Source of the DNA: Clostridia bacterium
Lineage (GTDB): Bacteria; Bacillota; Clostridia; Oscillospirales; CAG-382
Length of the DNA: 64,000 nt
NCBI GenBank assembly: GCA_017436675.1
Contig: JAFSCS010000014.1
Location: forward strand, 62,001 to 126,000
Direction: 5' to 3'
Each line of letters opens with the position of its first letter. Within the stretch, counting starts at the first letter, position 1. A model generated the notes under the pieces. That model made no database searches and was not told the origin of the DNA. It saw nothing but the letters and a program-made list of their open reading frames with translations. Positions 1 through 64,000 of the stretch are shown piece after piece. A program made the translations under genes and the position numbers.

Positions 1-292
1 TATCGTTTGCGATTATCATCGAGCCGATAAACGTGATGTATATCAATGCTATCATAACGGATCGAGTGTTGCCGCAAAGAATGATCAGCTTTTTCGCGAG
101 AATATAGAAAAAGTCGACGTCCTTGAGTGCGCAAATAACAGCGAGCGTGCAGAAAAGACAACTGAGCGTCCTCATATCAAAATAATCCGCATAAGAGCTG
201 TCGGGCGGAATGATGAATCCGGTGATCACCGCCACAATAATAGCGACCGTCAAAACGACGTTGCCCTTGATAACCTTTTTTACTCTTGCCAT
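1..292 (-). CDS. SLC13/ArsB-type anion permease, N-terminal part (3' end outside window)
   Basis: Partial gene on the minus strand; the stop lies to the left of the window. The ATG at 292 follows a good ribosome binding site (AAAAGGAGAAAA). The visible 97 residues begin with a short basic segment and a first membrane helix ending in IIPPDSS, then a helix around DMRTLSCLFCTLAVICAL and a third around VMIALIYITFIGSMIIAND. The pattern of an early D-x-R-T-L-x-x-L-F segment and the closing ANDM-like motif is typical of citrate-transporter-like (SLC13/CitM/ArsB) permeases, which move dicarboxylates, sulfate or oxyanions across the cytoplasmic membrane. The substrate cannot be told from this fragment. 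It is separated from the next minus-strand operon by a terminator. Confidence 0.65.
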   Translation of the reverse strand, partial: MARVKKVIKGNVVLTVAIIVAVITGFIIPPDSSYADYFDMRTLSCLFCTLAVICALKDVDFFYILAKKLIILCGNTRSVMIALIYITFIGSMIIAND

Positions 293-408
293 AGCTCGTT
301 TTTTCTCCTTTTTTGTGAAGCCCACAAAGTTTAATTATACCATCATTCTCCTCCTAAATCAACGATTTTTTTAATAAATATTATTTCAAACGAAATACTT
401 CGTTTGTG

Positions 409-438
409 TAAAAAATAAAAAAGAGTGCCGAAGCACTC
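409..438 (-). terminator. Rho-independent terminator of the kinase-methyltransferase operon
   Basis: A perfect 6-bp stem GAGTGC/GCACTC with a CGAA tetraloop at 423-438 is followed, reading the minus strand, by a T-rich tract (TTTTTTATTTTTT). It lies 10 bases past the stop of the FkbM gene. Confidence 0.85.
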
Positions 439-447
439 TCAATAACA

Positions 448-1491
448 CTATTTTGCCGTCACAAAAATATCCCAAGCGGGAATATAATCTATCTTCCGAA
501 GATAAAGCCTGTAGCTCGGATCGTAATATAGCAGAAGCCGTGAAAGATCATAAATATCACCCGCTCTGTGATATACCGCGACGGATATCTCCGGGTGAGA
601 GTCGCAGATCGTGTTTACCGCACCGTAAAGCACCTCTCTGTCGAGCCCCTCGGCATCGATCTTGATCGCACCGATCTCGTCGCCAAGCCCGTCTATCGTA
701 ACGACCTCGATCTCGTTTTCGCCCTCGCCGACGTGTGAATTCATACTTCCTTCACCCGAAAACCTCGCTAGTCCCGCCTTTTCTCCTACCGCGGCGTTTA
801 TCGAAACGACGTTTTCGATGTGAGCGGTATTTTGCTTCAGCTTTTTGAAGCTGTGCGCGTCGGGTTCAAATGCATATATCCTGCTGTACGGAAGCTTTTC
901 GGAGAAAAACTCTGCCACCGTGTCGCCGTCGTATGCGCCAACGTCAACGTATGCCTTCCCGTGCGGATCAACGGAAAGTCTGTCCCCCTTCACGTTAAAA
1001 AGGTATGAAACGTCACCCGTCACGTTGTATTCCATAATAGATCGGAATACGTTTCGCGATTCGTCATCCTCAAAACGATCGTATATGTATGAAAACCTGT
1101 CGAAATTCTTCAGAATATAGTCCTTGTCGCAGATCTCCTCGCCACAGACCGCTATGTTGGGAGAAATAAGAGTGTGCCTTTTTGAAAATTCGAGAGCAAT
1201 TTTTGTCAACTCTTTGCGAAGCGCAAAGCAAAGCACCGCAACAAAATCGCCGAATCGAGCCACCGCCTCAGCTTCACCGATCACCTTGTGACCGAGAAAG
1301 ACTTGACCTCTCAAAAACTCGTCGCTCGCCATCACTCCGTCAATACCGATCCCGCGTGATCCAAGCACCGAAAAGATCTTTTCCGCACCGTCACCCATAC
1401 CGTATAAAAGGATCGGCAGCTTTTCCTCGCGAAGCCGCGTCGTCCAATCCGTTAAGGCGTTGAGATGCTCAAAAAGCTCACCGCTATGCAC
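448..1491 (-). CDS. FkbM-family SAM-dependent methyltransferase with N-terminal extension
   Basis: 347 residues. The C-terminal half (about 175-347) has the FkbM methyltransferase signature: glycine-rich SAM loop YVDVGAYDGDT, the acidic end of the second strand in YAFEPD, and motif IKIDAEGLDREVLYGA. The N-terminal half (about 30-110) holds LYGMGDGAEKI, a dinucleotide-binding-like loop often found ahead of FkbM domains in Clostridia. Such enzymes O-methylate sugars or other small substrates, often for surface glycans; the target here is unknown. The start is GTG, overlapping the kinase stop by 8 bases, with AGGAAA 8 bases upstream, so translation is coupled to the kinase. No membrane segment is visible. 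Confidence 0.8.
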   Translation of the reverse strand: MHSGELFEHLNALTDWTTRLREEKLPILLYGMGDGAEKIFSVLGSRGIGIDGVMASDEFLRGQVFLGHKVIGEAEAVARFGDFVAVLCFALRKELTKIALEFSKRHTLISPNIAVCGEEICDKDYILKNFDRFSYIYDRFEDDESRNVFRSIMEYNVTGDVSYLFNVKGDRLSVDPHGKAYVDVGAYDGDTVAEFFSEKLPYSRIYAFEPDAHSFKKLKQNTAHIENVVSINAAVGEKAGLARFSGEGSMNSHVGEGENEIEVVTIDGLGDEIGAIKIDAEGLDREVLYGAVNTICDSHPEISVAVYHRAGDIYDLSRLLLYYDPSYRLYLRKIDYIPAWDIFVTAK

Positions 1492-2422
1492 GACCGCATT
1501 TCCTCATAAATTCTTCAACTGTGTCAAGCTCGGGGAGTGCGGGCGCAGCACCGCGCTTCGTCGTAGTCAAGGCTCCGACAGCGTTTGCAAAATTACAAGC
1601 ATCGGAGATGTTCTTGCCGTTGCTCATATATCTGTATGTCAAAGCCGACGTGAAAGCATCGCCTGCCGCAGTGGTATCGATAGCATCAACGTCATAAGGC
1701 ATCGCAAAATCACAATATTTTCCGTCGTAGATAAAGCATCCTCTTTCACCGAGCTTCAAAACGACGTATTTTATCTCAGCACGGTTGAAGAGTGCCGAGG
1801 AAGCACGCAAACACGATTCAACGTCGGTCGGACGTATTCCCGTAAGAAGCTCCGTTTCCGATTCGTTTGGTGAAAGTATCTCTATCTTTTCGAGCTTTTC
1901 GAGCGGATAATCCCGCCTTGCAGGGCCGGCGTCAACAAAAAACGGAATATCCATCGACCTTGCCTTTTTTGCTGTGTGTATAACGATGTCCTCACCGATC
2001 TCAAATTGAGTCAAAATAGCGTCGGGAATAGCATCGATCGCGTCGTCAACGTCGCGTTCGCAAAGCTTGAAGTTCGCGCCGGGATAAACGATTATCCTGT
2101 TATTGCCGCTTTTTTCGACCATAACGACAGCAAGTCCCGTTTGAGCGGTGGTGTCGATCGTGATGAACCGAGGATCGATGTTGCAATCGGTATAAAGTTT
2201 GCGAAGCCTTTGCCCGTGATTGTCATTTCCAACACGGCTGCAAAACAGCACGTCCGCGCCGAGCAGAGCCGCCGCAACAGCACAGTTTGCACCCTTTCCG
2301 CCTGCCGCATATCCATAGTTTTCATAGGACAGAATAGTCTCGCCGACAGATGGCAAACGATCGCAATTCATAATAAAATCCATATTAGCACTGCCAACGA
2401 CCAAAATACGCTTTGTTTCCAT
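1484..2422 (-). CDS. PfkB-family carbohydrate kinase, ribokinase-like
   Basis: 312 residues from the ATG at 2422, chosen because AAGGAAGG sits 8 bases upstream; an in-frame start 11 codons earlier lacks this. Ribokinase hallmarks are present in order: ILVVGSANMDFI at the N-terminus, GGKGANCAVAAALLGA (PfkB signature 1, sugar pocket), GNNRIIVYPGAN, SPNESE, and the anion-hole/catalytic-base motif DTTAAGDAF near residue 250. The family phosphorylates ribose or related sugars in the cytosol with ATP. The usual DTxGAGD appears as DTTAAGD, common in ribokinases. The gene forms an operon with the FkbM methyltransferase and no transporter, so the true sugar is uncertain. Confidence 0.85.
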   Translation of the reverse strand: METKRILVVGSANMDFIMNCDRLPSVGETILSYENYGYAAGGKGANCAVAAALLGADVLFCSRVGNDNHGQRLRKLYTDCNIDPRFITIDTTAQTGLAVVMVEKSGNNRIIVYPGANFKLCERDVDDAIDAIPDAILTQFEIGEDIVIHTAKKARSMDIPFFVDAGPARRDYPLEKLEKIEILSPNESETELLTGIRPTDVESCLRASSALFNRAEIKYVVLKLGERGCFIYDGKYCDFAMPYDVDAIDTTAAGDAFTSALTYRYMSNGKNISDACNFANAVGALTTTKRGAAPALPELDTVEEFMRKCGRA

Positions 2423-2464
2423 AGACCAAACCTTCCTTTTTCGAAATTTCACCAATATATTATC

Positions 2465-2493
2465 ATTTTAGCACATTTTGATAAGTATTACAA
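2465..2493 (-). promoter_or_regulatory. Sigma-A promoter of the kinase-methyltransferase operon
   Basis: Reading the minus strand, TTGTAA (2493-2488) and TAAAAT (2470-2465) are separated by 17 bases, about 40 bases before the kinase start codon. Confidence 0.6.
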
Positions 2494-2521
2494 GTATTAA
2501 CAAATTATTTTTTTGAAGCTA

Positions 2522-2550
2522 TTGATTTATCGACCGATGTGAATTATAAT
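2522..2550 (+). promoter_or_regulatory. Sigma-A promoter for the membrane protein-cwlD-radA genes
   Basis: TTGATT at 2522-2527 and TATAAT at 2545-2550, exactly 17 bases apart, 43 bases ahead of the start at 2593 and back to back with the kinase promoter. Confidence 0.75.
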
Positions 2551-2592
2551 ATATAATGTATATATTTGAGCTTCAAGGAGTAAAACAAGAAA

Positions 2593-3198
2593 ATGATCGA
2601 TTTTTATAAAAAGAATATGAGGCTGATATTGAGATATTTTGTGACACAGGTCGCTATCAGCGCACTATCGCTCGTTTTGACGTTATCGGTCAGAGTGTTT
2701 GCGATCCATCATTTCGAAAGCGACACGACGGGCGCGATCCTCGCAAGTGTCATTTGTGTTATCATCTTCGCCTTCGTAGCCCACGACTTTTTCTGGCAAG
2801 AGGGCGCAAAGGATAGGATCAAGGCAGATGGCGGAAGGATCAAAAGAGATAACCTCAAGGGCGCGAAGGTCGCCGCTTGCTCTCTTGCTCCCGTGATCAT
2901 CCTCACAGCAATAGCATCCGTCTCCTCACTCATCAGTCTTATGACGGAAAGCGTCGTTGCCAACACGATATATATCATCTCGGCAATGCCGCTCTACTAT
3001 TTCCTTGAGGGAATGTACTACGGAATAACGAGCATCGCCAACCACACCTATTTTCTGCCGCTCGTTCTCATCGGCGAGGTGCTCGTTTCAATACTTTTGC
3101 CGTCTTTATCATATATTGTCGGCTTGACGAACAAAACGCTTCGCTCCTATTTCGGACTCGGAGGAATAGACCTTCCCGAAAAGAAGGAAAAGAAATAA
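2593..3198 (+). CDS. Hypothetical membrane protein, about four helices
   Basis: 201 residues; start ATG preceded by CAAGGAG. Hydrophobic segments fall at about 12-33, 48-64, 98-120 and 155-180, separated by a charged loop (WQEGAKDRIKADGG, about 75-95), and the tail ends in PEKKEKK. I do not recognise a family. It shares a strand and promoter with cwlD and radA, 60 bases upstream of cwlD, so it may be co-expressed with them. The composition is like that of the neighbouring genes. No catalytic motif is visible and I assign no function. Confidence 0.7.
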   Translation: MIDFYKKNMRLILRYFVTQVAISALSLVLTLSVRVFAIHHFESDTTGAILASVICVIIFAFVAHDFFWQEGAKDRIKADGGRIKRDNLKGAKVAACSLAPVIILTAIASVSSLISLMTESVVANTIYIISAMPLYYFLEGMYYGITSIANHTYFLPLVLIGEVLVSILLPSLSYIVGLTNKTLRSYFGLGGIDLPEKKEKK

Positions 3199-3258
3199 GT
3201 ATATAAATAGAAAAGAATACATATATCTTTTTATGAGAATAACTTCGGAGATATGTGT

Positions 3259-4020
3259 ATGAATAGCTTTGACAGGGAAAAGAACAGAATAACAAAACGA
3301 AATTTCGTCGTTGTCGTCGTGACCTTCGCGCTTCTGACCGTATTTTTTTGCCTCGCCGCGATATTTTCGTCGTTCGGCTATAAGCAATCGCTCTTCGCCT
3401 CGAAGGACGAGACAACGCGGGAAGCTGAGCGCGTGACCGTCGTCATCGATGCAGGCCACGGCGGAGAGGACTCGGGTGCCGTCGCCAACGGGCTCGTTGA
3501 AAAGGAGCTGAACCTTGAAGTCGCAAAAAAGCTTGAGGCAATGCTTCAAATGAGTGACGTCGACGTCGTGATGACGAGAAGTGAAGACGTTCTGCTTTCG
3601 GACGGAGCGACCGAGCGAAAGAAGCTCCACGACCTTTTGACGCGGGTGAAGATAGCGAAGCAATATGACAAGTGCATCTTCGTCAGCATCCATATGAATA
3701 AATTTCCGCTTGAGGAGTGCCACGGACTGCAGGTATTCTATTCGGAAAACAACGAAAAAAGCCGTTCGCTCGCGGAAACGTTGCGTGCGTATGCATTGCA
3801 GACCGACGACAAGAACGGAAGAGTGATCAAGCCGTCGGGCAAGAATATCTATGTTCTCGATCGACTCGAATGTCCCGCAGTGCTCGTGGAATGCTGTTTT
3901 CTGTCGAATAGCTATGATGCGTCGAGAATAACCGACGAAAAGGAACAAACGAAGCTTGCCTTCGCATTATTTTGCGGAATAAATAAATTTATCGAAGAAC
4001 AGGAAAAAGAAAGTGGCTAA
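3259..4020 (+). CDS. cwlD: N-acetylmuramoyl-L-alanine amidase, CwlD-like
   Basis: 253 residues from the ATG at 3259, 8 bases after GGAG; an ATG six bases earlier is too close to the site. An N-terminal membrane anchor (about 17-42) is followed by an Amidase_3 domain. Zinc and catalytic residues are visible in IDAGHGGEDSG (about 63-73), the glutamate of GLVEKELNLEVAK, the histidine of FVSIHMN and the C-terminal glutamate of VLVECCFLSN (about 208-218). Amidases of this size with a signal anchor remove peptide side chains from peptidoglycan; CwlD does this in the spore cortex to make muramic delta-lactam. Its stop overlaps the radA start by 8 bases, a common clostridial arrangement. Confidence 0.88.
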   Translation: MNSFDREKNRITKRNFVVVVVTFALLTVFFCLAAIFSSFGYKQSLFASKDETTREAERVTVVIDAGHGGEDSGAVANGLVEKELNLEVAKKLEAMLQMSDVDVVMTRSEDVLLSDGATERKKLHDLLTRVKIAKQYDKCIFVSIHMNKFPLEECHGLQVFYSENNEKSRSLAETLRAYALQTDDKNGRVIKPSGKNIYVLDRLECPAVLVECCFLSNSYDASRITDEKEQTKLAFALFCGINKFIEEQEKESG

Positions 4021-5371
4021 AAAAAGCTTTTACGTCTGCAATAATTGTGGGAGCGTCCAACAAAAATGGTATGGAAAATGTCCCGATTGCGGAGAATGGA
4101 ACACCTTAGAGGAGCGCGAAAACGAGATAAAGACCGAGAAAAAGCACAAGACCTTCTCGGCAGCGAAAACGATCAGCGCAACACCGCTCAACAGAATAGA
4201 GGTCTCCTCAAGGATGCGATTTTCGACGGGACTTGAGGAGTTCGACCGCGTCCTCGGTGGCGGCATCGTGGAGGGCTCGGTAACGCTTCTTGCAGGCGAG
4301 CCGGGGATCGGAAAATCGACGCTTCTTCTGCAAATATGTAACGAGATCGCAAGGTTCGGAACGATCCTCTACGTTTCGGGCGAGGAATCGAGCGCACAAA
4401 TAAAGCTGAGAGCAAAGCGCCTCGGCGTTGAAGCCGAAGAGCTGTACATTCTCAGCGAAACGAATATGAATAAGATAATTCCCGAAATAAATGCGTTGCG
4501 TCCGAAAATAGTCATCATCGATTCGATACAAACGATGTATGACGATGACGTGGCATCTGCCCCCGGAAGCGTGACACAGGTCAAGCAATCGGCGATGATG
4601 CTGATGCAGGAGGCAAAAACGGAAAACGTATCGATCCTTATCGTCGGTCACGTCAACAAGGACGGTGCGATAGCGGGACCGAAGGTGCTCGAGCATATCG
4701 TCGATGCCGTCTTGTATTTCGACGGCGATAGGCAACACGCCTATCGAATGATCCACGCCGCAAAGAACAGGTTCGGATCGACCAACGAGATCGGAGTGTT
4801 TGAAATGGGTAGCGTTGGTCTGATCCAGGTCGAAAACCCGTCGGCAGTGCTTTTGTCCCAACGACCGAGAGGTGTTTCGGGAAGCTGTGCCGTCTGCGTG
4901 ATGGAGGGAAGCCGTCCGCTTCTCGCCGAGGTCCAAGCGTTGTCCTCGTCAACAGTCTATCCCTCACCGAAGCGGACAAGCCAAGGCATCGATTTTAACC
5001 GCTTGGCATTGATACTTGCCGTTTTGGAAAAAAGACTCGGCTATCGCTTTTCCGCAAATGACGTATATATCAACGTTGCGGGCGGTCTTCGTATCGAAGA
5101 GCCTGCCGTTGACCTCGCACTCGCGCTTTCGTTGATCTCGAGCTATAAAAACGTAGCCGTACCCGAGGATGCTGTCGCGTTTGGCGAGATCGGCCTTGCG
5201 GGAGAGTGTCGAAGTGTGCCGAATATCGAGCAACGTATCTCAGAGGCAGCGAGAATGGGATTTAGCAAAATAGTGTTACCGAAGCGTTGCACCGTAAAAA
5301 ACGTTCCCGATGGAGTCGAGCTGATCAAGGTGCAAGGCATCTTTGACCTTCTCGGATTTCTCGGTGTGTGA
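4013..5371 (+). CDS. radA: DNA repair protein RadA
   Basis: 452 residues, normal family length, starting at GTG inside the end of cwlD. An N-terminal four-cysteine zinc finger (C9, C12, C23, C26) is followed by a RecA-like ATPase with Walker A GEPGIGKST (about 94-102), a Walker B strand in KIVIIDSIQT, the RadA-specific KNRFG motif (about 251-255) and a C-terminal Lon-like domain with PSPKRTSQGIDFNRL and AGGLRIEEPAVDLA. RadA is a cytosolic hexameric helicase that drives branch migration in recombinational repair. Its last 96 bases are overlapped on the other strand by a small Cys-rich gene. Confidence 0.95.
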   Translation: MAKKSFYVCNNCGSVQQKWYGKCPDCGEWNTLEERENEIKTEKKHKTFSAAKTISATPLNRIEVSSRMRFSTGLEEFDRVLGGGIVEGSVTLLAGEPGIGKSTLLLQICNEIARFGTILYVSGEESSAQIKLRAKRLGVEAEELYILSETNMNKIIPEINALRPKIVIIDSIQTMYDDDVASAPGSVTQVKQSAMMLMQEAKTENVSILIVGHVNKDGAIAGPKVLEHIVDAVLYFDGDRQHAYRMIHAAKNRFGSTNEIGVFEMGSVGLIQVENPSAVLLSQRPRGVSGSCAVCVMEGSRPLLAEVQALSSSTVYPSPKRTSQGIDFNRLALILAVLEKRLGYRFSANDVYINVAGGLRIEEPAVDLALALSLISSYKNVAVPEDAVAFGEIGLAGECRSVPNIEQRISEAARMGFSKIVLPKRCTVKNVPDGVELIKVQGIFDLLGFLGV

Positions 5372-5479
5372 TCGAATATAATAAGGACATCCGTCTGTGC
5401 CGAACGAGACAACAGAGCAGTCGTTTTTTTGACATTCACCGTTTGCTTTGTGAACGCAGTTTTTGTCGCAATATATCAA
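5276..5479 (-). CDS. Small Cys-rich protein, antisense-overlapping radA
   Basis: 67 residues from a TTG start, with AAAGGAAC about 10 bases upstream. Residues 4-30 hold five cysteines and a histidine in the pattern CDKNC-VH-C-x4-C-x9-C ending in GCPYYIRSH, which resembles short metal-binding-looking proteins widespread in Clostridia (sometimes mis-annotated as hydroxymyristoyl-ACP dehydratase). The Cys-rich part sits in the gap after radA; the last 31 residues are coded antisense to the radA 3' end. Function is unknown. The pattern of a complete Cys domain exactly filling the gap supports a real gene, but start and tail are less sure. Confidence 0.6.
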   Translation of the reverse strand: MIYCDKNCVHKANGECQKNDCSVVSFGTDGCPYYIRSHTEKSEKVKDALHLDQLDSIGNVFYGATLR

Positions 5480-5563
5480 AAATCATCGTTCCTTTGTTCG
5501 TTTGTTCATATTTTGTTCAAATAGTTCATAATTTATTCATATTTGAAAAAAGCAAAAAATGTA

Positions 5564-6244
5564 ATGAAAATGAAAAAATTATTAATATCGAGCCTCATAA
5601 CGAGCGACATCCGAGCAGAACTCGAAAAAAACGGATATATCCCAAAAACCATCTCGAGCACGAACGGTTTTTCATCGGAGCTTGGATACCACGCCGACGT
5701 CAACGTGTGTAAAACGCCCTTTGGATTGGTCACCTCGAAACCCTTTTTTGAAAAAAACAGATCGTATTTTGATGAAAAAAACGTGCTGATCTCAAAATCG
5801 ACTCCGAGAGAAACTTATCCTAACGACGTGGTCTTCAACGGCGCATTCGTCGGTGAAACGCTCATCGCTTCAAAATATATATGTGACGAGATCTCTTCGA
5901 ATTCAAAAAAGATCATAACCGTGAAGCAAGGGTATGCAAAATGCTCGTGCGCAGTGGCAAAGAACAGCGTTATTACCGCTGACGACGGCATCGCCGAAAA
6001 ATTGAAAATTAACGGTATCGATCACTTGAAGATCGACTGTGGCTACGTTTCGCTTCGTGGATTTTCCTGCGGCTTTATCGGCGGCGCAAGCTTTTTCGAC
6101 GACGATATCCTATTTACCTTCGGCAACGTGAAAAAACATAAAAACGGAACTGATATAATAAGCTTCCTGAAAAATATAAACGTCTCCGTCGTGAGCCTCG
6201 GTAATAACGAGCTGTATGACTACGGCGGAGCAATAGTAATCTAA
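5564..6244 (+). CDS. DUF6873-type GME-fold protein
   Basis: About 226 residues from the ATG at 5564 (another ATG lies two codons on; no strong ribosome site, so the start is uncertain). The sequence has segments I associate with the clostridial DUF6873/GME-fold family: YPNDVVFNGAFVG near residue 80, VKQGYAKCSCAVAKNS near 117, a glycine-rich CGFIGGASFF near 164 and a C-terminal ELYDYGGAIVI. GME-fold relatives include arginine deiminase and agmatine deiminase, where a Cys-His-Asp/Glu set attacks a guanidino group. Here the CSC pair and DYGG tail are seen, but the substrate is unknown. It lies 23 bases before the MATE exporter gene. Confidence 0.65.
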   Translation: MKMKKLLISSLITSDIRAELEKNGYIPKTISSTNGFSSELGYHADVNVCKTPFGLVTSKPFFEKNRSYFDEKNVLISKSTPRETYPNDVVFNGAFVGETLIASKYICDEISSNSKKIITVKQGYAKCSCAVAKNSVITADDGIAEKLKINGIDHLKIDCGYVSLRGFSCGFIGGASFFDDDILFTFGNVKKHKNGTDIISFLKNINVSVVSLGNNELYDYGGAIVI

Positions 6245-6267
6245 GCGCAAAGAAATGGAAAAACACA

Positions 6268-7626
6268 ATGGCAAAAGAAAATTTTGAAAAAAATCTGGTG
6301 AGCGGCAACGTAGTCAAGCAGCTCATAATGTTCTCGATACCGATGCTCATCTCGAACATCGTCCAATCGATCTATAGCGTAGCCGATATGATGATAGTCG
6401 GTCAGTATTCGGGCCCGTCGGGTATCTCGGCGGTAAACATAGGTAGCCAAGCAACGTTCCTTTTGACCAATATGGTCTTCGGACTCAGCGTCGGAGCGAC
6501 CGTTTTGATCGGTCAGTATATCGGCTCGGGCGAAAAGGAAAAGCTCAAGAAAACGGTTGCAACTCTTTTTACAACGCTCGTCTACCTTGGCGTAATATTG
6601 AGCGTGATAATGGTGTTTCTCGAGGTTCCGCTTTTGAAATTGATCCAAACACCTGCGGAATCCTTCAAGGAAACAGAGCAATACTATTTCGTAACTATCC
6701 TCGGATTGATCTTTATATTTATATATAACGCACTCAGCGCGGTAATGCGCGGTATGGGTAATAGCACGGTGCCTCTTGTGTTCGTCACGATCGCTTGCGG
6801 TGTTAATATAGTTCTTGACTTTTTGCTCGTCGGCGCCTTTGGATTGGGTGCGCTCGGCGCGGCAATAGCAACGGTCATCTCCCAAGCGGTAAGTGCGATC
6901 CTTTGTATCGTTTATTTGAAAAGGATCGATTTTTGCTTTGACTTTAAATTCAGATCCTTCGGCATCGATAAAGAAAGCCTCAAAATGATCTTGAAGATCG
7001 GCGTTCCCTCGTCCGTTCAAAACGTGTTAACGACCGTTTCGTTTATGTTCTTGACCGCACTTGTTAACACAGTCGGTATGGAAGCGTCGGCGGCAGTCGG
7101 CGTCGTCGGAAAATTCAACGGATTTGCGATCCTTCCCGCATTGGCAATGAGCAACTCCGTTTCCGCAATGAGTGCCCAAAACCTCGGCGCAGGTGAATAT
7201 AAGCGTGCGAAAAAGACAATGTACGTTGGTATGGCGATAGCAATGGTCATCAGCGTTATGATATTCATAGTCGTCAGACTCTTCCCCGAGCAGATAATAA
7301 AAATGTTCGACGATGATCCCACGATGATAAAATACGGACTTGAGTATATCAGCACCTTCAGCCTTGATTATCTCATCGTGCCGATAATGTTCTGCCTCAC
7401 CGGTCTGTTTATCGGCGCCGGACACACGACCTATTCGTTCATCACGGGCGTAACGAGCAGCATCCTCGTTCGTATACCCGCATCCTATATTTTCGGAATA
7501 GCTCTCGATTGGGGTTTGATGGGAATGGGACTTGGTGCACCTCTCGCATCGCTCGTTGCGACCGCAATAGCGCTCGTCCTCTATTTCAGCGGTGCTTGGA
7601 AGAAAATGAAGATAGTAAAGTCATAA
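6268..7626 (+). CDS. MATE-family efflux transporter
   Basis: 452 residues, the usual length for the family, with twelve predicted helices in two similar halves. MATE features are visible: the first helix segment VVKQLIMFSIPMLISNIVQ, GQYSGPSGISAVNIGS, NALSAVMRGMGNSTVPL near residue 150, and the matching second-half segment beginning IGVPSSVQNVLTT near 250 with VVGKFNGFAILPALAMS. MATE proteins export cationic organic compounds or drugs in exchange for H+ or Na+. It follows the GME-fold gene by 23 bases and precedes the next gene by 22, suggesting one transcript. Only a weak GGA lies before the start. The substrate is not predictable. Confidence 0.9.
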   Translation: MAKENFEKNLVSGNVVKQLIMFSIPMLISNIVQSIYSVADMMIVGQYSGPSGISAVNIGSQATFLLTNMVFGLSVGATVLIGQYIGSGEKEKLKKTVATLFTTLVYLGVILSVIMVFLEVPLLKLIQTPAESFKETEQYYFVTILGLIFIFIYNALSAVMRGMGNSTVPLVFVTIACGVNIVLDFLLVGAFGLGALGAAIATVISQAVSAILCIVYLKRIDFCFDFKFRSFGIDKESLKMILKIGVPSSVQNVLTTVSFMFLTALVNTVGMEASAAVGVVGKFNGFAILPALAMSNSVSAMSAQNLGAGEYKRAKKTMYVGMAIAMVISVMIFIVVRLFPEQIIKMFDDDPTMIKYGLEYISTFSLDYLIVPIMFCLTGLFIGAGHTTYSFITGVTSSILVRIPASYIFGIALDWGLMGMGLGAPLASLVATAIALVLYFSGAWKKMKIVKS

Positions 7627-7648
7627 AAATATAATAATGGAGTAAAAT

Positions 7649-9487
7649 ATGAAGCTATTGATAATCACCAACAGAGAAAGCGACCTTTCATCTCTCCTTG
7701 TGAAGCATTTCGGTGCAACTACGGTAGATATGGAGAAGGCAAAGGCGGTGCGACTTGATGAGTTCGACTCCGTCGCCGTGCTTGGCGGAACGGAAAGAGG
7801 CGCTGTGGTCTTCCACCACGAGCTGCGAACGAAGCTTGAAGCATATGCTGATAGCGGCAAAAAGCTGTTTTTGGAGTTTGTCAATAGCTTTCGCTACGTC
7901 TATTCGGCATCGGCAAAGCGCATCAGCCACCACCGACTCGTCGTCGCCGATGATGAGATAAACGGACTTGAGCAGGGCGAATTGCTCGACACACACGCCA
8001 ACTCCTATTCAAGACCTCATTTTTTGATGCCGAACACAAAGCCCTTGCTCTATTACCATCCCTATGTTCCCGCGCACGACAGAACGCCTATGTCGCGCGA
8101 ACAGATCGAAAGCGGTGAAGTCGCATTTTGGAGATGTGAAAACGTCCTCTCCTGCGCATTCAAAATATGCGACTTCAGAAAGGCGAGACTTGCCCCGAAA
8201 GAGCGGTTCGACTCTTTGGTGTCATATATCGTAAAATTTCTCACAAACGAAACGATAGAGATAGATATCCCCGAAACAGTAAAGCACCGTGATGTGACAA
8301 ATTTCGAGTGCGACCTCTCGGATTGTATCAAAAAAAGCCTCGCTTGGCTCGAACGTTATTTGATCGACGACGGTAATGGCGGCATCCTTGAGGGACTCAG
8401 CCACGAGATATTGCCCGACGGAACGCAGCTTCGCGCAAACAGTGTACGCACCGATTGCAGCGGTGAGGCGGCAGGAGCATTCTTCCTTTCCGGCGAAGCG
8501 GACCATAGAAGATATGCCGATAACCTCAGCGATTTTTGCTATGGGTCAATGATGATAAAGGGCACGATGTTCGACGGAATGCTACGTTGGACCGAGGAAG
8601 CGTGGGGCGTGTGTTATCAGGACGACGTCGCACGTGCATTGATCCCAACGCTGATCTCAGCAAAGCTCGGCATCACAGACAAACACGTTCCGTCCGTAAC
8701 CCGTGCTCTCGAATTCTTGATGCGAACGACCGCAAAGGACGGATTGCGCACTCGCAGGACCGATAACCTTGTCTATTTGCAAAGCGGCACGGATATCGCA
8801 TCGTTGTCCGAGGAGGAGCACGGATACCCTTGCTCGCATTACAATTCATATTACAGTGCCGCATTGATCCTTTGCTACCTCGTGACAGGCAGGGAGGATA
8901 TGCTCGAAATGGGTGTTCGCGGACTTGAGACCTTGATGTCGCTCTATCCCGAAACGACGAGAGAGCAGAGCGAAACGAGTGAGCTTTGCCGCCTCGTGCT
9001 CCCGCTTTCCGTAATGTATATGGCTACAAAAAAGGAAGCTCACAAGGAAATGCTTGAACGAGTAGTAACGGATCTTGAGCGAATGGCGTACGGCGGAGCA
9101 TATCGCGAGTGGGATACAGGCTATAAAGCAAACTGCTCGAAAAAGATCGACAGCGAATGCTCGCTTCTTGCGAAAAACGGCGATCCCGTCGCCGACCTGC
9201 TCTATTCTGTCAATTGGCTGCCTCTCGGCTTTGCCTTTGCATATGAAGCTACCCGTGATGAAAAATATAAGGCGAAATGGCATTCTGTCGCCGAGTTCTT
9301 CATCTGTTCACAAACTCTCAGCGAAAACGAGCTGATAGACGGCTCGTGGGCGAGAGGGTACGACCTTGACCGCAAGGAAAACTACGGCGTTCCGCACGAC
9401 GTGGGTTGGGGACCTTGCAGCGTCGAAAGCGGGTGGACGGTCGCCGAAATAACGATGGGACTCGAGTATTTTAAATATATAGATTAA
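7649..9487 (+). CDS. Two-domain protein: GATase-like N-terminus plus glycosidase-like helical toroid
   Basis: 612 residues, good ribosome site (GGAG, 6-base spacing). Residues 1-210 look like a class I glutamine-amidotransferase-like fold: a starting strand LLIITN, VAVLGGTERG, and a strand KKLFLEFVNSF, without a clear catalytic cysteine. Residues about 230-610 have the helix-rich, aromatic pattern of an (alpha/alpha)6 toroid glycosidase (for example GILEGLSH, DCSGEAAGAFFL, FDGMLRWTEEAWGVCYQDDVARA, SVESGWTVAEITMGLEYF). The family is not recognised with certainty; it may trim or sense a glycan in the cytosol, as no signal peptide is present. Neighbours are a MATE exporter and a secreted MBL hydrolase. 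Confidence 0.55.
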   Translation: MKLLIITNRESDLSSLLVKHFGATTVDMEKAKAVRLDEFDSVAVLGGTERGAVVFHHELRTKLEAYADSGKKLFLEFVNSFRYVYSASAKRISHHRLVVADDEINGLEQGELLDTHANSYSRPHFLMPNTKPLLYYHPYVPAHDRTPMSREQIESGEVAFWRCENVLSCAFKICDFRKARLAPKERFDSLVSYIVKFLTNETIEIDIPETVKHRDVTNFECDLSDCIKKSLAWLERYLIDDGNGGILEGLSHEILPDGTQLRANSVRTDCSGEAAGAFFLSGEADHRRYADNLSDFCYGSMMIKGTMFDGMLRWTEEAWGVCYQDDVARALIPTLISAKLGITDKHVPSVTRALEFLMRTTAKDGLRTRRTDNLVYLQSGTDIASLSEEEHGYPCSHYNSYYSAALILCYLVTGREDMLEMGVRGLETLMSLYPETTREQSETSELCRLVLPLSVMYMATKKEAHKEMLERVVTDLERMAYGGAYREWDTGYKANCSKKIDSECSLLAKNGDPVADLLYSVNWLPLGFAFAYEATRDEKYKAKWHSVAEFFICSQTLSENELIDGSWARGYDLDRKENYGVPHDVGWGPCSVESGWTVAEITMGLEYFKYID

Positions 9488-9497
9488 GGGAAAAATA

Positions 9498-10715
9498 ATG
9501 ACAAATAATAAAATGAAAATAGCATCTCGTTTTTCAAAAGCCGTTTGCTTTCTTTTGATCGTAATGCTTTTCATTCTGTCTTCTTGTATGCTGTCGATCG
9601 ACACGAGTGATGACGCTTCGACGCCCTCTTCGATTTTTGAGTCGGGCGACGTGTCTTTACAAATAGATTCGGACGAAAGCGTAGATGAAAGCATAGATGA
9701 AAGCTCGGACGACGAGTCGAATGGCGAAGCGGTAATACCGCCCGAAGATTCCACCTTCGAGGTGCATTTCATCGACGTTGGACAAGCGGATGCGGCACTC
9801 GTTATTTGTGACGGCAAAACGATGCTCATCGACGGCGGCAATAAGGGTGATTCAAGTAAAATTTATACCTACCTAAAAAATCAGGGCGTAACTCACCTCG
9901 ATTACATCGTCGGCACCCACGCTCACGAGGACCATATCGGCGGCATCCCGGGTGCGCTCAACCTCGTCAGCTCCGTCGGAAAGGTGTATTGCCCCGTGAC
10001 AGAGTTTGACAGCAATGCGTTCGCAGACTTCAAAAAATATGTTGAGGCGAAAGGGAAGACCTTGACCGTTCCAACCGTCGGCGAAAAATTTATGCTCGGC
10101 AGCGCGGAGGTGCTGATAGTCGGTTGCGATCCCGCAGCGGAAGATCCGAATAACACCTCGATAGTCTTGAAAATAACCTATAAAGAAACGTCGTTCTTGT
10201 TCACAGGAGACGCCGAAGCTTCTGCGGAAGAAAAGATAGTAAACAGCGGCTATGACCTCAGCGCAACCGTTTTGAAGGTCGGGCACCACGGCGCAGATAC
10301 GTCGACCTCCTATCGTTTCCTGCGTGAGATACTCCCCGAAATAGCGATAATATCGGTCGGGAAAGATAATTCCTACGGCCATCCGACAGAAAAAACACTC
10401 TCTATCCTCGAGGATGCCGACGCAAAGATATACAGAACGGACCTTTCGGGAGATCTGATCGTGAAAAGCGACGGCGAAAACGTGAGCGTGACAACGTCGA
10501 AAAACGAACAGACGGAAAACGACACGAGCTCCTCTTTACCTTCCGAGCCGACCGAGAAATACGATTACGTGCTTAACAAAAACACAAAAAAGTTCCACTA
10601 CCCATCCTGTAATAGCGTTGCGAGTATGAGCGAAGCCAACAGGGAATTCTATAACGGGACTCGTGACGAGCTGATCGCCGAGGGATATAAGCCTTGCGGA
10701 AACTGTCATCCATAA
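9498..10715 (+). CDS. Secreted ComEC/Rec2-like MBL-fold hydrolase lipoprotein
   Basis: 405 residues. A lipoprotein signal ends in LSSC (cysteine near 31), followed by a long acidic Ser/Asp/Glu linker (about 35-78). The metallo-beta-lactamase domain shows VHFIDVGQADAALV, THAHEDHIGG (about 140-149), a metal-binding aspartate in FTGDAEASAEE, and VGHHGADTS, as in the soluble nuclease-like domain of ComEC. The C-terminus (about 355-405) is a small Cys/His module, VLNKNTKKFHYPSC ... CGNCHP, common at the end of such proteins. Probable role: extracellular phosphodiesterase or nuclease at the cell surface. It starts 10 bases after the previous stop. Confidence 0.82.
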   Translation: MTNNKMKIASRFSKAVCFLLIVMLFILSSCMLSIDTSDDASTPSSIFESGDVSLQIDSDESVDESIDESSDDESNGEAVIPPEDSTFEVHFIDVGQADAALVICDGKTMLIDGGNKGDSSKIYTYLKNQGVTHLDYIVGTHAHEDHIGGIPGALNLVSSVGKVYCPVTEFDSNAFADFKKYVEAKGKTLTVPTVGEKFMLGSAEVLIVGCDPAAEDPNNTSIVLKITYKETSFLFTGDAEASAEEKIVNSGYDLSATVLKVGHHGADTSTSYRFLREILPEIAIISVGKDNSYGHPTEKTLSILEDADAKIYRTDLSGDLIVKSDGENVSVTTSKNEQTENDTSSSLPSEPTEKYDYVLNKNTKKFHYPSCNSVASMSEANREFYNGTRDELIAEGYKPCGNCHP

Positions 10716-10720
10716 AAAAT

Positions 10721-10757
10721 AAGATCGACCTTCATTTTTCGAAAGTCGATCTTTTTG
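10721..10757. terminator. Bidirectional terminator between convergent genes
   Basis: Stem AAGATCGAC/GTCGATCTT with a 14-17 base partly pairing centre, followed by TTTTT on the plus strand and by A-rich sequence that is a T tract on the minus strand. It separates the MBL lipoprotein gene from the convergent esterase gene. Confidence 0.8.
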
Positions 10758-10773
10758 TATATGTTTGGTGTTA

Positions 10774-11748
10774 TTATTTGAAAGCATCCTCGAGAAATCT
10801 TATCGATTCATCGTGCCATTTTGAATAGTCGGCATAAACCGCGCCGAGCCCAAGTCCGTGAGTTCCGTCGGTATATTCCTTGATAACAACGTTCTTTCCC
10901 GCAGCCTCAAGCGCGTCGGCAAGAGCAATGGAGTTTTTCTTGTAATCAACGAACGTGTCCTTGTTTGTGTATGCAATAAACGTGTCTGGCATGGAATTTA
11001 TATCGTTATAATATGAATATTTGTCAATTAGATTTTTGTTGCCCTTGTTTTCGCCCAAAAAGATCTCCGGCATCGAGCTGTTGCCCGCACCCATAAACGT
11101 TCCGTCACCAAGCGTCGTTACGGCATAAAGGAGCATACAAGCGTTAGGCCTCGAGCTTTCAAGCGATATCTCGTCGTCGATCGAGTGATCGGAATCGTGT
11201 TGACAGGTCATAACGGCAAGGTGACCGCCTGCCGAAAAGCCGATAACGGCGATCTTGTCGTCGTCGATCCCGAACGCCTCTGAATAATAGCGAACGTATT
11301 GGATCGCGCGGGTAGCATCCGATAGGATCGCATCACCCTCATACGGCTTGTATCTGTAATGTACCACGAATGCGGAGATGCCCTTTGCATTGTAGCCTTC
11401 TGCTACCATCGAGCCCTCCTCCTTGTCTGTGCGCTGGAAATATCCTCCGCCGGGGAAGATCACGACACAGCTCCTCGAGCCTTCGACGAGATAAGGCACG
11501 ATAACGGGCACAGTCTCGTCCATAGCGTACGGCACGTTGCCTTCTTCCCAAATCGGAAGCTCCTTGTGAGCATTAAGCTCGTCTGCCGTGAATGGCAATT
11601 TTATCTCTTCATCCATCGATTGCTCCTCGGATATCTCGCTTGATGTCTCGGGGGCGTTGCTTTCGGTGCTTTGCGCATCGCATCCCGCCAATACACCCAT
11701 AAAAAGCATCAAGCTTATCACCAAACAAATAATTCTAAGAGTTTTCAT
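10774..11748 (-). CDS. Lipoprotein alpha/beta hydrolase, acetyl-xylan-esterase-like
   Basis: 324 residues from the ATG at 11748, 6 bases after AAGGAG (an ATG two codons earlier touches the site). Signal peptide with lipobox VLAGC, then a Ser/Glu-rich linker. The hydrolase fold shows an oxyanion-hole motif VIFPGGGYFQRT, the nucleophile elbow GFSAGGH, an acid region TNKDTFVDY and the catalytic histidine in GTHGLGLG near the C-terminus. This arrangement fits esterases that remove acetyl or feruloyl groups from plant polysaccharides (BD-FAE/Axe-like). It follows the AraC gene by 11 bases, so the regulator and enzyme are co-transcribed. Confidence 0.82.
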   Translation of the reverse strand: MKTLRIICLVISLMLFMGVLAGCDAQSTESNAPETSSEISEEQSMDEEIKLPFTADELNAHKELPIWEEGNVPYAMDETVPVIVPYLVEGSRSCVVIFPGGGYFQRTDKEEGSMVAEGYNAKGISAFVVHYRYKPYEGDAILSDATRAIQYVRYYSEAFGIDDDKIAVIGFSAGGHLAVMTCQHDSDHSIDDEISLESSRPNACMLLYAVTTLGDGTFMGAGNSSMPEIFLGENKGNKNLIDKYSYYNDINSMPDTFIAYTNKDTFVDYKKNSIALADALEAAGKNVVIKEYTDGTHGLGLGAVYADYSKWHDESIRFLEDAFK

Positions 11749-11759
11749 ATACATCTCCT

Positions 11760-12698
11760 TTAATCGACCTCAACACCGATCGCGATCATCTCGTTGCGAT
11801 ATTCCTCATAACGCTTTTCGATCATCTCTTTGCTGAAATATTGTTGCGGACAAACGCCCTTAACTCGCTTGAACGCCTTCGAGAATGATTGCGGAGAGGA
11901 AAACCCGAGAAGCTGCGAAACGGAGGTTATCGTCTGCTTCTTCGTCTCAATGAGCGAGATGCTCTCCTCGATCTTCTTTTGGCATAGGTATTGCTGAAGA
12001 GTCATACCCATCCTGCTTTTGAAAACGTGTGAGAGATAGCAGGAGCTGTAGCCGAGCGTTTTCGAAAGCTCGCCGATATTCTTGATATCCTTCGCGTTTC
12101 CGTCGATGTACAGCAAAATACTGTAAAGCGACAGCCCAACGTAATTGACCTTGTCGTCAACGAGGTAACGTATGTTTTTCGTATAAGTAAATGCACGGTA
12201 AACGAGAGTGAGCAGTTGAATAAGATAGCTCTCGATCATCGTTTGGAAGCAAGCCGCGCTGCTGTAGTATTCGTCAAGGCATTTGTGGAATAACGTCATG
12301 ATCTCCGACGAGCCCTTGAGAATGTTAGCGGGCGAGTTGTTGTAGAAGCAGCGAAGCATCGTGACGTCCTCGCCGAGCGCAGTCTCATCGATATCAAAGC
12401 CGATAAAAAGATACCTGAGCTTCGATGATGCCACGACCTTGTGCATCGATCCCCTCGGAGTCAAAAACAGATCCCCCGCCTCAACGACAAACTCCTGACC
12501 GTTGATCGCGTGAGTACCCTCGCCTGAGACGATATACGTTATCTCAAAGCACCATTGTCTGTGCGGTTCAACAACGTATCCGGGCTCATAGCATACCTCA
12601 CCCATCTGATGCAGATAAACGTTTCCGTATTTTATCGGATCGTTAGAAAAGATCTTTTCAAATTCAAACGTCTTGCCAACCTTTACGGGAGATTCCAT
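11760..12698 (-). CDS. AraC-family transcription regulator with cupin sensor
   Basis: 312 residues from the ATG at 12698, with AAAGGTG 8 bases upstream. The N-terminal domain (about 25-140) is a cupin-type sensor: EPGYVVEPHRQWCFEITYIVSGEGTH is partly visible as EPHRQWCFEI and VSGEGTHAING. The last 100 residues carry two helix-turn-helix motifs typical of AraC (IGELSKTLGYSSCYLSHVFK and TSVSQLLGFSSPQSFSKAFK). Such regulators in Clostridia switch on carbohydrate-use genes when a sugar binds the cupin. It is divergent from the solute-binding protein gene and shares the intergenic region with an inverted repeat, so that gene set is a likely target. Confidence 0.88.
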   Translation of the reverse strand: MESPVKVGKTFEFEKIFSNDPIKYGNVYLHQMGEVCYEPGYVVEPHRQWCFEITYIVSGEGTHAINGQEFVVEAGDLFLTPRGSMHKVVASSKLRYLFIGFDIDETALGEDVTMLRCFYNNSPANILKGSSEIMTLFHKCLDEYYSSAACFQTMIESYLIQLLTLVYRAFTYTKNIRYLVDDKVNYVGLSLYSILLYIDGNAKDIKNIGELSKTLGYSSCYLSHVFKSRMGMTLQQYLCQKKIEESISLIETKKQTITSVSQLLGFSSPQSFSKAFKRVKGVCPQQYFSKEMIEKRYEEYRNEMIAIGVEVD

Positions 12699-12730
12699 AA
12701 AAAACACCTTTCATCATTTTCTTTGAAAAT

Positions 12731-12759
12731 ATTATAACATATACGATGTCAAAAAACAA
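12731..12759 (-). promoter_or_regulatory. Sigma-A promoter of the AraC-esterase operon
   Basis: Minus strand: TTGTTT (12759-12754) and TATAAT (12736-12731) with a 17-base spacer, 33 bases before the AraC start. Confidence 0.6.
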
Positions 12760-12780
12760 TCACACTTCTCAAAAATGTGC

Positions 12781-12809
12781 CCCAATTTTAATGCAGATAG
12801 CAAATTGGG
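12781..12809. promoter_or_regulatory. Inverted repeat, candidate operator
   Basis: CCCAATTT (12781-12788) and AAATTGGG (12802-12809) are perfect 8-bp inverted arms separated by 13 bases. It lies between the divergent AraC and solute-binding-protein promoters, just upstream of the -35 box at 12835. Confidence 0.45.
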
Positions 12810-12834
12810 ATAAGTTCCAAAAAAAATAGGGATA

Positions 12835-12863
12835 TTGTAAAAAGGTAATAACGATATTATAAT
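12835..12863 (+). promoter_or_regulatory. Sigma-A promoter of the binding protein gene
   Basis: TTGTAA at 12835-12840 and TATAAT at 12858-12863 with a 17-base spacer; the start codon is 65 bases downstream. Confidence 0.65.
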
Positions 12864-12927
12864 TAAACTAAGAAAAAATTCATTAAGCGGAGCATACCGC
12901 TGCTTTGCTTAGAAGGGATGGACAATT

Positions 12928-14457
12928 ATGCAAAAATTAACTGTAGCGATAGCATTGATGTTGCTCCTTTCCGTGCTTTTGACAATGGTCGCGTGTGATA
13001 ACGGAACGACCGAAACGAGCAAGGAACAAAATGTCAGCACCGATGCATCAACAGATACATCAACGTCTGATGATGAGTCGAGATACGTTGCCAACGTTCC
13101 CACAACGGGATTCGAGGGCGAAACGTTGACATTTATGATCAGAGACCAAGAACATGGTGTATTCCAAACTTGGGACTTCCAATCCGAAGAGTTTAATGAA
13201 GAAGTAATCAACGACGCTCTTGATGCAAGAAACGGCTATATCGAGGATACCTTCGACGTTACTCTTGAGGCGCTCCAGGTCGGTGGTGAAAGAAACTACG
13301 GAACTATGTACGATAAGATCGACCTCGCCGCTAATGCGGGAACAGAGGACTTTGACGTTGCGTACGCCGCTTTATATGATATGGTCAAGCTTGCGGGTAA
13401 CCAAGCGCTCTACGACGTAAACGAGATCGAGCATATCGACACAACACAGCCTTGGTGGAGCCAAACTGCCCTCAAGGAGATCACGATCGCAAACCGTTGC
13501 TTCGGACTTATCGGATCTATCTCCGTTCAGATCAACGAAACGGTACAAGGCGTTCTTTTCAACAAGCAAATGTTCAAGGATAACGAATTCGGCGATCCCT
13601 ATCAGCTCGTAAAAGAGGATAAATGGTTTATGGATACGATGTTCAGCTTCGCGAAGGACATCTATGCAGACACAGGCGACCTCAACGGTCAGATCGATAT
13701 CAAGGATACCTTTGGTATCGGCGGTCAAAACGACACGATCTATAACTACTTCTACGGTTCAAACGGCAGAACCGCACTTCTTGACAACGACGGTGTCCCG
13801 ACGATCACCCTCGACAGCGAGGCGAACGTAACGAAGCTTTCCTATCTCATCGAGAAGATCAGAGATAAAGAAGTATTTATGAACGCGAACGATTACTTCA
13901 ACGTTCCCGGCTATACGAGCAGCCCGTCCGAGTATATCGTTAATGCTTTTGCAGAGGGCAGAATGCTCTTCTATTGCGAAGGACTCTTGCACGTTAACAC
14001 GTTCAGAAACTACGATATCGATTTCGGTGTACTTCCCGTGCCGAAATATGACGCAAACCAAGAAAATTACTCTCACCTCATCGGTGCTTGGGGCGCTACG
14101 TGCGTAGTATTCCCGATCCACCTCGACGACGAAAGACTCGAGCTTGCAGGTGCGATAGTAGAGGCTATGTCTGCTGAATCTATGAACACTCTCGTCCCCG
14201 CATACTACGAAAAATTGCTCAAAAAACGTGATACCCGTGATGAAGAAGGCGAAGCTATGCTCGACATCATCTTCAATACCATCTCCATCGACGCAGGACT
14301 AACTTTCAACTGGGGCTCTATCAAAACAGTATTCACGTCGATGATCTCCCAAGGTCCCGACTCCTTTGCTTCCAACTATGATAAGGTCGAATCGTCTGTC
14401 AAGGCCGAAATGGACACTACGGTGGAAACGTTCCAGAATATTCCGCATAACTATTGA
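12928..14457 (+). CDS. Extracellular solute-binding lipoprotein (ABC family 1), no transporter nearby
   Basis: 509 residues with a lipoprotein signal (lipobox TMVAC, cysteine 23) and an Asp/Ser/Thr linker. The body fits a family 1 sugar-binding protein: GETLTFMIRDQ at the start of lobe 1, FDVAYAALYDMVKLAGNQALYDV, GVLFNKQMFKD, FAEGRMLFYCEG and DFGVLPVPKYDANQ with a C-terminal AMSAESMNT. Such proteins capture oligosaccharides or similar solutes outside the membrane and hand them to ABC permeases. Here no permease follows; instead a hairpin and three secreted beta-helix genes come next. Codons are biased like highly expressed genes. Confidence 0.85.
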   Translation: MQKLTVAIALMLLLSVLLTMVACDNGTTETSKEQNVSTDASTDTSTSDDESRYVANVPTTGFEGETLTFMIRDQEHGVFQTWDFQSEEFNEEVINDALDARNGYIEDTFDVTLEALQVGGERNYGTMYDKIDLAANAGTEDFDVAYAALYDMVKLAGNQALYDVNEIEHIDTTQPWWSQTALKEITIANRCFGLIGSISVQINETVQGVLFNKQMFKDNEFGDPYQLVKEDKWFMDTMFSFAKDIYADTGDLNGQIDIKDTFGIGGQNDTIYNYFYGSNGRTALLDNDGVPTITLDSEANVTKLSYLIEKIRDKEVFMNANDYFNVPGYTSSPSEYIVNAFAEGRMLFYCEGLLHVNTFRNYDIDFGVLPVPKYDANQENYSHLIGAWGATCVVFPIHLDDERLELAGAIVEAMSAESMNTLVPAYYEKLLKKRDTRDEEGEAMLDIIFNTISIDAGLTFNWGSIKTVFTSMISQGPDSFASNYDKVESSVKAEMDTTVETFQNIPHNY

Positions 14458-14471
14458 TTATTGATGTAAAG

Positions 14472-14507
14472 CTTTAAAACACTCCATATTTTTGGAGTGT
14501 TTTAAAG
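14472..14507 (+). terminator. Strong hairpin between binding protein and beta-helix genes (terminator or attenuator)
   Basis: Perfect 14-bp stem CTTTAAAACACTCC/GGAGTGTTTTAAAG with an ATATTTTT loop. There is no T tract after the stem and the next ribosome site begins 8 bases later, so it may only partly stop transcription or act as an mRNA-stabilising structure. Confidence 0.7.
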
Positions 14508-14528
14508 TATCATTTGAAAGGCAAAATA

Positions 14529-15674
14529 ATGAAAAAACTATTGATCCTGACAGCCTTGCTTCTTTGTCTGACGCTCGTAGGGTGTGGCCCGAACGGTGAA
14601 CAAAGCAACTCGGCAGAATCCAACACAGGAAATGATAACACAGTGAACAGTACGTATTCCTTTAAAACAATTGAAGAAATGAGATCATTTGTGCCGAGCG
14701 GTGAAGATGATATATTCAATTTGCTTGGCTACTATAACGCAGGCGATATCGCCATCGGTCAATTCTATTGGGATGCCGATTGCGAGGACGCAGACAACGG
14801 CGGAACCGTGATCAAGGCGACCGATTCCGAAAAGGGCAGATATATCAGGCTCAGAGTGTCCAACGTCAGCAATCCCGCTTGGTTCGGAGCAATAGCAGAC
14901 GACAAAAATGACGATTCCGATGCGATCCAAAAAGCACTCGCCGAGCTTCAAAACGGCGGAACACTCGCCATCGAGCCGGGCAATTACCTCATCTCAAAGC
15001 CCATCGAGCTCAAAACAAGCGGTATACGTATCACGGGTATCGGCAGCGTTACCTTGACCGTGACCGACAAATCGGATGGCGCGATCGTGATCGACGGCGC
15101 AAGTAACGTCGGCGTGTACGATATCAATATCATCGGAAACGGAAAAGCAGACAGCGGCATTCTCGTTAAGGGTGAATGTAAAAACATATCGATGAAAACC
15201 ATCTCGATAGCACAATTTGCCAAAGTCGGTCTGAATATCAGCGGAAACGTCAGCGGCGGTATCTATGAAGAGATCAACGTGGTATCCGCGAAGCCCTCGT
15301 CTGTCGGACTATCCGTCAGCGGCGGTGCGAACGATATAGTGTTCACGGCTTGTACGTTCGATATGCTCAACGCATCAAAATGTGTTGCGGGTGAATTCAA
15401 ATATACCCACGACCTCACGTTCCAAAACTGCACGTTCACAACGAAATCGATCGAATCGAGCGGAACAGTATTCGTTGGCGGTGAAAAGGACGGCTACCCG
15501 AAGGCAGTCGGATTCTATGGCTGTGACGTAATAAATGCAGTAGTAAACGAAGACGATGGCACCATCGGAAAGATCCACTTCTTCGGATTTATGACACATA
15601 GCGGTCAATCAGTACCGAAGCACGAAAAAATATATGGATCTACCGACGACGGTACGTTTTTCGGAATTAGTTAA
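14529..15674 (+). CDS. Secreted beta-helix lipoprotein, tailspike/pectate-lyase-like (copy 1)
   Basis: 381 residues from the ATG at 14529 (GAAAGG 7 bases upstream). Lipobox LVGC at cysteine 19 and an Asn/Ser linker. Residues about 55-130 match the entry module of phage-tailspike/pectate-lyase-superfamily proteins: LGYYNAGDIAIGQFYWD, DNGGTVIKA, GRYIRL, PAWFGA and DDSDAIQKALAEL. The rest has short repeated beta-strand turns (for example SNVGVYDINIIGNG, NDIVFTACTFDML) of a right-handed parallel beta helix. The C-terminal GYPKAVGFYGCDV ... IHFFGFMTHSG block is shared with the next two genes. Likely a surface polysaccharide-binding or lyase-like protein; no catalytic set is identified. Confidence 0.8.
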   Translation: MKKLLILTALLLCLTLVGCGPNGEQSNSAESNTGNDNTVNSTYSFKTIEEMRSFVPSGEDDIFNLLGYYNAGDIAIGQFYWDADCEDADNGGTVIKATDSEKGRYIRLRVSNVSNPAWFGAIADDKNDDSDAIQKALAELQNGGTLAIEPGNYLISKPIELKTSGIRITGIGSVTLTVTDKSDGAIVIDGASNVGVYDINIIGNGKADSGILVKGECKNISMKTISIAQFAKVGLNISGNVSGGIYEEINVVSAKPSSVGLSVSGGANDIVFTACTFDMLNASKCVAGEFKYTHDLTFQNCTFTTKSIESSGTVFVGGEKDGYPKAVGFYGCDVINAVVNEDDGTIGKIHFFGFMTHSGQSVPKHEKIYGSTDDGTFFGIS

Positions 15675-15686
15675 GGAGGCGAAACG

Positions 15687-17357
15687 ATGAAAAAATTATT
15701 AGTAATACTTTTCGCCTTGATATTGACATTGGGCTTGATGGTGAGCTGCGGTAACGGTGATACCAACACCGAAAGCAGCACTTCTTCCACAGAAAACGGC
15801 GGTAACGAAATGAATAGTGTTTCAACGCATGTTGTAAAATTAGTGCCCGATCTGAAGGGCTTCAAGGATGCAAAGGACGGCGATATCGTCATCGTAAAGG
15901 GATATCATAGCCTTAACGACGCAGGCGCAGGCAGATTCGTGTATTATAGCGAATATGAAGGCGAAGCAGACGGCGGAACGGTGATCGAAGCTAACGACGG
16001 CGGAAAATTCGTCCGTGTTTGCTCGCCGACCGAAAGACACGTCGCTTGGTTCGGCGCAAAGGCAGGCGACCAAGGTGATGACCTTGCCGCTATCAAAGCA
16101 GCAATAAATAGCCTCAAAAACGGCGGAACAGTCCATTTTTCAGGCGGAAAATATATGATCAGCGAAACCCTCACGATCGACAGCAGCTCAAACAACGTTA
16201 AGCTCGTCGGTAAAGGCGGCTGGAATTCTACCGCGATCCATGCCTCAACTGCCTTGGATACGATGGTCCACGTAAAAGGCGTCGACGGATTGACGATCGA
16301 CGGAATATTGTTCTATGGTGAGCTGAAAACAAAAAATACAATTATACTTGAATCAATAACAAATTCAGTAATTAAAAACTCAAGAGTTTTCCAATTCACA
16401 GAATACGGCTTCAAGCTCATCGCAGGCGAGCTCGGTCCTTCGGCCAACAATACATTTGACCAGCTCAATGCAATAACCACCCACGCTGAAAACCCCATCT
16501 ATTGCTTCTATATCGGTGGCGATCAAGCAACGGGTAACGTGGTTGAAAACTGTACGTTCTCGACCTGCCGCTTCGACCACCACCAAACACCGAACTCCGT
16601 TTCGGTAACGCTTGCATACGCACAAAAGATCAGCTTCTATCGTTGCCATTTCGCAGGATACAGCGATCAGTCAAAGGGACTTTGCTTGGATGCGCTCAAC
16701 AATAACGGCTATCCGAAGGCAATAAATATCTATGACTGCTCCGTCAATAACGTTCTTATAAAGGAAGACGGCGACGGCAAGATCGGTAACATAATGATGT
16801 TCGGTCACGGTACGTACGACAACGAGGAGATCCCCGTTCACGATAACATCCGTGTTATCACCGACGAGGGCACACTCGCAGGATACCTCGTTGGCGGCGG
16901 CGCAAGCGGACTCCCGAAAAAGACCGCTAACTTCGAGACCAATACAAACGGTGAATTCGTTCACCACAATATGAAGGCAGGAACGAAGAGCATCGGTATC
17001 CGCTTCAATAACGGCGGCACGTTTACGGGCGGAACGGTAAGACTTGCGACCTACGGCGGCGGCACAGGCTGTCAACTCAAGCTTTCCGTGTATAAATGGG
17101 ATACTGATTTTGATACAACGATAAAGGGCGAAGAGCTCAGAACGTGTATCTTGAAGGACTTTGCCGATAACTCAATGGTAGATTTTGAGTTTGACGAGCC
17201 GCTTGAAGCAGGCGAATATCTCGTGCTTCTCCACGAGGGTAAAGCAGACGGATATGGTGTTGCGGTCTGGACAAAGAACGCGGGCCAAGGCATAAAGACG
17301 TATAAAGACGGCAAAGAGGCGAGCCTCGGCGTTGTCGGTATGTTCTACGTTGAGTAA
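15687..17357 (+). CDS. Secreted beta-helix lipoprotein with C-terminal beta-sandwich (copy 2)
   Basis: 556 residues; strong ribosome site AAGGAGG. Lipobox MVSC at cysteine 21. The same tailspike-like entry module appears (VKGYHSLNDAGAGRFVYYS, DGGTVIEANDGGKF, AWFGAKAGDQGDD), then a beta helix and the family block GYPKAINIYDCSV ... IMMFGHGTYDNEEIP. Unlike its neighbours it carries about 130 extra residues with a jelly-roll-like pattern (MKAGTKSIGIRFNN, GTVRLATYGGG, LSVYKWDTDFDTT, LEAGEYLVLLHEG) resembling accessory modules of clostridial carbohydrate-active enzymes. It sits 12 bases after copy 1 and 15 before copy 3, so the three are one transcript. Confidence 0.8.
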   Translation: MKKLLVILFALILTLGLMVSCGNGDTNTESSTSSTENGGNEMNSVSTHVVKLVPDLKGFKDAKDGDIVIVKGYHSLNDAGAGRFVYYSEYEGEADGGTVIEANDGGKFVRVCSPTERHVAWFGAKAGDQGDDLAAIKAAINSLKNGGTVHFSGGKYMISETLTIDSSSNNVKLVGKGGWNSTAIHASTALDTMVHVKGVDGLTIDGILFYGELKTKNTIILESITNSVIKNSRVFQFTEYGFKLIAGELGPSANNTFDQLNAITTHAENPIYCFYIGGDQATGNVVENCTFSTCRFDHHQTPNSVSVTLAYAQKISFYRCHFAGYSDQSKGLCLDALNNNGYPKAINIYDCSVNNVLIKEDGDGKIGNIMMFGHGTYDNEEIPVHDNIRVITDEGTLAGYLVGGGASGLPKKTANFETNTNGEFVHHNMKAGTKSIGIRFNNGGTFTGGTVRLATYGGGTGCQLKLSVYKWDTDFDTTIKGEELRTCILKDFADNSMVDFEFDEPLEAGEYLVLLHEGKADGYGVAVWTKNAGQGIKTYKDGKEASLGVVGMFYVE

Positions 17358-17372
17358 GAAAGGATGAGATCT

Positions 17373-18602
17373 ATGAAAAACAATAAAACAAAAATCGCTG
17401 CCTTTCTTGCGTTGGTAATGCTTCTCGGAGCAGTGTTTGCGGCATTTGCCGTAGATACGTCGAGCACAGATACCGAATCAAAGAACGAGGAAAAGCCGAA
17501 GATGAGATCATACGTTGTTGAAAATATCGCGGAAATGACCGCACTCGAAATAGAAGAACAAAACGCCTCCGTGCTCGTAAAGGGCTACTATACCGCAGGC
17601 GACGGTGGCGGCGGAATGTTCTATTGGGAGAAAAACTCAAGAGCGATCGAAAACGGCGGAACGGCATTCAGAAACGATGCAGGCACGTCGGGCAGATTCG
17701 TTCGCTTGTATGATCTTGAAACCATCAACGTAAAATGGTTCGGCGCAAAGGGCGACGGACAAAACGACGATACACAAGCATTTATCGAGGCACTCAAAAT
17801 ATTGCCCAACCTCGGCGGAATGGTCATCGTTCCCAACGGAACGTATAATATCAGCAAAACGATAACGGTCGGTGACGGTAACTTCGGTTCACAAAGCTCC
17901 AACCGTAACGGAATTCACATCGTCGGCGACGGAAACGCAGTTCTTCGCGCGACAGAAGCGCTCGATAATATGATCGAGGTAAAAGGATCTATCAAGGACT
18001 TCTTGCTCAGCGGTGTTACCGTTGATTGCGCGGGAAAAGCGAAGACCGGTGTTACTATGACCGCGTTTATCGGCTGTGCAATAAGAAGCTCGAGTATTAT
18101 CAACTTCACGAAAACAGGTCTCGTTTTAATGGGCGGCTTTGCTCCCACGGGTAACTATAATATATATAACCAATTCGAAAACCTGAACGTTTTCTCCGCT
18201 GAAGACGGCGCGATAGGTATGCTTTGCGACGGTGACTACGTTGCGATCAACGATACCTGGCTCACAACGATGACAAATTGCAGCTTCGTAACGACGGGCA
18301 AGGACTCCATCGGTGTCCACTACAGATTCATTGACTCCATCTCGCTTTATCAATGTACTTACAGCGGAACGAAATACGGAATACTTTTCGATGCTGTCGG
18401 CAATAACGACTTCCCGTGCGGAATGGCATATTACGATTGCTCTGTATCAAGTATGGGCGTTTTGGAAAGTGAAGACGACCACATAAGAAAGCATTGGTTC
18501 TATGGCTTCAGAACCGGCAACGGCGAACAGATCCCCGAGGATCAAAGACTCTTCGGTATCACCGACGAGGGCAAGACCTTCAATATGGGCTCGATCTATT
18601 GA
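17373..18602 (+). CDS. Secreted beta-helix protein (copy 3)
   Basis: 409 residues from the ATG at 17373, 9 bases after GAAAGG; the ATG three codons earlier abuts the site. The signal peptide lacks a lipobox and ends around AAFAVD, so this copy is probably released rather than anchored. The tailspike-like entry module is the most canonical of the three: KGYYTAGDGGGGMFYWE, ENGGTAFRNDAG, GRFVRL, VKWFGAKGDGQNDDTQAF. A beta helix and the shared C-terminal block FPCGMAYYDCSV ... WFYGFRTGNGEQIP follow. Difference in anchoring from copies 1 and 2 suggests separate surface and free roles. No lyase active-site residues could be assigned. Confidence 0.8.
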   Translation: MKNNKTKIAAFLALVMLLGAVFAAFAVDTSSTDTESKNEEKPKMRSYVVENIAEMTALEIEEQNASVLVKGYYTAGDGGGGMFYWEKNSRAIENGGTAFRNDAGTSGRFVRLYDLETINVKWFGAKGDGQNDDTQAFIEALKILPNLGGMVIVPNGTYNISKTITVGDGNFGSQSSNRNGIHIVGDGNAVLRATEALDNMIEVKGSIKDFLLSGVTVDCAGKAKTGVTMTAFIGCAIRSSSIINFTKTGLVLMGGFAPTGNYNIYNQFENLNVFSAEDGAIGMLCDGDYVAINDTWLTTMTNCSFVTTGKDSIGVHYRFIDSISLYQCTYSGTKYGILFDAVGNNDFPCGMAYYDCSVSSMGVLESEDDHIRKHWFYGFRTGNGEQIPEDQRLFGITDEGKTFNMGSIY

Positions 18603-18617
18603 TCCATCCAAAATTTC

Positions 18618-18647
18618 AGGCAGACTCTTTTGAGTCTGCCTTTTTTT
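18618..18647 (+). terminator. Terminator of the beta-helix gene set
   Basis: 10-bp stem AGGCAGACTC/GAGTCTGCCT with a TTTT loop followed by a run of T. Confidence 0.92.
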
Positions 18648-18701
18648 GCCAAAAAACGATAAATTGTGTAGACTTTTGCTGCTCTCACAATATATAGGGA
18701 T

Positions 18702-18729
18702 TGAAAAAAATAAAAAAATATTATATAAT
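18702..18729 (+). promoter_or_regulatory. Probable sigma-A promoter of the lipid kinase-murB-whiA genes
   Basis: TTGAAA near 18702 and TATAAT near 18724 with a spacer of 16-17 A/T-rich bases, ahead of the GTG start at 18755. The A-rich run makes the exact spacing uncertain by one base. Confidence 0.5.
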
Positions 18730-18754
18730 ATATGTGTATGTCATTGAAAAGGAA

Positions 18755-19687
18755 GTGAGTACAACGGAAAAGAAGTACTTATTTATAGTCAATCCCGCAG
18801 CAGGCAAAAAAGACAGAAGCGCAATGCTCCATGCACTGATAGAAAAAGAAATGGCAGAGCTTGGGATAACGGAATATGATATCCATACAACGACAAACGC
18901 GGGAGACGCAACAGAGTTCACGAGAAGGTATCTCGAAAACAACAACGATCGATCTGTCAACGTCTATTCCTGCGGCGGCGACGGAACGCTCAACGAGACC
19001 GTCAACGGTGTCTTCGGCTTCGAGAATGCCGCCGTCGGCGTGATCCCCGTAGGCTCAGGCAACGATTTTATAAGATCGTTTCCCGAATATGAGGAAAAGG
19101 ACTTTTTGAGCTTGAAGCGTATGATCCTCGGTGAAACGAAGACCATCGACGCGATAAAGTCGTGCGGACGAGTCAGCATCAATATTATGTCCGTCGGATT
19201 TGACGCCGCAACAACGAAGGGAATGGCAAAATATAAGAAGCTGCCGCTCGTGTCGGGCTCGCTCGCTTATGACCTCTCGCTTGTAAAATGCTTGTTCACG
19301 TCAAGACGAAACAGATATTCCTATGAGATCGACGGAATTCCCGTGCCCGAAAAAGAGGGCGACTACCTTTTCACAATAATGGCAAACGGAAAATGGTACG
19401 GTGGTGGCTTTAACGCCGCACCAAACGCAGAATTTGATGACGGAAATATCGAGCTGATAACGATAAAAACAGTTTCTATCCCGACATTGATGAAGCTCGT
19501 CGGACTTTTCAGAAGGGGAGAGCATATGGGATGGAAGGACCTCGTCTATTCAACGAAATGCAGATCTGTAAAAATAATCACGAAGGATAAGATCGACCTC
19601 AACCTCGACGGCGAGATAATCGAGGTGAAGGATCCCCTGGTCGAGATCGCACCGTCATCGGTGAAGATCATCCTGCCGAAGAAATAA
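18755..19687 (+). CDS. Diacylglycerol/lipid kinase, YegS/BmrU family
   Basis: 310 residues from a GTG start; an upstream in-frame TTG would add 18 residues that overlap the promoter. Family signatures: LFIVNPAAGKK at the N-terminus, the nucleotide-binding GGDGTLNETVNG (about 73-84), PVGSGNDFIRSF and the C-terminal KIDLNLDGEI. These enzymes phosphorylate diacylglycerol or related lipids at the inner face of the membrane (DgkB-like in Firmicutes). The AAAAGGAA just before GTG is unusually close, so the exact start is not firm. It heads a group with murB and whiA, 44 bases before murB. Confidence 0.88.
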   Translation: MSTTEKKYLFIVNPAAGKKDRSAMLHALIEKEMAELGITEYDIHTTTNAGDATEFTRRYLENNNDRSVNVYSCGGDGTLNETVNGVFGFENAAVGVIPVGSGNDFIRSFPEYEEKDFLSLKRMILGETKTIDAIKSCGRVSINIMSVGFDAATTKGMAKYKKLPLVSGSLAYDLSLVKCLFTSRRNRYSYEIDGIPVPEKEGDYLFTIMANGKWYGGGFNAAPNAEFDDGNIELITIKTVSIPTLMKLVGLFRRGEHMGWKDLVYSTKCRSVKIITKDKIDLNLDGEIIEVKDPLVEIAPSSVKIILPKK

Positions 19688-19731
19688 AACCGATAAATGA
19701 TACATAGAATATAAGGGGGAGGAAAAAGTGT

Positions 19732-20595
19732 ATGAGAATTCTTGAAAACGAATCGATGGCAATATATAGCTCATTTCGTATAGGCGGAAACGCAAAAAGG
19801 GTATGCTTCCCCGAAACGAGAGAAGAGCTCGTGTCGTTGATAAGGGAGCTGAGAATGAACGGCGAGAAATATGCCGTCTTTGGAAATTGCTCGAACGTAT
19901 TGTTCCCCGACGAGGGATATGACGGCACCTTGATCTTGACGACCGACCTTGTCGACGTGCTCGTATATGGAAACGTGATCGTTGCCGATTGCGGTGCAAC
20001 GATGAATAAATTGTCGATCGTCGCATCACGAAATTCGCTGAAGGGGATGGAATGCCTCTATGGTATCCCCGGGACCGTCGGCGGCGGAATAGCGATGAAT
20101 GCGGGAGCGTACGGCGGAACGATCTCCGACTATATTATAGGCGTGAGCGTGCTCACCGACGAAGGCGAGATAAAGGAGCTTTCGAAGGAGGATATGGAGT
20201 TCGAATACCGTAACACCGTCGTGCTCAAAAAAGGGTATATCGTCCTCGGCGGAAGGTTTATGCTCGAGGAGGGCAACGAGGAAGAGATACGTCAGCTGAT
20301 GGATAAAAATATGAATAGCCGAAAAACAAAGCAACCGCTCTCATACCCAAGTGCAGGCAGCTTCTTCAAGCGTCCCGAGGGTTATTTTGCGGGCGCATTG
20401 ATAGAGGGTGCAGGACTCAAGGGATACCGCATCGGCGGTGCACAGGTGTCTGAATTGCACGCAGGATTTATAATCAACGTCGGAGACGCAACGGCAAAGG
20501 ACGTAAAAAGACTCTCCGAATACGTCGTGCGCCACGTTAAGAAGGAATTCGGCGTAACGCTCGAGCGTGAAGTGAGATTTTTCGGAATAGATTAA
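19732..20595 (+). CDS. murB: UDP-N-acetylenolpyruvoylglucosamine reductase MurB
   Basis: 287 residues, typical type II MurB length, with GGGGAGG before the start. FAD-binding segments FGNCSNVLFPDEGYDGTLI and CLYGIPGTVGGGIAMNAGAYGG are visible, followed by the catalytic EYRNT arginine region, YPSAGSFFKRPEGYFAGALI with its serine proton donor, and AGFIINVG. The enzyme reduces UDP-GlcNAc-enolpyruvate to UDP-MurNAc with NADPH in the cytosol, the committed step to peptidoglycan. It lies 13 bases before whiA. Confidence 0.95.
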   Translation: MRILENESMAIYSSFRIGGNAKRVCFPETREELVSLIRELRMNGEKYAVFGNCSNVLFPDEGYDGTLILTTDLVDVLVYGNVIVADCGATMNKLSIVASRNSLKGMECLYGIPGTVGGGIAMNAGAYGGTISDYIIGVSVLTDEGEIKELSKEDMEFEYRNTVVLKKGYIVLGGRFMLEEGNEEEIRQLMDKNMNSRKTKQPLSYPSAGSFFKRPEGYFAGALIEGAGLKGYRIGGAQVSELHAGFIINVGDATAKDVKRLSEYVVRHVKKEFGVTLEREVRFFGID

Positions 20596-20608
20596 AAGGG
20601 TGAAAAAA

Positions 20609-21481
20609 TTGTCCTATTCAATTGAATTAAAGGAACGATTGTGTGAGATAAAAGAAAAAAACGTCTGCTGTCACAATGCGTTTCTCTATGGAATATATAC
20701 CTCCTCGATGAAAAACGGGAAAATGACGTTCGGAAGCGAAGCGATCGCAAAAATCGTCAATTCTCGCTTCGCGGAGATCTTTGGGCTCGAGCTTGAACTC
20801 GAAAAGAAGCCAAAGAAATGTGCCTTGAAAACAGAAAACACCGACCTTTTGGAGAAAGAATACGGCTTTCCCTGCGACGGATTGAATTTTGGTGTCGCAA
20901 AATGTGAAGGCTGCCTGAGCGCATTCGTGCGCGGCGTGTTCGTCGGATGTGGTACGATGAACGATCCGAAGGGCTCGAATCACCTCGAATTTGTAATAGA
21001 AGAGCCGCTCGCCGACGAGCTTTTGGCGTTGCTTGAGGATGAAGCGGTGGCGATGAAAAAGACGGTGAGAAACGGAAAAACTCTCTTGTATTGCAAATCG
21101 GGTGAGGTCATCCAAGACCTGTTGACGTATCTCGGCGCAATGAAGGACACGCTCGATATGATGGAGGCGCGAATAACGAAGGAGCAGATGCAGTATGCAT
21201 CAAGGCTCAGCAACTTTGATTATGCAAACATAAAAAAAGCAACCGTTGCCGCATCCAACCACATCGAAGCAATAAAAATACTCGACTCCGAGGGCGTTTT
21301 GATGCGCCTATCCCCCGAGCTTATCGAGACGGCAAAGCTGAGACTCGTTTATCCGGATGCAACGCTTGAGGAGCTGAGACAAAAGATCGAGCCTCCGATC
21401 AGCAAATCGGGACTCAACCATCGCCTGAAAAAGCTCGTTGAGGAAGCCGAGGCGATAACGGGACGTGAAACAAGGAAGTAA
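20609..21481 (+). CDS. whiA: DNA-binding protein WhiA
   Basis: 290 residues from TTG at 20609 (MSYSIELKERL), which matches the usual WhiA N-terminus and has AAAGGGTG 6 bases upstream; a GTG three codons earlier overlaps that site. The N-terminal part is the degenerate LAGLIDADG-homing-endonuclease-like domain (CCHNAFLYGIYTS near 20). The C-terminal helix-turn-helix shows the family motif SNFDYANIKKATVAA, LRLVYPDATLEELRQK and SKSGLNHRLKKL. WhiA influences cell division and chromosome segregation. The usual Firmicute partners rapZ and yvcK are absent here; murB is directly upstream. Confidence 0.93.
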   Translation: MSYSIELKERLCEIKEKNVCCHNAFLYGIYTSSMKNGKMTFGSEAIAKIVNSRFAEIFGLELELEKKPKKCALKTENTDLLEKEYGFPCDGLNFGVAKCEGCLSAFVRGVFVGCGTMNDPKGSNHLEFVIEEPLADELLALLEDEAVAMKKTVRNGKTLLYCKSGEVIQDLLTYLGAMKDTLDMMEARITKEQMQYASRLSNFDYANIKKATVAASNHIEAIKILDSEGVLMRLSPELIETAKLRLVYPDATLEELRQKIEPPISKSGLNHRLKKLVEEAEAITGRETRK

Positions 21482-21528
21482 AAATCGACTGAATATATAC
21501 TATCCCAACTCGAAAGGAAAAATGATCG

Positions 21529-22500
21529 ATGAAAGTATTAAAAAAGAAAGCGAGAAGCGGAATTTTCCGCCGTGACAGAATTGATAAAAGAACGATGGCA
21601 GTTTGCGCCGCTCTTGTGGTTGCGTTGACTATAACCATCTTCGTTGCGGCGGCGTATGATCCGACAAGCGATCCGTTTGTGACGCTCAGCTACATAAATA
21701 ATACTTTGAAAACACAGCTTGATGAGGAATATCTTCAAAAAATGGGCTACAACTCATATTCCGAGCTGAAGAACGCAATTAAGGCAGGTGTCTCGATCGA
21801 TACGAATGCGATCGTTGAAAATGCAAAAAGCGGTTTTTTGAGTGAGCTTGGTTATTCGAGCTGGTCAAAGCTGAAAAACGATATCACCGCAGGTGTCAGC
21901 GACAGTGACCGCAAATCACTCAATTCATATATCCAAAACAACTTTCTCGAAAAGCTCGGCTTTGACTCCGCGAGTGAATTGAAGTCCGAGATAGAAGCAG
22001 GCAAGGAGCTCACCCAAGACCAAAAGGACGAGGTGGGCGCAGAAGCGATCTCGAAGCTTTTGAGCGAGCTCGGATATGAAAGCGTTGAGGAACTCAAAAA
22101 CGCGCTGTCCGTCGACCACGATGCCAATATCGAATTTGCAGCAAACAAAGCCATAGATCAGCTTTGCACCGCATTCGGATATGGAAGCTTAGATGAGCTC
22201 ACGGCAGCGCTCAAAAACGACGATTCACACATCTACCGCAAGGTGACCTTCAAGCGCGGCGACGTAATAACGGCAGTATCTCAATGTGAGGTCGTTGTTA
22301 AAGACGGATATTGCGCATTCGAAAGCTACCTCGGAAGCGGAACGAATATGACTCTCGGAAACGTTCCGAACGACGGCGAGATAATGAATGAAAACACATA
22401 TCTGCTCCTTGAAGGAGGAAGCAGACTCATCGTTGTAGGCGGCAACCTCACCGTGATGATAAGAGGCACGTATAACGTGACACAGGTGAACGCCGAATGA
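21529..22500 (+). CDS. Membrane-anchored protein with five 36-residue repeats
   Basis: 323 residues. A basic cytoplasmic head (1-21) and one membrane helix (about 23-42) are followed by five tandem repeats centred on glycines 73, 108, 144, 182 and 217, each shaped (L/M/F)G(Y/F)xSxxELKxxIxAG, spaced 35-38 residues: a helical-hairpin type repeat. Residues about 235-323 form a beta-rich domain (KVTFKRGDVI, TYLLLEGGSRLIVVGGNL). I recognise no family. Its stop overlaps the start of the SpoIID-like gene by 4 bases (ATGA), so the two are made together, and both should face outward across the same membrane. Confidence 0.75.
   Translation: MKVLKKKARSGIFRRDRIDKRTMAVCAALVVALTITIFVAAAYDPTSDPFVTLSYINNTLKTQLDEEYLQKMGYNSYSELKNAIKAGVSIDTNAIVENAKSGFLSELGYSSWSKLKNDITAGVSDSDRKSLNSYIQNNFLEKLGFDSASELKSEIEAGKELTQDQKDEVGAEAISKLLSELGYESVEELKNALSVDHDANIEFAANKAIDQLCTAFGYGSLDELTAALKNDDSHIYRKVTFKRGDVITAVSQCEVVVKDGYCAFESYLGSGTNMTLGNVPNDGEIMNENTYLLLEGGSRLIVVGGNLTVMIRGTYNVTQVNAE
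21730..22218 (+). repeat. Region coding five diverged 36-residue repeats
   Basis: Codons 68-230 of the membrane-anchored protein. The units recur at 35, 36, 38 and 35 residues and keep G-Y/F-x-S and E/K-L-K. The DNA itself has diverged, so these are old protein repeats, not recent tandem duplications. Confidence 0.8.
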
Positions 22501-24032
22501 AAAGAAGAACGAAGCAGATCCTGATCTTCGTCGCAATGATAACGCTCGTGATGACGCTTTTGAGCTCATCGGCGGGAGCTGCGGCAGAGGATCCGTCCAC
22601 CCAAAAGATCCGCGTTGGGCTGTGCTACGGAAGTAATTCTACCTCGAATTACACGCTGACGACAAAAAGCGGCGGCTTTGAATACGGCTACTCAACGGGA
22701 AAAGAGTTCGTGCTCGAGGGTGAAACGAGCGCGTCCACGATAAAAATATCGTCGAGCGGAAACCAAAAGCTCTCGCTTATGAACGGCGACGGCGAAACGA
22801 TAACGACCTTCACCAACCAAAGCGGCAAAAATTTTGCCGTCCGTCCGAAAAATGACGGCTTGACATACGTCAAATCCCCCTCGAAATCCGATCTCAACTA
22901 CGATTACTACGGATATATGGAGTTTATGCATAACAGCTCTACGAGTACGGCGATGAAGCTCATCAACGTGATCGATTTTGAGCTTTATTGCAAATGCGTG
23001 CTTCCGTGTGAGCTCAGCGCATCCTACCCGATGGAAGCACTCAAGGCACTCTCGGTGTGTATACGAACACTCGCTACCGCCGATTATACCCAAGACAGAC
23101 ACGGTAACAATATCGGCTTCAACGTATGTAACACCACCGATTGCCAAGCATATTACGGCAACTCACGCCGTGAGGTCGAAAAGAACAGATTGATCACCGA
23201 TGCCGCAGTTGATGCGACGCGTGGACAAGTAATGATCTATACAGGCTCGGGCTCTGAGCACGGAAAAACGATCCAATCGATCTATTTTTCATCTTCGGGC
23301 GGTTCGACCGTCAGCGCGAGCGCACAGTGGGGCGGAAGCTCAATGCCGTATTGCGTTGCTGTCCGAGTCCCCGAGGAAACAAGCTATCCCGTATGGGGCG
23401 CGACCGTCACGCTTGAGGATATCTATAATTTAACAAAATCGAGCGATTTCAACTCGTCTACCTCGTGGAAAAAGGCGATATATTCGCTCGGCGAAATAAA
23501 ATCGATGGAGATAGTCTCCGCCGAGGAAAACAGTGACCACGTCTATAAGCTTCGTCTTACCGACGTTGACGGAAACTCCTATACGATAACGAGAGGCGAC
23601 AGAGTGTATTTCTTTATGCACCGACTCGTTAAAGGACAAACGAAGAATATCTCCTCAACAAACTTCACCTTGACCGCGCTCGATCCATATTCAACGAATA
23701 TCGGTGTTATCACCGCAGAGGGCGAGCAGATCATCTCGTCCGCTGAGCAGGTCAGCGTATTAACGGGAAGCGGTGAGGAGGCGTATAGCCTCGGCACCTC
23801 GACCACAGTGCTGACCGCAAACGGAAAACAGGACGTTTCCCTGACCTCCAGCTCGGGCTACCGCATCAGCGGAAAAGGATATAGCCACGGTGTCGGGCTC
23901 AGCCAAAAGGGTGCGAGCGATATGGCGAAAAACTACGGATATGATTATGAGACCATACTCCATAAATTCTATACCGACGTTGCAATAACGAGTCTCGAGG
24001 AGCTTGAGCTTATCCTCCCGATAAACTATTGA
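22497..24032 (+). CDS. SpoIID/LytB-domain peptidoglycan protein
   Basis: 511 residues with an N-terminal signal anchor (about 7-28). Residues 30-150 are a beta-rich extension. The SpoIID core begins near 155 with VLPCELSASYPMEALKALSVCIRT, where the conserved glutamate acts in lytic transglycosylase activity of SpoIID, then NVCNTTDCQAYYG, FSSSGGSTVSA and the closing SGKGYSHGVGLSQKGASDMA. SpoIID cuts glycan strands lacking stem peptides during spore engulfment; LytB relatives act in vegetative cells. The presence of two cysteines (VLPCELS, TTDCQAYYG) in the core matches clostridial versions. Coupled to the repeat protein upstream. Confidence 0.88.
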   Translation: MKRRTKQILIFVAMITLVMTLLSSSAGAAAEDPSTQKIRVGLCYGSNSTSNYTLTTKSGGFEYGYSTGKEFVLEGETSASTIKISSSGNQKLSLMNGDGETITTFTNQSGKNFAVRPKNDGLTYVKSPSKSDLNYDYYGYMEFMHNSSTSTAMKLINVIDFELYCKCVLPCELSASYPMEALKALSVCIRTLATADYTQDRHGNNIGFNVCNTTDCQAYYGNSRREVEKNRLITDAAVDATRGQVMIYTGSGSEHGKTIQSIYFSSSGGSTVSASAQWGGSSMPYCVAVRVPEETSYPVWGATVTLEDIYNLTKSSDFNSSTSWKKAIYSLGEIKSMEIVSAEENSDHVYKLRLTDVDGNSYTITRGDRVYFFMHRLVKGQTKNISSTNFTLTALDPYSTNIGVITAEGEQIISSAEQVSVLTGSGEEAYSLGTSTTVLTANGKQDVSLTSSSGYRISGKGYSHGVGLSQKGASDMAKNYGYDYETILHKFYTDVAITSLEELELILPINY

Positions 24033-24046
24033 CCTAAATATAAAAA

Positions 24047-24083
24047 CGGTGCATCAGCCTTTTGCGATGCACCGACTTTTTTT
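24047..24083. terminator. Bidirectional terminator, SpoIID and peptidase C26 genes
   Basis: 9-bp stem CGGTGCATC/GATGCACCG with a 10-base loop, followed by T-rich sequence on the plus strand and by TTTTTA on the minus strand; the two genes converge here. Confidence 0.88.
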
Positions 24084-24783
24084 ATTTTTTGCAATTCAAT
24101 ATAAGCTCATCAAATATCCTTTGGTGATATTCGTCGATCTCACATATCCTCTCCGGATGCCATTGATATCCTCTGATGTATTGGTCTCCCGTGTAGTACA
24201 CTGCCTCAATAACACCGTCGTCTGCCGTAGCCACTACCTCAAGCCCATCACCGAGCACTTTGATAGCTTGATGGTGAAAGCTGTTCGCTCTTATCCTGCC
24301 GACACCCATCATATCGTGTAAAAACGAGCCTTCCTTGACGTTGACAAAGTGAGAGTGAGCGAATTTCGGCTCGGCTTGTGTGTGTATTATTTCGCGGCTC
24401 AGTTGGGAAGGAATATCCTGCCAAAGAGTACCGCCCAATGCAACGTTAATGAATTGACACCCTCTGCAGATAGCAAGAAGCGGCTTTTTCGCCTTTACTA
24501 TCTCATCAAAAAGCCGAAGCTCAAGCTCGTCGCGAAGCAGCTCCGCTCTTCCGCATTCCGCGACCGCCTCCTCACCGTACCGCTCAGGCGCAATATCTGC
24601 ACCTCCCGAGAAAACGAAGCCGTCGCAGACGTCAACGATACTTTTTATCGTTTCGTCGTTCTCGCAATACGGAATAATAACGGGAACTCCGCCCGATCGC
24701 TCGACTGCGGTCATATATGCACCGGGTGTGCTTAGCGAACGGTCGTCAGCAGTATCGATCGTGATCCCAATAATAGCCTTCAT
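24082..24783 (-). CDS. Peptidase C26 / gamma-glutamyl-GABA hydrolase family
   Basis: 233 residues from the ATG at 24783; GAGAGG lies 9 bases upstream, and an in-frame TTG seven codons earlier has none. Class I glutamine-amidotransferase fold with IIGITIDTADD start, FVFSGGADIAPERYG, the nucleophile elbow AICRGCQFINVALGGTL and the catalytic His/Glu pair in GYQWHPERI. The family (PuuD-like) hydrolyses gamma-glutamyl bonds, for example of gamma-glutamyl-GABA in the cytosol. It stands alone between two operons, so the in vivo substrate is not fixed. Confidence 0.88.
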   Translation of the reverse strand: MKAIIGITIDTADDRSLSTPGAYMTAVERSGGVPVIIPYCENDETIKSIVDVCDGFVFSGGADIAPERYGEEAVAECGRAELLRDELELRLFDEIVKAKKPLLAICRGCQFINVALGGTLWQDIPSQLSREIIHTQAEPKFAHSHFVNVKEGSFLHDMMGVGRIRANSFHHQAIKVLGDGLEVVATADDGVIEAVYYTGDQYIRGYQWHPERICEIDEYHQRIFDELILNCKK

Positions 24784-24914
24784 CTTTCTCAACCTCTCTT
24801 GCAATGCTTAACACAGTATAACATATAATATCCCACCTTTCAAGTGAAAAGCTCTCCAAAGCTCGTCAAATTTCCTGCAAAAATCGAAAAATTGAGCTTG
24901 TTTGTTATTTGTTC

Positions 24915-24943
24915 TTGATTTGTGGGTGAAATTAGTGTATAAT
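24915..24943 (+). promoter_or_regulatory. Sigma-A promoter of the holB-ricT genes
   Basis: TTGATT at 24915-24920 and TATAAT at 24938-24943, 17 bases apart, 31 bases before the TTG start of the next gene. Confidence 0.75.
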
Positions 24944-24973
24944 GGACATAAATATACGAAGGAGGCGACCGCT

Positions 24974-25945
24974 TTGGTTCTTAACGAAGATAAAAAAACA
25001 GAATTCGTCAATTCGCTTGAGAACGGAAGAAGCGTCCATGCCTATATCGTGGAAGGCGCAGAAGGAAGCGGAAAAGAGGATTTTGCAAAATTTTGTGCCG
25101 CTGTCCTCGTTTGCACGGGCGATAATAAGCCCTGCGGCAAATGCCCGAGCTGTAAAAAGATCGCCGGTGGCGGTCACCCCGATATCGCTGTCATCGAGCC
25201 TCCAAAGGATAGAAAAACAATATCCGTCGACGAGGTCCGTCGCTTGCGCCGAGATACCGCAGTTTTGCCAAACGAGGGCGGAAGAAAGGTGTATATAATA
25301 AAAAAAGGCGAGCTTTTGACCGACCAAGTCCAAAATGCAATGCTGAAAATGATCGAGGAGCCGCCGAGCTTTGTGACGTTCTTTATCTTGACCTCAAAGC
25401 GCGAAGCGTTGCTTGCGACGATACGTTCACGTTGCCAAACGGTCAGATTGAACGCGATGAACGAGCGCGACATACTCGAGCATCTGAAAACGGAATACCC
25501 GAAGCTCGACGTCGAGACTCTCGAAAGCGCCGCTTCTCGATGCGGTGGAAGAATAGGAAGAGCGGTCGAGCTGCTCGGAAAAGAAAACAAGGAGATGCAC
25601 GACGTTGTGCTGAAGCTTTTGGATGCGTTGATCTTGCCGACGGGAAGCAGATTTGAGCTCGATACTTATCTGCTCGGCTTGAAATATAAAAGGGAAACCT
25701 ATTGCGCCCTTTTCGACGAAGCTCTCCTTGCGCTTCGTGACCTTCTTCTCCAAAAATGCGGCTCGAGGATCGAAAGATTGTTTTTTGAGCCTGAAGAAAT
25801 GAAAAAATACGTCCGACTCTGCTCGAAGGAATCGCTTGTAAGATTCATTCGTACCGTCGAGGACGTTCGCGACAAGATCGATAAAAACGTGAATCTTAAT
25901 GCTGCGTTGACACATCTGACGCTTGAGCTGTGGAACGCAAAATAG
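24974..25945 (+). CDS. holB: DNA polymerase III delta' subunit
   Basis: 323 residues from TTG at 24974, chosen because GGAGG lies 8 bases upstream; the longer reading would overlap the promoter. Clamp-loader AAA+ features: HAYIVEGAEGSGKEDFA (modified P-loop), a four-cysteine zinc module CTGDNKPCGKCPSCKK, ISVDEVRRLRRD, and the SRC motif in TIRSRCQTVRLN. Delta' (stator subunit) helps load the sliding clamp onto DNA. The adjacency to a PSP1/RicT gene 14 bases downstream is the classical Firmicute arrangement (holB-yaaT). Confidence 0.9.
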   Translation: MVLNEDKKTEFVNSLENGRSVHAYIVEGAEGSGKEDFAKFCAAVLVCTGDNKPCGKCPSCKKIAGGGHPDIAVIEPPKDRKTISVDEVRRLRRDTAVLPNEGGRKVYIIKKGELLTDQVQNAMLKMIEEPPSFVTFFILTSKREALLATIRSRCQTVRLNAMNERDILEHLKTEYPKLDVETLESAASRCGGRIGRAVELLGKENKEMHDVVLKLLDALILPTGSRFELDTYLLGLKYKRETYCALFDEALLALRDLLLQKCGSRIERLFFEPEEMKKYVRLCSKESLVRFIRTVEDVRDKIDKNVNLNAALTHLTLELWNAK

Positions 25946-25959
25946 AAAGGTAAAATTAT

Positions 25960-26877
25960 ATGACTAATAAAACGGAAATGATCGAAATAGTTACCGAAGA
26001 GCCGAAGGAGGAAATGACCGAGATAGTCGGTGTTCGCTTCAAAGCGGCAGGAAAAATATATTATTTCGCACCGAACGGATTCGTGGTCAACGACGGTGAT
26101 AACGTCATCGTAGAGACCGTGCGTGGCGTGGAATTCGGATTCGTTGCGATAGCAAATAAAATGATCCCAACTCGTGAGCTTTTCTCACCGCTGAAGCCGA
26201 TCCAACGCATCGCAACGGCAGAGGATAAGAAGCATCACGAAGACAACAAGATCGCCGAGGAAAAGGCGAAGACGGTATGGCTTGAAAAGGTCAAAGCGAA
26301 CGGACTTCAAATGCAACTGATCGACGTTGAGTATACCTTCGACAACGCGAAGCTGATCTTTTATTTCACCGCCGACGGAAGAGTCGATTTCCGCGACCTC
26401 GTAAAAGACCTCGCATCCGTGTTCCACACAAGGATCGAGCTTCGACAGATCGGCGTTCGCGACGAAGCAAAGCTCATCGGAGGCATCGGTGTCTGTGGCA
26501 GACCGATCTGCTGTAAATCCTTCCTCAACGATTTCGTTCAGGTCTCAATAAAAATGGCAAAGGAACAAAACCTTTCGCTTTCCTCCTCGAAGATCTCGGG
26601 AACCTGCGGCAGACTTATGTGTTGCCTCAGATATGAGCACGACACGTACGAGCGTGAATATGCGAACTTCCCGAAGGTCGATTCGATAATCGAAACACCG
26701 CAAGGAAAATGTATCGTTGTGGAAAGTAACTTCCTCAACGGAAAGATCAAGGCCACCGTTATGGGCGACAAAACGGGCGCGATAAAGGTGTTCACCAATA
26801 AAGAGGTAAAGGTCGTCGGTTACCTGAAAAAGAAGGAAATTATCGACGAAGAGCTCAAGCAGCTTGAAGAATCTTGA
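25960..26877 (+). CDS. ricT: PSP1-domain protein RicT (YaaT)
   Basis: 305 residues, ribosome site GAAAGG. The PSP1 domain is evident: VGVRFKAAGKIYYFAP at the start, VETVRGVEFGFV, IRIAT-type segment near 85, and the conserved C-terminal cysteine clusters GGIGVCGRPICCKSFL and GTCGRLMCCLRYEH. In Bacillus RicT joins RicA and RicF to bind [4Fe-4S] clusters and assist RNase Y processing of mRNA, affecting sporulation and competence. Here it follows holB as usual. The acidic N-terminus (about 1-22) is longer than in some relatives. Confidence 0.9.
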   Translation: MTNKTEMIEIVTEEPKEEMTEIVGVRFKAAGKIYYFAPNGFVVNDGDNVIVETVRGVEFGFVAIANKMIPTRELFSPLKPIQRIATAEDKKHHEDNKIAEEKAKTVWLEKVKANGLQMQLIDVEYTFDNAKLIFYFTADGRVDFRDLVKDLASVFHTRIELRQIGVRDEAKLIGGIGVCGRPICCKSFLNDFVQVSIKMAKEQNLSLSSSKISGTCGRLMCCLRYEHDTYEREYANFPKVDSIIETPQGKCIVVESNFLNGKIKATVMGDKTGAIKVFTNKEVKVVGYLKKKEIIDEELKQLEES

Positions 26878-26944
26878 TCTGACAGATCGATAGTCCCGGT
26901 GTATATTATTTAGTCGTCGTAATGTCGACGGTATGGAGAAAGAT

Positions 26945-28537
26945 ATGGTATTCTCATCGTTAATATTCATTTTTTTGTTTTTGGCTGTGAATCTGCTCGT
27001 CTATTTCACCGTGCCGAAAAAATTGCGCAACCTCGTGCTTTTGATAACGAGCCTCGCCTTCTATGGATGGGGTGAGCCGTTATACATCGCCTTGATGCTG
27101 TTCTCAATAGGAACGGCATACATATTCGGCTATTTCGTCGGAAAATACAGAGAGACCGATAAAAAGAAAGCAAGAGTATATCTTGTCATTTCATCACTTT
27201 TGAATTTGGCGTCACTACTGTTTTTCAAATATTATAACTTTTTTGCATCGAACCTTGGTTTTTCACAAATAGAGAAGATCGACCTGCCTTATTGGTTGAT
27301 GGCACTGATATTTATCTTGGTGCTCGATATGATAGTTGTCGCAAGCGTTTGCTTCTCTTCGATGAAGAAGAATTCAAAGCTGATCACTTCCGTCGTTCTC
27401 GGAATTGTCGGCATCGCCTCGGCGATCGCACTCCCAATGATGAGCGGCGGTGTCCTCGGGAAGATCTATGAGTTGAAATTCACCCTTCCGATAGGAATCT
27501 CGTTCTATACCTTCCAGATAATGTCCTACACGTTCGACGTGTATCGCGGTGATGGAAGCGTTCAAAAGCGTGTCATTCCCTTCGCGGCATACGTCACGCT
27601 GTTCCCGCAGCTTATCGCAGGCCCCATCGTAAGATATAAGGACGTCGACGATCAGCTGACGTACAGAGAGCATAATATCGATAAATTTGCCCACGGTGTA
27701 AGAACGTTTTGCGCAGGTATGATGAAAAAGGTCATCCTCGCCGATGGAATGGCTGCCTTCTTCAAATACCTCGGCGATATCGCAGAGTTTGAAAACACAA
27801 CGCTCGGCGCTTGGCTCATCGTAATATCATATACCTTCCAGATCTATTTCGACTTCTCGGGATATTCGGATATGGCGATCGGTCTCGGAAGAATGTTCGG
27901 CTTCGAATTCCTCGAAAACTTCAACTACCCCTATATCTCAAGATCGATAACAGACTTCTGGAGAAGATGGCATATGTCGCTCTCCACGTGGTTCAAGGAT
28001 TACGTCTATATCCCGCTCGGCGGCAACAGAAAAGGACTTCCTCGCCAATTCTTCAACATCGCAGTCGTATGGTTCGTGACAGGCTTCTGGCACGGAGCAA
28101 GCTGGAACTATATCCTCTGGGGAGTTTATTTCGGCGTTATCTTGATCGTCGAAAAGCTGTTCCTTTTGAAATGGCTCAAGAATGCCCCGAAGGTGTTGTC
28201 CCACCTCTATGCGATCGTTTTGATCCTCGTCGGTTGGCTGATCTTCGCGTTCCCCGATATGAACGAGGGTATGTCGGTCTTGAAAGCAATGTTCGGTGTC
28301 GGAGTTGATAGCTTTGCAACGAGCGGCGTCGTCTACGATATGCTTCGTTACCTGCCGTTGATGCTGATATGTATCGTCGGAGCAACACCGCTTCCGAAAA
28401 AGATATATAAAAGCCTCACCGAAAAATATGCAATAGCTCGTTACCTCGTCCCCGTGGGTGTGGCGGCGTCGATACTTATATGCACCGCATATATGGTCGA
28501 TTCGTCCTTTAGCCCGTTTTTGTACTTTATATTCTGA
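26945..28537 (+). CDS. MBOAT-family O-acyltransferase (AlgI-like)
   Basis: 530 residues from the ATG at 26945 (MVFSSLIF, the usual AlgI start), with GGAGAAAG 2-6 bases upstream; the ATG four codons earlier has none. About 11-12 membrane helices. Signature segments: FYGWGEPLYI near 35, LPIGISFYTFQIMSYTFDVYRG near 180, GYSDMAIGLGRMFG, RWHMSLSTWFKDYVYIPLGGNRKG and FWHGASWNYILWGVYFG holding the catalytic histidine. Such proteins move acetyl groups across the membrane to surface polysaccharides or lipoteichoic acid. The next gene is the matching DHHW-type partner. Confidence 0.92.
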   Translation: MVFSSLIFIFLFLAVNLLVYFTVPKKLRNLVLLITSLAFYGWGEPLYIALMLFSIGTAYIFGYFVGKYRETDKKKARVYLVISSLLNLASLLFFKYYNFFASNLGFSQIEKIDLPYWLMALIFILVLDMIVVASVCFSSMKKNSKLITSVVLGIVGIASAIALPMMSGGVLGKIYELKFTLPIGISFYTFQIMSYTFDVYRGDGSVQKRVIPFAAYVTLFPQLIAGPIVRYKDVDDQLTYREHNIDKFAHGVRTFCAGMMKKVILADGMAAFFKYLGDIAEFENTTLGAWLIVISYTFQIYFDFSGYSDMAIGLGRMFGFEFLENFNYPYISRSITDFWRRWHMSLSTWFKDYVYIPLGGNRKGLPRQFFNIAVVWFVTGFWHGASWNYILWGVYFGVILIVEKLFLLKWLKNAPKVLSHLYAIVLILVGWLIFAFPDMNEGMSVLKAMFGVGVDSFATSGVVYDMLRYLPLMLICIVGATPLPKKIYKSLTEKYAIARYLVPVGVAASILICTAYMVDSSFSPFLYFIF

Positions 28538-28551
28538 TAGGAGGCGGAAAA

Positions 28552-29751
28552 ATGAAAAATATAAAAAAAGAAAACCTGATAACTGTTTCCGTCTTCGTGA
28601 TAATAATATTCTTTTTTGCGATCACTTTTTGGGCCCAAAAGGACGTCGCCTTTTCCGAGCAGGAAAACCGTGTCCTCCAAACACTCCCCGAATTTACACT
28701 TGAAAAATTCATTTCCGGTCAGTATTCAAAGGAAATAAACGTCTATTTTGCCGATCAGTTCCCGTTCCGCGACTCGTTCGTCGGAGCGAAGGGCATCGTT
28801 GAGACGGTCCTTTTGAAGCGTGAGAACAATAGTGTCGTGCTCGGAAAAAACGATAACGTCGCCGTTCGCGATATGTATCCGATCGAAGGCGGAACGGTCG
28901 ACTTCTATAACGAAGAAAAAATGACCGCGATCGGAAAGATATTGGATCAATTTTCCGAAGAGCTGACGAAAAACGGGATCGACTCCGCCTTGCTGATCCC
29001 ACCGAGAACCCTCGACGTAATGAAAAGCTCGCTTCCGAACCTGTTCCCGTCATACCGAACCGAGAGTGCGTATGAGCTCTTGGAAAATGAGCTCGGCGAC
29101 AGCACATACGTCAAGCTGCTCGATATGTACAGAAAAATGTACGACAACGGCGAATACGTCTATTATAATACCGACCACCATTGGACAACGCTTGGCGCAT
29201 ATTACGCCTACGTTGAAATAATGAAGTCGTTCGGAATGGACTACTATGAGCTGTCCGACTTCGATATCGAGACCGCAAGCGATAGCTTTTTCGGAACAAC
29301 TTGGTCGCGCTCGGGCTTCAAGTTCGTCGGATGCGACACGATCGAGTATTTTCACCTCAAAGGCGCGGACGAATCGAAATATACGTCGACCATCCACGAC
29401 ACGACCTATACAAAGGGCGAGATGAAGGGCTTCTACGACAGAGATTACCTCAAAATGAAGGATAAGTATTCTTCTTTCCTTTCGGGTAGCAATAAATATA
29501 CCTCGATCATCAAGGAGGGCGAAGAACGAGAGACCCTGCTCTTGATAAAAGACTCGTTCGGCCATTCGATCGCTCCGTTTTTGGCACTGCACTTCAACGT
29601 CGAGATGATCGACCTCAATTATAACAATAATATCGCGTCCTATTTTAAAACGCTCGATGTCGATAAAGTCGTACTCGTATATAATATGGAAAACGTCATC
29701 TCAACCGATAACATCGGAAAATTGCGTTTTAAAATAACAACAGAACAGTAA
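28552..29751 (+). CDS. DHHW-motif protein, AlgX/SGNH-like acetylation partner
   Basis: 399 residues, strong AGGAGG site. One N-terminal membrane anchor (about 9-28) and an extracellular domain. The family motif is YNTDHHWTTLGAYYAY near residue 207, with QFPFRDSFVGAK at about 65 and a C-terminal LLIKDSFGHSIAPFLA where the Asp-Ser pair resembles SGNH hydrolases. DHHW proteins pair with MBOAT acyltransferases and place the acetyl group on exported polysaccharide. It lies 14 bases after the MBOAT gene, forming a two-gene cassette. Confidence 0.88.
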   Translation: MKNIKKENLITVSVFVIIIFFFAITFWAQKDVAFSEQENRVLQTLPEFTLEKFISGQYSKEINVYFADQFPFRDSFVGAKGIVETVLLKRENNSVVLGKNDNVAVRDMYPIEGGTVDFYNEEKMTAIGKILDQFSEELTKNGIDSALLIPPRTLDVMKSSLPNLFPSYRTESAYELLENELGDSTYVKLLDMYRKMYDNGEYVYYNTDHHWTTLGAYYAYVEIMKSFGMDYYELSDFDIETASDSFFGTTWSRSGFKFVGCDTIEYFHLKGADESKYTSTIHDTTYTKGEMKGFYDRDYLKMKDKYSSFLSGSNKYTSIIKEGEERETLLLIKDSFGHSIAPFLALHFNVEMIDLNYNNNIASYFKTLDVDKVVLVYNMENVISTDNIGKLRFKITTEQ

Positions 29752-29849
29752 AAAACGCGAAAACTCATTGCGTAAAACCAAAAACTTGGGCATAATGAAC
29801 AAAATAAACAAGCGGGATTTGTATAAAGTGTAAAAAAATACTTTCCCCC

Positions 29850-29878
29850 TTGATTATTAAAGTTAATTATGCTATAAT
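29850..29878 (+). promoter_or_regulatory. Sigma-A promoter of the oligopeptide-binding protein gene
   Basis: TTGATT at 29850-29855 and TATAAT at 29873-29878, 17-base spacer, 75 bases before the start codon. Confidence 0.75.
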
Positions 29879-29952
29879 ATAAAAGCATAAAACTTAATGA
29901 TCAAAACGTTTCCCGAAAAGGAGAACGTAGAGTCGGAAGGAAGAAGAACAAC

Positions 29953-31725
29953 ATGAAAAGATTACTTGCAATACTGCTTTTGGCAGTGATGTGTCTTGGG
30001 CTTTTAACGGCTTGTGCTCGTGACGAAAATGATAAAGGCCCGATAATCAGAATGTATATTACCGGTTACCCGAGAAGCCTTGACCCCGCGGCAGTTCAAC
30101 CGTCCGCAGAGGTAACGAAGCTCTTTGGTCTCATTTACGAAGGACTTACCGTAATAGACGAGGAAGGTAAAGTACAACCTGCCTTGGCGAAGGAATGGTA
30201 CGTTAAGTACGATGAAAAAGACGGTCAACATAAAATGTATTTCGAACTCAACGAAACTCACTGGAGCGATAGCACGGGTGTTTCTGCGGATGACGTTATC
30301 TTTGCTTGGAAGCGTATCCTCACTCCTGATTTCGAAAGCCCCTATGCTTCTTTGTTGTACTACATAAAGAACGCAAAAGACGTTAAGAGCGGCGTATTGA
30401 CGAGCGACGACCTCGGCGTAGCGGCTGTTGACGATACACTTTTGGAGGTTACCTTTGCCGACGAATTCTTCACAGGCGAGAACGACCTCGAAAACCTCAA
30501 AAAAGTAGCTGACCTCTTTGCAGAAACAGTTGCAAGCACAGGTCTTGTTCCGCTCCGTGAGAACATCGTTGCTAAAAATGACGAGTGGAAAACAAAAGCA
30601 TCCGAAAACGTATCCAACGGACCGTTCAAGGTTCAAACGATGGAATATGATAAACAGATCATCCTCGAGCGTTCAACATACTACAGACTCACCGAAGATG
30701 ATAAAGAAAAGAAGTTCGACAAATACGTAACTCCCTATAAGCTCGTTATCGACTATTCCTCCAACAGCCAAAAGGGTACAGAGTACCAAGAAGGCAAATT
30801 TGAGGAAGGCAGAACGTATTACCTCGGCGACTTCACAGCTGAAGGCTTTGCAAAATATGCTGATAGCATCGTAACACAAAAAATGCTTTCTTCCGCAGTA
30901 TTGTATTTCAATACAACGCGTGACGCCCTCAAGGATAAAAACGTGCGTCAAGCTCTCTCCGTCGCTATCGACAGAGAAAACCTCGTTGCAGTAGCAAGAG
31001 GACAACACGTTCCCGCAACAGGCTTCGTACCTCACGGTGTAATGGGCGCAAACGGTGAATTCCGTGCTGAATCCCAACTCCAAGTTTCCACAAAAGCTGA
31101 CGAAGCGAAAGCAAAGAGCCTCCTCGGAAGTGCAAAACCGAGCGTAACTATCCTCTTTAGAGGTAGCAACTACGATAAGGTCAACGAAGACGTTGCAAAT
31201 GCGATCAAAGCAAACTGGGAAAAGATCGGCGTTAAGGTCGAGGTTAAAAAGCTCAGTGGTGTTAACTATACAGAAGCAGTTACTAACCGTGACTTCGACG
31301 TGCTCCTCACCGACTACGTTGGAAATATGATGGATCCCTATGGATACCTTGCACCGTTTGCAAGATACTACAGCGGAAGCATCGTTTCCGTTAGCCTCGA
31401 AGACGCTGCATATACACCTAACATCAGCGGTATCGAGAGCAACGAATATGACGCTATCATCGACAAGATCGTGTTCAACTCCAATAAAGCAGAACGTCTC
31501 GAGCTCTGCCACCAAGCAGAAGCACTTCTCAACGACCTTATGCCCGCAACAGCTCTCTACTACTACACAGAAAGCTACGTAACAAAGCCCGAGCTTAAGA
31601 ACGTTGGAAGCTACTACTTTGGCTACAGAAACTTCAACGATACAACACTCAAGGATTATCTTGCAGTTAACTCCGCATATGATGCTGAGGTCGCTGCAGA
31701 TGCTGATAAAGAAGCAGCTGAATAA
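29953..31725 (+). CDS. Oligopeptide-binding lipoprotein (OppA/DppA family), stand-alone
   Basis: 590 residues; lipobox LLTAC (cysteine about 22). Family 5 binding-protein features: SLDPAAVQPSAEVTKLFGLIYEGL at the start of the mature protein (partial motif LFGLIYEGL), VSADDVIFAWKRIL near 115, VRQALSVAIDRENLV near 335 and a C-terminal PATALYYYTESYV. Such lipoproteins bind peptides outside the membrane for an ABC importer. No oppBCDF genes are near, so the permease must lie elsewhere. The gene has its own promoter and terminator and a strongly biased codon set, suggesting abundant product. Confidence 0.9.
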   Translation: MKRLLAILLLAVMCLGLLTACARDENDKGPIIRMYITGYPRSLDPAAVQPSAEVTKLFGLIYEGLTVIDEEGKVQPALAKEWYVKYDEKDGQHKMYFELNETHWSDSTGVSADDVIFAWKRILTPDFESPYASLLYYIKNAKDVKSGVLTSDDLGVAAVDDTLLEVTFADEFFTGENDLENLKKVADLFAETVASTGLVPLRENIVAKNDEWKTKASENVSNGPFKVQTMEYDKQIILERSTYYRLTEDDKEKKFDKYVTPYKLVIDYSSNSQKGTEYQEGKFEEGRTYYLGDFTAEGFAKYADSIVTQKMLSSAVLYFNTTRDALKDKNVRQALSVAIDRENLVAVARGQHVPATGFVPHGVMGANGEFRAESQLQVSTKADEAKAKSLLGSAKPSVTILFRGSNYDKVNEDVANAIKANWEKIGVKVEVKKLSGVNYTEAVTNRDFDVLLTDYVGNMMDPYGYLAPFARYYSGSIVSVSLEDAAYTPNISGIESNEYDAIIDKIVFNSNKAERLELCHQAEALLNDLMPATALYYYTESYVTKPELKNVGSYYFGYRNFNDTTLKDYLAVNSAYDAEVAADADKEAAE

Positions 31726-31745
31726 TCTTTTATAATGAAGATCGG

Positions 31746-31775
31746 CATGGGGGAGGATATCCCCCATGTTTTTTT
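31746..31775 (+). terminator. Terminator of the oligopeptide-binding protein gene
   Basis: 9-bp GC-rich stem CATGGGGGA/TCCCCCATG with a 5-base loop and a run of seven T. Confidence 0.92.
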
Positions 31776-31786
31776 AGAGGCAAAAA

Positions 31787-32590
31787 ATGATAATAGACGT
31801 ACATACCCATATTTTTCCCGATAAGATCGCCGCAAGAGCAGTAAGCGCACTCGCCGCAGCGGCTAATATCGAACCGAACACAAACGGCACAGCCGATGCA
31901 ACGCTTTGCTTGATGGATAATGCAGGCGTTGATAAAGCGATACTTGTCAGCGTTGCTACGAAGCCCGAACAAATGCGCACGATCAACGATTTCCTGAACA
32001 CGAAGCCGAAGGACAGATTCGTTCCGTTCGGCGCGATCTATCCCGTCACCGAAAACGGATGCCGACAGATCTTGGAGGAGGTCGAATATATAAGCTCGCT
32101 CGGCTACAAGGGCGTGAAGCTTCATCCGGAGTATCAAGGCTTCTATCCTGACGATGAGAAGCTTTTTCCGTTCTACGACCTGTGCTCGTCTCTCAATATA
32201 GCAATAACCTTCCACGCAGGGGAAGATATCGGCTTCAAACCGCCATACCACGGTCTGCCGTCGAATTTTGAAGCCCTCGCGAAAACGTTTCCGAAGCTGA
32301 AGATCATCTGTGCACACTTCGGTGGCTGGAAATGCTGGAGCGAGGTCGAAGAGAGGCTGAGTATCCATCCAAACGTGTATTACGATACCGCGTTCTGCTC
32401 AAAATACCTCGACCGTGAGGTTGCAAAACGTTTGATCTCAAAAAAAGGAGTCGACAATATAATGCTCGGCTCAGACGTCCCGTGGGAAGACCCAAAGGAT
32501 AGCATCCGTTTTATCGATAGCTTGAGAATAAGAGAACACGAAAAGGAATCGATACTCGGTGCGAATGCAAAACGAATTTTCAGATTATGA
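31787..32590 (+). CDS. Amidohydrolase-2 family metal-dependent hydrolase
   Basis: 267 residues. The TIM-barrel metal ligands are visible: IDVHTHIFPD at the N-terminus, a lysine-bearing strand GYKGVKLHPEYQG near 113, the histidine of ITFHAGED near 145, CAHFGGWK near 178 and the final aspartate in NIMLGSDVPWED near 228. This order fits the ACMSD/amidohydrolase_2 group, which decarboxylates or hydrolyses small cyclic compounds in the cytosol; TatD-like activity is less likely. Start has AGAGG 6 bases upstream. It is 11 bases after the previous terminator and 16 bases before pepF, so it is probably co-transcribed with pepF. Confidence 0.85.
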   Translation: MIIDVHTHIFPDKIAARAVSALAAAANIEPNTNGTADATLCLMDNAGVDKAILVSVATKPEQMRTINDFLNTKPKDRFVPFGAIYPVTENGCRQILEEVEYISSLGYKGVKLHPEYQGFYPDDEKLFPFYDLCSSLNIAITFHAGEDIGFKPPYHGLPSNFEALAKTFPKLKIICAHFGGWKCWSEVEERLSIHPNVYYDTAFCSKYLDREVAKRLISKKGVDNIMLGSDVPWEDPKDSIRFIDSLRIREHEKESILGANAKRIFRL

Positions 32591-32606
32591 TAAAGGAGAA
32601 ATAAAA

Positions 32607-34400
32607 ATGGAAAAAAAGATACCGAAAAGGGCAGAGGTAGAAAAACAGTATACTTGGGCGACCGAGGACCTCTTTGCGACCGATGACCTCTGGTTTGAGG
32701 CGCTTGAAAACGCAAAAAAATATACTCCCGAGGTAGCGAGCTACAAAGGAAGACTTTCCGAAAGCGGTGACACACTCCTTGCGTTCCTGAAATTGAACGA
32801 CAAGATCGACCTCGATATCAATATGCTTGCAAACTATGCCTTCAGAAAGAGCGACGAGGATGCGGCAAACAGCTTTTATCTCGATATGAGAGGAAAATTG
32901 ATGACCTTCTACGTTGAGTTCGACAGCGTTTGCTCCTTTGTTACACCCGAGCTGATGAAGATCGAGGATGAAACGCTTGAAGAGTTTTATAAAACTACCG
33001 AAGGACTTGAGCTCTACCGCAGGATGTTGACGAAGATGAGAGCGAGAAAGGCACATATCCTCTCCGATGCAGAGGAGCGTATACTTGCGGCGGCAGGTGA
33101 CGTAACACGTGCGCCCGACGAGATCTTCTCGGCGTTCCACGATGCCGACCTCCGTTTCCCCGATGCGATCGACAAGGACGGAAAAGCGCACCAACTTACC
33201 CACGGCTCGTTCATTCCGCTTATGGAGAGCAACGACAGAGTACTCCGCGAGAGCGCATTCAAAACGCTCTACGGAACGCTTGACAGCTTCAAAAATACGT
33301 CAGCGGCGTTCATCGATTTCCAGGTCAAGCAATTGATGTTCAACGCAAAAATGAGAAAATATAACTCGACGATGGAGGCTTCACTCGACAGAACGGAGGT
33401 ACCGACCTCAGTTTACGAAAACCTCGTGAAAACAGTCAACGCCAACCTCGGATACCTCCACAAATATATGGAGCTTCGCAAAAAGGCAATGGGTGTCGAC
33501 GAGCTTCATATGTATGACCTCTACACAACGATCGTACCCGACGCGCAGAAGGTCATATCCTACGAGGAAGCGAAGAAAAACGTCGAGGAGGGTGTTAGTG
33601 TACTCGGAGAAGAATACGTAAAAATGCTCCGTGAGGGCTTCGAGAACAGATGGATCGACGTGTATGAAAACGAAGGAAAACGCAGCGGCGCATATTCCGC
33701 GGGCGGCTATCCGCACCCCTACGTGCTCCTCAACCATAAGGATACACTCGATAGCCAATTCACTCTCGCACACGAGATGGGTCATGCACTCCATAGCTAC
33801 CTTTCGATGAAGAACCAACCGCCCGTGTATGCCGACTACGTTATTTTCGTAGCCGAGGTAGCATCAACGTGCAACGAGGTGCTTTTGATGCGCCACCTCC
33901 TCAAAAATACTACCGATAAAACGGAACGTGCATATCTCATCAACTATTTCCTCGAGCAGTTCCGCACAACACTCTATCGCCAAACGATGTTTGCCGAGTT
34001 CGAGATGGAGATCAACAGAAAAGCAGAATCGGGCGAAAGCCTCACAGCCGACAACCTCAATTCGCTTTACTACGAGCTCAACAAAAAGTACTACGGAGAC
34101 GTGATGTGTGTCGATAAAGAAATAGAGATGGAGTGGTCACGTATCCCTCACTTCTTTATGAACTTCTACGTGTTCCAATACTCAACGGGCTTCTCTGCTG
34201 CTGTAGCTATCGCTGATAGAATACTCAAAGAGGGCGAGAGCGCAGTGAAGGATTACCTGAAATTCTTGAGCAGCGGATGTATCACCGATCCGATCTCACT
34301 CTTGAAGATCGCAGGCGTCGATATGTCCGAACCCGCACCCGTTGAATCCGCACTCAAGCTCTTCGGCGAGCTCATCAACGAAATGGAGACCCTGCTCTGA
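32607..34400 (+). CDS. pepF: Oligoendopeptidase F
   Basis: 597 residues from the ATG at 32607 (AAAGGAG upstream); an in-frame start 16 codons earlier lies inside the preceding gene. M3B metallopeptidase with zinc motif HEMGHALHSYLS near residue 389 and the downstream third-ligand region EVASTCNEVLLM about 25 residues later. PepF is a cytosolic peptidase that cuts peptides of roughly 7-17 residues and takes part in peptide nutrition or turnover. It ends just before a repeat-rich intergenic region with a terminator. Confidence 0.94.
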   Translation: MEKKIPKRAEVEKQYTWATEDLFATDDLWFEALENAKKYTPEVASYKGRLSESGDTLLAFLKLNDKIDLDINMLANYAFRKSDEDAANSFYLDMRGKLMTFYVEFDSVCSFVTPELMKIEDETLEEFYKTTEGLELYRRMLTKMRARKAHILSDAEERILAAAGDVTRAPDEIFSAFHDADLRFPDAIDKDGKAHQLTHGSFIPLMESNDRVLRESAFKTLYGTLDSFKNTSAAFIDFQVKQLMFNAKMRKYNSTMEASLDRTEVPTSVYENLVKTVNANLGYLHKYMELRKKAMGVDELHMYDLYTTIVPDAQKVISYEEAKKNVEEGVSVLGEEYVKMLREGFENRWIDVYENEGKRSGAYSAGGYPHPYVLLNHKDTLDSQFTLAHEMGHALHSYLSMKNQPPVYADYVIFVAEVASTCNEVLLMRHLLKNTTDKTERAYLINYFLEQFRTTLYRQTMFAEFEMEINRKAESGESLTADNLNSLYYELNKKYYGDVMCVDKEIEMEWSRIPHFFMNFYVFQYSTGFSAAVAIADRILKEGESAVKDYLKFLSSGCITDPISLLKIAGVDMSEPAPVESALKLFGELINEMETLL

Positions 34401-34431
34401 TCCGCGCTGTTATTTGATTTATATATGCCTT

Positions 34432-34586
34432 CGGCGACCAAAGACAACTTTCTATAGAAAGTTTTCTTTGGAATCTTTCAAAGATTTTTTAATGATTTTT
34501 TCGATGTGGGACTCCCGATATTTTTCGGGAGTTCTTTTTTTGTGCTTCTTTGAGTCCCACATCGAAAAAATATTAGAAAGTCGCCG
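34432..34586. repeat. 155-bp nested inverted-repeat element
   Basis: Between pepF and the next minus-strand gene. Outer arms CGGCGAC...CTTTCTA (34432-34438, 34448-34454) pair with TAGAAAGTCGCCG (34574-34586). Inside is a perfect 19-bp inverted repeat (34495-34513 with 34553-34571), and two small palindromes: AACTTTCTATAGAAAGTT (34446-34463) and AATCTTTCAAAGATT (34472-34486). It looks like a MITE-like or REP-like mobile fragment. The rest of the 372-base gap (34401-34772) holds only a terminator and a hairpin, no gene. Confidence 0.7.
34511..34541 (+). terminator. Terminator of pepF inside the repeat element
   Basis: 8-bp stem ACTCCCGA/TCGGGAGT with a TATTTT loop, then TCTTTTTTT, at the centre of the nested repeat. 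Confidence 0.75.
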
Positions 34587-34694
34587 AGATACCCTAAAGG
34601 AATACTTCTATAAAGAGTTATCCTTGATCGTCAAAGGTATATAAATAAGTAACAACAAGAGAGGAGCAACACAGAATTTGAGTTTTTGGGGGTG

Positions 34695-34730
34695 TTTGAG
34701 GGGTGCTTTTCGAAAAAAGCACCCCTCAAA
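34695..34730. repeat. Long perfect hairpin before the glycosidase-like gene end
   Basis: 16-bp perfect arms (34695-34710 and 34715-34730) around a CGAA tetraloop, starting TTTGAGGGGTGC. It lies about 43 bases beyond the stop of the minus-strand gene and may serve as its terminator, though no T tract follows the stem. Confidence 0.6.
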
Positions 34731-34772
34731 AAGAAGCATCAGTTATATCAATTTCAAAATGATAGCATTAAG

Positions 34773-36746
34773 CTAATTATTCTCCGCAACACAGTATCCT
34801 TGCGGACCGAGCGTGTAGGTTTTGCCGAACAGCTCGAAGGTGATATCATTTGTGCTGTCGTTCCAAAGCGCGAATATACGATCCTCACCATCAACGAATT
34901 CACCGTATCTGATACCTGCGGGAACGTCAAGCTTCGTCTCAAAGGCGATCGTTCCGCCGTAGAAGAATCGATGATATTTCTCCTTGAGAGAGAGCAGTCT
35001 TCCGATCTTTTCAGCCAACGACGGAAGCTGACCGATGTGTGCGCGTCCTCTCCACGGACAAACGTCAAGCCTGAACCCGCGGATGAACGCGTGTGCGAGA
35101 CGGCGGTCGGTGTCGTCCTTGTCATCGTGAACGAACCTGTCCGTCTGCACGATCTCGGGGAACGTCCGTATAAACATCTCGGGGAAGCAGTTCGGCGTAA
35201 AGATAGGCCCTATCTGACATCCGTGAATATATTGAACGTACGGAAGCACCATATCGTTGACCATCTCCGTGCCGATCGCCTTGCCATCGAGGCAGTTTTC
35301 AGCCAACCGCTTGAACGCCTCAACTCTCCATTTTTCGACCTCGTCGGGACGTGCACCGTGCAAATGCTCCTCGTTGAAGCAGGGAAGCGGAGCGGCAGCA
35401 CCGAGTTGATCGAAGAACGCAGAGTCGCATCCGTATTCAAATTTCATCTTTTCGTGCATAACGACTCTGTTTTGCCATTCCTCCGTCGCCGCACAAGCCG
35501 TTACGAACGATTTGTAGCCGAAAGACCTCAAAACGAGTCCGTCGTTGCCGAAGCGGTAGTGATCGCGATAATCGTTTCCGTCAATATCTATTCGGCATAC
35601 CTTATGCCCGATCTTGCGGTAATAGTCGGTGTTGACGTCGATGAGCTGTCCGTTGGTGTATAGCGCAACGTATCCGCCCATCTCACGCACCTTATTGATC
35701 GCTTCCTTTAGCTTTTGAGCACCGCCGAGCGCATCGTCAGGCTCATATATCGGATATCCGTTGTCGAAGCGTCCTTTCCACCAACCGAACACCATCAGCA
35801 TATTGAGTCCATATCTTTTGCCCGTTTCATATATCGTCGGCAGGTCTTCATATTTGAAATTCACCTCACCGAATTGATGCCTGAGAATAATACGTTGCCA
35901 GCCCGTGATATTTTTCACCCATTCGGGTATCTTAGGCTCACTGTACCAATGACCTCTCGCATAAGTGCCATATATATCCGAGCCGCTCTCCCAAGAGCCT
36001 TCGCAAAGCGAAACGAAGCATTCGCTGACCGTAACACTCTCGCCCTTTTTCGCAAACGGCAGATGTGATATCGCCATCATCAAACGGTCACTCTCAAGCC
36101 TCGGCGAAACACCGACTGAAAGCACCGTCACCTTCAGCTCGTCGGCGTGACGTCCCATATAAAGAAACCGCCCGCCGCTTTGAAGCCCGAACCAAGACAT
36201 CGCCGCATCACCGGGATATCGCATCGCGTTCCAAATAACGTGGTTGTCGGAGGTGATGTATTCCGTGTGGCTCGTTCTCCTGATCGTTTCCCACGGCGAC
36301 CTTATTACTGCGCCGAGTCCGTTTGCGTGATAAAACACGTCTCGGCTCTTGTCCTCGTCACAAGCACATTCAAGATCAACGAACGGAAGCTGCAGCTCGT
36401 TGATTCGAGCGTCGGAATGGTTCTCTACAGTCGCACCGAACAAAAGCCCTTCGTGTGAAACAGTCGCTTTACGAATAGTAACCGTCAAGCTCGTGTTGAA
36501 AACACGTCCGTTGTCAGCAACAAGCTCGTCGTAAACGACAGTGATCATATCACCGACCATAATAGCTCTGCCACATTGCTTCGACGAGCGAACGGTCATC
36601 TCGCGCTCATATCCGTCGTCAACGTATGCGCGCCAAAGATCAGCGTTTTCGCTTTGCTTCAGCGGTGTGCCTGACGACTCCCACTTGATCGTGTTACCGA
36701 GATCATTTATCGAAAATTTTAAATTGTTACATTCAAGAAATAACAT
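34773..36746 (-). CDS. Large glycoside-hydrolase-like protein (possibly DUF6259)
   Basis: 657 residues, start ATG with GGAGGG upstream. Residues 1-255 are a beta-sandwich-like region; residues about 270-560 have the layout of a TIM-barrel glycosidase: ITGWQRIILRHQFGE, LNMLMVFGWWKGRFDNGYP, MGGYVALYTNGQLID, and an acidic pair in CDSAFFDQLGAAAPLPCF and GKAIGTEMVNDMV that could be catalytic. The C-terminus (about 590-657) is a beta domain. It resembles DUF6259 proteins but I cannot confirm this. No signal peptide is present, so it acts inside the cell on an unknown glycan. Confidence 0.6.
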   Translation of the reverse strand: MLFLECNNLKFSINDLGNTIKWESSGTPLKQSENADLWRAYVDDGYEREMTVRSSKQCGRAIMVGDMITVVYDELVADNGRVFNTSLTVTIRKATVSHEGLLFGATVENHSDARINELQLPFVDLECACDEDKSRDVFYHANGLGAVIRSPWETIRRTSHTEYITSDNHVIWNAMRYPGDAAMSWFGLQSGGRFLYMGRHADELKVTVLSVGVSPRLESDRLMMAISHLPFAKKGESVTVSECFVSLCEGSWESGSDIYGTYARGHWYSEPKIPEWVKNITGWQRIILRHQFGEVNFKYEDLPTIYETGKRYGLNMLMVFGWWKGRFDNGYPIYEPDDALGGAQKLKEAINKVREMGGYVALYTNGQLIDVNTDYYRKIGHKVCRIDIDGNDYRDHYRFGNDGLVLRSFGYKSFVTACAATEEWQNRVVMHEKMKFEYGCDSAFFDQLGAAAPLPCFNEEHLHGARPDEVEKWRVEAFKRLAENCLDGKAIGTEMVNDMVLPYVQYIHGCQIGPIFTPNCFPEMFIRTFPEIVQTDRFVHDDKDDTDRRLAHAFIRGFRLDVCPWRGRAHIGQLPSLAEKIGRLLSLKEKYHRFFYGGTIAFETKLDVPAGIRYGEFVDGEDRIFALWNDSTNDITFELFGKTYTLGPQGYCVAENN

Positions 36747-36815
36747 TTCTATCCCTCCGACGTCATTATGTGCTCATTGTATCATATAATTCTTTTTCGT
36801 TCAACAGAAAAGAGA

Positions 36816-36844
36816 AAAACTCTCCGATTTTTTGGAGAGTTTTT
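36816..36844 (-). terminator. Terminator of the PH-domain gene
   Basis: 10-bp stem AAAACTCTCC/GGAGAGTTTT with a GATTTTTT loop, six bases after the stop at 36850 on the minus strand. Confidence 0.85.
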
Positions 36845-36849
36845 GTAGC

Positions 36850-37239
36850 TCAATTTGTGTCGTCGTGTGTATCAAAGTCATCTCCATCCATAAATTCACG
36901 AGCGGAGATCCTCTTTTCATCACGTTGTTGCTCAACCATATCGGAAAGCATATTCTTTACTTGAGAAGGTTTTTTGATCTTCAAAATGTCAAATTCGGGT
37001 GTAGACTTATCGGCAGTACAGCAATGGATGGTTCCAACTCCAAAGAGCCGTTGCCAAAAAGGTCTTTTGAGCGTCAGATCCATAATGCGATACAATCTGA
37101 CTTCTTCCTCGCTTTTTGAAAGAAAACCTGTCTCGATGAGGAGCTTCTCTTTTGTCAGCTTATAAACGGTAAAGCTGAGCGGAAGCCCAAAGATCGTGCG
37201 CTTTCTGTCTTTCCAAACGTATTCGATATTTTTGTCCAT
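36850..37239 (-). CDS. Bacterial PH-domain protein, YdbS/YdbT type
   Basis: 129 residues from the ATG at 37239 with GGAAGG 8 bases upstream. A single bacterial pleckstrin-homology (bPH2-like) fold fits the strands YVWKDRKRTIFGLPLSFTVYKLT, LLIETGFLSKSEEEVRLYRIMDLTL and HCCTADKSTPEFDILKIKK. It has no membrane helix, unlike YdbS. The C-terminus is acidic and disordered (DGDDFDTHDDTN). Such domains often bind lipids or assemble at the membrane, but no function is known. It stands alone with its own terminator. Confidence 0.75.
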   Translation of the reverse strand: MDKNIEYVWKDRKRTIFGLPLSFTVYKLTKEKLLIETGFLSKSEEEVRLYRIMDLTLKRPFWQRLFGVGTIHCCTADKSTPEFDILKIKKPSQVKNMLSDMVEQQRDEKRISAREFMDGDDFDTHDDTN

Positions 37240-37341
37240 ATGCAATTACCTTCCGTTTTCGATTTATAGGAATATAATAACACATTTGCGCAAAAAAGTC
37301 CATACATATTAAATAATACTTTGATAATATAGTGATAAATG

Positions 37342-37429
37342 TTTCCGAAGCCTATCTTCTTTCTTTGATCGGCTTGGTCTGTTTGACTCGTTTTTTCAAG
37401 GATGTAAGGGACGAGCTTGTCTTCGGAAA
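37342..37429. repeat. Degenerate copy of the 49.6-kb nested repeat
   Basis: Arms TTTCCGAAG (37342-37350) and CTTCGGAAA (37421-37429) enclose AAGCCTATC...GATCGGCTT and a stretch (37395-37423) that matches 24 of 29 bases in 49749-49777. It keeps only the right half of that element. Confidence 0.55.
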
Positions 37430-37430
37430 G

Positions 37431-37458
37431 AAACGCTTCCGATTTTTCGGAAGCGTTT
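37431..37458 (-). terminator. Terminator-like hairpin of the ECF operon
   Basis: Perfect 12-bp stem AAACGCTTCCGA/TCGGAAGCGTTT with a four-base loop, 9 bases past the stop at 37468; T tract after the stem is short, so termination may be weak. Confidence 0.7.
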
Positions 37459-37467
37459 GGATCGTAT

Positions 37468-38949
37468 TTACGAATAATAGAAGTCCTTGAAAGCAAATAG
37501 GTCTTTGATCTTTACCTCTGTCTCCTTTTTTTCGGCGAGCTTGTCGTCCTCGTCGAAAATATATTCAAATTGTGTCACGCCAATCATTTTTTTATCTATC
37601 GGCGGTGCATTAAATTGGGATGATAAATAATTATGCACCTTGACAGTCACTGTTTTTAACGGGTGTATCAGGATCCAAGCAGGCTCTGTGCTATCCTTGA
37701 GCTCTATTTTCACGGGAATAGCTTTTTCGACAGTATACGCCTTCGATAACTCCTGCGCCTCGTCAAGCACGAGCAAAACCGAGTTGAATCTCTTCAAATA
37801 CTCCAAATTGTGATCGATGCCCTTTCGGTAAGCAACCAAAAACTTCTCATACTCGCCCTTTTGATAGTATGCACCAATATATATCTTTCCGTTTTTGATG
37901 ATAGCATCGCTGAAATGGTATTGACATTCATCTTCCGTGTATTTTACCGCACCTTGCCACTCACCATCAAAGCCCTGCTCCACGATGCGTATTCCCGAGG
38001 TGTTGTCGGTATATATGATCTCATCGATCAAAAAGATCTTGTCGGAATCGATCAATATCTTCTTCGGTGTTACTGTTTTTGCGCCGGGCGCCTTTTCGTA
38101 ACGAGATTCGGAGATCACCTCACCGTCAAAGTTTATGACGGTGACCAAGCTTGTGCTGTTAACGTACGATTTACCAAAAAGAACGATCTTGTCCCCGCTC
38201 ATCTCCGCCAATAAATACTTCGAGTTGTTTTCCTCGATATGATGCTCGAAGATCAATTCTCCGTTGTCGTTGAGAACGAAAACACCTGCATAGTCATATC
38301 CGGATACAAACTCGGGATGCTTCACCCTTCCGCCTACGACTATCCCGCCGTCAAATTTGAGTAACAGCTCACACGAGCTGTATTTTTCGGGCAGGAGGAA
38401 CTCCCATTCAGTCTCGTCACCGTTTTGCTTTATTATCTTCTCCTGCTTATCGGGAACAGATGAGTGTATAATACCGCCAAACTGATCAAGTATGTCCACC
38501 CTCTTGTCCAAATAAAGAGTGTCACCATAATTTTCGATTATCTCATTTTTACTGTTTTGCAGATAATAATCGTTCAAAAGCTTGTCATAATCGCTCGGGT
38601 CAATAAAATCAAGCGTGTTTTGAAACATTTCGATGGATATTTCATTTAAAAGCTCGAGTGTTTTCGAGTTGGAATACGTGTGCCGAGTAATGTCCTTATA
38701 AACCGCCTTGATCTCCGATCGGGTATATCCCTCGGTCGAGATCTTGTATTCGTTGAAAAACTCGACCGCCTGACTGTATTCGTTCATCTCTACCGCAACG
38801 GCACACCCCGTCAGCGCAAACACTACCGCGATACAGATCGATGATATCAGCATCTTCGAGCGATCGGCTTCTTTTCTTTTTATATCCGCAAGAATGCGTC
38901 CGCGAATGACCTCCTTGTCAAAGCTTGAGCTGTCCATCTTACGCTTCAT
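37468..38949 (-). CDS. Membrane-anchored putative anti-sigma/sensor with propeller-like exterior
   Basis: 493 residues from the ATG at 38949, overlapping the lipoprotein stop (TGATG) with GGAGG 7 bases upstream. A short charged cytoplasmic head (1-32, with DSSSFDKEVIRGRILADIKRKE) precedes one helix (about 33-53, MLISSICIAVVFALTGC). Outside, residues 60-150 are helical, and about 170-420 repeat beta-strand turns such as FDGGIVVGGRVKH, AGVFVLNDNGELIF and KIVLFGKSYVNSTSLVTVINFDGE in a propeller-like way. Being coupled to an ECF sigma gene and having a small inner domain suggests a role in holding or releasing the sigma factor, but no known anti-sigma domain is visible. Confidence 0.6.
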   Translation of the reverse strand: MKRKMDSSSFDKEVIRGRILADIKRKEADRSKMLISSICIAVVFALTGCAVAVEMNEYSQAVEFFNEYKISTEGYTRSEIKAVYKDITRHTYSNSKTLELLNEISIEMFQNTLDFIDPSDYDKLLNDYYLQNSKNEIIENYGDTLYLDKRVDILDQFGGIIHSSVPDKQEKIIKQNGDETEWEFLLPEKYSSCELLLKFDGGIVVGGRVKHPEFVSGYDYAGVFVLNDNGELIFEHHIEENNSKYLLAEMSGDKIVLFGKSYVNSTSLVTVINFDGEVISESRYEKAPGAKTVTPKKILIDSDKIFLIDEIIYTDNTSGIRIVEQGFDGEWQGAVKYTEDECQYHFSDAIIKNGKIYIGAYYQKGEYEKFLVAYRKGIDHNLEYLKRFNSVLLVLDEAQELSKAYTVEKAIPVKIELKDSTEPAWILIHPLKTVTVKVHNYLSSQFNAPPIDKKMIGVTQFEYIFDEDDKLAEKKETEVKIKDLFAFKDFYYS

Positions 38950-39332
38950 CACGATCCCTCCTTCTCGAAGAATCTCGCCCCATCGTCCAACTTCATATAC
39001 AAAAAGTTGTCCGAGCCGTCTTCAACGTATTCGATCCTGTCCTTTTTGACCTTGAAAACGTATTTTTTATAGTGCCCTTGAACACTTTCCGAAACAGTGA
39101 TCGTGTTTCCGTCTCTCGACCAAGAGGCGATACCGAGATGACTGCTGAGCATCCCCTCGTAGTAATCCACTCGACCGCTCTCCGTGAACCTTATGGTGAA
39201 GCTACCGCCAAAGCCTTCTTTTTCATAAACGTACGTTTTCCCGATCACCTCGTATTCCTCAATGCTGCAGGAAACGAAAAAGCAGAGTGTTAGACCGATC
39301 AAAATAAAAAAACAAATAAAACCTCTTTTCAT
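38949..39332 (-). CDS. Small lipoprotein of the ECF operon
   Basis: 127 residues from the ATG at 39332, with GAGGAGAAGG just upstream and a 4-base overlap (ATGA) with the sigma stop. Lipobox FFVSC (cysteine about 22). The mature part is a small beta-rich domain, GKTYVYEKEGFGGSFTIRF, GIASWSRDGNTITVSE, KYVFKVKKDRIEYV, resembling lipocalin-like META/DUF-type lipoproteins that are found beside clostridial sigma factors. No function is known. Its place between the sigma and the sensor suggests an extracytoplasmic signal-input or target role. Confidence 0.7.
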   Translation of the reverse strand: MKRGFICFFILIGLTLCFFVSCSIEEYEVIGKTYVYEKEGFGGSFTIRFTESGRVDYYEGMLSSHLGIASWSRDGNTITVSESVQGHYKKYVFKVKKDRIEYVEDGSDNFLYMKLDDGARFFEKEGS

Positions 39333-39835
39333 ACCTTCTCCTCGCTTCTTATCCTTTTTATCGTTCTGTAGATCTTGTTTTTGACGTTGCTGACCGAGCA
39401 GCCGAGCGCTTCTGCGATCTGCGAATGGCTCATCTCCTCGAAAAATGCCAAATAGAATATCTTTCTCACCTCTCTCGGCTCCTTTTCGATGATCGCCCAT
39501 ATCCGTTCAGCCTCAAGCCCGTCAATGAGCCTTTCGTCGAACGATCCTTCGAGGTCCTCTTCCATATCATCCAAGTTCAAAAATGATTGCTTTTTTCCGT
39601 AATATCGAAAAAGCTTTCGCTTTGCGATCGCAATAAGCAACGCCTCTTCGTTCTCGGCATACGACAGACCTTTTTTCGAGATCATCTTGTAGTATTCGAG
39701 ATAGACCTCTTGAATGATATCGGGAATATCGTCAATGTCACCGCATTTCAGCGCAACGAATCTGCGCACAGCGAAAAAGGTCTTGTCATACACTTCATTG
39801 AAGTGGGCAATATATTTTTCTTTTTTTCCGACCAA
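39329..39835 (-). CDS. ECF-type RNA polymerase sigma factor
   Basis: 168 residues from a TTG start near GGAAGGTGAAAAGGG. Region 2 is seen in DDIPDIIQEVYLEYYK (about 35-50) and region 4 in LIDGLEAERIWAIIEKEPREVRKIFYLAFFEEMSHSQIAEALGCSVSNVKNKI (parts: EKEPREVRKIFYLAF, MSHSQIAEALGC, SNVKNKIYRTIKRI), the helix-turn-helix that reads the -35 box. It heads a three-gene coupled operon. ECF factors switch on genes in response to envelope signals via their anti-sigma partner. A sigma-A-like promoter (39855-39883) precedes it; the TTTGAAACT sequence just upstream could be a self-recognised site. Confidence 0.85.
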   Translation of the reverse strand: MVGKKEKYIAHFNEVYDKTFFAVRRFVALKCGDIDDIPDIIQEVYLEYYKMISKKGLSYAENEEALLIAIAKRKLFRYYGKKQSFLNLDDMEEDLEGSFDERLIDGLEAERIWAIIEKEPREVRKIFYLAFFEEMSHSQIAEALGCSVSNVKNKIYRTIKRIRSEEKV

Positions 39836-39854
39836 ACCCTTTTCACCTTCCTTT

Positions 39855-39883
39855 TTTATACGTCTATATTATTAGTGTATCAA
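39855..39883 (-). promoter_or_regulatory. Promoter of the ECF sigma operon
   Basis: Minus strand: TTGATA (39883-39878) and TATAAA (39860-39855) 17 bases apart. TTGAAAC further upstream near 39900 could be an alternative ECF-type -35. Confidence 0.5.
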
Positions 39884-39911
39884 AAACCTTTTTTAGTTTC
39901 AATAAAAAACA

Positions 39912-39941
39912 AAAAACTTTCTCCAAAAGGAGAAAGTTTTT
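39912..39941 (-). terminator. Terminator of the SseB-like gene operon
   Basis: 13-bp stem AAAAACTTTCTCC/GGAGAAAGTTTTT with an AAAA loop, 5 bases beyond the stop at 39946 on the minus strand. Confidence 0.88.
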
Positions 39942-39945
39942 ATAA

Positions 39946-40569
39946 TTATAATCTGATATTATAAGGGATTTTTATCGCGTCCTCAAGATGCGGGTCGATA
40001 ACGACACCGACCTCTCTGAATATCTCGATCTCCGAGATCGACTTGCAGTGACTCTTCAAGTCTCCTTCGATAAGAATAAATCCGTGTCTGCCCGTTTTTT
40101 CAAAGAACTCCTTCGCGCCCTCGAGCGTAGAAAAGGTAGGATAATACTTTTTTCCGTCATCCCCTTCGAGTATCCAAAATCGCTCGTTTCCGAGTGAATC
40201 CTGTCCTGCGGGAGTCGAATAATAAAGCCTCGTTTTCGCATTGCTTCCAACAACGTCGGCAACGTTCACCTGCCCGCTTTTGAGAAGCAGCTTTGCTTCC
40301 TCCCACTTGTGAGCATCGGCGTTTGGTGCGATCGGAACAGAACGCTTTTTGATGATCCTTCCAAGGATAAAATATAATACCGCACAAACCAAAACGATGA
40401 CCGTCGTAAAAACAACGGAAATGATTATGCTCGTGTACCACGGAGAAGACAAAGCCAAATATTTTTCGGGGTGTCTCACGTAGCTGGCGTATCTTTGGAT
40501 GATATCACCAACACAAGCACCTATCAAAACGAATATGAACACCTTCAAAAATGTCCTGAGCTTTTTCAT
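39946..40569 (-). CDS. Membrane protein with C-terminal SseB-like domain
   Basis: 207 residues from the ATG at 40569 (GGTGA 6 bases upstream; a GTG three codons earlier overlaps the previous stop). Two membrane helices (about 9-25 and 48-72) are followed by a cytosolic region. Residues about 125-200, FWILEGDDGKKYYPTFSTLEGAKEFFEKTGR and FILIEGDLKS in outline, match the SseB domain found in small proteins of Clostridia and in type III secretion-associated proteins. It is the last gene of a three-gene operon with a metalloprotease lipoprotein and a PLC-fold protein. Its function is unknown. Confidence 0.65.
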   Translation of the reverse strand: MKKLRTFLKVFIFVLIGACVGDIIQRYASYVRHPEKYLALSSPWYTSIIISVVFTTVIVLVCAVLYFILGRIIKKRSVPIAPNADAHKWEEAKLLLKSGQVNVADVVGSNAKTRLYYSTPAGQDSLGNERFWILEGDDGKKYYPTFSTLEGAKEFFEKTGRHGFILIEGDLKSHCKSISEIEIFREVGVVIDPHLEDAIKIPYNIRL

Positions 40570-40574
40570 ACTTC

Positions 40575-41585
40575 TCACCCAATATGCTCACTCTTCGCGA
40601 GCTTCCATTCATTGACAAGCTCACATTCATCAACGAGCCCAACGTAATATGCCGCAAGCTCTGTAAGCACCGACGTGATCTCGTCGCCCATATTTACCGT
40701 ATACATAATGTCGTTCGATCCGCTTTGAACACAATGATCAACGAACGCCTGCGGTATCGAATCACTCGCATAATAGAGATCGTGCGCACCGAAGCAATGC
40801 AATATCTCGTGAGCAAGTGTCGCGGGCGGAGTTACAAGATCGTCAAAACGACAGAAAACGTCGATCAGCTCTATATCACAAGCGTTATCCTTTGAATATG
40901 CAATAGTCCAAGGATTTACCTCGTTGTCAAGCGCCGTGTCGAAAAAGAATGCATATATAATATTCTTCGCACCGTATTTTTTGAGAAGTCCCTCGTTGTC
41001 GATCTCGTCGAGAACGTATTGACGCTGTGTCGAATACATGCTTCCGTCATAGCGCACCATATCCTCGTCAAACTTAACAGAATAAACGAGATCGCTTTGT
41101 AATCCATCGGCATAATAGAATTTCGCGTCGGAATCAAAATCCTTTGCACTGTCGGTGATCCATTTTGCGCCGATCCCGAGTGCTCGGAGCATCTCGCGCT
41201 TGAATCCGTCGTCACCGTTCCAATCTGTCGTCTTGTCATCGGCGAATATCGAAACGATGATCGTGCCGTCCGTTATGTCGGTAGCACTGCCGAGCTTTCC
41301 CGCAAAATCGGGTTCAACACTCTCCTCGTCCTTTGATTCGTCGTTCGAGCCGCCAACACTCTCCTCAGATCTCGACTCGTCAGTCGAACTGCCGACACTC
41401 TCCTCAGCCTTCGATCCGTCGTCACCGGAAACAACACTTTCATCATCGACAGACTCGTCGATAGAGGCGTCAACGCTCGTCTCCGGAATAGAAAAGCTCG
41501 GGATCGATATCTCGGGGATGAGCAAATCGCAAGAGCATAGCAAAAACGCAAGGAGCAATATAAAAACAATAAAAGCCTTTTTCAA
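40575..41585 (-). CDS. Lipoprotein zinc metalloprotease with HExxHxxGxxD motif
   Basis: 336 residues from TTG at 41585 (GAGGTG about 6 bases upstream); a GTG three codons earlier sits on that site, so the start is provisional. Lipobox FLLCSC (cysteine about 19). A very acidic linker (about 25-95) repeats blocks like SVGSSTDESRSEE. The catalytic domain carries AHEILHCFGAHD near residue 240, a metzincin-style zinc site (HExxHxxGxxD), which predicts extracellular protein cleavage. The linker would hold the protease away from the wall. Co-transcribed after the PLC-fold gene. Confidence 0.8.
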   Translation of the reverse strand: MKKAFIVFILLLAFLLCSCDLLIPEISIPSFSIPETSVDASIDESVDDESVVSGDDGSKAEESVGSSTDESRSEESVGGSNDESKDEESVEPDFAGKLGSATDITDGTIIVSIFADDKTTDWNGDDGFKREMLRALGIGAKWITDSAKDFDSDAKFYYADGLQSDLVYSVKFDEDMVRYDGSMYSTQRQYVLDEIDNEGLLKKYGAKNIIYAFFFDTALDNEVNPWTIAYSKDNACDIELIDVFCRFDDLVTPPATLAHEILHCFGAHDLYYASDSIPQAFVDHCVQSGSNDIMYTVNMGDEITSVLTELAAYYVGLVDECELVNEWKLAKSEHIG

Positions 41586-41590
41586 AAAAA

Positions 41591-42271
41591 TCACCTCAAT
41601 AATATCTTTTCGATCTCTTTTTTTATGACGACAACAGCAGCCTCGACGAATTCGTTCGCCTTCTCCTCGGTCAAAAACGGATACTCTCTGTCGAGTCCTT
41701 CGCGCTTCTCACCGTAGAACGAAACGATATATTCACGTCTGTTATCGAATGCATCGCGAGCGAAAACGTCCAAAAAATCGTTTTCGAATCCATTTGCACC
41801 GCGATATATCTCGAAAGCACGAAAGAAAGGATGGTCTCTCAAATATTTGAAATCAAGATCATACCAATCCTCTTTGATCTTCCAAGTAAAAGCAACCTTA
41901 TCCGAAGCATATTCCTCCTTGTGCAACGCACAGCAGGGATCGTAGATCTCCTCGATCCAAAGCACGTCACACAAAAGGTGGGAATAGTATCCGAGGAAAA
42001 ACGAAAGCGCACGATTGTCATAAGAAGCGATCTTGTCTTTCGTTAAATTTTCGGAAATAAAACGATCGACGTCAATTTCTTTTCTGCCGTCAATATGCTT
42101 TTTCTTGAAATGCGAAACGTCCGTGCTTGGAGAAAAGCTCGACCAATCCTCGTTCGGAACTCCGCTGTCGGGCGCAATGTTGCCGACAACGAACTCGGTT
42201 TTTTCTATATCATCGGGAAGAAGCTCCAAAAGTCCGTCTGCTACCCGCAAATGTATCATCCATGATGCCAT
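41591..42271 (-). CDS. Zinc-dependent phospholipase C-fold protein
   Basis: 226 residues, start ATG with GAGGTG upstream. The segments ASWMIHLRVADGLLELLP at the N-terminus, FVVGNIAPDSG near 28, SHFKKKHI near 53 and SFFLGYYSHLLCDVLW near 90 supply Asp/His metal ligands as in the zinc-dependent PLC / S1-P1 nuclease fold. No signal peptide is present, unlike secreted PLC enzymes; clostridial genomes hold many such cytosolic versions of unknown substrate. It starts the operon and overlaps the metalloprotease gene by 4 bases at most (GTGA). Confidence 0.7.
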   Translation of the reverse strand: MASWMIHLRVADGLLELLPDDIEKTEFVVGNIAPDSGVPNEDWSSFSPSTDVSHFKKKHIDGRKEIDVDRFISENLTKDKIASYDNRALSFFLGYYSHLLCDVLWIEEIYDPCCALHKEEYASDKVAFTWKIKEDWYDLDFKYLRDHPFFRAFEIYRGANGFENDFLDVFARDAFDNRREYIVSFYGEKREGLDREYPFLTEEKANEFVEAAVVVIKKEIEKILLR

Positions 42272-42327
42272 ACGATCACCTCAAGCTTCAGTATAACATA
42301 TAAAATCGAATTTCGCAATAAAAATCA

Positions 42328-42359
42328 AAAAAGTGTTATCTAAATGGACAACACTTTTT
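42328..42359 (-). terminator. Terminator of the Ig-like lipoprotein gene
   Basis: 10-bp stem AAAAAGTGTT/AACACTTTTT with a 12-base loop, T-rich downstream on the minus strand. Confidence 0.82.
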
Positions 42360-42364
42360 ATCGT

Positions 42365-43672
42365 TCAGCTATTCTTGTATCCGGGGTGGATAGTAACAAC
42401 CTCACCGCCGAGCGAAGGATCAACTCCGTCGAACGTAACCGTGAAATAATCGTTCTTCGGTGCGTTGGTAACGCCGCTGCGCCTTTCGTTCATCGGAACA
42501 CGATACGTCGTCCCGTCGATAACACGATAGAGATACGTTTCGTGATATATCATATTGCTGACCTCAGTCTGCGTGTCGATCGCCGTCTTGCCCTCGTTGC
42601 CCGATTGGTCGATCGCATTTACTCTTTTGAACTCCGCATCGATGTTTTTACCGTGACCGGGCGAGTGGAATATCGGGCTGATAAAATCAGCAGGGTCGTT
42701 CCAACCGTATTTTTCTCTGATAGCAACGGAGGAGGGAAGCGTCGATTTCTCCAACACCTCGATCTGAAGCTGCAGCTTGTTAGGCTCGGGGCTGAATACG
42801 ACGAGTCTGAGCTTGTCGCCGGGGAGATAGTAATATTCAGTATATCTCCAATGGTAGTTACCCATACAGTTGTTTCCGTTAGCGGAAACAGCATATTCTC
42901 CATCGTGCTCATCATATCCACCAACATCTTGCTCGGTGCTTGTAATGTATCTCCAAAACGGACGGAATGCAATACTGCCCGTGCTCAATTTTTGATTCTT
43001 TACGTCAATAAGACAACGTGAAAGCGAAAGCCCAACGTCGCTTTCGGTCTGCGCCTTTCCGCCGAGATAGACCGACGGATTGTCGAGATTCTTTGCGTTT
43101 GGATCAGCGGCAAGCTCGGTGTCGTATTCTCCGCTATATCTTTCGATCTCAAATTCGGGAAGCGTAACGATCGTCTCGATACCGATCCACTTGTCCTGCG
43201 ATGAGACTACCTTGTGATACCAAGCACCGCCAAATACTTTAGCAGGCGTCGGATCAAGCTTTTCTCCAACGATATTTTCGTTCCAGATTTCAGGTGATTT
43301 CATAACTTCAGTCTCCTTAACGATTATAGTTCTTGTTTTTGGGGCAGCTTCGTTTCCTGCGCTGTCCTTTAACGTGTATGTAATGGTGTATTTTCCGGCA
43401 ATGTTTGCATCAAATCCACCTTTGTCTATAACTATTTTATCTGTGATGTTACCGTCGACGTTGTCTTTTGCCGAAACACCGTCCAAAAGGTCATATTCTT
43501 CGCCCTTGTTTATCGTCACCTCAGTAACGAGAATTCGAATTGACGGTGCCTTATCGTCTATCTCACCCGAAACGTGAGATGTTGAAACATCACCACTGAC
43601 ATCTGTTGACGGAGTGCAGGACGCGAGAAACAACATAAAGATCGCGAGAAGGAAAAAAAATAATCTTTTCAT
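42365..43672 (-). CDS. Lipoprotein with Ig-like (DUF5011-type) domain
   Basis: 435 residues from the ATG at 43672, with GGAG 6 bases upstream. Lipobox FLASC (cysteine about 18). Residues about 35-115 form an immunoglobulin-like HYR/DUF5011 domain: ITDKIVIDKGGFDANIAGKYTITYTLKDSAGNEA in outline. The remaining 310 residues are a beta-rich, Trp/Tyr-rich region (AWYHKVVSSQDKWIGIE, FWRYITSTEQDVGGYDEHD, NCMGNYHWRYTEYYYL) that could bind glycans. Function unknown; probably exposed on the cell surface. It has a consensus promoter divergent from the MBL gene. Confidence 0.7.
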   Translation of the reverse strand: MKRLFFFLLAIFMLFLASCTPSTDVSGDVSTSHVSGEIDDKAPSIRILVTEVTINKGEEYDLLDGVSAKDNVDGNITDKIVIDKGGFDANIAGKYTITYTLKDSAGNEAAPKTRTIIVKETEVMKSPEIWNENIVGEKLDPTPAKVFGGAWYHKVVSSQDKWIGIETIVTLPEFEIERYSGEYDTELAADPNAKNLDNPSVYLGGKAQTESDVGLSLSRCLIDVKNQKLSTGSIAFRPFWRYITSTEQDVGGYDEHDGEYAVSANGNNCMGNYHWRYTEYYYLPGDKLRLVVFSPEPNKLQLQIEVLEKSTLPSSVAIREKYGWNDPADFISPIFHSPGHGKNIDAEFKRVNAIDQSGNEGKTAIDTQTEVSNMIYHETYLYRVIDGTTYRVPMNERRSGVTNAPKNDYFTVTFDGVDPSLGGEVVTIHPGYKNS

Positions 43673-43701
43673 AAATATCTCCAAATATATTGTGATAATT
43701 C

Positions 43702-43730
43702 AGTATAACAAATATCTTACTTTTTGTCAA
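43702..43730 (-). promoter_or_regulatory. Consensus promoter of the Ig-like lipoprotein gene
   Basis: Minus strand: TTGACA (43730-43725) and TATACT (43707-43702), 17-base spacer. Confidence 0.8.
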
Positions 43731-43745
43731 ATATAATATCGTCGA

Positions 43746-43774
43746 TTGACATATTTTGCGTTGGGTGTTATAAT
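43746..43774 (+). promoter_or_regulatory. Perfect consensus promoter of the MBL gene
   Basis: TTGACA at 43746-43751 and TATAAT at 43769-43774 with 17 bases between, 29 bases before the start codon. Confidence 0.85.
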
Positions 43775-43802
43775 AAAGCGATAAAAAAATGTTGGTGAGA
43801 AA

Positions 43803-44579
43803 ATGAAAATAATCTCTCTTGTCGATAACGTGTCGCACCGCGAGGATATCAAGAGTGAGCACGGTCTTTCGATGTATATTGAATATAAGGGCAAAAAGAT
43901 CATTTTTGATATGGGACAGACCGATCTTTTTTTCGAAAACGCGAAAAAGCTCGGTGTCGACCTCTCGGACGTCGATCTCGCTGTTCTTTCCCACGGTCAC
44001 TACGACCACGGCGGCGGACTTGAACGTTTCTTGAAATGCAACGTCAAGGCAAAGGTGTATCTGAGCGAGTATGCGTTCGGAGAGCATTATAACGGAACGG
44101 AAAAATATATCGGGCTTGACAAAAGCCTTGAGCATAGCGATAGACTTGTTTTCACCGAAAATGAGACGTATCTCGGTGACGGAATGAAGCTTTTTTCGTG
44201 CAACACCAAAGAAAAACGCCACGACCTCGGCTCGTTTGGGCTGAAACGGTACGAAAACGGAGCGTTTATACCCGATGACTTTCGCCACGAGCAATATCTG
44301 CTCCTCGAGGAAAACGGAAAGCGAGTCCTCTTCAGCGGATGCTCGCATAAAGGAATAATGGATATCGTCGATTGGTTCTCGCCGGACGTACTCTTCGGCG
44401 GCTTTCATTTTTCAAAGCTTGCGCTTGACGTATCGCTCGAGGAATATTCAAAATATCTCGCATCATATAATACCCGCTTCTATACCTGTCATTGCACGGG
44501 CATCGCTCAGTTTGAGTTTATGAAAAAATACGTAAAAGAGCTGCATTATTTTTCTTGCGGCGAAACGGTCTGTATTTAG
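43803..44579 (+). CDS. MBL-fold metallo-hydrolase, DHPPS-like
   Basis: 258 residues, GGTGAG before the start. The metallo-beta-lactamase motif is LSHGHYDHGGGLERF near 64, with a leading GMxx-type strand KKIIFDMGQTDLF, a lysine/arginine-rich centre and a C-terminal YTCHCTGIAQFEFMKK...YFSCGETVCI. The His-Thr-Gly end pattern matches proteins annotated as 7,8-dihydropterin-6-methyl-4-(beta-D-ribofuranosyl)-aminobenzene-5'-phosphate synthase-like MBL enzymes. Cytosolic; true substrate not known. Stands between the divergent lipoprotein gene and the operon at 44652. Confidence 0.85.
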   Translation: MKIISLVDNVSHREDIKSEHGLSMYIEYKGKKIIFDMGQTDLFFENAKKLGVDLSDVDLAVLSHGHYDHGGGLERFLKCNVKAKVYLSEYAFGEHYNGTEKYIGLDKSLEHSDRLVFTENETYLGDGMKLFSCNTKEKRHDLGSFGLKRYENGAFIPDDFRHEQYLLLEENGKRVLFSGCSHKGIMDIVDWFSPDVLFGGFHFSKLALDVSLEEYSKYLASYNTRFYTCHCTGIAQFEFMKKYVKELHYFSCGETVCI

Positions 44580-44587
44580 CGGTGTAC

Positions 44588-44616
44588 TTGTTTTTTGCGG
44601 ATGGTTGATGTATAAT
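44588..44616 (+). promoter_or_regulatory. Promoter of the five-gene ATP-grasp operon
   Basis: TTGTTT at 44588-44593 and TATAAT at 44611-44616 with a 17-base spacer, 36 bases ahead of the first start codon. Confidence 0.65.
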
Positions 44617-44651
44617 ATAATGATCTGAATAATAGGTAACGGAGAACAAGA

Positions 44652-45926
44652 ATGTATAACGAACAGATAAAAAAAGATTTTCTTTCAATACTTTCCGAAG
44701 AGCTCGTCCCCGCGATGGGATGCACCGAGCCGATCGCGCTCGCTTATGCTTCCGCGAAAGCACGTGAGCTGCTCGGCAGAGCACCGACACGAATAATCGC
44801 TCGTTGCAGCGGAAATATAATAAAGAACGTTCGTTGCGTTCGTATCCCGAACTCCGACGGAATGACCGGCATCGAGGCGGCTTGTGCTCTCGGTGCGCTC
44901 GCCGGTGACGCCGAGCGTCAAATGGAGGTCTTGGAGACCGTTTGTGATGAGGACAGAGCGAATACGATAAGATTCTTGCGAGAGGGAAGATGTACCTCCG
45001 AATTCCTCGAAAGCAATATCCCGCTACACTTCATAATAGAGCTTCGAAGCGGTAATTCCTATGCTACCGTTGAGGTGCGCCACTCGCATACGAATATTTA
45101 TAAGCTCGAAAAGGACGGCGAAACGCTCTTTCTCGGTGAAGATAGCGAGGACCTCACCCAACTCGCCGACAGAAGCGAGCTTTGCATCGACAATATATAT
45201 GATTTTTGCAACAATATAGAGCTTGAACGTATCACACCGTTCACCGAAAAGCAGATCGAATGCAATATGGCGATCGCCGAGCGCGGAATGGACGGCGAAT
45301 ATGGTGTCGGAATAGGAAAAGCGATCCTCGAGGCATATGGCGAAAGCACGTTCAACAAAATGCGCGCCTATGCGGCATCAGCCTCCGAGGCGAGAATGGA
45401 CGGATGCGACCTTCCCGTAATAATCACCTCGGGAAGCGGAAACCAAGGGATAACCTCGACCGTCCCCATTATCGTATATGCAAGAGAAAAGGGAATAGAT
45501 GACGAGTTGCTTGCGAGAACGCTCGTGTTCTCGGCACTGTTGACCGTCTACCAAAAGGAATATATCGGAAAGCTCTCTGCATTTTGCGGCGCAGTGTCAG
45601 CCGCTTGCTCTGCGGGAGCTGCCATAACGTATATGGTCGGCGGAAGCTTGACGCAGATCAAGGATACTGTCGACAACACTCTTGCCGATATCCCCGGAAT
45701 AATATGCGACGGCGCGAAGGCGTCGTGCGGTGCGAAGATCTCGTCCGCGCTCGATGCGGCTTTGTTCGCACATACTCTCGCCATGAAGGGCAAGGTATAT
45801 GAATCCAATACAGGTATCATCCGTGACGATACGGGTGAAACGATAAGCTGGGTTGGTCATATCGGAAAGGTCGGAATGATGCCGACGGATAAAGAAATAG
45901 TAAAACTAATGGTGAACAACTCCTGA
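44652..45926 (+). CDS. UPF0597 / L-cysteine desulfidase family protein
   Basis: 424 residues, GGAG 8 bases upstream. Family motifs: ELVPAMGCTEPIALAYASAKA near 15-35 with a cluster cysteine, GMTGIEAACALGALAG near 78, SGSGNQGITSTVPI near 258 and CGAVSAACSAGAAITYMVGG near 315, whose cysteines bind an oxygen-sensitive [4Fe-4S] cluster in CyuA-type enzymes. Such enzymes break L-cysteine to pyruvate, ammonia and sulfide, or act on related amino acids. It opens the operon with N-formylglutamate amidohydrolase, a beta-barrel-like membrane protein and two ATP-grasp ligases, though the 13-base gap after it might allow separate control. Confidence 0.9.
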   Translation: MYNEQIKKDFLSILSEELVPAMGCTEPIALAYASAKARELLGRAPTRIIARCSGNIIKNVRCVRIPNSDGMTGIEAACALGALAGDAERQMEVLETVCDEDRANTIRFLREGRCTSEFLESNIPLHFIIELRSGNSYATVEVRHSHTNIYKLEKDGETLFLGEDSEDLTQLADRSELCIDNIYDFCNNIELERITPFTEKQIECNMAIAERGMDGEYGVGIGKAILEAYGESTFNKMRAYAASASEARMDGCDLPVIITSGSGNQGITSTVPIIVYAREKGIDDELLARTLVFSALLTVYQKEYIGKLSAFCGAVSAACSAGAAITYMVGGSLTQIKDTVDNTLADIPGIICDGAKASCGAKISSALDAALFAHTLAMKGKVYESNTGIIRDDTGETISWVGHIGKVGMMPTDKEIVKLMVNNS

Positions 45927-45939
45927 AACGAGGCGTAAT

Positions 45940-46599
45940 ATGTTTGATATCGAAGCTTATAAAAAGTATGAGCAATATTTTGAGACCGAGAAGACCGAAT
46001 CCTTCGAGCTCCTTTCGGGAAAAGGAAAGCTGATCGTATCCGCACCCCATAGCGTTGAGCAAACTCGAAACGGTTCAAAAAAGTTCTCTGAACCGCAAAC
46101 GGGTGTGATCGCAAAAATGCTCCACGACGAGCTCGGCATCCCCGTTATATATAAAACGAAGAATTGCGGCGACGACGCCAACTACGATGCGGTCTCACCC
46201 TATAAGGACGCACTTGTAGAGTATATAAAAGAAAATAAAATAGAATTTATGCTCGATCTTCATCAGCTTTCCCAGAAGCGTGACGTGATGATCGATATCG
46301 GAACGGGGAAATATAAAAACGTGAAGGACCCCGCTATCGTCGAGGTTGCATATAGAATATTTGAAAAATATGATCTCGGAAGGATAGAGATAGATACACC
46401 CTTTGACGCATCCTATCCGTATACTCTTTCGTCATATATAGCAAGAAACTGCAATATATCGTGCCTGCAGCTCGAGCTGAATTCAAAGCTCGTAAGAACG
46501 GACAGTAGCTCATCCAAGGAGGAAAAGGTGTTCTCGTCACTCGTCGAATTGATCGACGCGATCGAGAGCACACTATCGCAGAACTATGAAAAAGAATAG
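45940..46599 (+). CDS. N-formylglutamate amidohydrolase family protein
   Basis: 219 residues, GAGGCG before the start. Zinc ligands of the family are visible in LIVSAPHSVEQTRNG near residue 33, DLHQLSQKRDVMIDIGTG near 105 and a C-terminal LQLELNSKLVR near 180. Characterised members hydrolyse N-formylglutamate; related ones cut amide bonds such as poly-gamma-glutamate or ligase products. In this operon the enzyme is next to two RimK-like amino-acid ligases, so it is a good candidate to undo or trim what they make. Its stop overlaps the next start by 14 bases. Confidence 0.78.
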   Translation: MFDIEAYKKYEQYFETEKTESFELLSGKGKLIVSAPHSVEQTRNGSKKFSEPQTGVIAKMLHDELGIPVIYKTKNCGDDANYDAVSPYKDALVEYIKENKIEFMLDLHQLSQKRDVMIDIGTGKYKNVKDPAIVEVAYRIFEKYDLGRIEIDTPFDASYPYTLSSYIARNCNISCLQLELNSKLVRTDSSSSKEEKVFSSLVELIDAIESTLSQNYEKE

Positions 46600-47902
46600 C
46601 TCTCTTTTTGAATTTTCGGCTGACTCAATAAAATTTCGCTATGGAAAAACGGTGACCGAGCCGTTTGGCGAAAGCACAAATTTGAATTTCCTCGACGAAA
46701 GATTTTCATATCCCGATAAGCTCAACGTTCTCGCCGTTTCTCCGAAAGTCTATTCGGAATTCAAAAATGAGATAGTCCTATTGACCAAAAAAGGCTCAAA
46801 AGCATACGTTAACGTCACGTTGAGAAAAAGGGAGAATATCGACGACAGCCAATTTCTCGCCTCGTCACATATAAAAGAGGAGATAGGCTTGACGAACGGA
46901 GACGAGGTCGAGCTCTGCCGCTACAAAAAAACACGCTTCAACAAAATAATGACACAAAAGATCGACTTTATCCGCGAAAATGAGCTCGTATTGTCGCAAT
47001 ATGACGCCGACGGAAACAAGATCGAGCTTGACGAATATAAATATTTTGAGCTGTATAACCCAATAACCTGCGATAATATTATCGTGAAGCGCAGCCATAT
47101 CAGAATTGACGAAGAGCTGAAAAACGGAACGATACGCCTGAACCGAAAGCAACGCTTCTGCCTTGGCTGTGAGCTCGTCCACATTTTGACACCGTGGCAG
47201 TGGGAGATACTTGAAAATAACCTGAACGAAGCAGAGCTTTCGCTGATAAAGGAGATATTTGTCGGAGAAGATCATCTCCTCGATAAAACGAGCTCGTTTA
47301 AGCAGAAGCTTGATGCAAAAAATATCCTTTCCCGCTATTTTGCGAACGAGCTTCGAATGATCCCCGTTTTGCGCTCGGGCACACAGAGGAAAAAGAGCCT
47401 CGCACGTCGCCTTTCCGATCTGTACGTCGGAAAAAGCACGACCTCGCTGATCTGTCGCCGCCCGTACGATAACGACGAGGGACTCGACATCGTCCGAATG
47501 ACTCGCTCGAATATGAACCTGCTCGGTATCGACGAAATGGATAAGGTGATATTACAATATAAAAACAAACGAGTCAGCACCCGAGTGCTCGAGCTCGACG
47601 ATGACGAAGCGTTTTTGGAAACGAACCAACCGATCTCGACCGATCTTGTCGTCTGTCTGCCCGTGCATATAAGGAAACAGCTTGGAGTCCTCGATCTGAA
47701 CTCGACCGTCAAGGTCGACAGAGATACTGCATTCATTTTCAAAAAGAGCATCAACGAGCAGATAGTTCCCGTTCTGTTGACGCTGTTTTCAACGAATCTG
47801 TTCAACGACGTATCTGTGATCTTGTCGGCGGCATTATCGGTACTCGCGATCCCGATCGTGCTCTATTTCAACTTGTCCTCAAAACGTAATATGAGGGCTT
47901 AA
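46586..47902 (+). CDS. Unknown C-terminally membrane-anchored protein with double-psi-barrel-like segments
   Basis: 438 residues. No signal peptide; one C-terminal hydrophobic stretch (about 392-430, VPVLLTLFSTNLFNDVSVILS...) suggests a tail anchor facing the cytosol. Segments around 95-110 (GLTNGDEVELCRYKK), 315-345 (MTRSNMNLLGIDEMDKVILQYKNKR) and 355-380 (VVCLPVHIRKQLGVLDLNSTVKV) resemble the paired double-psi beta barrels of the Cdc48/VAT N-domain, which hold a peptide or nucleic acid strand. This is weak pattern matching. It overlaps the amidohydrolase gene by 14 bases and precedes two ATP-grasp ligases by 12 bases; it may be the membrane scaffold or target of the modification. Confidence 0.5.
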   Translation: MKKNSSLFEFSADSIKFRYGKTVTEPFGESTNLNFLDERFSYPDKLNVLAVSPKVYSEFKNEIVLLTKKGSKAYVNVTLRKRENIDDSQFLASSHIKEEIGLTNGDEVELCRYKKTRFNKIMTQKIDFIRENELVLSQYDADGNKIELDEYKYFELYNPITCDNIIVKRSHIRIDEELKNGTIRLNRKQRFCLGCELVHILTPWQWEILENNLNEAELSLIKEIFVGEDHLLDKTSSFKQKLDAKNILSRYFANELRMIPVLRSGTQRKKSLARRLSDLYVGKSTTSLICRRPYDNDEGLDIVRMTRSNMNLLGIDEMDKVILQYKNKRVSTRVLELDDDEAFLETNQPISTDLVVCLPVHIRKQLGVLDLNSTVKVDRDTAFIFKKSINEQIVPVLLTLFSTNLFNDVSVILSAALSVLAIPIVLYFNLSSKRNMRA

Positions 47903-47914
47903 CAGGAGAAAACT

Positions 47915-48775
47915 ATGTTAGGATGGCTAATAGTCAACGGCTTCTTGGAGTCGAAAAAATTTGATGAGATATATTCGTTTTTGAAGAACGCATCGCGCTG
48001 TGTCGGCATCACCCTTGAAATAAAAACGAACGTTGAGCTGATGAATTCTCTTGACGATCAATATATGATAAAGCCCGATCTGGTGTTGTTTTGGGACAAG
48101 GATGTCTATCTTGCGAAAAGACTCGAGGGACTCGGGATCCGCCTCTTTAACAGCGCCGCCTCCGTCGAGATCTGCGACAATAAAATATTGACGGCATTAA
48201 CGCTCCAAGGTAACGTAAAAACTCCGAAAACAGTCATCGCACCGAAGACGTTTGAGGGCGTCGGCTACACAAAAAAAGATTTTTTGAAAAAGGCAATAGA
48301 AATTTTGTCGCTTCCGGTGGTAATAAAGGAAGCATACGGTTCCTTCGGTCAGCAGGTGTATCTTGCGAAAACACTCTCCGAGGCGGAAGCGATCGTCGAC
48401 AAGCTCGGTCATAAGGAGTTTTTGCTCCAAGAGTTTGTAAAAACGAGCGAGGGCAGGGACGTTCGCGTCAACGTTGTCGGCGGAAAGGTCGTGTCTTCAA
48501 TGCTAAGATATAACGAAAACGACTTCCGTTCAAACATAACGAACGGCGGCAGTATGAAAAAATACGATATCTCTCCCGCTTGGGCAGATGCGGCAGTGAA
48601 GGCGTGCGAAACGATCGGACTCGACTTTGCGGGTGTTGACGTGATGTTCGGCGAAAATGATGAGCCGATGATCTGCGAGGTCAACTCCAACCCCCATTTT
48701 AAAAGCAGCTTTGAGTGTAACGGAGTCGATATGAGTATGTGTATTATGAGCTACGTTAAGGAACAAATGCAATGA
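47915..48775 (+). CDS. RimK-like ATP-grasp ligase 1
   Basis: 286 residues, AGGAGAAAACT before the start. An N-terminal Rossmann-like domain (1-80) is followed by the ATP-grasp core: VVIKEAYGSFGQQVYL near 145 (ATP lysine and glycine loop), LLQEFVKTSEGRDVRVNVVGG near 170, the arginine in SSMLRYNENDFRSN, a GG motif and the metal ligands of MICEVNSNPHF (ExN) near 263. The family joins an amino acid to a carboxylate with ATP, as RimK adds glutamate to ribosomal protein S6 or F420/pteridine ligases do. Its stop overlaps the second ligase start by 4 bases. Confidence 0.88.
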   Translation: MLGWLIVNGFLESKKFDEIYSFLKNASRCVGITLEIKTNVELMNSLDDQYMIKPDLVLFWDKDVYLAKRLEGLGIRLFNSAASVEICDNKILTALTLQGNVKTPKTVIAPKTFEGVGYTKKDFLKKAIEILSLPVVIKEAYGSFGQQVYLAKTLSEAEAIVDKLGHKEFLLQEFVKTSEGRDVRVNVVGGKVVSSMLRYNENDFRSNITNGGSMKKYDISPAWADAAVKACETIGLDFAGVDVMFGENDEPMICEVNSNPHFKSSFECNGVDMSMCIMSYVKEQMQ

Positions 48776-49572
48776 AAGGTCTGTTGATATACGATAACAT
48801 CGGAAAAAACCGTAACGAATGGTTTATCGATGCGCTTATAAATACGGCAAAAAAATATGACATCGAGCTTGAATTGCTCGTCGTTGACGGAAACGAACCG
48901 TTCTCGCTTGAGAACTTTCCCGACATTGCACTGGTTAGAGTTATCGCACCGCAAATAAACGAATACCTCGAAAAAAACGGCGTAAAAGTGTTTAATAACT
49001 ATAAAACCTCATATTACGCCAACAATAAGTGGAATACATATCTGCTCTCAAAAGAGCTTGGAATAAACGTAATGAACACAACACTTCCGGATAATATTGA
49101 AGATATCACCTATCCGTTCGTCGTAAAATCGCTCGACGGCCACGGCGGAAGCGAGGTGTTCCTCGTCAATTCAAGTGAAGAATACGATATAGTAGCTAAA
49201 AAGCTAAAAAAAGACTACCTCATCCAAGAAAAATGCTCCAACGTAGGAAAGGACGTTCGGGTTTATTCGCTCGACGGTGAGATCGTCGCCTCAATATTGC
49301 GAGAAAGTGAAAGTGATTTTCGAAGCAACTTTTCTCTCGGCGGAAGAGTCAGCGTGTTCGAAGCGACCGACGAAATGAAAAATACCGTGAAAAAGTTGTA
49401 TGATACACTCGGCTTTTCCCTCGTCGGAGTCGATTTCATATCGCATAACGGAAAATGGGTGCTAAACGAGCTCGAGGACGTCGTCGGTACGCGTATGCTC
49501 TATAAATGCACCGATATCGATATCGTTGATATGTATCTTGATTCAATATCCCAAAAAATAAAGTCAGTGTGA
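48772..49572 (+). CDS. RimK-like ATP-grasp ligase 2, variant metal site
   Basis: 266 residues, coupled to ligase 1. It keeps the ATP-grasp plan: VVKSLDGHGGSEVFL near 122, LIQEKCSNVGKDVRVYSLDGE near 144 and SILRESESDFRSNFSLGGR near 180, all alignable with ligase 1. At the C-terminus the usual ExN metal pair reads NELEDVVGTRML, so the asparagine is replaced by glutamate. Metal binding or specificity may therefore differ. The last codons (KSV stop) lie within the left end of the 49.6-kb inverted-repeat element. The two ligases appear to be ancient duplicates with separate acceptors. Confidence 0.82.
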   Translation: MKGLLIYDNIGKNRNEWFIDALINTAKKYDIELELLVVDGNEPFSLENFPDIALVRVIAPQINEYLEKNGVKVFNNYKTSYYANNKWNTYLLSKELGINVMNTTLPDNIEDITYPFVVKSLDGHGGSEVFLVNSSEEYDIVAKKLKKDYLIQEKCSNVGKDVRVYSLDGEIVASILRESESDFRSNFSLGGRVSVFEATDEMKNTVKKLYDTLGFSLVGVDFISHNGKWVLNELEDVVGTRMLYKCTDIDIVDMYLDSISQKIKSV

Positions 49573-49793
49573 AGCAGACTGAGAGAAACGAAGTTATTTT
49601 TCACGAAAAACGAGCGTCGGCTTACAAAGGTAAGGTAGTCGAGTTTTTCGTGAAAACCCTTGAAATTACAATAGATAATTATTATTCCTTATAAAAAGAA
49701 CCAAGCTTATCTCCTATGATAAGCTTGGGCTTTTGCTTTAATTTATCCTTCAAGGGTGTAAAGAACGAGTTTGTCTCAGTCTGAAACACTGAC
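49563..49793. repeat. 231-bp nested inverted-repeat element after the ligase operon
   Basis: Outer arms GTCAGTGT...CAGACTGAGA (49563-49570, 49575-49584) pair with TCTCAGTCTG (49774-49783) and ACACTGAC (49786-49793). A second pair, TTTTCACGAAAAAC (49598-49611) and GTTTTTCGTGAAAA (49643-49656), lies inside, then a perfect 11-bp hairpin CCAAGCTTATC/GATAAGCTTGG (49701-49728). The layout suggests a MITE-like element or mobile palindrome; part of it is repeated at 37342. It begins inside the 3' end of ligase 2. No gene is seen in the 233-base gap 49573-49805 it fills. Confidence 0.65.
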
Positions 49794-49805
49794 TTTTTTC
49801 TGTCC

Positions 49806-50360
49806 TTATTGATCGTTCCAAACGAAAAATTTCGTGTTGTATGCGTAACGGATCTCTTGGTTTGTTCCCAAAAGAACGATATAAAACTCGTTTCCGATGA
49901 CCGAGGTGTTCATCATACCTCGTGCAGAGATGTTATAAGTCAAGCTGTCAACGTAATATTGGCACAAAAGAAGCCGCCATTTCGCCGCACCAAACCAAAA
50001 GAACGTTGCTTCCGTTACTCTTCTGCTTCTCGAATAGCTTACCTCGTGTACTCGCTCAACGGAAATATTCGTCAGAGTGTCCTTGGTTACCGTGAATTTC
50101 CCTTGCTTTATAAGGTCGCAGTTCTTTTTCAGCTCCACGATCATAATAACCAATTTATAGATAGGGTATATTGCGAATAAAAACACTACCGCTCCTACCC
50201 AAAACCGATGTGACAACACCCCAAATGCCACCGCAAGAAAGATTATCTCAATACTCAGACCGAGCCAACCCGCTTTCGTCCAAAACATACTTTTTTCATA
50301 CCTTATCAAGTCGTTTTTTATAATATCGTTCGTTAATACGTCCTTTGCAACCTTTTCCAT
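49806..50360 (-). CDS. Two-helix membrane protein with bPH-like tail
   Basis: 184 residues from the ATG at 50360, 8 bases after AAAGGG, and 3 bases past the TetR stop. Two close membrane helices (about 30-48 and 53-72) are followed by a beta-rich segment (ISVERVHEVSYSRSRRVTEATFFWFGAAKWRL), like the arrangement in small bPH/YdbS-type membrane proteins. I do not recognise a precise family. Co-transcribed behind the TetR gene that shares operators with a metal exporter, so it may be part of the same response. Confidence 0.65.
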   Translation of the reverse strand: MEKVAKDVLTNDIIKNDLIRYEKSMFWTKAGWLGLSIEIIFLAVAFGVLSHRFWVGAVVFLFAIYPIYKLVIMIVELKKNCDLIKQGKFTVTKDTLTNISVERVHEVSYSRSRRVTEATFFWFGAAKWRLLLCQYYVDSLTYNISARGMMNTSVIGNEFYIVLLGTNQEIRYAYNTKFFVWNDQ

Positions 50361-50363
50361 CAA

Positions 50364-50906
50364 TTAAGCCCTTTCGTTGATACCAATAGTGTGTAAAAAC
50401 AATTCGTTTATTTCTTCAGATGATGCTGTCATCTTGTTTCTCGTCCACCAACGTATAGTCTCAATAAAAACCGCAGTGATAACAATGGCACGATAATCGT
50501 CTATATCGCTTGAGGTCTTCTTTATAAAGCTACACATCCCCTCCTTGAAATACCTCAAAAACACCTCGTTTTGCTCGTCAAGGAGAAGCTCCAAAATGTG
50601 ATTGTCATTTTTTTGAAAATGATTGAATAAATGCAGATATACAGAGCTTGGCGCATCACAGCTGAAAATATGCCTGTGTTGCTCACCGTCGCCTTCAGCA
50701 GCATCGAACAGATGGCAAAACAGCTCGCCGCACATCTGCTCCAAAAGTTGATCCTTCGTCTCAAAGTGAGCGTAAAACGTCGCTCTGCCAATATCAGCCT
50801 TCTCGATTATCTCGCCAACCGTAATACTCGACGCCTTTTTCTTCGTAAGCAACTCATCAAAAGCCCTGAATATAGCCTCCCTCGATCTCCTCATCCTTCT
50901 GTCCAT
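50364..50906 (-). CDS. TetR/AcrR-family regulator
   Basis: 180 residues from the ATG at 50906 with GGAGAG 6 bases upstream; a longer reading from 50987 would cross its own operator. The N-terminal helix-turn-helix is clear: ITVGEIIEKADIGRATFYAHFETKDQLLEQM (part: GRATFYAHFETKDQL). The C-terminal region has the helical ligand-binding layout of TetR proteins. Cognate operator pairs lie at 50935 and 51013, one before each divergent gene, so it likely represses itself and the CDF exporter until a metal or stress ligand releases it. Confidence 0.88.
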   Translation of the reverse strand: MDRRMRRSREAIFRAFDELLTKKKASSITVGEIIEKADIGRATFYAHFETKDQLLEQMCGELFCHLFDAAEGDGEQHRHIFSCDAPSSVYLHLFNHFQKNDNHILELLLDEQNEVFLRYFKEGMCSFIKKTSSDIDDYRAIVITAVFIETIRWWTRNKMTASSEEINELFLHTIGINERA

Positions 50907-50934
50907 CAATATCTCTCCATACATTTTCCGAATT

Positions 50935-50952
50935 TTGTTCACTATCGAACAA
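50935..50952. promoter_or_regulatory. TetR operator 1 (tetR side)
   Basis: TTGTTC ACTATC GAACAA: 6-bp inverted arms and a 6-base spacer, ending 29 bases before the TetR start codon. Confidence 0.8.
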
Positions 50953-51012
50953 GTAAGTCCGATTATCTCTTGATTTATTTCGCACAAACTATTAAACTAA
51001 AACCGAACACAG

Positions 51013-51028
51013 TGTTCGATATCGAACA
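51013..51028. promoter_or_regulatory. TetR operator 2 (CDF side)
   Basis: TGTTCGATATCGAACA, a perfect 16-bp palindrome sharing the TGTTC/GAACA arms and 6-base spacer of operator 1, 24 bases before the exporter start. Confidence 0.85.
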
Positions 51029-51052
51029 TATTGTATCATATTTTCGTGGAGT

Positions 51053-51952
51053 GTGTCAAGTGTAATGAATACAAAACGTAATATTTTGATAGCCTTTCTC
51101 CTAAACCTCATCTTCTCCGTCTTCGAGTTCTTCGGCGGCATCATCAGCGGAAGCAGTGCAATACTTTCCGATGCAGTCCACGACCTCGGTGACGCGCTCA
51201 GTATCGGTGTGTCGTTTTTTCTTGAACGCAAGAGCAAACGGGAAGCGGATGAAAAGTATACCTTCGGCTATACACGATATTCCATCCTCGGAAGCATAAT
51301 AACCACCCTCGTGCTTTTGATAGGCTCGTGCTTAGTGGTGTACGGTGCCGTCAGAAGATTGATCGATCCGAGCGAGATCAACTATAACGAAATGATATTG
51401 TTTGCCGTGATCGGAGTCGTCGTGAATTTGAGTGCCGCATTGATAACGAGAAAGGGCGAGTCGTTAAATCAAAGAGCAGTCAATCTGCATATGCTCGAGG
51501 ACGTCCTCGGATGGCTCGTCGTCCTCGCCGCCGCAATAATAATGCGCTTTACCGACATCACCTATCTCGATCCGTTGACGTCTATCGCCATTTCGTTGTT
51601 CATCATCTATCACGCATTACTTAACCTGAAGTCTTCTTTTGAGATCCTGCTTGGGAAATGCCCGCGCTCGATAAATTCTCAAAACGTTAAGAGTGAGCTC
51701 CAAAAGCTCGACGGCGTAAACGAAATAAAGCTGTTACAGATATGGAGCCTTGACGAGAATAACGTCTGTGCGATCTTGAAGCTTACATACGATCACGCAA
51801 ATTCAAGGCTGAAGGACGAAATACGGAATATCCTGATCGGCTCGGGCGTGACTCAGCCGACGATCGAGCTTCTCGATGAAAATGAGGACGGATCCGTTTA
51901 TCACTTCAAAACGGAACAAAACGAATTGCATCATCATCACCATCACCATTAA
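51053..51952 (+). CDS. CDF-family metal cation efflux transporter with natural poly-His tail
   Basis: 299 residues from GTG at 51053 (an ATG four codons later is the alternative; neither has ideal ribosome spacing). Six helices with the two CDF metal motifs: SDAVHDLGDAL near 40-50 (HxxxD) and NLHMLEDVLGW near 147-157 (HxxxD), as in CzcD-type Zn2+/Cd2+ exporters. The cytosolic C-terminal domain ends in ELHHHHHHH, seven histidines encoded right before the stop, a natural metal-sensing or buffering tail. Controlled by the adjacent TetR through operators. Confidence 0.9.
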   Translation: MSSVMNTKRNILIAFLLNLIFSVFEFFGGIISGSSAILSDAVHDLGDALSIGVSFFLERKSKREADEKYTFGYTRYSILGSIITTLVLLIGSCLVVYGAVRRLIDPSEINYNEMILFAVIGVVVNLSAALITRKGESLNQRAVNLHMLEDVLGWLVVLAAAIIMRFTDITYLDPLTSIAISLFIIYHALLNLKSSFEILLGKCPRSINSQNVKSELQKLDGVNEIKLLQIWSLDENNVCAILKLTYDHANSRLKDEIRNILIGSGVTQPTIELLDENEDGSVYHFKTEQNELHHHHHHH

Positions 51953-51955
51953 AAA

Positions 51956-51991
51956 ACGTTTCCCGCAATTTGCGGGAAACGTAATTTTTTT
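51956..51991. terminator. Terminator of the CDF gene, convergent with the kinase operon
   Basis: 12-bp stem ACGTTTCCCGCA/TGCGGGAAACGT with a 3-base loop, followed by TAATTTTTTT on the plus strand; A-rich flank gives a T tract on the minus strand too. Confidence 0.88.
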
Positions 51992-52592
51992 ATATATCAA
52001 GCCTGCTTTTGATCTCTCTGACCAGATTGGAATAGTCCGAAAGTACATCAGTGCAGACCTTCAGCACCCTTTCGCTTGGCAAAGAGTCGACGTATCTTTC
52101 ATATTCGAGATTCAAATTTTTGATAAAATCCACGTCAATATCCTTCTCGAAGCCTCTTCCGCGTGCGGCGATGCGCTCAAGCTGAGTCTTCTCGCTGCAA
52201 TAGAAATAAACGTGCAACGACACCTCGGGAGTCAGCTCAAGAAAGCGACGGTTTAGCCGCTCCAACGTGGCAAATTGTTCGCCACTGATTATCCCGAGCT
52301 TTTTTTGAAGCCGAGCATAGCACATCAGCTCTTGTATACCGTTGTCCAAAATCCCGACCTTATAAGGGGGCACAAGTCTGTCAAATTGTCGGGACATCAT
52401 CCGAAGCATCTCGAGTGAGGATAAAAAACCCCAATCCCCGTGTAGCTCGTCATAAGCCTGCTCGATATACGGATTGTCGGAAAGATCCTCCTCAACGAAT
52501 CGAAAATCGTTGTCGAGCAATTCGACCGCCTTTCCCACCGTTGTCTTTCCAACACCGATAGAGCCGAAAAAGCTGACGTATTTACACATCAT
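51990..52592 (-). CDS. Deoxynucleoside-kinase-like protein with altered DRS motif
   Basis: 200 residues; AGAGGAAGCT before the first ATG. P-loop FFGSIGVGKTTVGKAV at the N-terminus, EEDLSDNPYIEQAY for the substrate-side glutamate region, and the LID segment ERIAARGRGFEKDID with several arginines match the dNK/dCK/dGK family. The usual (D/E)RS motif after the third strand reads LDNGIQE instead of LDRSIYE, so an arginine that contacts the phosphoryl acceptor is missing. It may use an unusual substrate. It is the last gene of an eight-gene operon behind a ThiC-like enzyme and a NUDIX hydrolase, overlapping the latter by 11 bases. Confidence 0.8.
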   Translation of the reverse strand: MMCKYVSFFGSIGVGKTTVGKAVELLDNDFRFVEEDLSDNPYIEQAYDELHGDWGFLSSLEMLRMMSRQFDRLVPPYKVGILDNGIQELMCYARLQKKLGIISGEQFATLERLNRRFLELTPEVSLHVYFYCSEKTQLERIAARGRGFEKDIDVDFIKNLNLEYERYVDSLPSERVLKVCTDVLSDYSNLVREIKSRLDI

Positions 52593-53100
52593 AGCTTCCT
52601 CTTCCGTCCCTCATCGAAAAGAGAAGATCGATAAATCCCTTTTTGTATTGAACGAAGCTTTTGTCGTCAGTCATCCTTTTGATCTCGTCATAGCTTGCAA
52701 AACGGACGGCTGTGACCTCTTCGGGCTGGATCGTGACCTCGTCAAGCGAAACGTCTTTGGTTATAATGAAATAATCATCAAATCCGAGCGGATAATCGAT
52801 AGTGAAGATCGGACGCTTGTCTTCAAGAGCGATCGATAGCCCAAGCTCCTCCGAGATCTCCCGAACAGCACCCTCATAAGAGGTCTCGCCCGCTCTGACA
52901 CCGCCGCCGGACGTGATATCCCAGCATCCGGGCCAATCCTTTTTGTCCTCTTTCCGCTTTTGGATGAGCATCTCGCCGCGTGAGTTGAATATGACCAAAT
53001 GGGCGATCAAAATAAATTCATCGTCACAAAGCGGAGAGCCCTTTATCTTTTTAACACCGCTAAGCTTACGCTCCGCAGTATAAATATCTACGTATTCCAT
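52582..53100 (-). CDS. NUDIX hydrolase (IPP-isomerase-like subfamily)
   Basis: 172 residues, AAGGAG 9 bases upstream (spanning the ThiC-like stop). The NUDIX box GVRAGETSYEGAVREISEELGL (parts GVRAGET and REISEELGL) fits the Gx5Ex7REUxEExGU consensus with two catalytic glutamates. The front half (MEYVDIYTAERKL..., LVIFNSRGEMLIQKR, DWPGCWDITSGG) has the layout of the YfcD/IDI-type NUDIX subfamily, which cleaves nucleoside diphosphate derivatives or acts on related phosphates. In this operon it may clean up or make a precursor for the ThiC-like or kinase partner. Overlaps the kinase gene by 11 bases. Confidence 0.85.
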   Translation of the reverse strand: MEYVDIYTAERKLSGVKKIKGSPLCDDEFILIAHLVIFNSRGEMLIQKRKEDKKDWPGCWDITSGGGVRAGETSYEGAVREISEELGLSIALEDKRPIFTIDYPLGFDDYFIITKDVSLDEVTIQPEEVTAVRFASYDEIKRMTDDKSFVQYKKGFIDLLFSMRDGRGSYDV

Positions 53101-53106
53101 CTGTAT

Positions 53107-54258
53107 CTACTCCTTGTTGCGTTGTTTTTTTAACGGACAATATTCACCACACATAGAGCATACTCTTTCGTCTGCAAGCTCTTTGTATATCTCCGTTGGG
53201 AAAAGTGCTGCTTCAACGTCGCCCAAGCATCCCTTTTTGAATCGTTCGGAGGACATCCGCCTGTCTCGCTCAAGATCTCCCGTCCTTGCGGAATATCCGA
53301 TGTGTGCCGCAATTATTGCCGAGATCACGCCCTCCTCCGTATCCTCGAACGAGGGGATCCCAATATGCTCCTTCCTTGTGACACAGGTTATGCTGTCAGC
53401 TCCGTGCTGAATAGCGGTTGCCGCCGCGATCGCCGACGAAATGTGATCGAATCCGATGGCAACATCCGTCGCAACGGGCATGATTCGGTATGCCGCCTCG
53501 GGACAAAGCTCCTTTGCCTTCGAAACGAGCCTCGGTATATCGACGAGAGATGCGTGACCGATGCCCTCGATCATAATTGTAACACCGCTTTTTGCCGCCA
53601 TTTTGACAAGCTCTGCCATCCTCGTCAGCTCCAGAACGTGAAGCGTGTCGCCCTCGCGTGCGTCAACGACCGACGCGGGACGAAACATCGGTGCAAGACT
53701 TATCGATGCTCCGTATTCAATGCAAAGCTTCAAAATATCGTCGAAATAAGTATAATAGGGATTTTCAAGCTCAGCCGCCTCAAGCAGCTCAAGCATCATC
53801 ATCCCGCCTCTCGAGGTCGATGGAATGATCCTGCCCGATCCTTGAAAAAGCGATCTGTCATCGCGAAAAACCGTCGCGTGTAAGGTCAAAAGATCGGCGC
53901 CTCGACGAAGCTGAGCCTCAAGATCACGAAAAAACGATTCCTTTGAAACGGAGAGGTACTCTTTTTTTGTGCGAACAAAGGTCTCATAAACACTGACTAC
54001 TCCGAAAGGAACGTCGAGCACCCTCGCGAGTCTTTCGTGCAGTAGTGCCATATTTGAATTCGTGCTGACGTCACAAATGGCGTCCGCACCCAATTCTATC
54101 GCACGTAAAGCCTTTTTTGCTTCGATCTCAATAGCTTCATCAAGCTCTTCCTTTGTTTGAAACTCACTGATTATCCCAACGTGAGTGAATATGATCGGCT
54201 TGGCGTTTTCACCGATGTCGATAGGAGAAACGCCTCGCAATTTCCCGCCCAAAAGCAT
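53107..54258 (-). CDS. Divergent, N-terminally short ThiC-like radical enzyme
   Basis: 383 residues from the ATG at 54258 (GAGG just upstream); the stop of the previous gene is only 11 bases away, so a standard 60-70 residue longer N-terminus cannot exist. The ThiC core is seen in TSRGGMMMLELLEA near 165, MIEGIGHASLVDI near 240, TDVAIGFDHISSAIAAA near 275 and the C-terminal cluster motif CSMCGEYC (CX2CX3C, the pattern used by short anaerobe ThiC). Several usual residues change: SLGDACRPGS reads SLAPMFRPAS, and MIEGPGH reads MIEGIGH. True ThiC makes HMP-P from AIR using SAM; this may be a paralogue with another product. No TPP riboswitch precedes it. Confidence 0.75.
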   Translation of the reverse strand: MLLGGKLRGVSPIDIGENAKPIIFTHVGIISEFQTKEELDEAIEIEAKKALRAIELGADAICDVSTNSNMALLHERLARVLDVPFGVVSVYETFVRTKKEYLSVSKESFFRDLEAQLRRGADLLTLHATVFRDDRSLFQGSGRIIPSTSRGGMMMLELLEAAELENPYYTYFDDILKLCIEYGASISLAPMFRPASVVDAREGDTLHVLELTRMAELVKMAAKSGVTIMIEGIGHASLVDIPRLVSKAKELCPEAAYRIMPVATDVAIGFDHISSAIAAATAIQHGADSITCVTRKEHIGIPSFEDTEEGVISAIIAAHIGYSARTGDLERDRRMSSERFKKGCLGDVEAALFPTEIYKELADERVCSMCGEYCPLKKQRNKE

Positions 54259-54269
54259 TGATCCTCACC

Positions 54270-55454
54270 TCACGAAGCTTTATTGAATTTATAGTGTTCG
54301 CAAATCATATTCAGCATTTCGGAAAGCTTGGGAGTCGGGTCTTGCTTTCCGTAAAAGGCAGCAGCGTGGGTGAATACCTCATCGTCCTGCAAGAACAAAG
54401 AGATAAGAAGCTCCTTTTCGTTGTCGGAGAGCCGTCCGAGCTTTTCGTTTATGACGTCAGGCGTGTCGGTAAGGTTGATAACGTTGTTTTTGTTGTGAAC
54501 GTTGATCCGTTTCCCGTCCTTGTCGACGATGGAGTTCGTCAGAATGAAAAAGATGTCGTTTCTTTTTCTGATATCGTTCAAGGGTTGATAGTCCCATATC
54601 TCAAGCGCGACCTTGTTGTCGAGCACGAAAAGACGGGAGGAACGATACTTTTCCGCGAGCATCCAGATCGGGAACGAGGATTCCATATGTGATATACGTC
54701 TCTTAAACGTCGAATAGTCAATATTTCCGTTTTCGGTCGAATTCGTTTTTGCAAAATAGAGAATGAATGAGTTGTATATATTTCTGAACGATTCAGCATA
54801 CTTTTTCGGATTGCTCTTATAAAACTCTGTCTCACGATAGAAAATAACGTTTTTCCCCAAGATCTTTCTTGCGTTTTCCTCAAAGCTGCGACATATCTCG
54901 TCGTATTCAACGGCAAGTCCGTTCGGATCAGCATCGGGATTTGGGATATCTTTACCGTCCGTGAGATTTTTACATTCCTTGATGTGATCGGGGAAGTGAA
55001 GCCCGATGATCAAGGTACATTGAAGCTTTTCGCGAAGCGATCTCAAATAGAGAAAATATATGTAGTCGATCCAATTCAAATATGCCTTCGCCGAAAGCGA
55101 ATAATAAAGAACGTTGCTGTGCTTTTTTCTGCCCTCGGCGGCAACGATCTTGCTGTTGTCCTCGTCGAATGCAAACAGAGTGCTTCCGTCGGTCAGCTTG
55201 AAATTGTTGCTCACCTCAACAATACTCTTCTTCGTCTGCGTGTAGTCTATCCTCGCAGTACTGCAGAATTTGATGATGAATACACCGGCAATACCGATAA
55301 TAAACCAAATTCCCGAAAAGATCAGAACTCTGAGTCCGGGTGAGAGAAAATCTTTATCAAAAAGTCCATAAAAATATTCACAGACCAAACCTAAAATAGT
55401 TGATCCTATAAAGCTTAAAAATGCTGTAACGTTAACGTTGCGAAGTTTTTTCAT
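54270..55454 (-). CDS. TM protein with possible class I aaRS/HUP-like cytosolic domain
   Basis: 394 residues. Two N-terminal helices (about 10-28 and 45-65) and a cytosolic region. Within the latter the segment DGKRINVHNKNNVINLTDTPDVINEKL (about 315-340, given in part) recalls the KMSKS-loop and following LSDTPEEIRKK pattern of TrpRS/TyrRS-type HUP enzymes, and NWIDYIYFLYLRSL... LIIGLHFPDH near 130-155 could be the Rossmann strand. No HIGH motif is visible. This is tentative; no family is recognised. It sits 9 bases after the YjbR gene and 11 before the ThiC-like gene, in the coupled operon. Confidence 0.5.
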   Translation of the reverse strand: MKKLRNVNVTAFLSFIGSTILGLVCEYFYGLFDKDFLSPGLRVLIFSGIWFIIGIAGVFIIKFCSTARIDYTQTKKSIVEVSNNFKLTDGSTLFAFDEDNSKIVAAEGRKKHSNVLYYSLSAKAYLNWIDYIYFLYLRSLREKLQCTLIIGLHFPDHIKECKNLTDGKDIPNPDADPNGLAVEYDEICRSFEENARKILGKNVIFYRETEFYKSNPKKYAESFRNIYNSFILYFAKTNSTENGNIDYSTFKRRISHMESSFPIWMLAEKYRSSRLFVLDNKVALEIWDYQPLNDIRKRNDIFFILTNSIVDKDGKRINVHNKNNVINLTDTPDVINEKLGRLSDNEKELLISLFLQDDEVFTHAAAFYGKQDPTPKLSEMLNMICEHYKFNKAS

Positions 55455-55463
55455 CTTTTTTGA

Positions 55464-56147
55464 TCATCCTCTTTTGTTTTTTTGCTTTCCTGCAAGCTCA
55501 CGACTTGCCTCGACGTAACCAAAAAGCTCGTCAACGCTTGAAAATGCATCGATCCTCGCCGTGACCCAATTCTTCTTCGTCATATGATAAGCAGGGAAGA
55601 AGCGCACCCTGTCGACGTGGTCCGCCGCTTTGCCGAGACCAACGTTGAGATTGACGACCTCTATCGTGCCGTCTTTGTCGATCCCAAGCTTCCTTTGTGA
55701 GATCCTCATAACTACCATATACCATTTTTTGCTCTTAAAATGTCGAAAAACGGCAAATTCGGGATACTTCTCCCAAAGAAACTCGAGCTTTTCGCCGAAC
55801 GATCTTCTCGTGCGATCGATCAACTCCCTTGTGAGCTTCTCCTTGAATACGTCACGTTCAAAGCAACAGCTTAAAATATCGTCGAGTATCTTTTCCACTT
55901 CGGCTCTGACGATCCCAACGAACGTGCCGACCGAGCCTTCACCGCGGTGCAAAACGTAATCCTCAAGTGTGAAATTATCGATAACTCTCTCAGAAAGTCT
56001 GCCGCCTTCACCGACAGTCATCGAAAACGTGAATTGTCCGTCAAGCATCTGCGTTTCATAAACAAGCTCACCGCCACGTTCAATAAAGCCGTATCCGATC
56101 AGCTTGGCTATTCTTGGAACGTATCTCTCAAATCGTTTTAAAAGCAT
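55464..56147 (-). CDS. MmcQ/YjbR-family protein
   Basis: 227 residues from the ATG at 56147 with GGTGA 5 bases upstream. The C-terminal half carries the YjbR pattern: FAVFRHFKSKKWYMVVMRI, VVNLNVGLGKAADHV, FPAYHMTKKNWVTARIDAF and ELFGYVEASREL, a CyaY-like fold with MmcQ annotation as a DNA-binding protein. The N-terminal half (GYGFIERGGELVYETQMLDG, LHRGEGSVGTFVGIVRAEV) is an extension often seen in clostridial members. Its function is unclear. Lies between the SASA esterase and TM protein genes with 13- and 9-base gaps. Confidence 0.8.
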   Translation of the reverse strand: MLLKRFERYVPRIAKLIGYGFIERGGELVYETQMLDGQFTFSMTVGEGGRLSERVIDNFTLEDYVLHRGEGSVGTFVGIVRAEVEKILDDILSCCFERDVFKEKLTRELIDRTRRSFGEKLEFLWEKYPEFAVFRHFKSKKWYMVVMRISQRKLGIDKDGTIEVVNLNVGLGKAADHVDRVRFFPAYHMTKKNWVTARIDAFSSVDELFGYVEASRELAGKQKNKRG

Positions 56148-56160
56148 CGTGTCACCAAAA

Positions 56161-56964
56161 CTAAATATTCTTGCCGAGTGTCTCGCCCGAAAGACGTCCG
56201 AGAGTTTCGAGCCCTTTCGCACTGTAATGCCCCAAAGCATACGGATTCATCATCTCGGGCTGTTCGTTGAGTTGAGTGGCAACGTCTGTCAGCATCAAGA
56301 AAAACGGCTCCTCGGCGCATATCTCGTCTTGTGCCGAGATTATCTCGTCGTCCCGCGCGTCACAGGTGAACCTGCCGACACGAATGATACCAAAACGCTC
56401 GACACCGAGCTCCTTTTGGAGTATTGCCGCCAATTCGCGAAGCTTATCCTTGTAATAAGCCTTGCTTCTTGATGATATTGCATCGCTCTCACCTTGAAGC
56501 CATACGAAATAAACGTGGCGCACTGCGAATTCTTCCTTCGCCCTCTTGATCGCCGAAGCCGATTTGTCTATCAACATACGATGCTCTCTTGACGGCGGAA
56601 GCCAACAAGCGATGTCAGTGCTGCCCTTTGCCGCGTGTACCGCAACGACGGACGAATGCGTCTGCTCGATATAAGCTCTGCAAAACTCGGGAACGAGGTT
56701 CGTGTGTGAATAACTCGAGCTGCCGAAGGCGTGATCGACGTGCCATTGAGGAAGCAGATCGATGCTGTCAAAAACGATGCCCTCGCCTCCGTCATAACGA
56801 ATATTTTCACCGACGGGATTTTTCAGCTCGACGAGTGAATCTGTCAAATACTTGTATTCAAAAGCATCCGTGACACGTTCGTTCTCCGAAAGTGCCTCCG
56901 TCTGCCCCTGCATATTGCTTTGTCCGCAAAATATAATTACGTCCGTAGTTTTCATAGCGATCAT
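56161..56964 (-). CDS. SASA/DUF303-type carbohydrate esterase
   Basis: 267 residues, start overlapping the GH30 stop by 4 bases (ATGA). Motifs: IIFCGQSNMQG (G14-G20) bears the serine nucleophile of the SGNH/GDSL-like sialate-O-acetylesterase fold, WLQGESDA near 153, and the catalytic aspartate/histidine region NPYALGHYSAKGLE near 245. No signal peptide. It would remove acetyl groups from sugars such as acetylated sialic acids or xylan fragments in the cytosol. Translation is coupled to the GH30 gene, suggesting one pathway for a partly acetylated glycan. Confidence 0.85.
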   Translation of the reverse strand: MIAMKTTDVIIFCGQSNMQGQTEALSENERVTDAFEYKYLTDSLVELKNPVGENIRYDGGEGIVFDSIDLLPQWHVDHAFGSSSYSHTNLVPEFCRAYIEQTHSSVVAVHAAKGSTDIACWLPPSREHRMLIDKSASAIKRAKEEFAVRHVYFVWLQGESDAISSRSKAYYKDKLRELAAILQKELGVERFGIIRVGRFTCDARDDEIISAQDEICAEEPFFLMLTDVATQLNEQPEMMNPYALGHYSAKGLETLGRLSGETLGKNI

Positions 56965-58325
56965 AATATAACCGTCATGATCGAGTGTGCCTCGAGCATA
57001 ATTTCAGTGCATACGTCGTTTCTTCTGATGACTGCGGGAAGCGTCTTGTCCGTTACGTTCATAACGACAAGTGCAATGCTTCCGTCCGTGTTTTTGAATG
57101 CGATCGCGTGCATATCCTCGTGATAGCTCGTAGTCGCAACACGTTTTGCACCGCGTTTAGCAAACTTGGAAAAATGTCCGATGTAGTAATAAATAGGTGT
57201 ATAAACGACCTTTTCGCTTTCCGTGTCGTAAATAACGGGAGCATAGCATCCGCTCGACTTGTCCTCGAAAACGATTCCCGCACACGCCGTCGTTTTTTCG
57301 CTTCTGTTGTGGAACGGGCCACCCTTGTCGCTGAGTATCAGATTCCAATCACAGAACGCACAGGTATAGTTTGAAAGATCGCCGAAAAGCTCCTTGCCGT
57401 AGCGCTCTGCAAGAGCGTGTGCATCCTCGTTGATGCTTCCGCATATCTCGGCGCTGACGAGCGGCTTGTTGAATCTTTCGTGAACGAGACGAAGTCCCTC
57501 AAAATGATCTCCCGTGTACCAATGGTGTGCAACGCCCCAAACACGCTCTTCGACCGCCTTCGAGGTAAAGATGCGCTTTGTTCTGTCATAAACGCGCTCT
57601 TTGTTGTGGTCCCAGATCATTATCTTGAGCTCGCCGAGCCCTTCCTCGTCAAGCGCGGAGATCAAATACTTTTCAATAAAATCTCTCTCGTCCTCGGGCG
57701 TATAGTTGCAGCTTTCCCACGATTGACGTGCGTTCGGCTCGTTTTGAACGGTGATAGCGGAAATGTTGATCCCATCGGAAGCCATCGCCTTGACGTATTT
57801 GGCGTAATATCTTGCCCAAACCATCTTGTATTCTTCCTTCAGCTTACCGCCTCTGATAACGTTCTCGTTCGTCTTCATATATGCGGGCGGGCTCCAAGGC
57901 GATGCAAAAAGCACGAGCTCGTCGTCGCAGTATTTCATCGCATCCTTGATAAACGGAACGATGTATTTTTTGTCTCTTTCAATATTGAACGTTTCGAGCG
58001 TAGTATCTCCGCTTTCAACGTATGAATAAATATCGAGCGAGAAGTCGCAGGAGTTGATGTGAGTGCGTCCGAAATTATATCCGATACCGTGCTCGTGCGA
58101 AAAAGTCTTCTCGAGAAATTCCTTCTTTTGCTCTTCTGTGAATTGAGCGTAATTATATGCCGCGGATTCGGTGAATGCACCGCCGAACCCGAGTATCTCT
58201 TGATATTCGATCTCATCATAAACGTTGATGATTCCCGTCTCGGAAATGCTGTCAATGTTACCTTCGGCAACGACGCTCTCTTCAAAATATAAGCTTTCCT
58301 TCGGAATTGTCTTGATTATCTTCAT
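56961..58325 (-). CDS. Glycoside hydrolase family 30 protein
   Basis: 454 residues; start overlaps the EAL-protein stop by 4 bases. GH30 layout: LGFGGAFTESAAYN near 45-58, NFGRTHINSCDFS near 84, ASPWSPPAYMKTN near 141, acid/base E196 in VQNEPNARQSW, WDHNKERVYDR near 238 and nucleophile E293 in LVSAEICGS, then the typical C-terminal beta domain (IALVVMNVTDK). GH30 enzymes cut beta-glucosyl, beta-xylosyl or related linkages. With no signal peptide it works on imported oligosaccharides. It is in an operon with a c-di-GMP phosphodiesterase and an esterase. Confidence 0.92.
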   Translation of the reverse strand: MKIIKTIPKESLYFEESVVAEGNIDSISETGIINVYDEIEYQEILGFGGAFTESAAYNYAQFTEEQKKEFLEKTFSHEHGIGYNFGRTHINSCDFSLDIYSYVESGDTTLETFNIERDKKYIVPFIKDAMKYCDDELVLFASPWSPPAYMKTNENVIRGGKLKEEYKMVWARYYAKYVKAMASDGINISAITVQNEPNARQSWESCNYTPEDERDFIEKYLISALDEEGLGELKIMIWDHNKERVYDRTKRIFTSKAVEERVWGVAHHWYTGDHFEGLRLVHERFNKPLVSAEICGSINEDAHALAERYGKELFGDLSNYTCAFCDWNLILSDKGGPFHNRSEKTTACAGIVFEDKSSGCYAPVIYDTESEKVVYTPIYYYIGHFSKFAKRGAKRVATTSYHEDMHAIAFKNTDGSIALVVMNVTDKTLPAVIRRNDVCTEIMLEAHSIMTVIL

Positions 58326-60265
58326 TTTTCTTCTCCTTGTGGGTATGATAATTGTTTTTTGTAAAATCCAATAAGCTCATCCTTTGGCATAGGACGCGCA
58401 AAAACGTAACCTTGAACACGGTCTACTCCAACGCTCTCGAGTGCCTTCACCTCGTCGGTAGTCTCGGCACCCTCAGCAACGACGATGAGATCCATTTCGT
58501 GAAAAAGTCTCGTCAACGCCTGAACCGTCGGGTAGTTGTAAACGTCAGTCCGCTTGTCGTGGATCAGACCTGCGTCGAATTTGATTATCTGGAACGGAAG
58601 CTGCAGTAAGCAGTTGAAGTTTGAATAACCAACTCCGAAATCATCCAAATAGAACCTGAATCCCGCTTCCGTCAGCTCCTTCATAATATATTGTGTTTGG
58701 ATAAAGTTCTCCAAAATCGTTCTCTCCGTAAACTCGAGACATATCCGCTTGTGATCGATACCCGCTTGGTCAACGATACCGATAAACCTTGTAACGAAGC
58801 CCTTTTCAATAAGCTGAGCCATCGGAAGGTTGATCGAAACACTTGTATTTTCAAGCTCGGGGATGTGCTTTAGGTCGTGGCATACCTGCTCAAGAACGAA
58901 CCAAGTTATCGAGCTGATCTGTCCCGTCTTCTCAGCGAGCGGAATGAATTCGGCAGGGCTTATCAAGCTGCCATCCATCTCGCGAAGCCTGATCAAAGCC
59001 TCCATCGAGCAGAATTTACCCGTCTGTAAGCATTTTATCGGTTGATACCAAACCTCATATCCTCGCGCAGTGTCGATCCTTTCGAGCCTGCCGCGTAGGT
59101 ATTTCATACGGTCGATCTCCTCGCGAATATCTTGGTTGCATTGAACGTATCTTTGCTTCAATCCGTATCCCTTGGCGATCGAGTGCTCCATTATCTCGAA
59201 AATATCCGTTGACGTCGTTTCCTCACCGCACGAAATATAATGTGACACAATATAATCGACCTCGATGTGATGATCATCGAAATCAATGCCCGTGTTGAGA
59301 AAATCCAAAAGAGCTCCGCTTTGTCTTTCGGCAACGCTTTGATAGGTGTATTTCAAAACCACAGCAAAGACCGTTCCGTTCATATGGAACGCTACGCCGT
59401 CCTTCAAAGTGCGCTCTAACGAAAATGCAAATTGATATAAATACTCGTCACCGACAATGTGACCGTATTTTTGGTTGATCGCACTGAAGTTCTTGAGGTT
59501 TATTAGAAATATCTGGAACGGCTCCTTGAGAGTAATGAGTTGATTTACGTTGTCGAAGAAGCGATGTCTGTCGTTGAGCTCGGTCAACGTGTGAACACCG
59601 TGACGCTGGCTCATAAACGTCATAAATAGTACAATGTCAACGAAAGCGATAATGATCGAGTTGAGCATTATCTCGGGGAAGACACGTTGCAAAAGAATAC
59701 ATATCGGGATGATGGGAAAGACGTTGCTAAGAGTGCGGCGCATCAGCTTGTTGGCAGTTTCTTTGTTTCTGAAATAGCAGATCAAAACGAATATCATCTG
59801 CATAAACATAAAGAAATATCCGATAATATTCAACGGACCGCGATGATAAGCACCGCTTTCGTCAAAGTAGAACAAATATCCTCCCCAAACGTTTCCGATA
59901 ATGAGCAGAACGTAAATGCTGAGCATTACAATAAGCGCTACACATGCGTTACGCTTGCAACGACGGGAGTGTGTGTGCTCGAGTATCTTGACGAAGAAGA
60001 ACAGCGCAATACACGACGTGGTCACGATGTTGATTATAAAATACAGTGAGTTGACAAGCATATTCAACCATACGGGAATCCCCTCGGCTGACAAAAGCGC
60101 ACCTGCCGTCAAGTCGGTGATGGCGTTGAGTGCAGTCAACGCGAGAACCATCGCGAACACCTTGCTCGAAAGCGGCATATAGCGAATGCTCGTCTTGTTG
60201 TCATAAAAGAAAGTGAATAAAACGATAACTAATCCAAGTGCAAAATAATCGGCAATATAAATCAT
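58322..60265 (-). CDS. Membrane protein with degenerate GGDEF and intact EAL domain
   Basis: 647 residues, GGAGG before the start. Seven N-terminal membrane helices (about 5-215) form a sensor. A GGDEF-like domain follows, where the active loop reads HIVGDEYL instead of GGDEF, so cyclase activity is unlikely. The EAL domain starts near 415: SMEALIRL, SINLPMAQL, CLEFTERTI, LDDFGVGYSN, IKFDAGLI, VAEGAET and GYVFARPM keep the metal and catalytic residues, predicting c-di-GMP hydrolysis. It is the first gene of the eight-gene operon, so a second-messenger signal could steer the carbohydrate genes behind it. Confidence 0.9.
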   Translation of the reverse strand: MIYIADYFALGLVIVLFTFFYDNKTSIRYMPLSSKVFAMVLALTALNAITDLTAGALLSAEGIPVWLNMLVNSLYFIINIVTTSCIALFFFVKILEHTHSRRCKRNACVALIVMLSIYVLLIIGNVWGGYLFYFDESGAYHRGPLNIIGYFFMFMQMIFVLICYFRNKETANKLMRRTLSNVFPIIPICILLQRVFPEIMLNSIIIAFVDIVLFMTFMSQRHGVHTLTELNDRHRFFDNVNQLITLKEPFQIFLINLKNFSAINQKYGHIVGDEYLYQFAFSLERTLKDGVAFHMNGTVFAVVLKYTYQSVAERQSGALLDFLNTGIDFDDHHIEVDYIVSHYISCGEETTSTDIFEIMEHSIAKGYGLKQRYVQCNQDIREEIDRMKYLRGRLERIDTARGYEVWYQPIKCLQTGKFCSMEALIRLREMDGSLISPAEFIPLAEKTGQISSITWFVLEQVCHDLKHIPELENTSVSINLPMAQLIEKGFVTRFIGIVDQAGIDHKRICLEFTERTILENFIQTQYIMKELTEAGFRFYLDDFGVGYSNFNCLLQLPFQIIKFDAGLIHDKRTDVYNYPTVQALTRLFHEMDLIVVAEGAETTDEVKALESVGVDRVQGYVFARPMPKDELIGFYKKQLSYPQGEEK

Positions 60266-60307
60266 AAAAATGCCTCCGCAAATTGAATGTTTTTTTCTGT
60301 AAATTAC

Positions 60308-60336
60308 ATTATATCACAATACTTTTCCTTTTTCAA
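60308..60336 (-). promoter_or_regulatory. Promoter of the eight-gene EAL-ThiC operon
   Basis: Minus strand: TTGAAA (60336-60331) and TATAAT (60313-60308) with a 17-base spacer, 43 bases before the EAL gene start; it may be the only promoter for all eight genes. Confidence 0.75.
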
Positions 60337-60341
60337 CACAA

Positions 60342-60364
60342 AAAGCCGCCTCAATGGCGGCTTT
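60342..60364 (-). terminator. Terminator of the M48-PH operon
   Basis: 9-bp stem AAAGCCGCC/GGCGGCTTT with a TCAAT loop and TTTTTG after on the minus strand. Confidence 0.85.
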
Positions 60365-60368
60365 AACG

Positions 60369-60776
60369 TTATTTCCACATATAAATGAAGAATAGCTTTC
60401 CCGTATATTGCTCGTAAGCCTTCATATCCTTGAGCTCAGTATGCTCCGAGATCTTATCCATCAAAAGCTTGCCTGCGGGAGACTTCCACCCCTTGCGCGA
60501 CAGGTTGAAAACGAATTGGCTGCTTCCGACGATGCATTGAAGCCAAAGCGTGCCGTTTCCAATACCGAATTCAGCCTCCTTGAAGCTTGAGAACGGGATC
60601 TCCTTTTTGACCTCCAGCTTTTCGTTGGTGCAAATGATCGAGTCGTCGGTTATCTCGCAAAAATAACCCGTGAACCCTCTGCCGGGCAGAACGCTTCCAC
60701 CGTTACCGACGATCATATTGAAGGCCTTGCTTGTATCAATGCCGTTGTCTTGACAAAATTTTTCGAAGTTTTTCAT
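60369..60776 (-). CDS. Small PH-like protein linked to the M48 protease
   Basis: 135 residues; AAAGGAG upstream, spanning the protease stop. A beta-rich pattern, TGYFCEITDDSIICTNEKLEVKKEIPFSSFKEAEFGIGNGTLWLQCIVG (parts only), followed by an alpha-helical end (LLMDKISEHTELKDMKAYEQ) resembles a bacterial PH domain. No membrane helix or catalytic motif. It starts 2 bases after the M48-family gene stop and ends at a terminator, so the two proteins are made together. Possible role: adaptor or regulator of the protease. Confidence 0.6.
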   Translation of the reverse strand: MKNFEKFCQDNGIDTSKAFNMIVGNGGSVLPGRGFTGYFCEITDDSIICTNEKLEVKKEIPFSSFKEAEFGIGNGTLWLQCIVGSSQFVFNLSRKGWKSPAGKLLMDKISEHTELKDMKAYEQYTGKLFFIYMWK

Positions 60777-60778
60777 AA

Positions 60779-62803
60779 TTATTCTCCTTTGTCGTTAGCT
60801 TTGCTGTATACGAGGCTTCCCTCGATCTTGTTGTAATTAATGTCGGGATGATCAAAATAATCAAACAACGAGAATTGACGCTCCGACGGATATGTGTCAA
60901 GATAACGGAATATCTTGTGCATTATCCCGTGCCTCTGCTCGTCGGTACCACCGTAAAAATGGATCACGAACACACTCGAGAAAAACGTTTCGCTGATGAC
61001 CTTTTTAACGAGATATACCTTGTGGATGATATCCTCGTCGACCGAATGGATGTAATCCAAAATATCACGAAGCATCTCCTCGGGCATATCGTCGCGAACC
61101 AATTTGTCGTTTTTCGAAATAAATCCCGTCTCGCTGTATTCATCCTTGTCAAGCTGTGCGAGCTCTTGAGCACGTTTTCTGTATTCGAGCAATTCTTCCT
61201 CCATACCCATCATACAGAAAAATCCGCCGATCTCGTGAAGTCCGTGCTCGAGATAGTTGTGGTTGTTCTCTATCGCGTGATATATCAAATCAGTTCCGTT
61301 TTTGTCATAACGACGAAGCATCGATATACCCTTGATAAAGTATGCGTGCTGCGATGCCGTTTCGTCGAGCTCCTCGATCGCTCGATCACATAACGCCTCT
61401 GCCTCGCTGTGTCTGCCTAGCTGATTCAAGTCCGAAATGACATCGGCATATTCCTCGGCAATAACGGGCATCCCTCTTTCTTCCCATTTCATAACTCGCT
61501 CCAACGGATCGAGATATATCTCTTTTCGTTCAGCATCATATTGATCCTGCGAACGATAGAGTATCTTGTCCGCAAAATCAAGCGCAGCATCCACCTCGTC
61601 AAGATACTCCTTCTCGCTGTTGCCCTCAACGATCTTGACCTCCGTCATACCGAGGGCCTCCAACCGCATCTTCAAGGTCGGGTGAGTCGCGTTGTTGGAA
61701 AGTATCTCCTTCATAAGCAGCTCATCCCAAAATTCGTGCCGCTCTTTTATCGCGTCCTTGAACTTTTGGATGCTGTTTCTCAAATAATTCGGATCGGGAG
61801 ACTCCGCCGCGTAATCGGGCACCGTGTCTTTGATCGAGCACTCCAAATTGTATTTATCGTCATAGTTCAGCTTTGCCAACGCCGATGCCGCTATCTCGGC
61901 GGATACGTGCTTTGCCATCTCGCTGTCAGCGTTAGTTTCCTTGAAAACGGATGTTGCATAACAATAAGTCATATGATTGAAGAAATAACGAACGTCGAGT
62001 GCGGAATATATTCTGCTTGCATAGGCAACGATAGGATGGACGTTTCTTTCCGAGCCGAGCCAATTTCCGTAGCTGATCTCAAATTCCATCTCCTCGTTTT
62101 CCTTCGTGTAGTGGGAAAACTCGTGAAGACAGATCGCAAAAAGCTCATCCTCCGAAAGAATATTCAAAAGAACGATACCGATCTGCAAAAAGAACCTTTT
62201 TTTGTTTCTCAAAATACTCGCGTTGCAATCGAGCGAAAGTATGATCGTGATCTCACCAACGCATCCCGAGGCTGCGGCAGCCTTTTTCGCAATGCCGTAC
62301 AGCTTGGGAAATTCTTTCTCCTTCAAAACGGGCGCATCCTCGTTCAAAACGATCGGCTCTGTTTTCTTCACTCTTGAATATACGACCGTGAAGATCAAGA
62401 CCGAGTAGAAGACTCCCGCCAAAGCGAAGCTTGTCTGGGTGTATATATATCCCGTAAGAAGCGAAATGCAAGCACCGTCCAACCACAATAAAAACGAAAA
62501 GGCATATGTGAAGTGCCTGATACTCTTCAGCTTCTTTAATAATGCCGCCGACGTGCGCTTTGCATCATTGCGATGACCGACAATGTATGATTGCATATCG
62601 GCAACCTTGGTGTTGTTTACTTTTTTGATGTACCTTTTTTCTAAAAATATGCTCAACGCCGTCAATACCGGCGGTACCAATACCAATATGGTGAGTATCA
62701 ATCCGACGTGATCCAATTGAACGCCTGTCTTCAAAACGATCCCGCATATGCAGATCAGGAACGAAGTTACATACGCCAATAAGAGCTTTAGGTATTTTTT
62801 CAT
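60779..62803 (-). CDS. M48-family zinc membrane protease
   Basis: 674 residues, AGGTGGAGG before the start. Two helix pairs (about 8-55 and 95-145) form the membrane part. The zinc motif ICLHEFSHYTKE (HEFSH near 229-233) and the later ETNAD (near 298) and THPTLKMRLEALG (near 382) match M48 peptidases such as HtpX/BlaR-type regulators. The C-terminal half (about 440-674) is helix-rich with TPR-like pairs (RHSEAEALCDRAIEELDETASQHAYFIKGI in part), perhaps a protein-binding region. No BlaI-like regulator is near. Preceded by a clear promoter and followed by the PH-like gene. Confidence 0.82.
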   Translation of the reverse strand: MKKYLKLLLAYVTSFLICICGIVLKTGVQLDHVGLILTILVLVPPVLTALSIFLEKRYIKKVNNTKVADMQSYIVGHRNDAKRTSAALLKKLKSIRHFTYAFSFLLWLDGACISLLTGYIYTQTSFALAGVFYSVLIFTVVYSRVKKTEPIVLNEDAPVLKEKEFPKLYGIAKKAAAASGCVGEITIILSLDCNASILRNKKRFFLQIGIVLLNILSEDELFAICLHEFSHYTKENEEMEFEISYGNWLGSERNVHPIVAYASRIYSALDVRYFFNHMTYCYATSVFKETNADSEMAKHVSAEIAASALAKLNYDDKYNLECSIKDTVPDYAAESPDPNYLRNSIQKFKDAIKERHEFWDELLMKEILSNNATHPTLKMRLEALGMTEVKIVEGNSEKEYLDEVDAALDFADKILYRSQDQYDAERKEIYLDPLERVMKWEERGMPVIAEEYADVISDLNQLGRHSEAEALCDRAIEELDETASQHAYFIKGISMLRRYDKNGTDLIYHAIENNHNYLEHGLHEIGGFFCMMGMEEELLEYRKRAQELAQLDKDEYSETGFISKNDKLVRDDMPEEMLRDILDYIHSVDEDIIHKVYLVKKVISETFFSSVFVIHFYGGTDEQRHGIMHKIFRYLDTYPSERQFSLFDYFDHPDINYNKIEGSLVYSKANDKGE

Positions 62804-62835
62804 ATATCATCCTCCACCTTGTCTTTTAAATATGT

Positions 62836-62864
62836 ATTATATCATATCATACCGAATATTTCAA
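62836..62864 (-). promoter_or_regulatory. Sigma-A promoter of the M48-PH operon
   Basis: Minus strand: TTGAAA (62864-62859) and TATAAT (62841-62836), 17-base spacer. Confidence 0.8.
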
Positions 62865-62883
62865 CATAAATCAATATAAAAAT

Positions 62884-62905
62884 AGCCTCGGTGCATACCG
62901 AGGCT
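62884..62905 (-). terminator. Terminator of the IreB-like gene
   Basis: 9-bp stem AGCCTCGGT/ACCGAGGCT with a GCAT loop, then ATTTTTA on the minus strand, 10 bases after the stop. Confidence 0.85.
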
Positions 62906-62914
62906 TTTGGGCGA

Positions 62915-63130
62915 TCAACCGTTGAAATACGACGAGAAAACGTGGAAAGCAATATCTTCGCCGTCAATTTGCGAGATCAGATCACGCGCATCGTTGTGCG
63001 GAGTGATGTACGTCGGGTCACCGGTGAAAACGTAACCCAATATCTGCGGAATGGGATCGTATCCTTTTTCTGTCAAGGCATCAAAAACTATTTTGAGCAT
63101 CTCGTCGACAGTAAGCTCTTTTTCATCCAT
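62915..63130 (-). CDS. IreB-family regulatory protein, isolated and short
   Basis: 71 residues, AAAGGAAA upstream. The IreB/UPF0297 pattern is clear: VFDALTEKGYDPIPQILGYVFTGDPTYITPHNDARDLI (parts ALTEKGYDPI, QILGY, GDPTYITPHNDAR). Family members are about 85-90 residues; here the usual N-terminal phospho-threonine stretch is shorter (MDEKELTVDE). In Enterococcus IreB is phosphorylated by the PASTA kinase IreK and lowers cephalosporin resistance. The usual alaS-ireB-ruvX neighbourhood is missing; it lies by itself between a protease operon and a GH32 gene. Confidence 0.82.
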   Translation of the reverse strand: MDEKELTVDEMLKIVFDALTEKGYDPIPQILGYVFTGDPTYITPHNDARDLISQIDGEDIAFHVFSSYFNG

Positions 63131-63164
63131 AATGTTTTGTTTCCTTTCAAAAATATATTTAAAC

Positions 63165-64000
63165 TTAAAGCAAAGCGGAATATACGACCTCTCCGCCGTT
63201 GACGAATACCTCGATAATGCATCCGTCGCGAAGTATCTTGAGGTCGTTCAACTCACCACTGTATATAACGGGCGGCCTTCCGTTTCGCTCAATAATAAAG
63301 CCGTTTTCAGTACGCTTCACTGCAGGATCGCTGTCGGTCAGCAGATGACGTACCTCTTCGATCGGAAATGCAGTGAGCCTTCCGTCCTTGAACGTGATCT
63401 CTCTCGGAACGGACATACATCCAATATTTCGCTCAAAGGCACCGCTGTAGCTCCAACCGGGGATCCACGTTATCAAAAGTGCTCTGCCCAAATGATCTCG
63501 AAATACCTGACCTGCATATTGATCGGGGCCCTTGTCGATCTCGGCAGTATGCTCAATGCGGAATCTTCCGTCCGAAAAGCCGCCGTGCATCACCGAAAAG
63601 AAATGAACGCTGTCGTACGGACAGACCGAGGCTGTCAGTAAATATTTGCCGTCGCCCGCCTCAACGAATGACGGACATTCCGTGTACCTGCTGTTTTCCC
63701 ATTCGCTCATAACGCCAACGTAATCCCACGAAAAAAGATCGTCGCTCTTGTATAATAAAAGCACACCCGTCTTTTTTTCGGGGTTGCCCGAAGCGATAAC
63801 GCAATAGTATCTGCCGTCAATAAAACAGACCGCAGGATCGCGAAAATCAGGTCCTCCGTCCGACGGATACGTGGCGATGACGGGATTGCCTTCGTATTTT
63901 TTGAAATTTATCCCATCGTCCGAAACAGCGATCGCAATAGTCGATACCTCCGCTATCGCCGCATAGAACAAAAACAGTCTGCCGTCCTTTACAATAGCCG
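63165..64000 (-). CDS. Glycoside hydrolase family 32 (sucrose/fructan hydrolase), N-terminus outside window
   Basis: 278 residues visible; the reading frame is open to the window end so the start lies to the right. GH32 markers: KDGRLFLFYAA (blade strand), DFRDPAVCFIDG with the transition-state aspartate, SRYTECPSFVE carrying the acid/base glutamate in the EC motif, and the C-terminal beta-sandwich with ILRDGCIIEVFVNGGE. Family members hydrolyse beta-fructofuranosides such as sucrose, sucrose-6-phosphate or fructans. It is 34 bases upstream of the IreB-like gene and may share its transcript. Confidence 0.9.
   Translation of the reverse strand, partial: AIVKDGRLFLFYAAIAEVSTIAIAVSDDGINFKKYEGNPVIATYPSDGGPDFRDPAVCFIDGRYYCVIASGNPEKKTGVLLLYKSDDLFSWDYVGVMSEWENSRYTECPSFVEAGDGKYLLTASVCPYDSVHFFSVMHGGFSDGRFRIEHTAEIDKGPDQYAGQVFRDHLGRALLITWIPGWSYSGAFERNIGCMSVPREITFKDGRLTAFPIEEVRHLLTDSDPAVKRTENGFIIERNGRPPVIYSGELNDLKILRDGCIIEVFVNGGEVVYSALL

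Follow-up and report, generated by a model that had tools for sequence, protein, structure and literature searches.

What would four closely packed genes, which combine two ATP-grasp ligases with an amidohydrolase and a membrane-anchored protein, do in a clostridial cell? Amide ligases and their matching hydrolases, as in RimABK and in the handling of polyglutamylated cofactors, control ribosomes and coenzymes. The window, by which we mean the whole 64,000-nucleotide stretch of DNA analysed, holds a set of genes that has the look of a module, as yet undescribed, for reversible tagging or for building chains. Pfam, NCBIfam, PADLOC, PHROGs and the open-licence papers searched yielded no named system of this composition, in agreement with an earlier sequence-only reading of the window. 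We favour, tentatively and at a little less than an even chance, a membrane-docked module for amide ligation and trimming that works in the manner of RimABK.

The four genes and their probable transcript

The four reading frames were all confirmed on the forward strand, at the positions first proposed, behind a gene of the SDH_alpha/UPF0597 type (44652-45926). The first, FG (45940-46599), encodes an FGase-like zinc amidohydrolase of 219 aa, the eraser candidate. It is followed by B438 (46586-47902), encoding a membrane-anchored protein of 438 residues with predicted double-psi barrels like those of the p97/CDC48 N-domain. AG1 (47915-48775) encodes a RimK-family ATP-grasp ligase with a canonical CEVN motif, and AG2 (48772-49572) a divergent RimK-like ATP-grasp protein in which NE-x-ED replaces ExN. 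Thirteen bases separate the SDH_alpha-type gene from FG, and the three junctions within the set measure -14 (FG/B438), +12 (B438/AG1) and -4 bases (AG1/AG2). The values reported earlier (14, -12 and 4) were roughly right in size but carried the wrong sign for two. The 12-base gap before AG1 includes an AGGAG site.

The strongest promoter match found, a sigma-70 consensus (TTGACA-17-TATAAT, forward strand, 43746-43774) with 12/12 matches and a spacing of 17, is a probable transcript start. It precedes a metallo-beta-lactamase-fold gene (43803-44579), which itself lies upstream of the SDH_alpha-type gene. A terminator-like hairpin with an 11-bp stem lies 3' of AG2 (49701-49728, forward strand) and is predicted on the opposite strand too. 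Since the promoter match stands before the metallo-beta-lactamase-fold gene and the hairpin past AG2, a transcript holding six genes is likely. The two upstream genes are absent beside the set in the gene lists of five related loci (L002, L004, L005, L016 and L028). Within 43702-43774, before the metallo-beta-lactamase-fold gene, two near-perfect sigma-70 matches stand back to back on opposite strands.

Ligases, hydrolase and membrane protein

Both AG1 and AG2 contain the Pfam RimK domain (AG2 scores 76.8 against a cut-off of 21), which upholds the earlier assignment of two RimK-type proteins. The two differ in their scores against TIGR00768, the model for RimK-family alpha-L-glutamate ligases: AG1 reaches 181 bits, over the curated cut-off of 143.4, whereas AG2 remains under it at 111.5 bits. 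After RimK, the next-best models for AG1 are LysX and MptN. The CEVN motif was present in 11/11 AG1 rows of the alignment, and NE-x-ED replaced the usual E-x-N metal motif in 10/10 AG2 rows. Because AG2 lacks the usual metal-binding Asn, the supposed ligase pair may equal one ligase and a divergent partner, in which case AG2 may assist AG1 in a catalytic or a regulatory role.

FG is FGase-like by a weak Pfam match and by its predicted fold. The window copy scores only 15.5 bits against Pfam FGase (PF05013), under the gathering cut-off of 28.9, as does the copy in L016 (13.6 bits), while a relative from a Bacilli-type genome (L028) exceeds it with 33.3 bits. A sequence search of FG against the PDB returned nothing meaningful, and the resemblance emerged from a fold search with the predicted model (pLDDT 80, pTM 0.84). 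The best match was the FGase-family protein 2odf (Z 15.8 over 188 residues), along with FGase 2q7s (Z 14.5 over 190 residues) and the gamma-PGA hydrolase YndL (Z 14.5); other zinc peptidase folds (M14/M20) ranked closely behind. This model points to the N-formylglutamate amidohydrolase / poly-gamma-glutamate hydrolase fold. The earlier call of an N-formylglutamate amidohydrolase is thus borne out by the predicted fold and the L028 relative but not by the profile score of the window copy. Eight residues (H37, R43, D79, N81, D106, H108, E179 and N181) are shared by all seven sequences of the alignment and are candidate catalytic residues or zinc ligands, the latter being assumed for this enzyme.

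By sequence and predicted model, B438 has double-psi barrels resembling the p97/CDC48 N-domain, the part with which the p97 motor grips its substrates. It matches CDC48_N (PF02359) at residues 292-341 with an E-value of 3e-4 and 21.2 bits, under the gathering cut-off of 35.1, and designed VCP-type double-psi barrels (DPBBs) in the PDB are among the hits of its profile. In the AF2 model, the first barrel (residues 30-114) aligns with the p97 N-domain with a Z of 12.6 and 1.9 Å over 81 residues. The mean pLDDT of this model is only 60.8. Because it is poor past about residue 262, the third barrel and the C-terminal hairpin rest on sequence. The protein had been described as beta-barrel-like, which holds for small soluble barrels but not for a generic barrel. 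Weak phylum-wide matches in frames of 701-768 aa (G731, G748, G935 and G975) covered the barrel region only, and we discounted them as probably being ATPases of the CDC48 type; for a further weak match, G666, tblastn found nothing. The B438 relative in L004 (8001-9298) is broken by an apparent frameshift, which is either an assembly error or real.

Membrane anchoring, also claimed earlier, agrees with the hydrophobic stretch observed in the C-terminal part of the protein. This region (47780-47899, forward strand) holds a probable hairpin and a tail with the end NLSSKRNMRA. Several relatives have two hydrophobic stretches near the C-terminus and the window copy a single longer one, which suggests a membrane hairpin with both ends cytoplasmic. 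The eight consecutive residues LSSKRNMR are invariant between the window protein and four relatives with 33-56% overall identity to it. They form the longest invariant run of B438 (p 0.0006 in a shuffle that treats neighbouring, non-independent columns as independent). Outside this group of close relatives the tail differs (LSEERAKIN, LSQERLKV...). Across five genomes, no protein besides B438 ended in KRNMR, and we rejected the motif as a tail common to several substrates. The B438 tail itself may be a docking site for the enzymes or the acceptor.

Recurrence and proposed function

Relatives of B438 are rare, found in 3/295 genomes of the order and 2/63 of the family, with 5 strong matches in 391 in the class. 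In total, 14 bacterial B438 loci were compared: the window, L002, L003, L004, L005, L021, L016, L017-L019, L028, L033, L034 and L035. FG adjoins or is fused to B438 in all 14, whereas an FG of this type is otherwise rare (7/291 genomes of the class); the fusion is a single protein of 669-684 residues in one genus. An amide ligase lies beside B438 in 13 of the loci; none was found near the B438 of L002. The kind of ligase varies. AG1 and AG2 are both present in the window, L004, L005, L021 and L016 (where the order is FG-AG1-AG2-B), and AG1 occurs alone in L003. Loci L017-L019 have a FolC/Mur-type ligase instead, L028, L033 and L034 a FolC together with a convergent ATP-grasp gene, and L035 one ATP-grasp gene. 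The FolC-like gene beside the set is a paralogue, as those genomes hold another, more distantly related FolC-like gene at a different place.

Parts of the set also occur apart from it. Nine further genomes of the family without the full set have AG1 relatives (39-50% identity), and the five that were opened (L059-L063, relatives of the host) contain a stand-alone tandem AG1-AG2 pair without FG or B438, always with NE-x-ED in AG2. In a phylogenetic tree, the AG2 proteins of the module group apart from stand-alone AG2 (support 97/92); for AG1 the corresponding division is less well supported (69/89). FG without B438 was found in L056-L058. As the AG1-AG2 pair and FG each occur outside the full set, each has its own work, and the set consists of two modules repeatedly joined. 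The co-conservation that the sequence-only reading required is seen for FG and for an amide ligase with B438, but only in part for the AG1-AG2 pair, which also stands alone. In L057, the FG relative (5983-7023, reverse strand) is apparently fused to a domain labelled by eye as NUDIX-like, near a thymidylate-synthase-like gene.

Because ligases from two unrelated superfamilies (ATP-grasp and FolC/Mur) adjoin the same FG-B438 core, a conserved amide chemistry is suggested: the chemistry, rather than one enzyme, appears to be kept across lineages, with the arrangement maintained while one ligase superfamily swaps for another. The two kinds of ligase at this core, the likeness of FG to hydrolases of glutamyl amides, and the precedent of RimABK together lead to the ligation/trimming reading. 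AG1, with AG2 as its divergent partner, would spend ATP on coupling amino acids, of which glutamate is the likeliest, to a carboxylate group, and FG, as an amidohydrolase of the zinc carboxypeptidase fold, would remove or trim the added chain. B438 would sit on the cytoplasmic face of the membrane, held by its C-terminal hairpin, and its p97-N-like barrels would hold the acceptor and/or the enzymes. The acceptor may be a protein, possibly the tail of B438 itself, or a small molecule. We infer the shared substrate of the ligases and FG, the direction of the chemistry, the use of glutamate and the membrane topology.

Several loci count against such a module: the AG1-AG2 pairs without FG or B438, the FG genes without B438, L003 without AG2, and L002, which has no ligase and a stop in FG. 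So does residue E40 of FG, which is not conserved among the FolC-type versions. The stop in L002 (FG at 7351-8004) is in frame at the E40 position (residue 40), next to an intact B438, and possibly reflects decay of this FG.

Instead of tagging a protein, the set could make and turn over a small molecule, either a (poly)glutamylated cofactor or some amino-acid conjugate, and B438 would then serve as a scaffold in the membrane. We consider this rather unlikely. RimK-type ligases do build coenzyme tails as well, LysX and MptN score next for AG1, folate is the normal substrate of FolC-like enzymes, and FG shares its fold with N-formylglutamate amidohydrolase. The polyglutamate chain of methylofuran is made by dedicated ligases, MyfA/MyfB (PMC8141765). 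These resemble the present ligases as chain builders but have a coenzyme as their target, and the abstract mentions no hydrolase or membrane partner. Against a cofactor, the set has no recurring neighbour that encodes a cofactor core, a soluble cofactor gives no reason to expect a p97-N-like membrane protein, and the FolC of the set is additional to another FolC-like copy.

The sequence-only reading had proposed a tagging system with writer, eraser and scaffold. It is partly supported, in that ligases co-occur with an amidohydrolase of the FGase/poly-gamma-glutamate-hydrolase fold; refined, the scaffold is p97-N-like and the ligases are a separable tandem pair. A bolder version is a route of bacterial protein tagging in which ATP-grasp or FolC-type ligases would write a short amino-acid chain, the FGase-type enzyme would erase it, and the membrane-anchored p97-N-like protein would read it or carry it on its own C-terminus. 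This route is distinctly unlikely; if true, it would represent a ubiquitin-like logic made from amino-acid ligases.

It is improbable that FG-B438 and AG1-AG2 are two unrelated units sharing one transcript. The AG1 relatives and AG pairs outside the set would fit this, as would the loci that lack AG2 or have another gene order, but several families share the full set of four genes, the tree separates module from stand-alone copies, and other lineages carry a different ligase type in the same place.

Cyanophycin synthetase combines ATP-grasp and Mur-type domains. A poly-amino-acid polymer, intracellular or exported and of the poly-gamma-glutamate or cyanophycin kind, with alternating ligases and degradation by FG, is the least probable: FG resembles poly-gamma-glutamate hydrolases and both ligase kinds occur together in three genomes, but the loci read show neither an exporter nor a PgsC/PgsA-like gene, the matches to models of cyanophycin synthetase fall far short of the cut-off, and the ligases are single-domain proteins.

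Known systems and distant relatives

The ligation/trimming reading has its closest precedent in RimABK of Pseudomonas, which polyglutamylates RpsF and in which a RimK-type ATP-grasp writer is co-encoded with a residue-removing peptidase, fused forms included (PMC11957791). The eraser RimB is a retropepsin-like aspartic protease, whereas the hydrolase of the window is FGase-like. RimABK also lacks the FGase fold, FolC and a p97-N-like membrane protein, and its target is ribosomal protein S6. The present set thus adds to the pairing of ligase and hydrolase a membrane-bound p97-N-like partner, which one genus has fused to the hydrolase. With only four small genes, this conserved and unexplained chemistry becomes directly testable.

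Other known systems are further removed. Against the ATP-grasp model of the GAK system (TIGR04356, cut-off 300 bits), AG1 scores 55.3 and AG2 26.9. Neither PADLOC nor PHROGs, searched as defence and phage libraries, gave anything credible, and no known anti-phage defence system in PADLOC-DB matched credibly. In the open-licence literature, we found no description of an ATP-grasp, an N-formylglutamate amidohydrolase and a CDC48 or double-psi protein together. FG shares its fold with N-formylglutamate amidohydrolase and the poly-gamma-glutamate hydrolases PghP and YndL, but differs in adjoining or being fused to a membrane p97-N-like protein with amide ligases adjacent.

B438 likewise resembles the N-domains of p97, CDC48 and VAT in its predicted double-psi barrels, but it has no AAA ATPase and instead has repeated barrels and a probable C-terminal membrane hairpin. 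No relatives of B438 were found in viral contigs, and the only one on a plasmid is a partial relative from haloarchaea, near which no FG or ligase of the set's kind was found. This Halobacterium hubeiense protein (L015, 7554-8636) matches CDC48_N with 68.1 bits, well over the cut-off of 35.1, and has additional barrel-like repeats as well as C-terminal hydrophobic stretches.

Follow-up and report, generated by a model that had tools for sequence, protein, structure and literature searches.

The 64-kb stretch of DNA analysed here, referred to below as the window (contig bases 62001-126000 of a MAG, probably of a member of Bacillota judging by the matches in the searches, with an assembly of 1.535 Mb and a completeness of 53.94%), encodes a ThiC-like protein that is probably a non-canonical radical SAM enzyme of predicted ThiC fold, which no longer makes HMP-P and has a new substrate and/or product, the compound acted on likely being a 5'-phosphorylated ribotide. 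Its gene belongs to a minus-strand trio at window positions 51990-54258, in which it is followed by the genes for a NUDIX hydrolase and a deoxynucleoside-kinase-like (dNK-like) protein. An earlier note on this DNA had described the trio as tightly coupled, and this is borne out by a gap of 6 bp between the ThiC-like and NUDIX genes, an overlap of 11 bp between the NUDIX and dNK-like genes, and a strong common terminator. The features of the locus are:

53107..54258, minus strand: ThiC-like radical SAM protein of 383 aa, (beta/alpha)8 barrel with a C-terminal CSMCGEYC cluster motif (open reading frame, PF01964, AlphaFold2 model, PDB match)
52582..53100, minus strand: NUDIX hydrolase of 172 aa with an intact Nudix box, GGVRAGETSYEGAVREISEELG (open reading frame, Pfam)
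51990..52592, minus strand: deoxynucleoside-kinase-like protein of 200 aa that retains the P-loop, the catalytic Glu and the lid Arg but has substrate-pocket residues replaced (PF01712 and residue comparison)
51956..51982, minus strand: bidirectional intrinsic terminator 3' of the trio, with a 12-bp stem
54270..55454, minus strand: possible fourth member, a protein without a family match, for which two helices are predicted at the N-terminus

The Pfam assignments of the trio are far beyond chance (E-values of 7e-83 for ThiC_Rad_SAM, 3.1e-16 for NUDIX and 2.2e-21 for dNK). The gene at 54270-55454 stops 11 bp ahead of the ATG of the ThiC-like gene and may be co-transcribed with it; for its product, neither Pfam nor PHROG nor the PDB offers a convincing relative, PADLOC gives weak matches only, and the single-sequence model is unreliable (pLDDT 42.8). 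A reading of the locus as a defense system was rejected, as PADLOC returned generic NUDIX and kinase hits along with weak matches, and the PHROGs search likewise gave generic NUDIX and kinase matches only. Contamination of the MAG contig was also rejected: other genes in the window find matches, at 48-52%, in genomes of the same family. In the collection of papers searched, none connected ThiC with a dNK and a NUDIX protein. On the opposite strand, a gene for a CDF-family cation efflux protein with a C-terminal tail of seven histidines (HHHHHHH; 51053-51952, plus strand) runs convergently toward the trio, and the two share the bidirectional terminator between them. Further away, positions 44652-49572 (plus strand) hold a possible biosynthetic operon, suggestive of amino-acid or peptide ligation: two RimK-like ATP-grasp ligases are encoded there in tandem, together with a serine-dehydratase-alpha-like protein and two proteins without assignment.

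A ThiC-like enzyme with a new function might, of course, merely lie beside a NUDIX hydrolase and a kinase that are unrelated housekeeping proteins. The NUDIX protein, which matches the GX5EX7REUXEEXGU box and scores 60 bits against PF00293, has relatives in a single genus of the same family that are about 40% identical to it, and its subfamily includes stand-alone members in that family; this gene may therefore be only loosely linked to the other two. Moreover, two neighbors upstream of the trio are carbohydrate genes. However, a chance neighborhood does not sit well with the close spacing and the shared terminator, nor with the unusual circumstance that the ThiC-like and kinase genes both lack close homologues across the sampled order, and we regard it as unlikely.

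The ThiC-like protein can confidently be called a real member of PF01964 with a predicted ThiC fold. It exceeds the gathering score of the family by far (279.2 bits vs. 25), and an AlphaFold2 model, for which 31 ThiC homologues were aligned with the protein, reached a pLDDT of 90.9 and a pTM of 0.90. When this model was compared with the PDB by Foldseek, the 13 best matches were all ThiC crystal structures, the closest being that of Arabidopsis ThiC (AtThiC; 4s27, TMq 0.90). None of the equivalog cut-offs for ThiC is reached, however (284 vs. 410 for NF009895, 261 vs. 460 for TIGR00190, and 200 vs. 650 for NF006763). The protein is also shorter at its N-terminus. The missing N-terminus is genuine, since the open frame reaches just two codons upstream of the ATG, which is preceded by a ribosome-binding-like motif, GGTGAGG. 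The earlier note had put the loss at 60-70 residues; the loss itself stands, but its extent has to be corrected to about 50 model positions, as the Pfam match begins at model position 50. The two altered motifs quoted in the same note, SLAPMFRPAS and MIEGIGH, are present at residues 187-196 and 229-235.

To place such changes in the active site, residues were mapped onto AtThiC, whose numbering is used below, in an alignment with 173 other sequences comprising canonical ThiC, BzaA and BzaB; residue roles in AtThiC follow PMC4389238. The machinery for radical generation is retained: the [4Fe-4S] ligands, Cys367, Cys370 and Cys374 in the protein's own numbering, are found in CSMCGEYC (codons 53137..53160, minus strand), and both metal histidines, His426 and His490, are kept, as are Glu489 and the SAM-site residues Gly230 and Met572. 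The same is true of the phosphate/SAM residues Tyr286, His322, Ser342, Arg343, Gly344 and Arg386, and of Glu422, which contacts the 2'-OH. Tyr449 is probably kept, although this hinges on the position chosen for a one-residue gap in the alignment. Three positions with assigned roles in HMP-P chemistry (Asn228: PMC11117688, PMC4389238; Asp383 and the catalytic cysteine: PMC11117688) have changed:

54181..54183, minus strand: His26 codon, equivalent to AtThiC Asn228 (ribose 3'-OH contact); Asn in 146/173 homologues, Ser, Leu or Thr in the rest, His in none
53689..53691, minus strand: Pro190 codon, equivalent to AtThiC Asp383 (imidazole N3 acid); Asp in 172/173 homologues
53386..53388, minus strand: Thr291 codon, equivalent to AtThiC Cys483 and CcThiC Cys474 (catalytic cysteine); Cys in 173/173 homologues

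The equivalence of Cys483 and CcThiC Cys474 follows from a numbering offset of 9 (His417 vs. His426), and no gap interrupts the alignment between that point and the EH motif. The only other sequence in the alignment that is changed at 383 is a second ThiC-family copy of Methanobrevibacter cuticularis (L173, 1462-2802), in which residue 228 is Thr, residue 383 is Asn and RPG has become RAG.

These replacements bear directly on the possibility that the protein is a genuine HMP-P synthase for thiamine that has diverged very far, with compensated changes in its active site. Membership in PF01964, the complete radical SAM machinery and the lack of any other ThiC in the assembly would fit such a role. 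However, a 2024 study of ThiC intermediates showed that AtThiC D383A, AtThiC N228D and CcThiC C474S each consume AIR and form shunt products only, but no HMP-P (PMC11117688). As all three residues, each of them singly required, are replaced here, formation of HMP-P by the known route is very unlikely.

The genomic context of thiamine metabolism points in the same direction. The ThiC-like gene is the one PF01964 gene of the assembly, so that no canonical ThiC was found elsewhere in what is a 54%-complete genome. Neither ThiD nor ThiE nor ThiM was detected by tblastn with Monoglobus queries (E<=1e-3) in the whole 1.535 Mb assembly; since the MAG is half complete and missing genes may lie in its unsequenced parts, these absences are supportive rather than conclusive. 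At the canonical thiC loci of the family, the same ThiD query detects an adjacent thiD in 6/6 cases. The sole TPP riboswitch of the assembly precedes an open reading frame matching the thiamine transporter ThiT/YuaJ, and the host bacterium thus seems to import thiamine. This may indeed be the rule in the family, as 29 of its 32 near-complete genomes lack any ThiC. The earlier note had also pointed to the absence of a TPP riboswitch, and Rfam confirms this, with no match in the 64-kb window and none at E<=1 around the locus. As evidence this is weak, because none of the six canonical thiC loci in the same family carries one in the fetched flank either, compared with 9/14 canonical loci at the order level. 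Taken together, the claim that the protein does not serve thiamine synthesis is well supported by the three replaced HMP-P residues, by a position in the tree outside ThiC, BzaA and BzaB (see below), and by the lack of a canonical ThiC and of detectable ThiD, ThiE and ThiM; a genuine but divergent HMP-P synthase is decidedly unlikely.

Phylogenetically, the protein is isolated. In a FastTree analysis of 174 sequences and 373 columns, which took in ThiC, BzaA and BzaB, its branch was the longest (2.26 substitutions per site, against 1.04 for the second longest). It attaches outside the ThiC, BzaA and BzaB sequences, nearest to a divergent archaeal sequence (L008), with local supports of 0.81-0.84 and a risk of long-branch effects. 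PF01964 occurs in only six others of 63 family genomes, all of them canonical with 632-648 bits. No close homologue was found in 295 genomes of the order (best <=35% identity), in 398 genomes of the phylum (best <=39% among matches at E<=1e-60), or when 84,980 species genomes were scanned by pattern (best <=38%), a method that relies on exact 8-residue patterns, which distant orthologues could escape. Viral contigs contained no orthologue of either the ThiC-like protein or the kinase, and the best plasmid and phage matches are ThiC homologues of <=36% identity.

For a benzimidazole-forming paralogue of the BzaF or BzaA/BzaB type, which would make a cobamide lower ligand from AIR, the ThiC paralogues of Bacillota provide a precedent, and BzaA/BzaB loci are common in that phylum. 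Nevertheless, the protein branches outside both BzaA and BzaB, shows neither the BzaA signature (S226, S228, Y/H343, K422) nor that of BzaB (L228), and has lost D383 and C483, which both paralogues keep. Its score against the BzaB model TIGR04386 is 204 vs. a cut-off of 700, and no cobamide-synthesis Pfam match was obtained among the scanned neighbors, all of which makes this origin highly improbable. Among the other genomes sampled, second ThiC-family copies in G763 and G765 (class of L020), considered as possible BzaF references, carry the ordinary ThiC signature. A tandem ThiC-family pair in G370 (L151, 1069-2370 and 2436-3725) has S228, with H343 and K422 in one member; these signatures are related to those of BzaA/BzaB found at other loci but differ from them.

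The very long branch can also be reconciled with relaxed constraint, and the ThiC-like gene might accordingly be a fast-evolving relic, decaying or recently acquired, without physiological function. Besides the branch length, 25 of 80 near-invariant alignment columns are altered, the N-terminus is truncated, and the codon usage of the kinase gene ranks 3rd lowest among the 54 open reading frames of the window. Against decay, however, stand the intact frame, the ribosome-binding-like motif, the operon with its terminator, and the confident AlphaFold2 model. More importantly, the loss of residues for HMP chemistry while those for cluster, metal, SAM and phosphate binding are retained is a non-random pattern, and the partner kinase displays the same combination of kept catalysis and altered pocket. 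A relic is thus unlikely.

For this kinase, the earlier note had used the word atypical, and the residue comparison agrees. The protein scores 77 bits against PF01712 (cut-off 27), and the columns of the P-loop Lys, the catalytic Glu, the DxS-type Asp and the lid Arg, invariant in 38/38 dNK homologues, are all kept, including three lid arginines. Four substrate-pocket residues have changed: compared with the 38 homologues, the positions equivalent to dCK Q97, R104, R128 and D133 (an assignment made in the present analysis) carry S, M, N and L. In dCK, Gln97, Glu53, Arg128 and Asp133 are ligand contacts (PMC11053780). With the nucleoside-recognition residues gone, the kinase may act on something other than a nucleoside. 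The family and order genomes sampled contained no close homologue of it (order: none at E<=1e-10). Elsewhere in its genome, one further and very weak match to the dNK family (G000:C36:20032-20586, minus strand; 26 bits) is probably another P-loop kinase. The main argument for a shared pathway arises from the parallel between the two enzymes: because catalysis is kept and recognition rebuilt in both, we infer that the ThiC-like protein and the kinase act on the same unusual compound.

The reading we prefer is therefore that of a ThiC-fold enzyme with altered chemistry, for which we infer the catalytic activity, the phosphorylated substrate and the part that the kinase and NUDIX proteins play in the pathway as follows. 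The C-terminal [4Fe-4S] cluster and the metal at His426/His490 would bind and cleave SAM in the manner of ThiC, and the resulting 5'-deoxyadenosyl radical would take a hydrogen from a 5'-phosphorylated, ribose-containing substrate, which might be gripped by the retained phosphate site together with Glu422 at its 2'-OH. With the base-protonating Asp, the Asn contacting the 3'-OH and the late hydrogen-donor Cys all replaced, either the substrate or what becomes of the radical, and perhaps both, should be unlike ThiC. The radical would not be expected to take the route to HMP-P: the base may be other than aminoimidazole, or the ribotide may be fragmented instead of undergoing ring expansion. The kinase relative with its altered pocket may phosphorylate the substrate or the product, and the NUDIX protein may hydrolyze a diphosphate or have a clean-up role. 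It is plausible that the trio builds and phosphorylates a nucleotide-derived small molecule. A more specific and tentative proposal, which we consider possible, is that the locus represents an undescribed lineage of the ThiC family, performing a new radical rearrangement or fragmentation on a 5'-phosphorylated nucleoside-like compound from a dedicated, repurposed dNK-type kinase, and thereby providing a new small molecule or a salvage or detoxification step. A ThiC-like locus of this kind could reveal a new nucleotide-derived metabolite. Moreover, a natural enzyme in which the radical generator is kept and the residues steering toward HMP-P are replaced would test how the ThiC fold evolves new reactions.

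Among known systems, ThiC itself (phosphomethylpyrimidine synthase; PF01964; TIGR00190; NF009895) shares with the present protein the predicted fold, the cluster motif, the metal histidines, and the contacts to SAM and phosphate. The ThiC-like protein differs, however, in being only 31-39% identical to ThiC, in lacking about 50 N-terminal model positions, in scoring well under the equivalog cut-offs, and in carrying the substitutions D383P, N228H, C483T, M257C, L259V, G388A and P424I. BzaA and BzaB (TIGR04386) are likewise ThiC-family paralogues altered at residue 228 and neighboring sites, but their branches lie within the ThiC tree and both retain D383 and C483, neither of which holds for the ThiC-like protein. 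BzaF, a 5-hydroxybenzimidazole synthase, sets the precedent for a ThiC-type enzyme that makes another product from AIR (PMC11117688). As for the partner, bacterial deoxynucleoside kinases (PF01712; Bacillus dgk/dck) have in common with it the P-loop, the catalytic Glu, the lid Arg triad and the DxS-type Asp, while the recognition residues Q97, R104, R128 and D133, or their dgk equivalents, are absent from the dNK-like protein.
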